Origin: Bacteroidota bacterium
Lineage (GTDB): Bacteria; Bacteroidota; Ignavibacteria; Ignavibacteriales; Ignavibacteriaceae
Assembly (NCBI GenBank): GCA_021824565.1
Contig: JAKAKL010000097.1
Location: 1 to 42,750, forward strand
DNA: 42,750 bases
Reading direction: 5' to 3'
Positions 1 through 42,750 of the stretch are shown piece after piece. The notes beneath the pieces were generated by a model. It was not told the origin of the DNA. It did not search any database and was given only the letters and a program-made list of their open reading frames with translations. The position numbers were made by a program, and so were the translations under genes. Numbering within the stretch: the stretch's first letter is position 1; each line of letters begins with the position of its first letter.

Positions 1-1227
1 GGATATATTTATCACGATATGATGCTTTCAAGACTGCTTGAATTAGTTGATGAAGATACAACAATAATTTTAACGTCAGATCACGGCTTTCATTCAGATC
101 ATCTGCGTCCAAAGGGAATTCCAAACGAGCCTGCCGGACCTGCTTGGGAACATAGAAGTTATGGAATCTTTTGTATGAAAGGACCAGGAATAAAAAAAGA
201 CGAAAGAATTTACGGAGCTACTTTACTCGATATTGTCCCGACAATATTAACTCTTATGAATTTACCAATCGGCAGGGATATGCCGGGCAAACCTTTGCTG
301 CAGGCATTTGAAGAAATACCTGAAGTTCAATTTGTAGACAGCTGGGAACAAATTGAAGGCGACTGCGGTATGCATCCAAAGGATCTGCAGCGTGACCCGA
401 TTGCAGAACAGGCAGCCATGCAGCAGCTTATAGAATTAGGCTATATTCAAAAACCTGATGAGAATGTTGCTAAGAACATTGAGAGTACAGTAACTGAATC
501 AAAGTTCTACCTGGCGCGTGTTTATATGAATAAAAATAATTTTTCTGATGCCCTTCCAGTATTAGAAGAAATTTATACAAAGTATCCAGATCAGGTAAGA
601 TTTGCTTTTAATTACGCCAAATGCCTCGACAGTCTTGGTAAGCTGGAAGAGGCTTTCTCTGTTGTACAGAAAATTATTGAGAATGAAAAAAAGGAATATC
701 CTCAATTATTTTTGCTTCAAGGGACATTAGAGTATGCCCGTAAAAATTACGATCAAGCACTTTACTACCTGGGTAAAGCAGAGAAAGCAGATTCAAACCT
801 TCCGCAGTTATATCAGCAGATCGGGTTTGTTTATTTGAACATGAGGAGACCGAAGGATGCTGAAGCAGCATTAACTAAAGCGCTGGAGAACGATCCTGAA
901 AATGCTCAGGCTCATTACGGTCTTGCTCTTACTATGTTTAGGCTAAAAGAATACGAGAAGTGCGCCGAGTATTCTCTGAATGCCGTCGGGCTTCTTTATC
1001 ATTTCCCAAAGGCGCATTTAAGCCTCGGTATGGCATTAGCTAAACTTGGTATGTATGAGCGGGCTATTGAAGCTTTTGAAGTTTGTCTAAGAATGACTCC
1101 CGGTTTAATGGCTGCCCATAAATACCTGAGCTATATTTATCTTGTTAAGCTGAGAGATAAAGAAAAAGCTAATTTACACATAGAAGCTCTAAAAAACCTA
1201 AGAGAAAGGAAAACAGCAGCAGCTTGA
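1..1227 (+). CDS. Alkaline-phosphatase-superfamily hydrolase with C-terminal TPR repeats (5' partial)
   Basis: The reading frame is open from base 1, so the gene begins upstream of the window. The visible N-terminal part is the end of a type I phosphodiesterase/sulfatase-like fold. It has the metal-binding SDHGF motif, then EHRSYGIF, whose His is the expected second-metal ligand, then a GATLLDIVPTIL segment typical of the end of the family's core. From about codon 165 the protein turns into repeated 34-residue helical pairs (for example ALYYLGKAEKADSNLPQLY and AEAALTKALENDPENAQAHY), which are tetratricopeptide repeats. The substrate cannot be read from the sequence. The next gene, a sulfotransferase, starts inside its stop codon, and PAPS-synthesis genes follow. 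A role in sulfate- or phosphate-ester turnover linked to sulfation is therefore a reasonable inference. The superfamily call is firm; the specific activity is unknown. Confidence 0.8.
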   Translation, partial: GYIYHDMMLSRLLELVDEDTTIILTSDHGFHSDHLRPKGIPNEPAGPAWEHRSYGIFCMKGPGIKKDERIYGATLLDIVPTILTLMNLPIGRDMPGKPLLQAFEEIPEVQFVDSWEQIEGDCGMHPKDLQRDPIAEQAAMQQLIELGYIQKPDENVAKNIESTVTESKFYLARVYMNKNNFSDALPVLEEIYTKYPDQVRFAFNYAKCLDSLGKLEEAFSVVQKIIENEKKEYPQLFLLQGTLEYARKNYDQALYYLGKAEKADSNLPQLYQQIGFVYLNMRRPKDAEAALTKALENDPENAQAHYGLALTMFRLKEYEKCAEYSLNAVGLLYHFPKAHLSLGMALAKLGMYERAIEAFEVCLRMTPGLMAAHKYLSYIYLVKLRDKEKANLHIEALKNLRERKTAAA

Positions 1228-1790
1228 TTACCGTAGTTACCGGGCTTCCTCGAAGCGGCACATCATTGATGATGCAGCTTCTTGAAGCAGGCGGAATGGA
1301 AATATTAACAGATAACATTCGACAGCCTGATGCAAATAATCCAAGAGGTTATTTCGAATATGAAAAAGTAAAAGTTCTGCCAAATGATAACACATGGATA
1401 AATGCGGCAGAAGGCAAAGCAGTAAAAATTATTGTTCAGCTTTTAACGTACCTTCCTATTGACCGGCAATATTCAATTATTCTTATGGAGAGAGATACCG
1501 ATGAGATTATAATGTCTCAGAATAAAATGATTGAAAGTTTGGGCGGCAGTAAGCCAAGCATTGCGATCAGTGTATTGAAGCAGACGTTTATCAATCAGTA
1601 TGAAAAAGCAGAAAGATACTTATTGGAAAATAAATGTTTCAATGTCTTCAAAGTAAATTACAATAAGCTGGTAGCAGGTGAAGATGAAATTATTGCCGGG
1701 TTAAATATTAAATTAAATCTTAATCTGGATATCGGCAAGTCAATACCGGTTATTGATGGTTCGCTATATAGGAACAGAATAATAAAATAG
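1224..1790 (+). CDS. Short PAPS-dependent sulfotransferase-like protein
   Basis: The protein opens with VVTGLPRSGTSLMMQLL, the 5'-phosphosulfate-binding loop of the sulfotransferase family, here G-L-P-R-S-G-T-S. A later stretch, YSIILMERDTDEIIMSQ, resembles the 3'-phosphate-binding segment, where an R-D pair is followed by a helix. These enzymes move sulfate from PAPS to a hydroxyl or amine of a sugar, lipid or peptide. At 188 residues it is shorter than most relatives (250-300), so the acceptor-binding part is reduced. The proposed TTG start overlaps the TGA stop of the upstream gene (TTGA), which indicates translational coupling. PAPS-forming genes follow on the same strand after about 230 bases. 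The acceptor is unknown. Confidence 0.75.
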   Translation: MITVVTGLPRSGTSLMMQLLEAGGMEILTDNIRQPDANNPRGYFEYEKVKVLPNDNTWINAAEGKAVKIIVQLLTYLPIDRQYSIILMERDTDEIIMSQNKMIESLGGSKPSIAISVLKQTFINQYEKAERYLLENKCFNVFKVNYNKLVAGEDEIIAGLNIKLNLNLDIGKSIPVIDGSLYRNRIIK

Positions 1791-1996
1791 GACTACAGTT
1801 GAAAATTTGATCTTGAAAAAGATTTGTTTTAATTGTACCAATGATACCGATAAATGGAAAGAACATGATCTGCTTTTGTGTTATACTCAATTCACCGAAG
1901 AACTATTATTATGGGCTTTAATCACATAATAAATATTATTCTGTATTTATTTTAAGGGGAGAGTTTGCGGATAGCGAATGACTTCATTTTATAAAT

Positions 1997-2009
1997 ATTC
2001 TCTGAGAAT
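1997..2009. promoter_or_regulatory. Small palindrome just upstream of cysC
   Basis: ATTCTC-T-GAGAAT is a perfect 6-1-6 inverted repeat ending 15 bases before the cysC start. A symmetrical site in this place could be an operator, but a 13-base palindrome can arise by chance in AT-rich DNA. No regulator is known for it. The rest of the 234-base gap between the sulfotransferase and cysC holds no convincing gene. Confidence 0.2.
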
Positions 2010-2024
2010 GCAGAATTATTTTAT

Positions 2025-2612
2025 ATGCAGTATTCTACCGAATTAATTAATTATAAAAACCGAAACAAAATAAAACGCAATGAAGCAGCCTGCATCTGGT
2101 TTACGGGATTGTCTGGCAGTGGGAAATCTACATTAGCATCCGGAGTTCAGATCGAACTTAACAATAGAAGTATCAATACTTTTCTTTTGGACGGAGATAT
2201 TATAAGAAAGGGACTAAACAAAGATCTTGGATTCAGCGATAGAGACAGGACTGAGAATATCAGGCGTATAGGGGAAGTTACTAAATTATTTACTGATGCG
2301 GGATTGATTGTACTTACAGCATTTATTTCACCTTTTAAGAAAGACCGCAAATCTGCAAGAGCACTGCATGAAAGGAATAAATTTATAGAAGTCTTTGTGG
2401 ATTGCAGTATTGAAGATTGCGCAGATAGAGATGTAAAAGGATTATATAAGAAAGCCAGAGCAGGTGAGATTAAGGAATTTACCGGCATTTCATCGCCATA
2501 TGAAATTCCAGAAAGCCCGGAAATTATTATTCAGAACGGAAATGGTTCAGATTTAAATAAAAACATTCAAACAATTATAGACTATCTGCTTGAAAATAAA
2601 ATTATAAAATGA
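2025..2612 (+). CDS. cysC: Adenylyl-sulfate (APS) kinase
   Basis: This enzyme phosphorylates APS at the 3' position with ATP to give PAPS, the sulfate donor of sulfotransferases. The P-loop GLSGSGKST lies at residues 28-36. It is followed by LLDGDIIRKGLNKDLGFS and DRDRTENIRRIGEV, the standard APS-binding region, and then LFTDAGLIVLTAFISPF. All family motifs are intact and 195 residues is the normal length. The ATG at 2025 has no clear ribosome-binding site, but the preceding frame offers no better start. The gene sits between the sulfotransferase and cysD/cysN in one orientation. It is probably the active kinase of the cluster, since the kinase-like domain fused to CysN has lost key residues. 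Confidence 0.95.
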   Translation: MQYSTELINYKNRNKIKRNEAACIWFTGLSGSGKSTLASGVQIELNNRSINTFLLDGDIIRKGLNKDLGFSDRDRTENIRRIGEVTKLFTDAGLIVLTAFISPFKKDRKSARALHERNKFIEVFVDCSIEDCADRDVKGLYKKARAGEIKEFTGISSPYEIPESPEIIIQNGNGSDLNKNIQTIIDYLLENKIIK

Positions 2613-2636
2613 ACAATTCAGAACTTTTAAAGAACG

Positions 2637-3518
2637 ATGGATCATCTAGAAAAGTTAGAAAGTAAAAGCGTTTTTATTATAAGGGAAGCTTACGCTAACA
2701 TAAAAAATTTGTGCATGCTATGGTCAATTGGCAAAGATAGTACTGTTTTGCTATGGTTAGCTCGAAAAGCATTTTTCGGACACGTTCCTTTTCCTCTGAT
2801 ACATATCGATACAAACTTTAAGATACCTGAAATGATAGAATATAGGGACCGTCTTGCGAGAGATTGGAAATTAAATATGATTTACGGTCAGAATGAAGAG
2901 GCGTTGAAAAACAAAGAGACATATCCCGATGGAAATATAGATAGAATTTCATGCTGTAATAAATTAAAAACCGAAACGCTGATAAATACTTTAAACGGGA
3001 ATTGGAAGCGCTTCAAGTTGAATCATATAACCGGGCAATATGAAATTGACAGAAGTTCCGACTCCTATAACGGCGTTATATTAGGTATCAGAGCGGATGA
3101 GGAAGGCAGCCGATCAAAGGAAAGATATTTTTCTGCGCGCAATTTAGAAAGCAATTGGGAAATTGAGAACCAGCCGCCGGAATTCTGGAATCAATATAAA
3201 ACTGAGTTTGCTGAAGGTACGCACGTAAGAATACATCCTCTTTTAGATTGGACGGAATTGAATATCTGGGAATATATAAAAAAAGAAAACGTCCCAACTG
3301 TCTCTCTTTACTATAATAACGTAAACGGGAAAAGATACCGTTCTTTAGGTTGCTATACATGTACATTCCCGATAGCATCAAATGCAAAAAATGTTGATGA
3401 GATTATCTGCGAGTTGAAAACCGGACAATTAAAAAATACAGCGGAGAGGTCTGGCAGGGCACAGGATATAGAAGATGGCGGTGGGCTGGAAACATTACGC
3501 AGAAGCGGATATATGTAA
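2637..3518 (+). CDS. cysD: Sulfate adenylyltransferase subunit 2 (ATP sulfurylase small subunit)
   Basis: CysD makes APS from ATP and sulfate and is driven by its GTPase partner CysN. The PP-loop appears as [20 protein letters not shown] near residue 30, matching the family S-x-G-K-D-S motif. [20 protein letters not shown] and, further on, [20 protein letters not shown] are also diagnostic. The C-terminal part has the expected [20 protein letters not shown] and the [11 protein letters not shown] segment. At 293 residues it is close to the usual 300. It begins 24 bases after the cysC stop and is followed 26 bases later by cysN, so the three are very likely one transcript. No cysH, cysI or cysJ is nearby, which points to PAPS production rather than sulfate assimilation. 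Confidence 0.95.
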
Positions 3519-3544
3519 AACAAATTTTATCAAGCTGGATCAAA

Positions 3545-5320
3545 ATGCTGAATGAGCAAATGAATATTGTAATTGCCGGACATGTCGATCATGGAAAGAG
3601 CACTATAATAGGAAGGCTGCTGTCTGATACTCATTCATTGCCGGATGGGAAAATTGAGACAATAAAAAAATATTGCGAGGTGAATTCTAAGCCTTTTGAG
3701 TATGCATTTATTCTTGATGCGCTAAAGGAAGAAAGGTCGCAGGGAATAACAATAGATTCAACGAGAGTATTTTTTAATTCATCAAAGAGAAGCTACATAA
3801 TTATTGATGCGCCCGGGCATTCTGAATTTCTGAAGAATATGATATCGGGCGCTTCAAGAGCAGAAGCAGCGCTTCTGGTAATTGATGCAAAAGAGGGAGT
3901 TCAGGAAAATTCCAAACGTCACGGCTATATGCTTTCAATGCTGGGAATAAAACAAATAGCTGTTGTAATAAACAAAATGGATCTTATAGGATATAATAGA
4001 GATTCATTTAATTCTATAAAGAATGAGTATTCTGAATTCTTGAAAAGTATAAATATCAACTCTCTCAATTACGTGCCTGTAAGCGCGAGAGAAGGAGAAA
4101 ATATTATATCAAGAAATGGAAGTCTAAGATGGTATGATGGGCCGACAATCCTTGAGATACTCGATTGTTTTATTAAGGAAAGAGTTGAAGATAATTTACC
4201 TTTTAGGATGCATGTTCAGGATATTTATAAATTTACAAATGACGAAGATGATAGAAGAATAATTGCAGGACTGGTAGAAAGCGGGAAAATAGCGGTTGGA
4301 GAAGAAATAATATTTTACCCTTCCGGGAAAAAAAGCAATATAAAATCTATTGAGGGATTCAATTCACAATCAAAGTCAGAAGCATCAGCAGGCAATTCAA
4401 CCGGATTTACTTTGACAGATCAAGTATTCATTACTCGGGGAGAACTTGCATGCAAAACAGGAGAACCTGCACCCAAAATAGGAAACAGGATAAAAGTAAA
4501 TTTGTTCTGGTTAGGGATAAATGCATTTGTTAAAGGAAGAGAATATCTTTTCAAGATAGGTACATTAAAAGTAAAGGCGAAACTTGAAGAGATACATAAA
4601 ATAATTAATTCATCTGACTTATCGGTTATTAATTTCAAAGATGAGATAATACGAAATCAAGCGGCAGAATGTATCATAAGCCTAAATAAGGCTGCAGCCT
4701 TTGATGTTATTAATGAGCTTAAACAAACCGGCAGATTTGTAATTGTGGATGAATATGAAATTGCTGGAGGGGGAATTATTACAGAATGTCTTGATGATGG
4801 ATTATCTGGAATACGAGAAAACGTTGCTTTAAGAAATATAAAATGGAAGAAAAGTACAATAACTGTTGACGAAAGAATTAATAAATACAATCAAATCCCC
4901 AAAATGATTTTAATTACCGGAGCAAAAGGTTCCGGCAGAACAGAAGTAGCGAGAGGGCTTGAGAAAATACTATTTGATGAAGGTAAACTGGTTTATTATC
5001 TGGGTATCGGCAGTATAAAATATGGGATTGATGCGGATATAAAAAATGAAACGGGAAAGAGAGAAGAACATTTGAGAAGATTCGGCGAGACGGCTAATAT
5101 TATATTAGATTCCGGAATGATATTAATTGCTGCGGCGCAAAACATAAATAACTTGGAACTTGAAGTAATTAAGACCGAGATATATCCGTTTGAAGCGAAG
5201 GTCATATATACTGGAGATGAGATTCTAACGGATGTTCAAATAGACCTAAAAGTTGCAGGGATAAATAATATAGAGCAATCAATCGTGTCAGCTAAAAAGT
5301 ATTTATTCAATATAGAGTAA
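3545..5320 (+). CDS. cysN: Sulfate adenylyltransferase subunit 1 (GTPase) fused to a degenerate APS-kinase domain
   Basis: The first 430 or so residues are an EF-Tu-like GTPase: GHVDHGKST at residues 12-20, DAPGH, NKMD, and switch residues around QGITIDS. It powers CysD by GTP hydrolysis. The last 135 residues (about 457-591) align with APS kinase, as in NodQ/CysNC fusions, but the active site is damaged. The P-loop reads GAKGSGRT with Arg in place of the catalytic Lys. The DGDxxR motif is replaced by GIGSIKYG, and the FISP segment by AAAQNI. A remnant of the ENIRR-GE motif survives as [18 protein letters not shown]. Because an intact cysC lies upstream, the fused domain is probably structural or regulatory. 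GTPase and fusion calls are firm; loss of kinase activity is inferred from the residues. Confidence 0.93.
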
Positions 5321-8170
<2,850 letters not shown>

Positions 8171-8187
8171 TTTTAGTTTATTAAAAG

Positions 8188-8348
8188 AACCCGTTGTGTG
8201 AATTAAATTATAAACCGTTAAAACGGTTATGGCTTTGACTTTTTCTTATTAACCCACGGATTAATCCGTGGGTTAATAAAATCACTCTTTAGTTCAGTAA
8301 CTGTTTCAACAGTTTCCCGTGATTATTTTTTAATTCACACAACGGGTT
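8188..8348. repeat. 161-bp element with 20-bp terminal inverted repeats and three internal hairpins
   Basis: The ends, 8188-8207 and 8329-8348, are perfect 20-base inverted repeats beginning AACCCGTTGTGTG. Nested inside are three smaller palindromes: AACCGTT-AA-AACGGTT (8213-8228), a perfect 34-base palindrome centred on GGATTAATCC (8246-8279), and AACTGTT-TC-AACAGTT (8299-8314). Single-stranded DNA or RNA from it would fold into a three-armed cloverleaf. It encodes nothing and sits between the icd stop and the icd terminator, so it would be transcribed. The form suggests a MITE or a REP/BIME-like element mobilised in trans. No transposase is visible in the window and no target-site duplication is obvious. 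Confidence 0.85.
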
Positions 8349-8371
8349 AAAAGACTTTTTATCAAAAGTAT

Positions 8372-8404
8372 ACGGATAGGGAAGTTTTCTCTATCCGTTT
8401 TTTA
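8372..8404 (+). terminator. Intrinsic terminator for icd
   Basis: A 12-bp stem (8372-8383 with 8387-8398, one G-T wobble) closes on a three-base loop and is followed directly by a run of six T. It ends the icd transcript about 200 bases after the stop codon, beyond the nested repeat element. Confidence 0.85.
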
Positions 8405-8556
8405 TTGAGTAAATGAAATATGTTTATGAGGTCAGTTAGAAAAAACAAAGACAGCTTCCTTCAAATATTTTGTATGAATGTAAGTTAAGCAATGGATTAA
8501 ATAAAAATTAATAAATATTTTCCGATAATATATTTGGAATGTTGGAGAATTTTTAA

Positions 8557-8967
8557 ATGTCTATTGATTGGCTGAATGTATATAATACGGGAATCACGAA
8601 AATAGATGAGCAGCATAAAAAGCTTGTTAAAATGATAAATGACCTTGAACTAGCAAAGGGTAAAGAGAATGAGTCTCAAATTCTTAGAGAGGTTTTTTAT
8701 CAATTAGTTGATTATACGCATTATCATTTTGCGCAAGAAGAAATGCTGATGAATGAAGCTGAATATCCTAGGATAACAGCTCATAAACAGAAGCACAAAG
8801 ATCTAATTGATCAAATAGTTTTAATGCTGGAATCACTTAAATCAGGTGAATTGGTTTTGGGAGAAAAATTGATGACTATGCTAAAAGACTGGCTAATCAC
8901 ACACATACTTGGATATGATAAGGAATTTGGTCTTTATTACAAGACAGCCACTAAATTCACAAAGTAA
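8557..8967 (+). CDS. Bacteriohemerythrin
   Basis: This is a small four-helix oxygen-binding protein with a non-haem di-iron site. All ligands are present at canonical spacing: H20, H57 and E61 (HxxxE), H76 and H80 (HxxxH), H116 and D121 (HxxxxD). The N-terminal IDWLNVYNTGITKIDEQHKK is the usual opening of single-domain bacterial members, and 136 residues is full length. There is no signal peptide, so it acts in the cytoplasm as an oxygen store, carrier or sensor. A GGAG ribosome site lies about nine bases before the ATG, and a TATATTTG box lies at 8529-8536. It is monocistronic: the MFS gene starts 200 bases later. Its exact physiological role is not given by context. Confidence 0.93.
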   Translation: MSIDWLNVYNTGITKIDEQHKKLVKMINDLELAKGKENESQILREVFYQLVDYTHYHFAQEEMLMNEAEYPRITAHKQKHKDLIDQIVLMLESLKSGELVLGEKLMTMLKDWLITHILGYDKEFGLYYKTATKFTK

Positions 8968-9169
8968 TTAATATTATTCTGACATGAAGCAAACCTTCCT
9001 TCCCTTAGATAAAAACTTAGAAACTATTTGTGTTGAATTACAATTAATTCTAAAAATATTAAGTATGTTTACTTTGAAAATTTAGTATAATTAATTTTAA
9101 GAATGCGGAGCGAATCCATACTAACTGCGAAAATGAATTACTTGATTCACTACAATAACCAGCCGGTGC

Positions 9170-10378
9170 ATGAATAATACAATAAGCGAAAAAGATAAAA
9201 AGAATGGAATAATCCTTATTGCGGCGACAAGGATTACAAGAAGTATTGCCGCAGGCATGATCAACGTTGCATTTCCATATTACATACTTACTACATTGCA
9301 TTACGGCGCTTTGGTCATCGGCTCTATTTATGTCTCGGCAACTGTAGCGACTGCTGTGCTCGGTTTCTTGTTTGGAATAACTACAGATGTTTGGGGAAAG
9401 CGGGGAACTCTAATTATAACGGGATTGCTTCTGCCGGTAAGCGCATATATGGTATACATGAGTTCAAGCCTGTGGATAATAATTCCAGCCGCAATGATCG
9501 GCGGATATTCTGCCACAGGGTCGCTTGCAGGCGACGGTATTGGAGGAGCAATGCAGCCGATTCAAAACGCAGTGATTGCAAATCTTACCCCTAATAATGA
9601 TAGGACAAAATATTTTTCACGCTTTACTTTCCTCTCCGGCGCAACTGCAGCCATTGGCGCTCTTATGGTAAAGCTGTTTGACGTGCAGGATGTTTTTCTT
9701 GCGGCTTCATTAATCTCACTTGCAGGGATTCCCGGATTATGGTTTATAAAAGTTACCAGTTCGAATGGCAGCATAAGGAAGCTTAAAACAAAAACAACGA
9801 TTGGAAAGTTTACATTAACCGGAATGCTTAACGGACTTTCGCAAGGATTGACCGTTCCATTTCTCATACCGTTTTTCGTATTGGTTTATCATCTTCCGAA
9901 GTCGCAGGTTTCGGAGTATGCATTCATAAGCGGAATGTTAGGCTCATTTGCAATCTTAGGAGCGCCGCTGTTAGAAAAGATGTTTGGATTTGTAAAAAGC
10001 ATTGTAGTTACCAGAGCCATTGGCGCCGTGCTTTTTGTGCTGTTTCCGATTATAAAATATCTGCCGGTCTCGGTCATAATTTATATTATCAGTCCGTCAT
10101 TAAGAATAGCCGCGTTGCCGATCCAGCAGTCGGAATTGACAAAGCGGGTTGATGATGAGGAAATGGGCAGAGCGCTCGGCATAAATCAAGTTGCAAGATT
10201 AGCGGCGTCGTCTACGGGTACCGGATTAAGCGGCTACTTAATGGAAAACGCTTTGTTTGAACTTCCGTTTTTTATTTACGGCGGAATAATGGCAGTGAAT
10301 CTTTTTTTATATATAAAATTCTTTGGAGAAAAGAACTCCAAAGGCATTACAGTTGAAACTGAAAATAAATTAGAATAA
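9170..10378 (+). CDS. Major facilitator superfamily (MFS) permease
   Basis: The 402 residues contain about 12 hydrophobic segments arranged as two halves. The loop after the second helix reads GFLFGITTDVWGKRGTLI, a recognisable version of MFS motif A (G-x-x-x-D-x-x-G-x-R). The central cytoplasmic loop around residue 200 is basic (RKLKTKTTIGK). Such proteins move small molecules by proton-coupled transport; the substrate cannot be inferred, and drug or metabolite efflux is only a guess from the overall look. No ribosome site or operon partner is evident. The gene converges with the Oar-like receptor gene, and a 21-bp tandem array and a shared terminator lie between the two ends. Confidence 0.85.
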   Translation: MNNTISEKDKKNGIILIAATRITRSIAAGMINVAFPYYILTTLHYGALVIGSIYVSATVATAVLGFLFGITTDVWGKRGTLIITGLLLPVSAYMVYMSSSLWIIIPAAMIGGYSATGSLAGDGIGGAMQPIQNAVIANLTPNNDRTKYFSRFTFLSGATAAIGALMVKLFDVQDVFLAASLISLAGIPGLWFIKVTSSNGSIRKLKTKTTIGKFTLTGMLNGLSQGLTVPFLIPFFVLVYHLPKSQVSEYAFISGMLGSFAILGAPLLEKMFGFVKSIVVTRAIGAVLFVLFPIIKYLPVSVIIYIISPSLRIAALPIQQSELTKRVDDEEMGRALGINQVARLAASSTGTGLSGYLMENALFELPFFIYGGIMAVNLFLYIKFFGEKNSKGITVETENKLE

Positions 10379-10473
10379 TCTCCATATAATTTACAGAGAA
10401 CGACAGATTAAACTTTATCAGCGTTATTAATAAAGAATGAGTGAGATACGCCGGTAAATTTTTTAATGGCTTA

Positions 10474-10831
10474 AAGAATTCTTGAGCCTCTTTCCAAGAA
10501 TCTTAAATCGCAAACTAAGATTCTTAAAATGCAATATAAGAAACACAATAAACAGTTAAAGAAACTTTTGATGCTCTTGAAGAATTATACAACGCAAAGT
10601 ATGTTTCTTATATCGCATTGTAAGAAACTTAAAATGCAGACAAAGAAACATGCATCGCAAAGAAAGAAACATACATTGTAATATAAGAAACTCGATAAGC
10701 CTTTAAAGAAACTCAGATCGCAAGACAAGAATCTTTAAACGCAAAAAGAGAAACTTAAAGTGCGGTAGGAGAAACTTTAAAGTCTATTTTACTTTTAAAA
10801 AACATGTTTTATGAAACTGAAAATGCGATTT
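10474..10831. repeat. Degenerate 21-bp tandem array, about 17 units
   Basis: The motif AAGAAAC recurs in strict 21-base register at 10496 (as AAGAATC), 10517, 10538, 10559, 10580, 10601 (diverged), 10622, 10643, 10664, 10685, 10706, 10727, 10748, 10769 and 10811. The first unit starts near 10474 and the 10790 unit is eroded. The consensus is close to AAGAAACTTAAATCGCAAAC plus one base. The second half, with a TCGCA/TGCA core, is also kept. Units are contiguous, so this is not a CRISPR array. Stop codons break the frames, so it is probably non-coding. It fills the space between the convergent MFS and receptor genes, just before their shared terminator. Confidence 0.88.
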
Positions 10832-10856
10832 TTGAAAAAAAACGGCTTTAAAAAAC

Positions 10857-10887
10857 AAAAGCCCCCAAATTTCTCCGGGGGCTTTTT
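10857..10887. terminator. Bidirectional intrinsic terminator between MFS and receptor genes
   Basis: AAAAGCCCCC pairs with GGGGGCTTTT to form a 10-bp stem around a 10-base loop, with T-runs on both strands. It can end the minus-strand receptor transcript, whose stop is at 10910, and the plus-strand MFS transcript after it has passed through the 21-bp array. Confidence 0.88.
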
Positions 10888-10909
10888 CTTTGAAAGTTAA
10901 TTCGATAAC

Positions 10910-13900
10910 TTAGAAAGTATATCTAACACCAAGCTGCATAGTCCAGCGAGAAGTAAGGTTATCGTAGTTCCATGCGAGGTTGTTGGCAGGAGCTCTGAAG
11001 CCAAAAACAGGCTTGTTAGTTGCCTTATCCATACCTTGATAAGAAACTACATTATAAGTATTATATCCACCACTTACATCATAACCCCAATTGCTGTCAA
11101 TAAGGTTGAGCACATTTAAAACATCTAAAGATATTTGAAATAAATGTCCGTTACTAAAAGCAGGGATTGTTTGAACGATTCTTAAATCCAATTCATTTCT
11201 CCATGGATATGTGGAGCCGTTTCTTGCCGCTATAGTACCGCGATGCGATGATAGGTAAGAGTTATTATTTATAAAGCTGTCAAATGAAGCATAAGTAGCT
11301 GCGGAGGCGGCGCTATAGACACCGCTTTTGTTTACGGTTCCTAATTCAATGTCGGCATCGTTTCTAGGAATATAGAAAAGATCGTTCCCATCAAACCCGT
11401 CTCCATTAAGGTCTCCGGTAACGGTATAAGAAATTGGTAAACCGGACTGACCGTTGTAATATAATGAAAAGCTTGTTGGGGCATTTCCAAAGAAATCTTG
11501 AGTATAGGTTACTGATGCAAAAATTCTATTTCTAATTTCAAAATCAGATGTAGTGAGAGAAGGATTATTTGGATCGTTAATAATAGGGTTATATCTCATT
11601 TGCGATTGAGCTTGAGAAGATAAAACGCCATTCTGATCAAAAGATCGTCCGTAAGTATATGCTACATTACCTGAAATACCGAAAGGAACATTTCTTTGAA
11701 GCTGAACAGTGAAATTATATTGATAACCTTTACTTGTATTAGTTAAATAATACATGCCAAAGAAATTGTTGTTGCCATTGTTTGTTCCTCCATAGAGTGG
11801 CCTTCCGTCTGGCAAGGTACCTTTAACGGGGTTAAGATTAATTTCTTTGTACAACATATCGTTTAAGTTTTTAGAATATAACGCTTCTACAGTTCCGGTA
11901 ATTCCGAATGGAAGTTGGCGGTCAACAGCTGCATCGAAACGAAGAAGTTGAGGCATTTTCAAATTAGGGTCAACAAGGTCTATTTCCGATTGGAATTTAG
12001 GAGCGCCAGTACCCGGGGCACCGACACCTGGCTGATTATTAGGATCAGCAGAAAATTGTGTTCCTGCACCTCCATCAACCTCTGCAATTAAAGTACCGGT
12101 ATTACCGTAGTTGTTTGACATCCAAACATAAGGCACACGACCAGTGAAAATACCAACACCACCTCTAACTTGTGTCTCATGTTCGCCATTTACGTCCCAA
12201 TTGAATCCGAGACGTGGTGACCATAAAATATTACCACTTGGGATGTTTGAGGTGCTGTAGCCGGGGAAGTAGTAGCTTACTGAATCGTTATAAGAAGGTT
12301 TGGTCGGGAAGAAAGGTATATCTAATCTTAATCCCAGTGTAATCTTTACATTGGGAAGAGCAGTGTATTCATCTTGAGCATAAAATCCGATTTGATTTAC
12401 ATTAAATTGAGCTGCTGGTTCCGGATCGCTAGTTCTTGATAATACTCTTTGATAGAACGAAGGATTATTGAAATTTAGTTGCGAAACATAATTAACTTTA
12501 TATTGATAATATCCCCAATATGAACGTATGAATAAATTCTTAAAAGAGAAGAATTCATTGTGAGTTCCAAAAGTAAGGATATTATTTCCAGTTATGTAAG
12601 TAAAATTGTCAGTGAATTCAAATATGCTTTGGTCTAGACTATTTGCTGAGGAATATCTATCGGTACCTGCATAAATTGTAAAACCGCCAGGCAGGACAAC
12701 GTTAATTTCAGGAAGACCTGAGCCGGTAGGACCGCGCTTATCACTAATCGAAGTATAACCTAAAATCAATTCGTTCGATATTTGATTTCCGAAATTACTA
12801 TTAAGTTGAAGAACGGTAGAATTCGTATTATTAGTTATTCGATAAAGATAACTGTCAAAGCTCATGGAATAAGTGCCGCTTCTATTGCCTAAGTTGTCAA
12901 TATAAGAATGGACATAGTTATTGCGAAGAGTTAGTTTATTATTTTCATCAAGGTTATAATCAAATCGCAAGAAAAATTTAGTACTTGGCTGGTTGGCATC
13001 AAAAGATGAATAACTCCCTGGGTTAAAACCTTTTGCAGAAAGAAGAGATGCTAAAGTATCTGCATTAGCCTGATTGCTTGCGTTGCCTTGTGGTCCCAAT
13101 GCTGTATTAGAAAGAGGGGTTGTATGTTGGGTTAATTCAAGGTTTGTAAAGAAGAATAGCTTATCTCTCATAATAGGTCCGCCAAGACGGAAGCCATATT
13201 GATATTCATTAAAATTTGCAAGTTTAGTTTTAAGAGTATCTGGGCTGACTCCAACTAAGCTTTGATTTCTACCGTAGCCATAAACTGAACCGCTAAACTG
13301 GTTGGTACCGCTGCGTGTAATGGCATTAATACCGCCGCCGGTAAAGCCGCCGTATCTAACATCATAAGGGGCAACTACAACCTGGAAAGATTGAATAGCA
13401 TCCAAACTTATTGGATTAGCTCCTGTTTGTCCGCCTGGTGTTCCGGAAGAACCGAGACCAAAAAGATCATTGTATTGTGTACCGTCAATTTGAATATTGT
13501 TGTAACGATTGTTCCTTCCGGCAGCTTGCATATTTGTTCCGCTAAATAAGGGAGAAAGTTTTGCAAAATTCTGGAATGTACGGCTGATTGTCGGTACTTC
13601 TTGAATTTGCTTTGCAGAAACATTCTCAAAAGAGCCGGTTCTGTCATTGCTGATTATTGGATTTCTATTTGCAGTTACTTGAACTTCTGAAAGTCTTACT
13701 TCAGAAGTAGACAATGTAAAATTAATTGTTTGGTTTTCACCTAATTCAAGATAGACGTTATCTCTTGTTTCAGATTTATATCCGACATAAGTAACTGTTA
13801 CCTTATATGGTCCGCCTACTCTTAAACCAAAAATATTATATTTTCCGTTCAGTCGTGAAGTAGTACCATATTGTGTGCCGGAAGGTTCGTGAACAGCCAT

Positions 13901-14053
13901 AATTGTAGCCGATGGTAACGGCTCGCCGTTTTGGTCTGTAACTGTTCCGCTTATAGATGCAGTGGTTACGCCTTGTGCAGATATATTTTGCGAAGCAAGG
14001 AATAACAAAGCAGCTATAATAAAGAAGGGAAGTTTAGTAATGTATAACTTCAT
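10910..14053 (-). CDS. Oar-like TonB-dependent outer-membrane receptor
   Basis: The 1047-residue protein has a signal peptide ending ASQNISAQ. A carboxypeptidase-regulatory-like beta-sandwich follows (about 27-115: ASISGTVTDQNGEPLPSATI). Next is a plug domain (about 130-260), with NNIQIDGTQYNDLFGLGSSG and YDVRYGGFTGGGINAITRSG. The rest is a long beta-barrel ending in the aromatic GVRYTF. This is the architecture of Oar-type receptors and related TonB-dependent proteins, which import or bind large substrates using TonB energy. No SusD partner is adjacent, so glycan uptake of the SusCD kind is not supported. A good ribosome site (AAGGAGA) lies seven bases before the ATG. The transcript ends at the hairpin 10857-10887. 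The substrate is unknown. Confidence 0.93.
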   Translation of the reverse strand: MKLYITKLPFFIIAALLFLASQNISAQGVTTASISGTVTDQNGEPLPSATIMAVHEPSGTQYGTTSRLNGKYNIFGLRVGGPYKVTVTYVGYKSETRDNVYLELGENQTINFTLSTSEVRLSEVQVTANRNPIISNDRTGSFENVSAKQIQEVPTISRTFQNFAKLSPLFSGTNMQAAGRNNRYNNIQIDGTQYNDLFGLGSSGTPGGQTGANPISLDAIQSFQVVVAPYDVRYGGFTGGGINAITRSGTNQFSGSVYGYGRNQSLVGVSPDTLKTKLANFNEYQYGFRLGGPIMRDKLFFFTNLELTQHTTPLSNTALGPQGNASNQANADTLASLLSAKGFNPGSYSSFDANQPSTKFFLRFDYNLDENNKLTLRNNYVHSYIDNLGNRSGTYSMSFDSYLYRITNNTNSTVLQLNSNFGNQISNELILGYTSISDKRGPTGSGLPEINVVLPGGFTIYAGTDRYSSANSLDQSIFEFTDNFTYITGNNILTFGTHNEFFSFKNLFIRSYWGYYQYKVNYVSQLNFNNPSFYQRVLSRTSDPEPAAQFNVNQIGFYAQDEYTALPNVKITLGLRLDIPFFPTKPSYNDSVSYYFPGYSTSNIPSGNILWSPRLGFNWDVNGEHETQVRGGVGIFTGRVPYVWMSNNYGNTGTLIAEVDGGAGTQFSADPNNQPGVGAPGTGAPKFQSEIDLVDPNLKMPQLLRFDAAVDRQLPFGITGTVEALYSKNLNDMLYKEINLNPVKGTLPDGRPLYGGTNNGNNNFFGMYYLTNTSKGYQYNFTVQLQRNVPFGISGNVAYTYGRSFDQNGVLSSQAQSQMRYNPIINDPNNPSLTTSDFEIRNRIFASVTYTQDFFGNAPTSFSLYYNGQSGLPISYTVTGDLNGDGFDGNDLFYIPRNDADIELGTVNKSGVYSAASAATYASFDSFINNNSYLSSHRGTIAARNGSTYPWRNELDLRIVQTIPAFSNGHLFQISLDVLNVLNLIDSNWGYDVSGGYNTYNVVSYQGMDKATNKPVFGFRAPANNLAWNYDNLTSRWTMQLGVRYTF

Positions 14054-14489
14054 AAGTTCTCCTTAATGATTATTAAAGTTATTAGTGATTTATTTTTTTT
14101 AGATAAGAAATTTTCTAAAATCTCTTTTATAAATTTAGAAGTGTATGTAACTATATCCAACATTAAAGCAATTTTTAACAATTTTTTAACTTGTAAGGGA
14201 GCCGAAAGAAGTCCTATGTCTCCCGGCGATTCCCAATTAATTTTTATAGAACGAGATAATACTTATGCGTGTCTTAAAATCATTATTCTTTTAGAGAGCC
14301 GGATAAATGTATCTTTAAGCATAGGTGAAATTATCAAAAATTTTTTTAGAAGGCAACAAATTAATATTAATTATTTTTTTGAAATCTATTTTGCCTAAAT
14401 AATTAAGGCGCGTGTAATTTAGCTCGTAAGATTTAATACTATTTATTTGTAAATTAAATGCGTAACAAAAATTATAAAAGAAAAATGCA
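14054..14489. other. Divergent intergenic region between receptor and histidine kinase
   Basis: These 436 bases must carry the promoters and leaders of the minus-strand receptor and the plus-strand kinase. The stretch is very AT-rich, apart from a GC-richer patch at 14195-14235 that can form a weak GGGAG/CTCCC hairpin (14197-14201 with 14220-14224). I recognise no riboswitch. A 110-codon plus-strand frame at 14066-14398 is of low complexity and has no family features; I do not call it a gene. Confidence 0.5.
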
Positions 14490-16259
14490 ATGACATTTCT
14501 CAAGGAAATAAAAAGCTTAAAAGTTGTATTCATATTTATCCTTATATTAATTGTAGGGATAGGCATTGCATCATACCGCAACGTAACGGAAGTATATGAA
14601 ACAGCGGAGTGGCGGGCTAATTCATATAATATACTTACGTTCATAGAAGATTTAAAGACTCAAATTGTCGGAGTGGAGGAATTCCAGCGTAATTATATTA
14701 TTACCGGCGATTCGAGTTATCTCAAATCTTTTCATCGCGGTATTACCAATGAGAAAGTTGATCTTAATAATCTTAGAATTTTATTCCATGATAACGTACA
14801 GCAGCTTAGCAGAGTTGACGCATTAGATTCTTTGATTGCAGTTAGGAATATTAATCTTACAAATACAATTACTGTCCGTGAAAAAAGCAGCTATGCAAAA
14901 GCTATGGACTTGCTCCGTGAAAGAATCGAGAGAAAATCTATGGACCGCATCTCCGAAGCGGTCTCGGTTATTCACGCAGAAGAATATAATTCGCTTCACA
15001 GAAACGATCTCGCGCTTGTTGTCAATGTTAGGAACACTTTCTTCACAATTATAGGCGGAACCGTCGTTAGCTGTATAATTTTTCTGACAGTATTTTATTT
15101 ATTGGATAAGGAAATAGGCGTAAGAAAGAAAGCAGAACAGGACATCAGAAGAGAGATGGAATTTTCCGACCGCCTATTAAATAGCAGCATTGACGGAATT
15201 ATAGCTTTTGATAGGAACTGCAGATATACGTTGTGGAACCCCGGCATGGAAGCGATGACGGGAATTAATAAATCGGAAACCATAGGTAAAGTTGCTTTCG
15301 ATGTTTTACCTTTTTTAAAAGAGATAGGTGAAGACAGGTTTTTCTATGAAACGCTCGACGGCAAATCTGTTATCGCTAAAGACAGATGGTTCTATATTCC
15401 CGAGACGGAGCGGGAAGGATATTTCGAAGCATATTACTCGCCCATATTAGACTTGAAGAAAAATGTTGTAGGCGGGCTTGCGATTGTAAGAGACAGTACG
15501 CAAAGGAAATTTGCGCTTGAAGCTTTGGAGCGGGCTAAGGATGAGCTTGAAAAAAGAGTTGCCGAAAGAACTGCGGCTCTAACTAAGTTGAATGAAGATT
15601 TGAGGAATGAAATAATTGAAAGGAAAAAAGCCGAAGAAATAATTAACGCCTCACTCCACGAAAAAATGATTTTGCTTAGAGAAATCCACCACCGCGTCAA
15701 AAACAATTTACAGGTAATTTCAAGTTTGTTGAATCTTCAATCGGGATATATCGAAGATAAAAAGTCCCTTGAGATTTTCAGGGAAAGCCAAAACAGAATT
15801 AGATCCATGGCGTTGATTCATGAGAAGCTTTACCAGTCCAAAGACCTGAACAAGATCGAGTTTGCAGAATATATAAGATCGCTGACAAGAGACTTGTTTG
15901 ATTCATATAACATAAGCCCTAGAAGAATTTTATTGAAGATAGAGATGCAGAAAACATATCTTGAAATCGACAAAGCCATTCTATGCGGATTAATTATTAA
16001 TGAACTCGTGTCGAACTCATTTAAGCATGCATTCCCGGATGGAAGCAGCGGCGAAATTTTCATAAGCCTTTCTTCCGAAGGAGAAAAATATTTTTTGATA
16101 TACAAGGATAACGGAGTTGGTTTCCCGGATAAGATGGATTTTAAGAAAAGTAATTCACTTGGCTTGCAGCTCGTAACCACATTGACAAATCAACTTGGCG
16201 GCGATATCTCTCTTGAGAAAAACGGCTACACTGAATTTAAAATAATATTTACGGCTTAG
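14490..16259 (+). CDS. Sensor histidine kinase: CHASE3, PAS, HisKA_2 and HATPase
   Basis: A transmembrane helix at about residues 9-27 is followed by a CHASE3-type helical sensor region (roughly 30-180, with [16 protein letters not shown]). A second helix (about 184-206) then leads into the cytoplasm. A PAS domain follows (about 225-340: [20 protein letters not shown]), then a coiled coil (345-385). The dimerisation helix carries [20 protein letters not shown], the phospho-acceptor box of the HisKA_2 family. The ATPase domain shows the N-box ([17 protein letters not shown]) and G1 box (DNGVGFPD). It probably senses a signal in the periplasm or membrane and phosphorylates a response regulator encoded elsewhere, since none lies beside it. 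The stop codon overlaps the end of the convergent small gene by four bases. Confidence 0.93.
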
Positions 16260-16594
16260 TTCTTCTTTTTCTCATCCGAATTTATTTCTTTTACCAGACC
16301 TTCCCACCATTCATCTTTAACAATCTGGAATTTGGATTTTTGTCTCTTATCTAAATAGCTTTCAATCTTGGTTAAGATGGAAGAAGTTTCAAGATCGTTT
16401 TTATCATTAAGCCACGTTATCACTGCTTTAGTAATCTGCTCCGACTCCTCGTCGTTAAGTAATATTTTTTGCTGCAGCAGCGAGACACCGCTCTTTACAG
16501 TCGAATCAACTTTAGCGGCATCAGAATTTTTTTGCGCATATAAAGCAGCCGCCGAAACGATAACCGCTATAAATAATACTCTAATATGGCTCAT
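16256..16594 (-). CDS. Small secreted helical protein, function unknown
   Basis: This 112-residue protein starts with a clear signal peptide ([16 protein letters not shown]), so it is periplasmic or exported. The mature part is predicted to be mostly alpha-helical and is charged. A stretch near the end, [19 protein letters not shown], resembles the repeated helix of Spy/CpxP-type periplasmic chaperones (L-x-x-x-Q-x-x-x-F), but the match is too weak to name it. An AGGA ribosome site lies upstream of the ATG. Its 3' end overlaps the histidine kinase stop by four bases tail to tail, so the two genes are not in one operon. A role in envelope stress is speculation. Confidence 0.7.
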
Positions 16595-16742
16595 TAATTT
16601 ATCCTTTCCTTAAGCACTGGAAAACCTACTACAATATTTTTGATAATTCAACTTAGAAAAAAATCAGGACAGTAAAAACAATTAATGATTGTGCGGATTA
16701 TTCTGAAAAGCGGAACATGCCGTATATAAATCAAAAAGATAA

Positions 16743-18533
16743 CTAAACTGCCTTAGAAATTTCCTGATCTTTATACTGAAGCTGATACAGTTTGTAATAT
16801 ATCCCTTTCTTTGCAAGAAGTTCCTGGTGGTTTCCGGTTTCTCTTATCTCGCCCTTGTGCATTACTATTATTTTGTCAGCGCTTTGTATCGTCGAAAGTC
16901 TATGAGCTATCACAATTGCAGTTCTGCCTACAAGCAGCTTTTCAATTGCTTTCTGAATTATTATCTCTGTTTCCGTGTCAACGCTTGAGGTCGCTTCGTC
17001 CAGAATTAAAATGTGCGGATCGAAGGCAAGCGCGCGCGCGAATGAAATTAATTGCTTTTGTCCAACGCTTAAAGTAGAGCCGCGTTCCTTAACCGCTTCA
17101 TCATACTTGTCCGGCAGCTGCTCTATAAATCTATCCGCTCCGACAAGCTTTGCGGCTTCCTTTATTTTATCAAGCGGTATATCCTCATTGTTCATGCTAA
17201 TATTTGAGCGTATAGTGCCGGAAAATAAATAAACATCCTGAAGTACAATTGAAATATATTTTCTTAAATCTTTCTTGTCTAATGTTTTTATATCTACTCC
17301 ATCGACAAGTATTTTTCCTTTTTGGATATCGTAAAATCTCGATAGGATATTTATCAAGCTAGTTTTACCAGCGCCAGTGTGCCCTACAATTGCTACGGTT
17401 TCCCCGGGGTTTATCTTCAGCGAAATATTTTTTAAGACATATTCATCGTTGTTATATGCAAAGGATACGTCTTTAAATTCTATTTCTCCCTTAACGTCTT
17501 TTAATTCTTCGGATTTCTCCGGGTTATTTATAAAAGTTTGATTGTCGAGCAGCTTAAAAATTCTTTCCGAAGAAGCCATTGCTGTTTGAAGTATGTTGTA
17601 CTTTTCCGAAAGATCTCTTATTGGTCTAAAGAACATATCCGTTAGTTGTATAAACGCAACAAGCACGCCGAAAGAAAGGCTGCTTCTAATGATCTCGCCG
17701 CCGCCGTACCATATTATTAGTGCGGTCGCCGTTGAGCTAATTAATTCCACCGCCGGATAGAAGATCGAATAATAAAGGTTTGACTGGATATTCGCTTCCC
17801 TGTAATCTTTATTTATGTTAAGGAACTTTCCCAGCTCGATTTTTTCTTTATGAAATATCTGCACGATGTTCATGCCGGTAATATGTTCCTGCATGTACGA
17901 GTTCAACCTTGCAAGATGCAGTCTAACGTTGCGGTATGAGTTCCTAACTTTTCTTCTAAATAAGAACGTAACGTAAAATAAGATCGGCAGTACGGATAAT
18001 GTAACAAGCGACAGCTTCACGTCCATGAAGAACATAAACACAAGAATCCACACAACCGTAAATACATCACTGAAGACCATTACTATTCCGGATGAGAACA
18101 AATCGTTTAGCGATTCGATATCGTTCGTTACCCTCGTTACTATTCTTCCGATGGGCGTCTTATCAAAAAATTTCAAAGCTAACTTTTGCGTATGCGTAAA
18201 GATCTGTGTGCGGAGATCGAAAATAGTTTTCTGTCCCAGATACTGTGTGTAATAAGTAAGAAAGTATTGAATAACAGCCTGGAAAAGCAGCGAGCCTAAT
18301 AAAAGCATACAGATAGTTAAAAGTCCGCTGTAGTTTGAATGAGCTATGTACTTATCTATCGCTATCTTTATCAAATAAGGGCGCAGTGGTCCCAGAGCGG
18401 CAACAACTATATTAAAGAAGATAGCAGAGATTACATATTTCTTGTAAGGCTTAACGTAGCCTAGGAGCCGCCGCATTAATTTCGCGTCGTAGGCTTTTCC
18501 AAGTATTTCTTCATCAATATTTTCTGTCGCCAT
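16743..18533 (-). CDS. ABC exporter half-transporter, catalytically competent subunit
   Basis: A six-helix type IV membrane domain (about residues 25-320) is joined to an ATPase domain (340-590). Walker A is GHTGAGKT, the signature is LSVGQKQL and Walker B is ILILDEATSSVDT with the catalytic Glu, followed by the IAHRLSTIQSADKI H-loop. The upstream half-transporter (19553-21301) has the complementary pattern: LSGGQKQR and a Walker B that ends in Asp. This is the arrangement of heterodimeric exporters such as BmrCD and TM287/288, in which one ATP site is normal and the other degenerate. The start lies one base after the stop of the dehydrogenase gene, so the three genes are cotranscribed. The substrate is unknown; drug or lipid export is typical of the family. 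Confidence 0.93.
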   Translation of the reverse strand: MATENIDEEILGKAYDAKLMRRLLGYVKPYKKYVISAIFFNIVVAALGPLRPYLIKIAIDKYIAHSNYSGLLTICMLLLGSLLFQAVIQYFLTYYTQYLGQKTIFDLRTQIFTHTQKLALKFFDKTPIGRIVTRVTNDIESLNDLFSSGIVMVFSDVFTVVWILVFMFFMDVKLSLVTLSVLPILFYVTFLFRRKVRNSYRNVRLHLARLNSYMQEHITGMNIVQIFHKEKIELGKFLNINKDYREANIQSNLYYSIFYPAVELISSTATALIIWYGGGEIIRSSLSFGVLVAFIQLTDMFFRPIRDLSEKYNILQTAMASSERIFKLLDNQTFINNPEKSEELKDVKGEIEFKDVSFAYNNDEYVLKNISLKINPGETVAIVGHTGAGKTSLINILSRFYDIQKGKILVDGVDIKTLDKKDLRKYISIVLQDVYLFSGTIRSNISMNNEDIPLDKIKEAAKLVGADRFIEQLPDKYDEAVKERGSTLSVGQKQLISFARALAFDPHILILDEATSSVDTETEIIIQKAIEKLLVGRTAIVIAHRLSTIQSADKIIVMHKGEIRETGNHQELLAKKGIYYKLYQLQYKDQEISKAV

Positions 18534-18534
18534 A

Positions 18535-19545
18535 CTAAATTACCTTGTGATAATTTTTCCCCGCTAAAAATGATTTTATATTTTCAACTGTCGTATCCAT
18601 AATTCTCTCGACTGCTTCAGCAGAATCAAAAGCCATGTGTGGGGTTATAATAACGTTCTCTCTTCTCAATAAAATATTTCTTCTTAATAAAACTTCCAGG
18701 TGTTCTACAGAAACATTCTTTGTGAGCATCTGGTTTTCTTCTTTCAAAAGATCTTCGCCTTCAAAAACATCAAGTCCTGCGCCGCCGAAAATATTATTAT
18801 CAATAGCATAGTAAAGCGCTTGCGGCTCAATTACTCCGCTTCTTGCAGTATTGATAAACAAAGCGTTTTTCTTTACAAGATTAATATTCCCCATATTGAT
18901 TAAATGATGCGTATACTGGTTATAAGGGCAGTGCATAGTTATTATGTCTGAATTCTTTAGCAGTTCTTCAAGCGAAACATATTGAAAGTCCAGAAGCTCA
19001 GTTAATATATGGTTCGGCTTGGGATCATGAGTAATAACTTTCATCCCGAAACCTTTGGCAATTTTTATTACGTGCACGCCGATGCTTCCAGCGCCAATAA
19101 CGCCGAGAGTTTTTCCTTTCAGATCAAAACCCTGAAGTCCGTTCAGAGCGAAATCATTTCTTGTGGTTCTTACATAAGCTTTGTGAATGTTCCGCGAAAG
19201 TGCAAGTATCAGCGCGAAGGTATGTTCTGCAACAGTATTCTCACCGTAATACGGAACATTTGCAACCGAAATATTCTTTGACTGAGCTTTCTTAACATCT
19301 ATATGATTAAAGCCCGTGCTTCGCGTAGCAATCAGCTTTAGCTTTTTCGCTTTCTCTAAAACTTTAGCGTTTATTTCAGAATAAATAAAAGGAGATATTA
19401 TGACCGCGCCTGAAATAGAATTAGAATTAACTTCATTCAATTCGCCTGGATAAAAAGTAAGCTCAAAGCTTTTATCAAATTTTTTCTTAAGATATCTTTT
19501 TTCCTTATCGGTCGTTTCAAAAAATATTATTGGTGTTAAAGCCAT
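18535..19545 (-). CDS. D-isomer-specific 2-hydroxyacid dehydrogenase
   Basis: The enzyme reduces a 2-oxoacid to a D-2-hydroxyacid with NADH, or the reverse. The nucleotide fold carries GVIGAGSIGVHVIKIAKGFG (G-x-G-x-x-G) and the following strand ends in Asp, which favours NAD over NADP. The catalytic triad is visible: Arg in NTARSGVIEPQAL, Glu in GLDVFEGED and His in ITPHMAFDSAEA. The protein is 336 residues, about the size of D-lactate dehydrogenase, and the ENTVAEHTFALILALSRNIH segment resembles that group. A GAGGA ribosome site precedes the ATG. It lies seven bases after one ABC half-transporter gene and one base before the other, an unusual position that implies coregulation. Its substrate is not certain. 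Confidence 0.9.
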   Translation of the reverse strand: MALTPIIFFETTDKEKRYLKKKFDKSFELTFYPGELNEVNSNSISGAVIISPFIYSEINAKVLEKAKKLKLIATRSTGFNHIDVKKAQSKNISVANVPYYGENTVAEHTFALILALSRNIHKAYVRTTRNDFALNGLQGFDLKGKTLGVIGAGSIGVHVIKIAKGFGMKVITHDPKPNHILTELLDFQYVSLEELLKNSDIITMHCPYNQYTHHLINMGNINLVKKNALFINTARSGVIEPQALYYAIDNNIFGGAGLDVFEGEDLLKEENQMLTKNVSVEHLEVLLRRNILLRRENVIITPHMAFDSAEAVERIMDTTVENIKSFLAGKNYHKVI

Positions 19546-19552
19546 TTATTCC

Positions 19553-21301
19553 TCAGTTTAATTCTTCCAGTTCCTTTTCAAGAAGCTGTTTGTAATGCAG
19601 ATCGGCGTATATTCCGTCTAGCGCGACAAGCTCATCGTGTGTTCCTTGTTCGGCAATTTCGCCTTCAGAAAGGACAATGATTTTATCAGCGTCTTTAACA
19701 GTCGATATTCTGTGACTTATAATTATGCTTGTCCTGTTCTTCATGAACTCTTTAAGGCTCTTCAATATTTCTTCTTCGGTATTTGTGTCGACCGCGGAGA
19801 AAGAATCGTCCAGTATTAATATTTTAGGATCGATTGCTAAGGCTCTCGCAAGACAAGCTCTCTGCTTTTGACCGCCCGACAAAGTAATTCCTCTCTCACC
19901 CATAATCGTTTCATAGCCCTGCGGAAAAGTTTCAACATCTTTATCAAAGTGCGCTATCCTCGATGACTCTATAACTTTAGCTTGACTAATATCTCTTAGT
20001 CCGTATGTTATATTATTTGCGATTGTATCCGAAAATAAAAATGATTCTTGCTGAACGACTCCGATTTTAGTCCGTAGTATTTCTAACGGGATCGATTTAA
20101 CATTTTCCCCATCAATTGAGACTTCGCCTTCTATGCAGTCATAAAGGCGCGGGATCAGGTTGATGAAAGAAGTTTTTCCTTCGCCAGTGTAGCCCATAAT
20201 TGCAAGTGTCGTCCCAGCCGGAATTTTTAGATTAATATTCTTTAAAACGTACCGAAGGTTTTCATTATATCTGAAAGAAACATTATCAAACTTAATTTCT
20301 CCCTTAATGTCTTTAATAGAATGATTTGTCTTTTCGTCATCTTTGATTTCATAAGGCTCGGCAAAAATTTTATTTAATCTCTTCATGCTTGCCTCTGCCT
20401 GCTGAACCATATTTATAACCCATCCGAAAGCGATAACAGGCCAGGTAAGTATTCCGAGGTAAGCTATAAATGCAGTCAGATCGCCAAGATTAAAATTTCC
20501 ATGTATAATTCTTACACCGCCGAACCAGATAATTATAATTACAGAAAGACCTGTTATCAAAAACAATACTGGTTGTAGGAATGCCTGTATCCTGATCATT
20601 TCCATGTTGCGGTTCTGATAATCTTTACTGAGTTTTTTAAACTGTTTTATTTCATTCTCTTCGCGGACGTATGATTTAATTACCCGGATGCCGGCAAAAT
20701 TTTCCTGGGCTTTTGTCGTCAGCTCTGAAAACTTCTCTTGAATAAGCGTAAACTTTTCATGGATTAACTTACCGATCTTATAAACAAGCACGGAAAGGAA
20801 CGGCAAAGGTATTAATGAATAAAATGTAAGAGTCGGGCTCAACGAAATCATTACGGCAATAGTAATAATTAATCTAATCACAGTATCCGTTGAGTACATA
20901 ACCGCGGGACCGAGAAAAGACCTCACTGCATTAACATCATTTGTCGCATGCGCCATTACGTTGCCGGTGGAATTATTCTGAAAATATCGCATCGGCAATT
21001 TTTGAATATGCGTCCAGAAATCCTCTCTTAAGTCGTATTCAATTTCTCTTGAGACGACGATTATCATCTGCCTTATAAGATATCTGAAGAAACCAGCAAA
21101 GAGGGAAGCAGAAACTATTAATACTGCATAATGGATTAATACTCCAATTGTTATTTTACTCGTGAGGGCGTTGATCGCATCTTTAATAATCAATGGGATA
21201 TAAATTGAACCAGCGTTTGACAGTATTATAAACAACACTCCAAACAGAAGTTTGGCTTTATATCTAAGAAAATATTTTTTTAGTGTGAATAAGTTTTTCA
21301 T
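19553..21301 (-). CDS. ABC exporter half-transporter, degenerate-site subunit
   Basis: This 582-residue fusion of a six-helix membrane domain and an ATPase is the first gene of the three-gene unit. Walker A is MGYTGEGKT and the signature is LSGGQKQR. Walker B reads ILILDDSFSAVDT, with Asp where the catalytic Glu should be, and the H-loop is ISHRISTVKDADKI. The Asp substitution marks the non-hydrolysing site of heterodimeric exporters. Its perfect LSGGQ would complete the active site of the partner encoded at 16743-18533. The ATG at 21301 is the first good start, and the 83 bases to the serS stop hold no clear promoter, so readthrough from leuS-serS is possible. Confidence 0.93.
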   Translation of the reverse strand: MKNLFTLKKYFLRYKAKLLFGVLFIILSNAGSIYIPLIIKDAINALTSKITIGVLIHYAVLIVSASLFAGFFRYLIRQMIIVVSREIEYDLREDFWTHIQKLPMRYFQNNSTGNVMAHATNDVNAVRSFLGPAVMYSTDTVIRLIITIAVMISLSPTLTFYSLIPLPFLSVLVYKIGKLIHEKFTLIQEKFSELTTKAQENFAGIRVIKSYVREENEIKQFKKLSKDYQNRNMEMIRIQAFLQPVLFLITGLSVIIIIWFGGVRIIHGNFNLGDLTAFIAYLGILTWPVIAFGWVINMVQQAEASMKRLNKIFAEPYEIKDDEKTNHSIKDIKGEIKFDNVSFRYNENLRYVLKNINLKIPAGTTLAIMGYTGEGKTSFINLIPRLYDCIEGEVSIDGENVKSIPLEILRTKIGVVQQESFLFSDTIANNITYGLRDISQAKVIESSRIAHFDKDVETFPQGYETIMGERGITLSGGQKQRACLARALAIDPKILILDDSFSAVDTNTEEEILKSLKEFMKNRTSIIISHRISTVKDADKIIVLSEGEIAEQGTHDELVALDGIYADLHYKQLLEKELEELN

Positions 21302-21384
21302 AAACTATTTTTGACTGATAAATAAATCCGTCCGCACGGAAATATTTTAATTTAAATGTCTAGAATCATTTGGACAAAATAATC

Positions 21385-22662
21385 TTATCCGATAACTTCA
21401 AAACCCGTGTATTTCTGCAGCACTTTTGGAACAATTATCTTTCCTTCATGCGTTTGATAATTTTCGAGAATAGAAACCATCAAACGGCTTGTCGCCAATC
21501 CCGACCCGTTCAACGTGTGTATGAATTCAGGTTTTTTTGTGGCTTCATTTCTAAATCGAATGTTTGCTCTTCGCGCCTGGAAGTTTTCAAAGTTGCTGCA
21601 CGAAGAAGCCTCCAGCCAGCGTTTCTCAGCGGGCGACCAGGTTTCTATGTCGTAGCATTTCGCCGCTGAAAAACTTAAATCTCCTGTGCAGAGCAATAAT
21701 ATTCTATATGGAATTTTTAGCGCCTGTAAAATATCCTCGGCATCGACAACTAACTTCTCAAGCTCGTCGTAAGAAGTTTCCGGTTTTACAAATTTGACCA
21801 TTTCAACTTTGTTGAATTGATGCACACGCAAAAATCCTTTTGACTCTTTTCCGTACGATCCGGCTTCTCTTCTAAAGCAAGGGGAATAACCCACGTATTT
21901 TATCGGCAAATCTTTTTCATTTAAAATTTCTCCGCGATGAATATTAGTAATCGGAACTTCCGCCGTCGGGATCGGATATAAGCCATCTTTTTCAACGAAG
22001 TACATATCTTCTTCCATCTTCGGAATCTGCCCGGTGCCTTCCATAGATTCACGGTTAACTAATATCGGCGGCATTACTTCGGAATAACCATGATGTTCCA
22101 AATGGAAATCGAGCATATAATTTATTAAAGCCCGTTCAAGCGTGGCGCCTTTACCAGTATAAAGAGGAAAACCGGAACCGGAAATTTTTGTTCCTCTTTC
22201 GAAATCTAAAATTCTTAATTTTTTCCCAAGCTCGATGTGATCTAAAACTTTAAATTCATTTTCAAAAGAAAATTCTTGCGGCAGCCATCTCCTCGTTTCA
22301 ACGTTTTCCTCCGCACTCTTACCGACCGGTACGGAATTATGTGCAATGTTCGGAGTGTGCCTAAGTATATTTTCAATCTTTGCTTCTACTTCGCGAAGCT
22401 GCTCATCCTTCAATGTTATTTCATCGGAGACTAATTTCATTTCAGCTAATACAGGCGCGGTATCCTGCCCGGCTTTTTTCATCATAGGAATTTGCGCAGA
22501 GACTTGATTTCGCTTTGATTTTAAATCATCTGTCTTTAATATAAGCGAACGGCGCTCTTCATCTAAAGATAAAATTTCATCAACTATATCTTTTGCGTTT
22601 TTATTTTTTAATCCTTGCCGAATTAATTCTGGGTTCTCGCGGATAAGTTTTAAGTCTAACAT
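21385..22662 (-). CDS. serS: Seryl-tRNA synthetase
   Basis: SerS charges tRNA-Ser with serine. The N-terminal third is a long antiparallel coiled coil that binds the tRNA's variable arm. The class II core follows, with motif 2 (PCFRREAGSYGKESKGFLRV) and motif 3 (NGSGLATSRLMVSILENYQ), and TAEVPITN for serine binding. Length (425 residues) is standard. I prefer the ATG at 22662; a TTG codon three bases earlier is also possible, and an AGAGGA ribosome site precedes both. It follows leuS after about a dozen bases, so the two synthetases form an operon, driven most likely by the promoter at 25175-25206. Confidence 0.97.
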   Translation of the reverse strand: MLDLKLIRENPELIRQGLKNKNAKDIVDEILSLDEERRSLILKTDDLKSKRNQVSAQIPMMKKAGQDTAPVLAEMKLVSDEITLKDEQLREVEAKIENILRHTPNIAHNSVPVGKSAEENVETRRWLPQEFSFENEFKVLDHIELGKKLRILDFERGTKISGSGFPLYTGKGATLERALINYMLDFHLEHHGYSEVMPPILVNRESMEGTGQIPKMEEDMYFVEKDGLYPIPTAEVPITNIHRGEILNEKDLPIKYVGYSPCFRREAGSYGKESKGFLRVHQFNKVEMVKFVKPETSYDELEKLVVDAEDILQALKIPYRILLLCTGDLSFSAAKCYDIETWSPAEKRWLEASSCSNFENFQARRANIRFRNEATKKPEFIHTLNGSGLATSRLMVSILENYQTHEGKIIVPKVLQKYTGFEVIG

Positions 22663-22675
22663 CAATTCCTCTGAG

Positions 22676-25144
22676 TTATCTAACTACAATATTATAAATT
22701 TTATTCTTCACAAAAATTTCTTTCACAACTTGCTTGCCGTCCAGATTCTTTATTACCTTTTCGTCGCTGAAGACCGCATTTTTAACTTCGTTTTGTTCGC
22801 TGTTCATAGGAAGCTGAATTGTTGTTCTCAGCTTCCCGTTAATTTGAACCGCTATGTTTACTACATCTTCAATCAAAGCTTCAGCATCCGGCTCGAACCA
22901 TTCGGCGTTTTTAAATATTGATTCGCCTCGTCCGATTATCTGCAGACATTCTTCCGCAAGGTGCGGTGCAACCGGAGCAAGCAGTACTCCATATCTCTCC
23001 AAAGTATAAGCTTGAATTTCTTTCGAACATTTTTCTATATTTTTATTAAGTTCGTTCAGCAATTCCATTAAAGCTGCAATCGCAGTATTGAATCTGAAGT
23101 TATTAATTTCTTCATCAAACTTCTTAATCGTTTGATTGATCTTTCTATAAACAGATTTTTCTTCAGAGTTCAATAATGAAATTTCAAACTTGGATTTTAA
23201 CTGTACAGCTTCTAAAATTTTAGGGAAGCGGCTGAATAATTCACAAGTCCTTTGCACAAATCTATCGGTGCCGGCAATTCCTTTGTCGCTCCAATCGCCG
23301 CCTAATTCATACGGACCCATAAACATTAAGTAAAGACGGAAAACGTCAGAGCCAAATTCCACTGTGAATTCATCTGGGTTAACAACATTACCTTTGGACT
23401 TTGACATCTTTGCGCCCTGGTTAGTTATTGTACCTTGATGAATCAAGTTTGTAAAAGGCTCATCCGAATTTGCGTAATGAATGTCTCTTAAAAATTTATG
23501 AATAAACCTTGCATAAAGAAGATGCATGGTAGCGTGTTCGGCGCCGCCTACATACATATCAACCGGCGTCCATTTCTCCGCAAGACTGGTATCAAAAATT
23601 GTATCATAATAATTCGGATCTAAATATCTAAAGTAATACCATGATGAATCGACAAAAGTATCCATCGTATCAGGATCGCGTTTTGCATCGCTTCCGCATT
23701 TGGGGCATTTTACATTCATAAAATTTTTGTTCGATGCAAGAGGTGATTCGCCCGAAGGATTGAACTCAACATCATAAGGAAGCTCAACAGGCAAATCTTT
23801 TTCGTCAACCGGAACTTCACCGCATTTTGGACAATGTATAATCGGTATCGGCGTTCCCCAATATCTCTGACGTGAAATCAGCCAATCTCTTAAGCGGTAA
23901 TTTGTTTTTCTCTTTCCAAGATTTTTTTGTTCAAGATAATCGCTTATCTTTTCTATGCCGTCATCGGAATTTAATCCGTTAAAACTGCCGGAGTTTATCA
24001 TCTCGCCTGCTTCCGTGAACGCTGATTCTAGCCTTTCGTCGGCTTTTGTTCCGTTTTCAATAATGACTTTTCTAATCGGCAGATTAAACTTTGTCGCAAA
24101 TTCAAAATCTCGTTCATCGTGCGCCGGGACAGCCATTACGCAGCCGGTGCCATAAGTAAGAAGCGCGTAATCCGCAATCCAGATAGGAACTCTTTCACCA
24201 TTAACCGGGTTTATTGCGAAAGCTCCTATCGGGACTCCGGTCTTTTCTTTAACCGTTGAAGTTCGTTCAATTTCGGTTAAAGATTTTATTGAATCTCTGT
24301 AAGCTGCAACTTTTTCTTTATACTCTTTTGCGGTAAGCTTATCGACTAACGGATGTTCCGGCGCTATGACAACATAAGTAACACCGAAGAGTGTGTCTGG
24401 TCTTGTTGTAAAGACAGTAATTATTTCTTCGCTGTTTTCGACTTTAAATTTTACTTCGGTGCCGGTGCTCTTGCCGATCCAGTTGCGCTGCATTGTTTTT
24501 GTTTTTTCCGGCCAATTAATTTTATTGAGCCCTTCAAGAAGTTCTTCAGCATAATCAGTTATTTTGAAAAACCATTGAGTAAGATTTTTTTGGATTACAA
24601 CGGTGCCGCACCGTTCGCAAGTGCCGTCAGACTGCACTTGCTCATTGGCTAAAACAGTTTGATCTTTCGGGCACCAATTTACCGGTGCATTTTTTCTGTA
24701 CGCCAATCCTTTTTTATAAAGCTGAAGGAAAAGCCACTGGTTCCATCTATAATAGTGAGGAACACATGTCATCAATTCGGAATTCCAATCATACATACAG
24801 CCCATTTTTTTAAGCTGCTGGCGTATGTCATTTATATTTGTCATCGTGCTGTCGAAAGGATGAATGCCGGTTTTGATTGCATAATTTTCAGCAGGCAAAC
24901 CGAAAGCGTCGTAACCCATAGGCTCAAACACATTGAATCCTTTTAGCTTCTTATACCTTGCCCACGAATCGGTAGGACCGTAATTATACCAGTGCCCGCA
25001 ATGCAGCTTCGCGCCGGAAGGGTAGATGAACATTACTAACGCATATAACTTATTATCAGTTTTGGAAAGATTGGTTTTATAGATTTTATTCTCTTCCCAA
25101 TATTTTTGCCACTTAGATTCTATTTCAGAAAAAGGATAACGCAT
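22676..25144 (-). CDS. leuS: Leucyl-tRNA synthetase
   Basis: LeuS attaches leucine to tRNA-Leu and edits mistakes. The class I HIGH motif is YPSGAKLHCGHWYNYG, and KMSKSKGNVV provides the KMSKS loop. The editing domain has TTRPDTLFGVTYVV and the GTGCVMAVPAHDERDFEFA segment with its conserved Asp. Two Cys pairs (CPKDQT...CERCG and CPKCG...CPKCG) look like zinc-binding knuckles. 822 residues is normal for a bacterial enzyme. The HWYNYGPTDSWAR variant after HIGH differs from the common HPEGYTATDI form. It begins an operon with serS, and a Bacteroidota-type promoter lies 30-60 bases upstream of the ATG. Confidence 0.97.
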   Translation of the reverse strand: MRYPFSEIESKWQKYWEENKIYKTNLSKTDNKLYALVMFIYPSGAKLHCGHWYNYGPTDSWARYKKLKGFNVFEPMGYDAFGLPAENYAIKTGIHPFDSTMTNINDIRQQLKKMGCMYDWNSELMTCVPHYYRWNQWLFLQLYKKGLAYRKNAPVNWCPKDQTVLANEQVQSDGTCERCGTVVIQKNLTQWFFKITDYAEELLEGLNKINWPEKTKTMQRNWIGKSTGTEVKFKVENSEEIITVFTTRPDTLFGVTYVVIAPEHPLVDKLTAKEYKEKVAAYRDSIKSLTEIERTSTVKEKTGVPIGAFAINPVNGERVPIWIADYALLTYGTGCVMAVPAHDERDFEFATKFNLPIRKVIIENGTKADERLESAFTEAGEMINSGSFNGLNSDDGIEKISDYLEQKNLGKRKTNYRLRDWLISRQRYWGTPIPIIHCPKCGEVPVDEKDLPVELPYDVEFNPSGESPLASNKNFMNVKCPKCGSDAKRDPDTMDTFVDSSWYYFRYLDPNYYDTIFDTSLAEKWTPVDMYVGGAEHATMHLLYARFIHKFLRDIHYANSDEPFTNLIHQGTITNQGAKMSKSKGNVVNPDEFTVEFGSDVFRLYLMFMGPYELGGDWSDKGIAGTDRFVQRTCELFSRFPKILEAVQLKSKFEISLLNSEEKSVYRKINQTIKKFDEEINNFRFNTAIAALMELLNELNKNIEKCSKEIQAYTLERYGVLLAPVAPHLAEECLQIIGRGESIFKNAEWFEPDAEALIEDVVNIAVQINGKLRTTIQLPMNSEQNEVKNAVFSDEKVIKNLDGKQVVKEIFVKNKIYNIVVR

Positions 25145-25496
25145 TTTGTATTTTTTTTATTTTTAAAATGAATGCAAATTTACCGAAAAGTAAAAGGTAT
25201 TTCAAATATGATTACAACTATCAAATATGTAAATCATTTTTCAAATAAAATATTTGACACTAACAATTATTCTTTATCATATATGCCAATTTAATTTATT
25301 CTAAATCACTAAATAAAATTTGCGTTAATTCGACTAATAATTATTTTTATTTCCGAAAACATTACTTATATTTAATTAGCGGATAATAATAGTAATGGAC
25401 TAATTAATTATATTGAGATACCTTTAGTCGAGAGGTACTTGATTATTATATTTCAATTATACAAATTGCTTTTGTCTTTTTTTTAGGAGAACTTTT
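25145..25496. other. Divergent promoter region of leuS and the T9SS cargo gene
   Basis: These 352 very AT-rich bases separate two divergent genes. The leuS side holds a good -33/-7 promoter at 25175-25206. For the plus-strand gene, a TTGACA with 17-base spacing to TCATAT (25254-25282) is a possible but weak promoter. An AGGAGA ribosome site stands just before 25497. No small gene is seen. Confidence 0.55.
25175..25206 (-). promoter_or_regulatory. Bacteroidota-type promoter of leuS-serS
   Basis: Read on the minus strand, TTTG (25203-25206) is followed after 20 bases by TAAATTTG (25175-25182), a full match to the TTTG...TAnnTTTG pattern used by the main sigma factor of Bacteroidota. Transcription would begin near 25168, giving a leader of about 25 bases. 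Confidence 0.5.
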
Positions 25497-26420
25497 ATGA
25501 AAAAAATTTTTTACTTTTCTTTACTTTTTGCTTTAGCTGGTTCTTTCCAGTTAACAAGAGCGCAGCATAAGATTGCCATTCAGTTTTTTGCTCAGGCTAC
25601 AAATCTTGGTGCTGTAGAAATTTATGCTGATACGATAAATGAAGGTCAGATATATACAATTCAACAGAAAACTTTACCTTCAAGTTATGGCGGTGCACAG
25701 GCGTTATATGATGCTCTGGTAGGAACTGAATTCTATTTCCAGTCCGGTTCATTAAACCAGGATATTGTAATTGGATTTTTTATCTCGGATATAGATCTAT
25801 CAACCGGAAGTTACGCAAGCCAGAACGCAGTAAATGTCTTTTTCGATGTTAATTTCTCAGTTTCCGATTGGAACGGCAATCTCCTGTCTGAACCGTTTAA
25901 CTTGAATTCGGGAACATACGCTATCTTAAAGATAAATAAGACAACTGCATTCAATACTTTTATTGCTAAAACCGGTTTGGATATTAATGCAGCTCTAAAA
26001 TTTGTTTATGAAACTTCTACCGGCTTTGATTTAACGGGAATATCAACTACCGAAGACGCATCCAGCGTAACGGCAGAAATAAGCCACTTCTCTCACATTG
26101 TCGGTTCTAACGCAAGTTCAGTTACGGGTATAAAAGAACAAACTAAAAATATGCCTTTACAATTTGCGCTGAAACAAAATTATCCCAATCCTTTTAACCC
26201 GTCAACGAACATTACATATGAATTACCTAAGAGTTCATTTGTTCAGTTAACGGTTTATAATATTCTTGGTGAGAAGATAGCAACTCTGGTTAATGCTACA
26301 AAAGATGCCGGGGTACATTCAGTTCAATTCAATGCAGGCAATATTACTTCGGGGTTATACATTTATCAGCTAAAAGCAGGCAATGTCACATTGTCACGGA
26401 AGATGATGCTGCTAAAGTAA
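25497..26420 (+). CDS. Secreted protein with type IX secretion C-terminal sorting domain
   Basis: A signal peptide (FSLLFALAGSFQLTRAQ) sends the 307-residue protein through Sec. The last 80 residues are a type A T9SS sorting domain: QNYPNPFNPSTNITYELP, then VYNILGEKIATLV, then SGLYIYQLKAGN and a final SRKMMLLK. The PorU/PorV machinery would carry it across the outer membrane and cut the tail off. The middle part (about 25-215) is predicted beta-rich and has no motif I recognise, so the cargo function is unknown. An AGGAGA ribosome site stands before the ATG. A GC-rich terminator follows 20 bases after the stop, so it is transcribed alone. Confidence 0.88.
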   Translation: MKKIFYFSLLFALAGSFQLTRAQHKIAIQFFAQATNLGAVEIYADTINEGQIYTIQQKTLPSSYGGAQALYDALVGTEFYFQSGSLNQDIVIGFFISDIDLSTGSYASQNAVNVFFDVNFSVSDWNGNLLSEPFNLNSGTYAILKINKTTAFNTFIAKTGLDINAALKFVYETSTGFDLTGISTTEDASSVTAEISHFSHIVGSNASSVTGIKEQTKNMPLQFALKQNYPNPFNPSTNITYELPKSSFVQLTVYNILGEKIATLVNATKDAGVHSVQFNAGNITSGLYIYQLKAGNVTLSRKMMLLK

Positions 26421-26438
26421 TCTATGATAGTTTTTATT

Positions 26439-26465
26439 TGCGGCTGCTTCGCAGCCGCACTTTTT
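26439..26465 (+). terminator. Intrinsic terminator after the T9SS cargo gene
   Basis: TGCGGCTGC pairs with GCAGCCGCA in a 9-bp GC-rich stem around a TTC loop (26439-26459). A run of five T follows from 26461. It separates the cargo gene from the lipoprotein gene downstream. Confidence 0.88.
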
Positions 26466-26510
26466 CATTCAGCTAAATTAAATCATATATAAATATAATC
26501 GGGAGGGATT

Positions 26511-28097
26511 ATGCGTAATCTTTACTCTTATTTCTTTTTTCCTCTATTGATAATTGCGGCTTTTCTTGCCGGCTGCGTTAAATTGCCGACTAACCCGGTC
26601 GTTCCGCAATGGGATGTTGACCTGAATATTCCAGTTGTCAATAGGAGTTACACTCTTAATGACATTATCAAGAAACAAAATTATATTTACGTGGATACAA
26701 TAAGTCCTACGAATATAATATATCAAATTAGGTCGAATAATTATTCTCAGGCAGTGGGAGTTTCACAATTTGTTTCGGCAACTCCGTCATCCTCTTCTCC
26801 AACTACCACGCTTTTTGCGGATAATATTAAACATAATCTTTATATCCAATTTCCTAATGGAATTGAATTGGACAGTGCTGTTTTCTCAAGCGGAGAATTT
26901 TCTTATACTTTCCAAAATTTATCTGCGACTCCCGATACAATATTTTTGTCCATTCCGGGAATAACAAATACTAACGGTCAAGTTTTTTCATTATCAGTTC
27001 CTGTTCCGGCTTTCCAGACCGTTACAAGACAGTCGCCGATAGATTTCAAAGACTATACTTATGTTTTCCCGGCAACAAAACAACCTTCATTTCTAAAAAA
27101 TAGCATTTGGTTTGTTGTAGAAGTCAAAGGAACTCTTGGCTCTCAAGCGAACATTTCTTTAACAACTTCTAATTTTCAATTTAAGGATGCTACGGGTTAT
27201 TTACCTTCAAAATCACTCGGTACCAAATCGGACGCTTTCAGTTTGAATATTGGTAATACAGCAGATTATAGAGATAAGGCTTTGCTTCAGAATGCTGATC
27301 TTGTTATGGACGCTCAATATATATCGCCGGCATCTAATCCATTTGATATTCAAGTTAAAAATCTTACGATTACGGGTGTACGAAATGACGGACAGCAAAT
27401 GACGTTGACTATTCCGGACAGCGCTAAGACTTTTATTTTTAGTGGAAACGCTAAGCATTTCAGCTTTAATCAAACAAACAGCAATATAACCGACTTTATT
27501 TCTTTTCTTCCTGACAGTGTTAGAGTCAGCGCTGAATATGTAATGAATCCAAATAACACAACCGGATCGGTTACAGAATTTGATTCGGTTAAATTTAACA
27601 CAAGCTTCTCAGCTACTACAATAATGGCTTTGAGGAGGTCTACTTTAACAGATTCAACCGATTTCGACACGAGCCTAACAGCAAGCGATAGGAAAAAAAT
27701 CAAGGCTTCGCAAAGCGCATACCTGTCGGTCAATGTGAAAAATGGAATCCCGCTTGACGCATCTATAAGAGTTACTCTGACAGATACTTTAAGGAATCCA
27801 TTATTTACTCTAACAAACAGCACTGACAATTCCGATTCTATATTTGTTTTAGCAGCGGCAGTCGATCAGAATGGCGAGGTTACAAGTCAAACGCCAACTT
27901 CTGTTACCTTTCAACTTGATTCTACACAAACAGAAATGTTGTCGCGAGCTTATCACGTTAGGTTTACCGTTACTGTAGAAACAACTAACGCATCTCAAAC
28001 TCCTCCTCCTTCAGTTGCAATAAGACCAGAAGATCAAATCTCGATTCAGGTTTATGGCGGAGTTAAGTTCAGAATTAACAATGATAATCTTAAGTAG
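26511..28097 (+). CDS. Large beta-rich lipoprotein, function unknown
   Basis: The N-terminus is a lipoprotein signal: hydrophobic FPLLIIAAFLAG followed by Cys, giving the lipobox L-A-G-C. The mature 500-odd residues are rich in Ser, Thr, Asn and beta-forming residues, with repeated short strands and no Cys, as in surface adhesins and secreted structural proteins. I recognise no catalytic motif or named domain. A strong GGGAGG ribosome site precedes the ATG. The next gene, an outer-membrane protein, starts 15 bases after its stop behind an equally strong site. The two are therefore an operon and probably a lipoprotein/barrel pair working at the outer membrane. The membrane side on which it is displayed is not shown by the sequence. 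Confidence 0.8.
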   Translation: MRNLYSYFFFPLLIIAAFLAGCVKLPTNPVVPQWDVDLNIPVVNRSYTLNDIIKKQNYIYVDTISPTNIIYQIRSNNYSQAVGVSQFVSATPSSSSPTTTLFADNIKHNLYIQFPNGIELDSAVFSSGEFSYTFQNLSATPDTIFLSIPGITNTNGQVFSLSVPVPAFQTVTRQSPIDFKDYTYVFPATKQPSFLKNSIWFVVEVKGTLGSQANISLTTSNFQFKDATGYLPSKSLGTKSDAFSLNIGNTADYRDKALLQNADLVMDAQYISPASNPFDIQVKNLTITGVRNDGQQMTLTIPDSAKTFIFSGNAKHFSFNQTNSNITDFISFLPDSVRVSAEYVMNPNNTTGSVTEFDSVKFNTSFSATTIMALRRSTLTDSTDFDTSLTASDRKKIKASQSAYLSVNVKNGIPLDASIRVTLTDTLRNPLFTLTNSTDNSDSIFVLAAAVDQNGEVTSQTPTSVTFQLDSTQTEMLSRAYHVRFTVTVETTNASQTPPPSVAIRPEDQISIQVYGGVKFRINNDNLK

Positions 28098-28111
28098 GAA
28101 GGAGGCATAAA

Positions 28112-29533
28112 ATGAAAAATATTAAAGTTATTATCGTACTTGTTATTACAGCCTCTGCTACTTTATTTGCGCAGTTCGGCTCCGTTGGTACAACAGACGC
28201 CCGTAGAATGGCATTGGGAAACACTTCAAACGCTATTTCCAGAGGAGTGTTCTCCATTGGCATCAACCCAGCGAATCTTTTAAACACGGATGAGACTATT
28301 AACTTCAGCACTGTTCTTCCTTATCCGAGTCTATCAGTTAAAGCCGGAACTAATTTTATCTCGATTAATGATTTCAATTATTACTTCGGCGGGGTAAACG
28401 GGCAGTCCAAAGTCCTTTCGCAAACCGATGTCCAAAACCTAAGTAATATTTTTTCTGGAGGCGGTCTTATTTCAGAAAATATTAGCTTTAATCTCTTTTC
28501 AATTGGAGTGAAAGCTTCTCAGTCAATCGGCGCTTTTGGATTATCTGTGAACGATGTTATTGCAAGCAATGTTACTCTTCCGGCTGCCCTGTCGCAGTTA
28601 GCATTTCAAGGTAATCCGCCAGGCTCTACATATAACTTCAATGATGCGAAAGCCAGTGCCTGGTGGTTAAGGGATTATTCATTCACTTATGCAAGAGAAA
28701 TTCCCGAAATACCCCAAACTGTTTTTTCTAAAATAGCTGCGGGTATTACATTCAAAATGGTTCAAGGGTTTGCATATATTGGGACCCAACAGGTAAACTC
28801 TTCTTTTTCTACTGATAGTGTAAATCAGCTTACTGTAAATGCAAATAATGCATTCCTGTCTGCTTTTTCAGATAATTTTCATGTAAGATACAGCTATAAT
28901 ATAAATGAGCCAAAGCAGAATGCGCAAATGAGTCCTTTCCCAACTCCTGCCGGAACCGGTTTAGGTATTGACTTCGGTCTTAGCGCAAGCATTGGCGATA
29001 CATGGAATTTTGCTGCTTCAATTACCGACATTGGTAATATTACATGGAATAAAAATACTGCAATTACTGTTTCAAACGGGCAATATACGCTTACAGACCT
29101 TGCCGATAGCAGTCAGCGGAATTCATTAAAAAGAAAATTTGAAGGAACAAGCGACAGTACCGGCAGCTTTTCTACAAACCTTCCTACTGCGTTAAGGCTC
29201 GGCGCTTCTTATAAATTTAATTTCGGAGAGCATAGCTGGCCTGGTACGCTGCTTCTCGATCTGGATATAAACAAAGGCTTTAATGATATGCCCGGCAACT
29301 CTCAGAAAACAAGCGTTTCGCTCGGCGCCGAATGGAAGCCGATGGATTGGATTCCTTATATTAGAACCGGCGTAGGCTTCGGAGGATTATTTGGATTCCA
29401 CTGGGGCGTCGGTCTCGGCATCGATGCCGGAGTTCTTGAGTTTAACTTAAGTACTCTTGACATGCAGACTCTTATTGCGCCAAATACCGGCAAATATCTT
29501 TCAGTTGCGCTAAACTCCCGTTGGAAGTTTTAA
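28112..29533 (+). CDS. Outer-membrane beta-barrel protein, PorV/FadL-like (DUF5723-type)
   Basis: A signal peptide (VLVITASATLFAQ) precedes FGSVGTTDARRMALGNTSNA and SIGINPANLLNTDET, an opening typical of PorV/PorQ- and FadL-like barrels in Bacteroidota: a glycine-rich loop followed by a conserved N-P-A-x-L. Amphipathic beta strands continue to the aromatic end (SRWKF), as expected for BAM-inserted proteins. Its length (473) and layout resemble families annotated as DUF5723, though I name this from memory of the pattern. It forms an operon with the lipoprotein gene upstream and ends at a clear terminator. Possible jobs are T9SS accessory, fatty-acid or hydrophobe transport, or partner of the lipoprotein; none can be chosen from sequence alone. 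Confidence 0.78.
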   Translation: MKNIKVIIVLVITASATLFAQFGSVGTTDARRMALGNTSNAISRGVFSIGINPANLLNTDETINFSTVLPYPSLSVKAGTNFISINDFNYYFGGVNGQSKVLSQTDVQNLSNIFSGGGLISENISFNLFSIGVKASQSIGAFGLSVNDVIASNVTLPAALSQLAFQGNPPGSTYNFNDAKASAWWLRDYSFTYAREIPEIPQTVFSKIAAGITFKMVQGFAYIGTQQVNSSFSTDSVNQLTVNANNAFLSAFSDNFHVRYSYNINEPKQNAQMSPFPTPAGTGLGIDFGLSASIGDTWNFAASITDIGNITWNKNTAITVSNGQYTLTDLADSSQRNSLKRKFEGTSDSTGSFSTNLPTALRLGASYKFNFGEHSWPGTLLLDLDINKGFNDMPGNSQKTSVSLGAEWKPMDWIPYIRTGVGFGGLFGFHWGVGLGIDAGVLEFNLSTLDMQTLIAPNTGKYLSVALNSRWKF

Positions 29534-29559
29534 ATAACAAATTCTTTTTACGATATAAG

Positions 29560-29591
29560 AAAACCCGGTTCTTAAAAAGCCGGGTTTTTTT
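29560..29591 (+). terminator. Intrinsic terminator of the lipoprotein/barrel operon
   Basis: AAAACCCGGTT (29560-29570) pairs with AGCCGGGTTTT (29578-29588) to make an 11-bp stem with a 7-base loop, and the T-run continues to 29591. It lies just before the second 21-bp tandem array, so that array is not expected to be part of the operon's main transcript. Confidence 0.88.
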
Positions 29592-29616
29592 ATGGTTAGT
29601 CTTCCAGATAATTGCA

Positions 29617-29962
29617 GAATATCTCCTAAAGATTCTAGAAGTTTGGCTGAAGATTGCAGAAGTTCGGCTGGAAATTCTAGAAGTTCGGACAGAAATTGCA
29701 GAAGTTCGGATGGAAATTGCAGAAGTACGGATGGAAATTGCAGAAGTTCGGATGGAAATTCCGGAAGTTCGGATGGAAATTGCAGAAGTTCGGACAGAAA
29801 TTGCAGAAGTTCGGCTGGAAATTCCGGAAGTTCGGACGGAAATTGCAGAAGTTCGGACGGAAATTCTAGAAGTTCAGACGGAAATTGCAGAAGTTCGGAC
29901 GGAAATTCCAGAAGTTCGGACGGAAATTGCAGAAGTTCGGACAAGAATTCTCGAATTTCGCA
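29617..29962. repeat. 21-bp tandem array, 17 units, open in several frames
   Basis: GAAGTTCGG recurs in exact 21-base steps from 29638 through 29932 (29638, 29659, 29680, 29701, 29722 and so on), with worn units at 29617 and 29953. The consensus is GAAGTTCGGACGGAAATTGC plus A; a common variant swaps TTGCA for TTCCG or TTCTA. Because 21 is a multiple of three and the unit lacks stops, several frames stay open through the array. One reads as a heptad (EVRTEIA), another as SSDGNCR and a minus-strand one as FPSELLQ. None has a proper ribosome site or leader, and a terminator precedes the array, so I treat it as non-coding. Confidence 0.92.
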
Positions 29963-30158
29963 CTTTTTAATGACTAAGCATAACTGACAGTGTTATACAG
30001 TCACACATATTTATAATTATATTGTTATTCCACCTAAAGCGGAAATGCATTATTCTATAAGAATGCCTTCCACGTCTTACCTTGCGAAGAAGGTTACACT
30101 AATAGAACACCAGCCGGCTATTTTATCCGGTTATTTCATTTTAATTATTTCGCTTTCT

Positions 30159-30191
30159 TTTGGCACTTGAGCAAAATATGCCTTAAATTTG
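30159..30191 (+). promoter_or_regulatory. Bacteroidota-type promoter of tgt-yajC-ribBA
   Basis: TTTG (30159-30162) is followed after 21 bases by TAAATTTG (30184-30191), a full match to the Bacteroidota -33/-7 pattern. A sigma-70 reading (TTGGCA, 17 bases, TTAAAT) overlaps it. The start of transcription would be near 30198, about 36 bases before the TTG start of tgt. Confidence 0.5.
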
Positions 30192-30203
30192 TATGCTTAA
30201 TAA

Positions 30204-31385
<1,182 letters not shown>

Positions 31386-31703
31386 TTGGAAACTTTATTA
31401 GCAATGGCGCCGCAGCCGGGCGCAAGTCAAGGCGGATCGAGCTTGATTAGCACCGTGATAATGTTCGGAGCGATATTCTTAATATTCTATTTTATGATAA
31501 TAAGACCCCAGCAGAAGAGAGCGAAGGAAAGAGAAAAAATGCTTTCTAATGTTCAGAAGGGAGACAAGATAGTTACAAGCGGCGGGCTGCACGGTACCGT
31601 TGTTTTTATTGACGAAAAAACCGTATTGATTCAAGTCGCAGATAATGTTAAACTTAAATATGAAAGATCTGCAATTGCGTCGATCGTAAGTTCAAAGGAA
31701 TAA
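31386..31703 (+). CDS. yajC: Preprotein translocase subunit YajC
   Basis: YajC is a small inner-membrane protein associated with SecDF. One transmembrane helix (about 20-42: LISTVIMFGAIFLIFYFMII) is followed by the hallmark RPQQKRAKEREKML and then KGDKIVTSGGLHGTVVFI, a small beta domain. The TTG at 31386 is favoured because GGAGG lies five bases before it; the first ATG, at 31404, would remove six residues and has no ribosome site. It abuts the tgt stop, and ribBA follows 54 bases later. The secD and secF genes that usually follow yajC are absent here. Confidence 0.95.
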   Translation: METLLAMAPQPGASQGGSSLISTVIMFGAIFLIFYFMIIRPQQKRAKEREKMLSNVQKGDKIVTSGGLHGTVVFIDEKTVLIQVADNVKLKYERSAIASIVSSKE

Positions 31704-31757
31704 GCTGAAAAGTTAATTTGTTTCAGTCGTCTTTTCAAAGAAAAATTAGGTTCAAAA

Positions 31758-32954
31758 ATGTTTTGCTCGGTTGATGAAGCCATTGAAGAAATAAAAAACG
31801 GGAAGCTGATAATCATTGTTGATGATGAAGACAGGGAAAATGAAGGAGACTTCGTTTGCGCTGCAGAATATGTTACTCCCGAAATAGTAAACTTTGTAAC
31901 CAAACATGGAAGAGGAATGCTGTGCGTAGCAGTAAGCGGCAAGCGCCTGGATGAGCTTGGTCTTCCGCTTATGGTTGATTCCAACTCGGCGCTGCACGGC
32001 ACGCAGTTTACCGTTACAGTAGATGCGATTGAGGGAACGACAACAGGCATTTCGGCTGCCGACAGAGCGTTGACAATTAAAAAAATTATAGATGATTCTT
32101 CTAAAGCCGCAGACTTTGCGAAGCCGGGGCATATATTTCCTCTCCGCGCTTTTGATGAAGGCGTTTTAAGACGAGCAGGGCATACAGAAGCCGCAGTTGA
32201 TCTTTGCAAGCTCGCGAAGTTAAAGCCAGCAGGAGTGCTTTGCGAGATACTCCAGGACAATGGCGAGATGGCAAGGGTTCCTGAACTGAAAAAGATCGCG
32301 GAAAAATTTAAGCTGAAGATCCTTACCGTAAAAGATGTAATCGAATATCGACTAAAAAAGGAAAGATTGATTGAGCATGTTGCCGAAGCAAAACTGCCTA
32401 CAGTGCACGGACAATTTCATTTGACGCTTTTCAAAAGTCTTGTCGATAAAAAAGAACATATAGCTTTAGTCAAAGGAGAGATAACGCCTGATAAGCCGGT
32501 GCTTGTAAGAATGCACTCGGAGTGTCTTACCGGCGATGTCTTTCATTCTTTGAGATGCGACTGCCACGATCAGTTGAACGCGGCGCTTGAAATAATTTCT
32601 AAAGAGGATGCAGGCGTTATAGTTTATATGCGCCAGGAGGGAAGAGGCATCGGTCTTCTTAATAAGATAAAAGCGTATAGGCTTCAAGATGATGGGCTGG
32701 ACACTGTTGAAGCGAATGAAGAACTCGGCTTCAAGCCGGATTTAAGGGACTACGGAATAGGCGCGCAAATACTGCTCGATCTCGGTGTACGAAAAATGCG
32801 GCTGCTTACAAATAATCCTAAAAAGATCGTTGGCTTAAAAGGCTATGGTCTGGAAATAGTTGAGAGAGTTCCGATAGAAATTCCACCGAATGAAAACAAC
32901 GAGTTTTATTTAAGAACAAAGAGAGATAAGCTGGGACATTTGATCCTGAAATAA
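31758..32954 (+). CDS. ribBA: Bifunctional riboflavin enzyme: DHBP synthase and GTP cyclohydrolase II
   Basis: Both first steps of riboflavin synthesis are in one chain. Residues 1-200 are 3,4-dihydroxy-2-butanone 4-phosphate synthase ([16 protein letters not shown], and [15 protein letters not shown]). It turns ribulose 5-phosphate into the four-carbon unit. Residues 205-398 are GTP cyclohydrolase II, with the zinc cysteines in [20 protein letters not shown] and the catalytic [16 protein letters not shown]. The 398 residues are typical of RibBA. The ATG at 31758 has an AGG a short distance upstream. It is probably cotranscribed with tgt and yajC and ends at the terminator 32986-33020. No FMN riboswitch is seen before it, so control by FMN at this locus is not supported. 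Confidence 0.97.
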
Positions 32955-32985
32955 TTTTAGAATTTCCCTTTAGCAAAAAAAATAT

Positions 32986-33020
32986 ATTCCCCGGAATTTT
33001 ATAAATCCCGGGGAATTTTT
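32986..33020. terminator. Bidirectional terminator between ribBA and the minus-strand lipoprotein gene
   Basis: ATTCCCCGG (32986-32994) pairs with CCGGGGAAT (33008-33016) around a 13-base loop. The T-run after it serves ribBA, and the A-run before it (32975-32982) serves the convergent lipoprotein transcript. Confidence 0.87.
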
Positions 33021-33021
33021 T

Positions 33022-34062
33022 TTATAATAGTTCGACTATGTTGGCGCTCTTGATAACTTCTGTTTTGCTGCCCTTTTGATTTCCCTTTGGAGTCTTCATT
33101 TCCATAGTATAAAAAACATTTATCAAAGTGTTGGTCTTTGATTTTTGGATGCAGCCTTTGTCCACATCAAAATAAATTTTGCCGGAAGCGTTTGTCTCTG
33201 GCTTTTTAAATTTATAATTAACGCCTTGATTAGTTACTTCATCTTTTCCGGTAAGAACGGACTTTAACCCGGCATCAATTATTGCCATCCTGTCGTTATT
33301 ATATTTATCAAGGCTTGAAACTTTATAGGTGTTTGTATTCTGGAGTTCATAAATCAAGAACTGAGAAGGCGGCTGATTGAATTGCCAGGTTGAATCTTTA
33401 GCAACCTGGTTTTGCGGCGTCTGTCTGAATATTTGAATCAGCAATGGTCTCAAAGCGCCGTCAACAATATTTTTTCTTAACGCATCTTTTTCATCAGAGC
33501 TGATCGTAGCGGGCGCACCTTTTAACTCTAAGAACTTGCTTACAATTTTATCCGCTCTGAATATTTCGAGAATCTCGCCGTACTTTGTAAGTCTTACGCT
33601 GAACGGATTTTGGATCAAAGCTTCATATTCTGCAAACTTGGCTTTCTCCAGAGTGTCTTTGGACGTGCCAGTCTGGTATGAAATTTTCTTTCCGTTGGCA
33701 TCAGCATCAAGTTTTACGGAATTAATATTGCATGCTATTTCCATAACGCCGTCTTTATCAACGTTTGACAAAGAAAGATCAAGCAGGTAAGTAACATTTT
33801 GAGTTATGTGCTGCAGAATAGTTGTATCGGCTTTTATAGTTTGATTATCATCAGAGATAGAAGTGATGCGGTACTGATAATCTTTTCCTTTCTGAAAATT
33901 ATATTGAAGAGAAAAAGCTTCATTTGGATTTGACACTGGTGTAGTTTTTATATCGGTAGAATCAAACGCAAAGCTGGCTGCATTAGGCTGATTTTGATTA
34001 TTCTTCTTAGCGCAGCCGAATATTAAAAAGCTAAAAGTTAATAAAACAAAAAAATATTTCAT
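33022..34062 (-). CDS. Lipoprotein of unknown function (resembles DUF6263)
   Basis: The protein starts with a lipoprotein signal (KYFFVLLTFSFLIFGC; lipobox I-F-G-C), then a short Asn/Gln-rich linker and a beta-rich domain of about 310 residues. The opening of the domain, FSLQYNFQKGKDYQYRITS, followed later by DKDGVMEIACNINSVKLD, resembles the DUF6263 group of Bacteroidota lipoproteins; the function of that group is unknown to me. I use the ATG at 34062 because AAAGGA lies seven bases before it and the signal peptide then starts properly; a frame extension to 34098 adds 12 residues without support. It follows ndk by 90 bases on the same strand and converges with ribBA. Confidence 0.8.
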   Translation of the reverse strand: MKYFFVLLTFSFLIFGCAKKNNQNQPNAASFAFDSTDIKTTPVSNPNEAFSLQYNFQKGKDYQYRITSISDDNQTIKADTTILQHITQNVTYLLDLSLSNVDKDGVMEIACNINSVKLDADANGKKISYQTGTSKDTLEKAKFAEYEALIQNPFSVRLTKYGEILEIFRADKIVSKFLELKGAPATISSDEKDALRKNIVDGALRPLLIQIFRQTPQNQVAKDSTWQFNQPPSQFLIYELQNTNTYKVSSLDKYNNDRMAIIDAGLKSVLTGKDEVTNQGVNYKFKKPETNASGKIYFDVDKGCIQKSKTNTLINVFYTMEMKTPKGNQKGSKTEVIKSANIVELL

Positions 34063-34152
34063 CAAATTGTCCTTTGAAATTAAAGTTTCCTTACGCAAGG
34101 AAATTATTTATTGTTATGATTGCTGAAAAACTGTTTAAGAAATATTTGTTAT

Positions 34153-34584
34153 TCAGTCGACATAATTTTCGAGCAGTTCTTTTCTTGAAAAGAAATGAGC
34201 TATTTCGATTGCAGCATTTTCATCAGAATCCGAACCGTGCACAGCATTCTCGGCTTTGTTTGCAGCGTACAATTTTCTAATCGTGCCCGGTGCTGCTTGG
34301 TCGGGGTCGGTTGCGCCGATAAGCTTTCTGTAATCTTCTACGGCATTTTCTTTTTCAAGTGCGATTGGAACGCAGGGACCGGAGGTCATATATTCAACCA
34401 GGTCATTATAAAAAGGTCTTGCTTTATGAACTTCATAAAAGCCGCCGGCAGATTCTTTTGTAAGTCTAACCATTTTCATAGCTTTTATCTTAAAGCCGGC
34501 TTCGGTGATTTTAGCAATTATCTGTCCAACTAAATTTTTTCTTACAGCATCAGGCTTAATAATAGCCAAAGTTTTGTTTCCCAA
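34153..34584 (-). CDS. ndk: Nucleoside diphosphate kinase
   Basis: Ndk balances nucleoside triphosphates by passing phosphate through an active-site His. The start [18 protein letters not shown] and the phospho-His in [22 protein letters not shown] are unmistakable, and [14 protein letters not shown] lies between them. The frame extends to a TTG at 34596. I prefer the TTG at 34584, because the GGAGAG at 34589-34594 then becomes its ribosome site and the protein starts [13 protein letters not shown], as expected, with 143 residues. It follows sucD by 36 bases. Succinyl-CoA ligase forms ATP or GTP, which Ndk can interconvert, so the pairing makes metabolic sense. Confidence 0.95.
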
Positions 34585-34620
34585 AATTCTCTCCAAATTA
34601 TTAGTGTCTTAATATATTTT

Positions 34621-35604
34621 TTATTTTTTCTTCGAAACTTTTTTTACATTTTTCTTTATAGTCTTAACAGCATTTTTTTTCTTGATAGCCGGTTTTGCTT
34701 TTGGCTTTTTAGCAGCTGCTTGTTTTTTCTTAAGCGCCTCAATTGCCTTCAGCATAGTGGAGCCAAGTTCAGCGGGGCTTTCGACAACTTTTATACCTGC
34801 TTTTTTCATAGCCGCCATTTTTTCAGCAGCCGTACCTTTACCGCCGGAAATAATTGCGCCGGCATGACCCATTCTTCTTCCGGGAGGCGCTGTTCTGCCG
34901 GCAATAAATCCAACAACCGGCTTGCTTACATTTTTCTTAATAAAGTTTGCAGCCTCTTCCTCAGCGGTTCCACCAATTTCACCGATCATAATAACGCCTT
35001 CAGTGTTTGGATCATCGTTGAACAATTTTATTATATCAATAAACCGCGAGCCGATAACCGGATCGCCGCCAATGCCTACGCAAGTTGATTGACCAAGATT
35101 TACATCTGTCAATTGTTTTACAGCCTCATAAGTTAACGTGCCGCTTCTTGAAACAACGCCGATCTTACCTGCCTTATGAATAAAGCCGGGCATAATTCCG
35201 ATTTTAGCTTTGCCGGGAGAAATTATTCCTGGGCAGTTAGGTCCGATTAAAACGACGTCTTTTCCTTTAATAGAATTATAAACGTTAACCATATCGGCAG
35301 CAGGAATTCCTTCGGTAATACATACAATTAATTTAACGCCCGCTGAAGCTGCTTCTAAAATTGCGTCCGCAGCAAAAGCAGGCGGAACAAAAATAACAGA
35401 CGCATTTGCTTTCTGAATTTTTACCGCGTCAGCGACTGTGTTAAAGATCGGTATGCCTTGAAAATCAGTTCCGCCTTTTCCGGGAGTAACTCCCGCAACT
35501 ACATTGGTTCCGTATTCAACCATTTGCTGTGTGTGAAAAGAACCTTCTCCGCCCGTAATTCCTTGAACAACCAGGCGAGTTTTTTTATCCGCCAGAATAC
35601 TCAT
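34621..35604 (-). CDS. sucD: Succinyl-CoA ligase alpha subunit with lysine-rich C-terminal tail
   Basis: SucD binds CoA and carries the phospho-His of succinyl-CoA ligase in the TCA cycle. Typical blocks are [57 protein letters not shown], and the active-site [20 protein letters not shown] with its His. The usual enzyme ends near [13 protein letters not shown] at about residue 290. Here some 36 residues follow, about half of them Lys, in a KKP/AKKK/IKK pattern like a histone H1 tail. The tail is encoded in frame before a normal stop, with no sign of a frameshift. The beta-subunit gene sucC is not adjacent. ndk follows on the same strand. Confidence 0.96.
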
Positions 35605-35640
35605 TTGTGTAATTCCTATATTTTTTCAAAATCTCGTTTA

Positions 35641-35673
35641 CAAAGATAAAGAATTTAGTCCTTACTTATGAAA
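35641..35673 (-). promoter_or_regulatory. Probable promoter of sucD-ndk
   Basis: On the minus strand TATCTTTG (35641-35648) fits the TAnnTTTG -7 box exactly. TTTC (35670-35673), 21 bases upstream, is one base off the -33 TTTG. The sucD start at 35604 lies about 37 bases downstream of the -7 box. Confidence 0.35.
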
Positions 35674-35766
35674 TTTTTGTTGAACTATTTTGCGCTTTGA
35701 TCTGAGAATTTTGGAGAAAGCATTAAATATAAATATCGGAAGAGGGAATTTACGGAACGGTTTAAG

Positions 35767-36540
35767 TCAAATTGTTTTTTCTATTCCAATAGGGCAATGA
35801 TCCGAGCCAATAACTTCGCTAAGTATAAAAGCATTTTTAATATCGCTCTTTGCATTTTCTGATACGAAGAAATAATCTATGCGCCAGCCGACGTTTCTTT
35901 CGCGTGCACGAGTTACTTGATCCCACCAGGTATAATTATTCGGCTCCGAGTTAAACATTCTGAATGTATCAACATAGCCGCTGGCAATAAACTTATCGAT
36001 CCACGCTCTCTCTTCCGGTAGGAAACCTGATACTGTGGAATTTTCCTTGGGGCGAGCAATGTCAATTTCTTTATGAGCTGTATTAACATCGCCGCAGATA
36101 ATTATTTTTGCGCCGGACTTTTTTAATTTATTTGCATGATCAAAAAAGGCGTCGTAGAAATCCATTTTAAATTTTAGTCTTTCAGCGCTGGCTTTTCCGT
36201 TAGGATAGTAAATATTGTATAAATAGAAACCGGGATATTCTGCAATTAAAATTCTGCCTTCATTATCAAACTCTTTTTTGCCGAATCCTTTTTTAATGCT
36301 TATTGGTTTTTCTTTAGTATAAAGAGCAACGCCGCTGTAGCCTTTTCGTTCGCCGGATGAAAAATAAGCATTGTAGCCGTCGACATGAAGCAATTCATCG
36401 GGGAGTTGTTCTTCATGGGCTTTCGTTTCCTGTATGCAAAGTATGTCAGGATTAACTTTTGCGAACCAATCAAGAAATCCTTTTTTATTAACTGCTCTGA
36501 TCCCGTTAACATTCCATGAAAGTATTTTTAAAGTTTTCAT
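35767..36540 (-). CDS. xthA: Exodeoxyribonuclease III (AP endonuclease)
   Basis: This DNA-repair enzyme cuts at abasic sites and trims 3' ends. It is a member of the exonuclease/endonuclease/phosphatase fold. Catalytic and metal residues are all seen: [14 protein letters not shown] with Glu, [30 protein letters not shown] with Asp and Asn, [16 protein letters not shown] and the terminal GSDHCPIGI with the Asp-His pair. The ATG at 36540 gives 257 residues; a TTG nine bases earlier is less likely. No ribosome site is clear. It is the most upstream gene of the minus-strand run xthA, sucD, ndk and lipoprotein, but sucD seems to have its own promoter. Confidence 0.96.
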
Positions 36541-36900
36541 ATTGGGCAAACTATTAGTTGTTATAAAATTAAAAAAGCCACTTTTAAAATATAATTGAAA
36601 GTAAATTAAAGTGTGTGAGCTAAAAGGAATTATTAAATAAAATAGAAAGTCGGCATAATCTTACAGTCATCATGAATGAGAAATTTCCAATTAATATTTA
36701 TTAATAAGAAAGAACAGAAAATAAAACTAAATTAATAAAGTAAAAGGCTCTGAGATACAAACAGATTTAGGTTTTGTAATGTGATACTTTATAAATATTT
36801 TTACACCTCGTATTTTTAAGATAACAGAAATCAGCAGAGAAGTAAGCCGTTTTTTAGAAAATATTATTAGATTATTGTATCACAAATTTGAAATAAATGA
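36541..36900. other. Divergent AT-rich region with a spaced inverted repeat
   Basis: This 360-base gap lies between the divergent xthA and permease genes. It contains TGTGATAC (36780-36787) and its inverse GTATCACA (36877-36884), the second only 17 bases before the permease start. The pair could be operator half-sites or the base of a large stem. I see no ydaO-type (c-di-AMP) or KtrA-type riboswitch and no small gene. Confidence 0.4.
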
Positions 36901-38892
36901 ATGGATGCCGAGACCGGAGTTAAAAAACTAAAAAATATAATTATTGGCGGAGCACGAGATCCGCATGACCACAAAATATTCCATAAGCTTTCGCTTATAG
37001 CATTCTTGGCTTGGGTTGGATTAGGTTCCGATGGACTTTCATCATCATGTTACGGTCCGGCTGAAGCATTTAAAGCTTTAGAAGGACATCCGTATCTCGG
37101 TATCTTTGTTGCCTTAGGATCGGCGGCGACAATTTTTATAATTGCAGCAAGCTACTCTCATATAATTGAATTATTTCCTTCCGGCGGCGGCGGTTATCTT
37201 GTAGCAAGCAAACTTCTTTCACCAAAGGTTGGAATGATTTCAGGGTGCGCGCTATTAATCGACTATGTTTTGACGATAACAATTTCTATCGCAAGCGGAG
37301 CAGACGCAATATTCAGTTTCATGCCGCCGCAGTACTACCAATTTAAATTAGAATTTGCAGTAATCGGAGTTTTAATCTTATTGGTTCTAAATATTAGAGG
37401 GATCAAAGAAGCTGTAGTTCCGCTGGTGCCGGTGTTCATGTTATTTGTTGTTACGCATATCTTCGCAATTTCTTACGCGCTTATAACTCATGGCTACGAA
37501 TACCATCAGGTTATTCATTCTACCGGCAGTGAGCTGTCGAAATCATTTAGCACACTCGGAATGTTCGGAGTATTATTTCTTGTTATGCGTGCTTATAGTA
37601 TGGGTGCAGGAACTTTTACAGGTATTGAAGCGGTAAGCAACGGTATTCCTATTTTGCGAGAGCCAAGAGTCCATACAGCGAAGAGAACTATGAACTACAT
37701 GGCGTTCTCTCTTTCAATAACTGTAGTCGGTCTGATGATTGCGTACTTGCTTTATAATGTTGAAGCTACTCCGGGAAAAACTTTAAATGCTATCTTCTTT
37801 GAAAGAATGTCAAGCGGCTGGGGCGGCGGAGCATCATTCTATTTTGTATTGATAACACTTTTGTCAGAAGCCATACTTCTATTCATTGCAGCGCAGACAG
37901 GATTTTTAGATGGTCCCCGCGTACTTGCTAATATGGCTCTGGATAGATGGTTCCCAACAAGGTTTGCAAACTTGAGCGACCGCCTTGTTACTCAAAACGG
38001 AATTCTTCTTATGGGCGTTGCGTCTTTGCTAATGATGCTTGCTTCTAAAGGTTCGGTCGATTTTTTAATAGTCTTATATTCAATTAACGTATTTATCACA
38101 TTCAGCCTTTCGCAGCTTGGTATGGTTAAACACTGGTGGCAGGAAAGAAAGACCGAGAAGAGATGGTTTAGAAACCTTTCAATTAATGGGATAGGATTAA
38201 TTTTAACTTCTTTTATTTTAATCTCAGTATTGATTATAAAATTTGGCGAAGGCGGATGGATTACATTAGTCATTACTGCCGGGCTTGTTGCACTTACACT
38301 TGTCATAAAAAACCATTACAATAAAACTCATGAGCTAATAAGAAAGTTAGATACAATAGTTGATTCGTTTGAAGCTTCAATTTATGATATGGACAGTGAA
38401 GAGAGCCTAAAGAAAAAGGTTCCGGAATTTGATCCCAAAGGAAAAACGGCTGCAATATTAGTAAATGGATTTAATGGTCTAGGACTTCATACTCTTTTCA
38501 GCATATTCAGGCTGTTTAGTAATACATATAAGAATTTTGTTTTCATTCAAGTTGGGAGCATTGACGCCGGTAATTTTAAAGGCGCAGACGAAATAGAAAA
38601 TCTCGGCAGTTATATTAGCGATGAAGCCAATCGTTACGTAAGATATATGAACGAGCACGGCTACTACGCAGAAGCATTTACGTCCGTAGGTACAGATGTG
38701 GTGGAAGAAATTGAAAACATGGTTCCAAAAATTAACAGCAAATTTTCTCATGTAATATATTTTGGCGGACAAATTGTTTTTCCCGAAGAGTCATTCCTTA
38801 CCCGCTGGCTTCATAATTATATTGTGTTTGCTGTTCAGAGGAAATTTTACCGACAGGGTGTGCCTATGGTAATCTTGCCGATAAGAATTTAA
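36901..38892 (+). CDS. APC-family permease related to the KimA potassium importer
   Basis: The first 460 residues form about 12 membrane helices of the APC superfamily. Several blocks match KimA/YdaO: GLGSDGLSSSCYGPAEAF, PSGGGGYLVASKLLSP, LIDYVLTITISIASGADAI, VLNIRGIKEAVVP, GTFTGIEAVSNGIPIL, AAQTGFLDGPRVLANMALDR and SINVFITFSLSQLGM. KimA imports potassium with protons and is inhibited by c-di-AMP in Firmicutes. Residues from about 490 to 663 form a soluble C-terminal domain (AAILVNGFNGLGLHTLFSIF, and HVIYFGGQIVFPEES) that may be regulatory. Potassium as the substrate is an inference; amino acids are the alternative. It converges with the 698-residue membrane protein gene, six bases apart. Confidence 0.83.
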   Translation: MDAETGVKKLKNIIIGGARDPHDHKIFHKLSLIAFLAWVGLGSDGLSSSCYGPAEAFKALEGHPYLGIFVALGSAATIFIIAASYSHIIELFPSGGGGYLVASKLLSPKVGMISGCALLIDYVLTITISIASGADAIFSFMPPQYYQFKLEFAVIGVLILLVLNIRGIKEAVVPLVPVFMLFVVTHIFAISYALITHGYEYHQVIHSTGSELSKSFSTLGMFGVLFLVMRAYSMGAGTFTGIEAVSNGIPILREPRVHTAKRTMNYMAFSLSITVVGLMIAYLLYNVEATPGKTLNAIFFERMSSGWGGGASFYFVLITLLSEAILLFIAAQTGFLDGPRVLANMALDRWFPTRFANLSDRLVTQNGILLMGVASLLMMLASKGSVDFLIVLYSINVFITFSLSQLGMVKHWWQERKTEKRWFRNLSINGIGLILTSFILISVLIIKFGEGGWITLVITAGLVALTLVIKNHYNKTHELIRKLDTIVDSFEASIYDMDSEESLKKKVPEFDPKGKTAAILVNGFNGLGLHTLFSIFRLFSNTYKNFVFIQVGSIDAGNFKGADEIENLGSYISDEANRYVRYMNEHGYYAEAFTSVGTDVVEEIENMVPKINSKFSHVIYFGGQIVFPEESFLTRWLHNYIVFAVQRKFYRQGVPMVILPIRI

Positions 38893-38898
38893 AAGATT

Positions 38899-40995
38899 TT
38901 AGTTAAGATCGTTTTTATGAACGAAGTTTTTCCCATTCCAATATAGAATCTGGTCTTCCAATAACTTACAATATTGCGGTGTGTCGGTAAAAGGAGGTTG
39001 AAGTATTCCGTGTGCGACCGCCGTATCTCTTTCCAGCCTGAAATTACTGTCTACGACTATTGACATATCCTTAAAATTATAATCAAGTCTATAGTCAAGG
39101 CTCGATTCATAATATTGTTTTTCGCAAGTTACAAAGTGAATCTTCCTTTCTTTTTCCGAATCGTGTAAGCTGCCCGGTTCTATACAGCCTCCTCTAAAAA
39201 CAGTAAAGTGTTTTAAGTAATCGGTTTCCGGAATTAAAATATAGAAATTTAAATCCGCAGGTTTCATATTCAAAAAAGTATAGTAGGGTGTAGAAGGAGA
39301 ATAGCCGGCAAGTTTATTTAATTCAACTCCGCCGATAAATGCTCTTTCGTATCCATTATTAGAGCCGACAAAAATAATAAGATCTTTGTGATCAGGCATT
39401 CTTTGTATTATCCCTTCATTAATATGCCCTGAATTCCAAAAGGCAGTTCCTACTCTTTTGCCGCTTTTTAAATCAAGTGTGAAGATCGCGGAAGAAAATG
39501 ATGGACCGTTGGTTGCTTTTGCTACTAATAATTTCTCGCCTTGATATGTAGCAGTATCAATTAAACCGCAGCTATATACCGGCTCAAGATTTTCGCCGTA
39601 AGATTTTACGGTATCCTTAAAATCATAGTGCCACAATTGTTTCCCTAAATAATTATAGCAGAAAATGCCGCCGTATTCTTTTTTATTTTTAAGATCGGGC
39701 AGGATAACTCCACTTAAAACGACTTCATTTTTTTTATCGTTATTTACATCAACAATCTTGGCATTATACCTAAGTGTAGAGGAAGCGAATTGCGGGTCTA
39801 TCTCTATTCCTTTCGACCAAAGAACTTTTCCGCTGCTGTTTTCAACAAACAAATTATTTCCATGCACGTATAATAAAGCGGGGTTGTTGTCAAAATTAAA
39901 AAGATAAAAATAAATTATTACAATGACTAAAATTAACAGCGAGGCACTGAGTGGTAAATTTTGTTTAACAATTTTTAAACCTCGAACGGCAGCGTTCTGT
40001 TCTTTTATATCCACCAGGTTTCTGCGGTTCAGTAAATCCTGCAAAGTGCTGACACCAATTATTTCAAGATTACGGTTAGGGTAGTTTTTTTTAAGCTCAT
40101 TAAGTTTTTCAACTGCCCATTGCTTGCTTTCTTCCGGAACAACAAAACTTTTTGCGGTTGAATAAAAGACCATCGAAACTTTATTTTCGATAGTCTCTTT
40201 TCCAATTGATAAAAATGATTTATTATTTTCAAATCCGCCAGTTATTGTTATCCCGTTTTTAATCGAAATCGAAAATGGGAAATTATAAAGCGAGATTATT
40301 CCTTGAATAAATTCTAAAGTAAGCGCCGCTCCTAATGAAAAGCCGGTGTAGTTTCCATAGCGATGATCAAAATTAATAACAATTTTATGAAATCTACCTA
40401 TCTTAGCATAATGCTGCTTTACAAAGTTGTAGGCAATATCCCATGAAATATGTACCTGTTCAAATAAAGATTGTGCAGATGATTCGTATGATGGAACAAC
40501 GATAAATTCGTCTTTGTCTTTTGAACGGCTAATGTCAATTGTGAAGGTTTCAAGCGCACCGATGGGGATTTGATTATTTATGCCTGCGGAACTTTCTACC
40601 AGAGGAAACAATAATTTATTATTTCTCTCCTCAATCCCTTCTTCGCCGTTAAGGATTTTGTAAAGAATAGTAAGCTTAGAACTTAAACTACTGACAAGTT
40701 TTTCTATTCTTAAAGTATAACTCTCCGCGGAAGCAATTTCTTTAAGAACATTTAATTGATTAATAATTTCGTAGGTAATATCCGGCGGGAAACAAAATAC
40801 TTCAAAGCGCTCAACGCATTCTAAGTATTCGGAAATAAATTCAGCAATGTACGAATCAATTATGGAATTATTTTTCGATCCCAAAACTGCAGAGTAAAAA
40901 TCTTTAATAAAAAATAATCTTTGTCTGCAAGATTTTGATTCTGAAAGAAAATTTAAGACCTTTTGCCTTAATTCTTCTATTTCAAAAACTGTCAT
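38899..40995 (-). CDS. Membrane protein: helical N-terminus, Lon-like protease domain, one TM helix, outer propeller-like domain
   Basis: I do not recognise this protein as a named family. Residues 1-120 are helical. Residues about 150-345 follow the Lon (S16) proteolytic domain: a helix (SLFEQVHISWDIAYNFV), a strand (HKIVINFD), then TGFSLGAALTLEF, where Lon has G-P-S-A-G. GITITGGF and FLSIGKETIENKV come next, where Lon has TGEITLRG and PIGGLKEK, and SFVVPEES, where Lon has VLIPKEN. Ser220 and Lys266 are 46 residues apart, against 43 in E. coli Lon. There is no AAA module. One helix (SASLLILVIVIIYFYLFNF) follows basic residues, so the C-terminal 330 residues lie outside. They carry VDVNNDKKNEVVLSG, an FG-GAP/propeller-type motif. 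The ATG at 40995 has GGGG eight bases upstream. It is the last gene of the cassette. Confidence 0.75.
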   Translation of the reverse strand: MTVFEIEELRQKVLNFLSESKSCRQRLFFIKDFYSAVLGSKNNSIIDSYIAEFISEYLECVERFEVFCFPPDITYEIINQLNVLKEIASAESYTLRIEKLVSSLSSKLTILYKILNGEEGIEERNNKLLFPLVESSAGINNQIPIGALETFTIDISRSKDKDEFIVVPSYESSAQSLFEQVHISWDIAYNFVKQHYAKIGRFHKIVINFDHRYGNYTGFSLGAALTLEFIQGIISLYNFPFSISIKNGITITGGFENNKSFLSIGKETIENKVSMVFYSTAKSFVVPEESKQWAVEKLNELKKNYPNRNLEIIGVSTLQDLLNRRNLVDIKEQNAAVRGLKIVKQNLPLSASLLILVIVIIYFYLFNFDNNPALLYVHGNNLFVENSSGKVLWSKGIEIDPQFASSTLRYNAKIVDVNNDKKNEVVLSGVILPDLKNKKEYGGIFCYNYLGKQLWHYDFKDTVKSYGENLEPVYSCGLIDTATYQGEKLLVAKATNGPSFSSAIFTLDLKSGKRVGTAFWNSGHINEGIIQRMPDHKDLIIFVGSNNGYERAFIGGVELNKLAGYSPSTPYYTFLNMKPADLNFYILIPETDYLKHFTVFRGGCIEPGSLHDSEKERKIHFVTCEKQYYESSLDYRLDYNFKDMSIVVDSNFRLERDTAVAHGILQPPFTDTPQYCKLLEDQILYWNGKNFVHKNDLN

Positions 40996-41034
40996 TAACA
41001 AACCCCGGAAATTGTTCCCTTTAAGCTAATAAAA

Positions 41035-41598
41035 TTATTTGTCTTCCTCAATTAAAATTTTCTGAATAGAATTCTCTTCGTCTATTTCTATCGGTTCCGA
41101 CGGGTTGTTTATTTGATAGGACTTTTGAGACGGGTACAGAGTTATTTTATATCTTGCAGAAGCTTTTTCTTCTTTAGGAAAGAGATATAAAAAATTTTTC
41201 CCGTTTCTTTCAATAAGCCTTATTAGAAATTTAGAGTTGGTGTCGGTAAAAGTAATCGCTTCCGACTGCTTGACCGCTTCAGTTGTTGCGGCGGCAAGCG
41301 TTACTTGTTTTTCCATAAATGATTTTTTCCCTTTTACCGGCAGCAGCACGTCTGCGCTTATTTTTTGTAATATCTCTTCGGCAATGTTCCTGCTTTTTGT
41401 TTTTATGGCAGCATTGTTTTGCGCGTTTAGAATTGATCTGCAGAATTCAATCTGCTCTCTGAACAAGGCTTCATTTTTGCTCAGGTAATTTTTTTTCTCG
41501 GCGTCTAATTCGTCAGGATAAAAGACAAACTTAAAAATATCTTCTTCCATTATATCCATTTTATTTATTGTTATGTCCGGTTTTGGAACTTTGTTCAC
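41035..41598 (-). CDS. Soluble protein of unknown function, anti-sigma-like N-terminus
   Basis: There is no signal peptide or membrane helix in the 187 residues. Near the start, FVFYPDELDAEKKNYLSKNE then FREQIEFCRSI has the spacing of the small anti-sigma helix pair (D-E-L-x-x-E...C-R), but without the zinc-binding His and Cys set. The C-terminal 75 residues are a small beta-rich domain (FLIRLIERNGKNFLYLFPKE, RYKITLYP). The start is uncertain: GTG at 41598 has no ribosome site, while ATG at 41550, with GGA just upstream, would begin MEEDIFKFVFYPDEL. It sits 44 bases after the sigma-like gene and about 40 before the membrane protease-like gene, so it should be made with both. An anti-sigma role is inferred from this and is not proven. 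Confidence 0.65.
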   Translation of the reverse strand: MNKVPKPDITINKMDIMEEDIFKFVFYPDELDAEKKNYLSKNEALFREQIEFCRSILNAQNNAAIKTKSRNIAEEILQKISADVLLPVKGKKSFMEKQVTLAAATTEAVKQSEAITFTDTNSKFLIRLIERNGKNFLYLFPKEEKASARYKITLYPSQKSYQINNPSEPIEIDEENSIQKILIEEDK

Positions 41599-41642
41599 AA
41601 AAAAATATTTTTTTTATATATAAATATTATCCCAAAAAAGTT

Positions 41643-42638
41643 TCAATTGGGAAAAGTTGTATTATTTAATTCTTTAATTATTTCTTTTTTCAATAATCTG
41701 ATTAAATAATCAAAGATATTGTGATACCGCTCTCGCAACTTTTCTTTTGAAACGCCCTGGTAATATGGAAGAAGGTATTCTTCAAGCCCGCGTTTTATCC
41801 CGCCGTCTTTTAAATCGCTTGCAATATCGATCAATGCTTTCTGAAATAACTCGCCGTCTGCCGCTGAAAGAATTTCTTTCTTTACATATTGATCGTTTAG
41901 CTTGTCGAATATTGTTCTTAATGAGTTATTCAAGGCATTATTTATTTCGTAAGCAATTTGTATGTCAGCCGGGTCGGGCTCTTTATATAATAATGCTGCG
42001 TATGCCTGCTTAATCCTAAGCACGAGCAGGTTCAAAGGTATTGCCGGAAAAAAATCAGTATGATTTTTTAGGTAGTTAAACATATCTTCAGTTACGAATT
42101 TTAACTTGTTCAAATAGTTTATATGTATTTGGTCAAAGTTAGCATCGTCGATAAGCTCTTTGTTTATTACCGGATTCTTTGCTTCAACAAGATAGACTTG
42201 CCCGAGATAATATATTTTTTTATAGCCGTTAACTTTTGAAGGATATTCCAGGTCTTTTAGGATTTTCCCAAACATCGGGTCGATCTCTCTTAAGAATTTA
42301 GTCAATGTTTGCTCAACGCGTTTTGAAACTAAAGTAAAGATAAAAAAATCAGCATTAGCAGGCGTTGCGATTTCATTCTTCCAATTATCTATTGATTTTT
42401 TTATGCCGCTCATTTCAATCTTATTGTGGATGATAAACAAGCTTGTAATAGAATCCACAGCAACATCTTCGAACGAATAGCCGTTAATGGAAAATATCCG
42501 CGCTAATTTTGCGTACTTTCTATCAAGAATGGATAATGCTATTGAAGTGCAATGCTCAATAAGCTCGCGCAATTCAGATCTGGTTATTTCACCCGACTTA
42601 ATTTTACCTACATATTTAAAAATGTTTTCCCTTTCCAT
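41643..42638 (-). CDS. Divergent sigma-factor-like protein, first gene of the cassette
   Basis: The 331 residues are almost entirely helical. The N-terminal block ALSILDRKYAKLARIFSINGYSFEDVAVDSITSLF, quoted here only as its layout, has the sigma region 2 pattern: a helix, then a Y-S-F-E-D-V-A turn and a second helix (YSFEDVAVDSITSLFIIHNK). FFIFTLVSKRVEQTLTKFLR then recalls the end of region 2. At the C-terminus, GVSKEKLRERYHNIFDYLIR followed by RLLKKEI resembles the region 4 helix-turn-helix. The 170 residues between are unlike known ECF factors. A clear GGAG ribosome site lies seven bases before the ATG. The two downstream genes follow at 44 and about 40 bases. DNA binding is an inference from pattern only; it could instead be an unrelated helical adaptor. 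Confidence 0.6.
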   Translation of the reverse strand: MERENIFKYVGKIKSGEITRSELRELIEHCTSIALSILDRKYAKLARIFSINGYSFEDVAVDSITSLFIIHNKIEMSGIKKSIDNWKNEIATPANADFFIFTLVSKRVEQTLTKFLREIDPMFGKILKDLEYPSKVNGYKKIYYLGQVYLVEAKNPVINKELIDDANFDQIHINYLNKLKFVTEDMFNYLKNHTDFFPAIPLNLLVLRIKQAYAALLYKEPDPADIQIAYEINNALNNSLRTIFDKLNDQYVKKEILSAADGELFQKALIDIASDLKDGGIKRGLEEYLLPYYQGVSKEKLRERYHNIFDYLIRLLKKEIIKELNNTTFPN

Positions 42639-42750
42639 ACTGTTCTCCGTTTATGAAAAAGAAAATAAATCTAATTGTTCCATCCCATTGCTCCAATTGA
42701 TTTTTAATTTTTTAATCCGCTTAAAGGTAAGAAATTTTTTATTCAATTGT

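Follow-up and report, generated by a model that had tools for sequence, protein, structure and literature searches.

A predicted transmembrane Lon-type sensor encoded beside an anti-sigma-like and a sigma-like protein: a candidate one-step signalling cassette

Introduction

In the RseA pathway the anti-sigma factor is a membrane-spanning protein, and DegS, RseP and ClpXP work one after another (PMC7593790). The same text describes BlaR1/BlaI, in which the sensor of a membrane-bound sensor-protease lies outside the cytoplasm and its protease domain inside, where it cuts a soluble regulator (PMC7593790). A Lon protease domain without AAA+ is found in YlbL, which is membrane-anchored, has a Ser-Lys dyad and a PDZ domain and is, according to PMC6051672, probably located outside the cell; YlbL lacking its membrane part had no activity, so that soluble Lon fragments may be inactive (PMC6051672). 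Among the class I anti-sigma factors (ASDI/ZAS), versions without zinc are normal (PMC7406223). The motif H-x3-C-x2-C is optional in this class.

Here, we describe three genes from a genome of the Ignavibacteriaceae (assembly GCA_021824565.1), contained in a window of 42,750 nucleotides (contig JAKAKL010000097.1, positions 1 to 42,750). Their products are a sigma-like protein (A), a soluble anti-sigma-like protein (B) and a membrane sensor with a Lon-type domain (C). As in the RseA/DegS/RseP pathway, the proposed cassette would connect an envelope signal to the proteolytic removal of an anti-sigma factor, but there the anti-sigma factor spans the membrane whereas here B is soluble and the protease spans the membrane. 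With BlaR1/BlaI and MecR1/MecI the cassette shares an outer sensor, an inner protease domain and a soluble regulator as target, the cleavage of B being proposed; BlaR1 and MecR1, however, combine an M56 zinc metalloprotease with a transcriptional repressor, whereas the cassette combines a Lon serine/lysine domain with an anti-sigma/sigma-like pair. C has a membrane-anchored Lon domain without AAA+ and a Ser-Lys dyad in common with YlbL, but YlbL has a PDZ domain and its Lon domain is probably outside, whereas that of C is predicted to be inside, with a propeller outside and with sigma-like and anti-sigma genes adjoining. SepM is, like YlbL, a PDZ-Lon membrane protease. The P-domain fold and the Ser-Lys dyad are also those of Lon proteases (S16), proteolysis by C being predicted, but in C no AAA+ module was found and a membrane span and a sensor are attached. 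The likeness to ASDI/ZAS (RsiW) lies in the motif H-x3-C-x2-C, which occurs in Lon-less relatives of C and in some B proteins; the B protein of the window differs in lacking the zinc ligands and in having a membrane Lon protease as its partner.

Results

Genes A (331 aa; 41643..42638), B (187 aa as ORF; 41035..41598) and C (700 aa as ORF; 38899..41001) adjoin each other on the minus strand, as a preliminary description of this DNA had reported, with gaps of 44 bp (A/B) and 33 bp (B/C). Alignment with homologues places the start of B probably at ATG 41559 (174 aa) and that of C probably at ATG 40995 (698 aa). The source genome has three additional copies of C, each next to a B-like and an A-like gene. 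The preliminary description had named beforehand a failure to find the genes together in relatives as refuting its proposal; they do co-occur. For 59/59 full-length Lon-bearing sensors with both A and B found by profile in the fetched stretch, all three genes are on the same strand, and for 50 of these 59 they lie within 2 kb. The three further copies in the genome and the one-strand linkage exclude a chance neighbourhood. Scans around the genes gave 12 promoters (15.2 in shuffled sequences) and 4 terminators (3.4 in shuffled sequences), which is no excess in either case.

AF2 models were made for the whole of A and C. In the model of C (pLDDT 85.5, pTM 0.51) an N-terminal helical domain (residues 1-118; 40642..40995, minus strand) is followed by a Lon P-domain (residues 123-333; 39997..40629, minus strand), which is predicted to be cytoplasmic by the positive-inside rule. 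The inner half of C superimposes on the Lon P-domain with a Z of 19.3 and an rmsd of 2.6 across 180 residues (VIA), Foldseek gave an E of 1.1e-9 for this domain and the C profile matched the Lon protease of A. fulgidus with an E of 8.3e-6. Together with the Ser-Lys dyad, this confirms the Lon-type domain that had been noticed in C. Ser and Lys of C are aligned with those of 1z0e, which we take to be the catalytic S509/K552. The predicted catalytic residues of C are Ser220 (40336..40338, minus strand) and Lys272 (40180..40182, minus strand), whose codons were checked. They are identical in 88/88 and 87/87 letters, respectively, and are the sole invariant columns out of 208 in the alignment of the Lon domain. 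A Lon-like relic is ruled out by this invariant dyad. Searches with C alone against Pfam and NCBIfam, and against PDB sequences, gave nothing useful. Pfam showed no AAA family in C, but this says little, as the Lon domain escaped Pfam too. Because the 118 residues in front of the P-domain are too few for AAA+, we do not file C as LonA or LonB.

C has one hydrophobic segment, the predicted transmembrane helix (39898..39957, minus strand), in agreement with the single-pass protein described before. A membrane segment is present at the expected place in 90/90 full-length Lon proteins, with an additional segment in 12/90, and in 83/90 the side N-terminal to the segment is heavier in K+R. The extracytoplasmic part is a propeller-like sensor with FG-GAP-type repeats (38902..39891, minus strand), assigned by family matches and hhalign. 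PF13517 was found in 13/26 C homologues at E up to 1, and not in the C protein of the window; the repeat families support the propeller-like outer domain of the preliminary description. By prediction, C thus consists of a sensor outside, one membrane span and a protease domain inside.

The propeller of C matches the propeller of a second group of proteins (hhalign 100%, E 1.2e-45), in which the Lon domain is missing and a zinc anti-sigma domain with the motif H-x3-C-x2-C is fused to the sensor. The motif is present in 43/43 fetched Lon-less sensors of 440-520 aa, or in 35/35 without the 8 in which it had first been noticed, and in 0/93 Lon-bearing proteins. The N-terminus of the Lon-less family matches RsiW in the PDB (5wuq, E 0.015), with a weaker match to 3hug_B (E 0.73); zf-HC2 was found in 22/43 of these sensors with an E limit of 0.5, the lowest E being 0.0034. 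A gene of the A family is located within 2 kb in 42/43 and, in 39/43, within 300 bp upstream. A separate B, in contrast, accompanies 0/43 Lon-less sensors but 70/90 full-length Lon sensors (61 by profile and 9 by position). As the computation shows, fused anti-sigma domain and Lon domain exchange for one another among the relatives. The positive-inside count for the Lon-less sensors was split, with 17 for and 12 against, of 40.

B has no membrane segment in 64/64 cases (criterion: a 19-residue segment above 1.7). The solubility claimed earlier is borne out, and B as a membrane protein is ruled out. An anti-sigma-like helical domain (41365..41562, minus strand) was assigned by hhalign. The N-terminus of the B family (20 B proteins including intermediates) matches the zinc anti-sigma domain of the fused relatives with 88.6% and an E of 2.6e-6, the 15 close B proteins by themselves give a weak match to it (6.5%, E 0.0056), and A, as a control, gives an E of 0.056 with the same domain. 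Apparently, the anti-sigma character proposed for B stands when the intermediates are included and is weak for the close B proteins alone. H-x3-C-x2-C is kept in 18/64 B proteins and absent from the B of the window. B alone gave nothing useful with Pfam and NCBIfam, and the B profile nothing convincing with PDB profiles. The linker of B carries an LAA(A) motif (41287..41298, minus strand; codons checked), whose conservation makes it a candidate cleavage or recognition site. LAA is found within residues 51-120 in 52/64 B proteins vs 2/43 Lon-less sensors; 2.6 would be expected from shuffled B. It may, however, merely be the beginning of a beta domain.

The model of A (pLDDT 85, pTM 0.78) has a sigma region-2-like domain at residues 1-120 (42279..42638, minus strand). 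Its fold matches 7ckq_F with an rmsd of 2.8, 92 residues aligned and a Z of 8.2, a value within the range that VIA warns about for helical models. RNA-polymerase/sigma entries make up 38 of the top 41 VIA rows. Row 42, the retinoblastoma protein, fits residues 2-119 with a Z of 5.2 and counts against a sigma factor, and Foldseek had no sigma factor among the 50 matches listed for A. Many of the sigma rows in the VIA list are the same few proteins repeated. Inside the region-2-like domain is the motif D-[LIV]-A-x-D-x-I-A-x-L-F, which presumably sits where region 2.2 would be; D58, D62 and F68 are conserved in 86/95, 87/95 and 86/95 members of the family. At the place of a sigma region 4, A has a C-terminal helical domain (residues 223-326; 41661..41972, minus strand), which is covered by no sigma row and only by unrelated folds among the VIA matches listed. 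Eight short homologues do not have the C-terminal ~100 residues, which also counts against a sigma factor. The sigma-like nature that had been suggested for A is, therefore, supported for region 2 and not for region 4. A protein without a sigma fold would, according to the preliminary description, have refuted its proposal; with the region-2 fold, the proposal passes this check.

No family was above the cut-off when the A protein of the window was compared with Pfam and NCBIfam, no sigma model was among the best 25 of 66 weak Pfam families of 93 A-family members, and the A profile gave nothing convincing with PDB profiles. Comparison with ECF factors of the same genome by hhalign was non-significant (E 0.11 and 0.08); both matches are located in the region-2-like part of A. 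We call A sigma-like and do not file it as a Sigma-70 member because there is no sequence match to sigma models. If A is indeed a sigma factor, this would point to a sigma-like family without a Pfam sigma model or, as far as the A protein of the window is concerned, an NCBIfam one, within the searches just given. Alternatively, A could be another DNA- or RNA-polymerase-binding regulator and B its inhibitor, which would leave the protease logic unchanged. The lack of a sequence match to sigma families, the missing region 4 match and the short forms would agree with this, but we regard it as unlikely in view of the region-2 fold and of the steady pairing of A with a zinc anti-sigma domain in nearly all Lon-less relatives. 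In 136 stretches searched with a profile of 14 ECF factors of the same genome, none of the sensors has an ECF gene within a distance of 3 kb, which speaks for the explanation that we favor. At one locus (L207) an ECF-like gene adjoins an A-family gene with no sensor in the stretch, and this counts against it.

Discussion

That explanation, which we judge to be fairly probable, is that the transmembrane Lon domain of C cleaves the soluble anti-sigma protein B upon a signal and thereby frees the sigma-like protein A. B, of the class I type, would hold A; C would cross the membrane once, with the propeller outside and the Lon P-domain, without AAA+, inside. A signal met by the propeller would activate the Lon domain, B would be cut, with the linker that carries the conserved LAA as a possible site, and A would then be released to RNA polymerase. 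That C is without an unfoldase counts against this. If true, signal sensing, membrane crossing and anti-sigma proteolysis would be united in one protein, a one-step variant of the well-known multi-protease pathway, and a membrane-bound Lon domain without AAA+ would have a cytoplasmic role. A natural control exists in the relatives that have the same sensor fused to an anti-sigma domain, without the protease.

Instead of cutting B upon a signal, the Lon domain could remove A, alone or in complex with B, and so shut the response off. A too is a partner encoded next to C, and sigma factors are known as protease substrates, as with AntA and ClpXP in the available part of PMC8999054. We consider this slightly less probable than a non-sigma role of A: the A gene is also kept near the Lon-less sensors, where no Lon domain serves it, and it is B, not A, that changes along with the Lon domain and has the LAA linker. 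Least probable, by a small margin, is a mere docking platform that keeps B at the membrane until a conformational change lets it go, with no proteolysis involved, since docking would not require the invariant serine and lysine. In its favor, ComM and BrxL, which have Lon-like folds and are not known to be proteases, are among the fold matches of C, and tethering alone may suffice in the Lon-less relatives, where anti-sigma domain and sensor are in one chain.

Cleavage of B by C, as favored here, would be novel in its combination, because a sensor-protease that cuts a soluble regulator is already known from BlaR1/BlaI. Among the papers listed from the open-access literature searched, judged by titles and the starts of abstracts, no such system is described, by which its absence from print is not implied.

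We see about even chances that the cassette represents a widespread, undescribed one-step class of transmembrane signalling, in which ATP-independent Lon sensor-proteases, whose sensor can be exchanged (propeller or laminin-G), would cleave a soluble anti-sigma factor at the conserved LAA linker and release members of a new, deeply diverged sigma-like family. In relatives that lack the protease, sensors fused to a zinc anti-sigma domain would control the same sigma-like family, one control part having been exchanged for the other in evolution, with no direction implied. Against the explanation that we favor count 18/90 Lon sensors for which the fetched stretch contains no A (10 of these sit away from contig ends), 4 further Lon sensors with A and without B, and a match to C in only 4/12 genomes of the same genus. 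The cassette was found again both inside its class and outside it, and the gene order in the 50 loci with all three genes within 2 kb is A-B-C in 37 and C-A-B in 13.

Results

Three ORFs lie close together on the minus strand, as the preliminary description had it: A (41643-42638, 331 aa; sigma-like), B (41035-41598, 187 aa; soluble, anti-sigma-like) and C (38899-41001, 700 aa; Lon-type membrane sensor), with gaps of 44 bp (B/A) and 33 bp (C/B). Comparison with homologues suggests that translation starts at ATG 41559 in B and ATG 40995 in C. None of the three scored above cut-off in any Pfam or NCBIfam model. The window is the entire contig, from a genome of 4.6 Mb. An amino-acid permease family protein (PF13520) is encoded on the plus strand at 36901-38892, convergent with C, the gene ends being 6 bp apart.

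The AlphaFold2 model of C (12 sequences, pLDDT 85.5, pTM 0.51) matched Lon proteases both in Foldseek (E 1.1e-9) and in VIA (Z 19.3, rmsd 2.6, 180 residues), and a profile of 26 C homologues matched the proteolytic domain of A. fulgidus Lon in the PDB (E 8.3e-6). In the printed profile alignment, the serine and lysine of the C family align with those of the A. fulgidus enzyme, which we take to be the catalytic S509 and K552. An alignment of 91 stretches from 89 proteins had 208 columns with at least 60 letters; among these, only Ser220 (88/88 letters, 3 rows gapped) and Lys272 (87/87, 4 rows gapped) are fully invariant, which argues for a functional protease and disfavours a relic. A hydrophobic segment follows the Lon domain in all 90 full-length Lon-bearing proteins, with more lysines and arginines on its N side in 83 and fewer in 2, so that the Lon domain is predicted to face the cytoplasm; 12 of the 90 have an additional hydrophobic segment. 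The Lon-type protease-like domain claimed for the inside is thus borne out, with its activity a prediction from model and sequence. A propeller-like domain of FG-GAP-type repeats is predicted on the opposite side; the claim of an outside propeller is favoured by FG-GAP_3 in 13 of 26 homologues, but C of the window itself had no match. In some lineages Laminin_G_3 takes the place of the propeller: each of the four Lon-bearing proteins tested, of about 1020 aa (genome stretches L119, L120, L121 and L122), has this domain, and the sensor is thus exchangeable. Those of L257, L258 and L259 resemble these four in size, the whole set spanning about 1020-1060 aa. Two to four tandem C-type genes are found close to A and B genes in L143, L202, L209, L121 and L261.

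The comparison of sensors supplied the decisive evidence, since certain relatives have a shorter sensor with the propeller and no Lon domain. We fetched 43 such sensors (440-520 aa); the stretches with these and with the Lon-bearing sensors form a non-random sample, chosen from search matches by length and domain span, independently of any zinc motif. In every one of the 43, H-x3-C-x2-C occurs close to the N-terminus (35 of 35 excluding the eight in which the motif was first seen), and none has a separate B. An A-family gene lies within 2 kb of 42, the remaining one being at a contig end, and no more than 300 bp upstream of 39. This family has just six invariant columns, and H42, C46 and C49 account for three of them. 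The N-terminal region of its profile matches RsiW (5wuq_C, E 0.015); a weaker match there is to 3hug_B (E 0.73; PDB name 'probable conserved membrane protein', presumably an anti-sigma factor), and the stronger matches fall in the propeller part. With E values of 0.5 or below, the best being 0.0034, zf-HC2 was found in 22 of the 43. The motif is missing from four more Lon-less matches that differ in size, each of which lies at a contig end. In contrast, the zinc anti-sigma domain is present in none of 93 Lon-bearing proteins, whereas a separate B accompanies 70 of the 90 full-length ones (61 by profile, 9 by position adjoining A); away from contig ends, B is found with 59 and A with 61 of 71. 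There are thus two arrangements of the anti-sigma domain: fusion to the sensor, or a free form alongside a sensor that has a Lon domain. A Lon-less protein of 863 aa (L126, 1549-4140, minus strand), its 5' end open at the contig end, has two tandem propeller copies and an anti-sigma-like N-terminus without H-x3-C-x2-C.

B had been described as soluble, and indeed none of 64 B proteins has a membrane segment. Its anti-sigma-like nature held when intermediates were included: the N-terminal domain of 20 B matched the fused anti-sigma domain in profile-profile comparison (88.6%, E 2.6e-6), but 15 close B alone matched weakly (6.5%, E 0.0056), not far from the E 0.056 that A gave with this domain as a control. 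H-x3-C-x2-C is absent from B of the window, probably by derived loss, since 18 of 64 B retain it; class I anti-sigma domains without zinc are ordinary according to excerpts of PMC7406223. The short motif LAA is found between residues 51 and 120 in 52 of 64 B; shuffling the B sequences gives an expectation of 2.6, and 2 of 43 Lon-less sensors have the motif in this range. B may be cleaved or recognised here; just as well, LAA may form the first strand of the second half of B, a half missing from the fused proteins.

For A, modelled from six sequences (pLDDT 85, pTM 0.78), Foldseek gave nothing useful among the 50 matches listed. On re-alignment with VIA, residues 1-120 fit sigma region 2, the top match being 7ckq_F (Z 8.2; 92 residues at rmsd 2.8). 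RNA-polymerase or sigma entries make up 38 of the top 41 rows, many of them redundant for the same few sigma factors; the other three align elsewhere in A. In the RNA-polymerase entries whose title does not say so, the chain is presumably sigma. The retinoblastoma protein (row 42) likewise fits residues 2-119 (Z 5.2), and VIA cautions that Z values of this size may arise by chance with helical models; we judge the fit persuasive because of the uniformity of the list. The motif D-[LIV]-A-x-D-x-I-A-x-L-F is conserved at the expected place of region 2.2 (D58 86/95, D62 87/95, F68 86/95). Profile-profile comparison with 14 ECF factors of the same genome did not reach significance (E 0.11 and 0.08), and Pfam on 93 A members gave no sigma model among the 25 families listed out of 66. 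Of the two sigma folds that the preliminary description named as support, region 2 stands in the model, but the C-terminal domain had no match to region 4 among the VIA rows listed, and we therefore use the label sigma-like. Eight A homologues of 229-252 aa, two from the same genome (L036, 11228-11986; L037, 7167-7874) and the others in L127, L128, L129, L146, L148 and L150, stop before this domain; they are ~100 residues short at the C-terminus, and the rest of each cassette looks complete. In L044 (copy L076) and L053 the A-family gene is split into two adjacent ORFs, perhaps by a frameshift or an assembly error.

Discussion

The folds, dyad, predicted topology, linkage and anti-sigma/Lon exchange are computed features; the substrate, cut site, signal and sigma activity of A are what we infer. 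Most likely, B holds A and C cleaves B on signal: B would sequester A until a signal reaches C, which would then cut B. Since C has no unfoldase, full degradation is less likely than limited cleavage within a flexible linker. In a first rival reading, C degrades A. A might also be a regulator of another kind, for which the failure to match region 4 leaves room and against which the region 2 fit speaks. A third rival is docking without cutting, a role that would not call for an invariant dyad.

In RseA-type signalling the anti-sigma factor is in the membrane and several proteases take part; nearest in logic to cleavage of B by C is BlaR1, in which sensor and protease are one membrane protein and the target of cleavage is a soluble regulator (both from excerpts of PMC7593790). 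The same source states that cytosolic anti-sigma factors can be substrates of soluble ATP-dependent proteases, Lon among them. Of the membrane Lon proteins lacking AAA+ that we found, YlbL comes closest, but it is probably located outside the cell (excerpts of PMC6051672). Among the open-access papers listed, we saw none that describes a membrane-bound Lon together with sigma/anti-sigma genes.

Matches to the A profile occur in 140 of 391 genomes from the class Ignavibacteria and in 53 of the 395 that make up the phylum sample; 21 of these 53 lie outside the class. The C profile matched 175 of the 391, a count that takes in Lon-less sensors and weak matches, and its spread is patchy (4 of 12 genomes of the same genus). 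The three genes do occur together in relatives: outside the class, all were found by profile in 11 of 20 fetched stretches. The 12 named relatives from the genome-collection scan are MAGs designated Bacteroidetes, Ignavibacteria, Ignavibacteriales, Ignavibacteriaceae, Ignavibacteriae or Ignavibacteriota. With a profile of the 14 ECF factors, no ECF gene was found within 3 kb of any sensor in 136 stretches, the closest lying at 4.9 kb. In L207, a stretch without a sensor, an A-family gene (221-1222, minus strand) and an ECF-like gene (1567-2175, plus strand) are about 350 bp apart.
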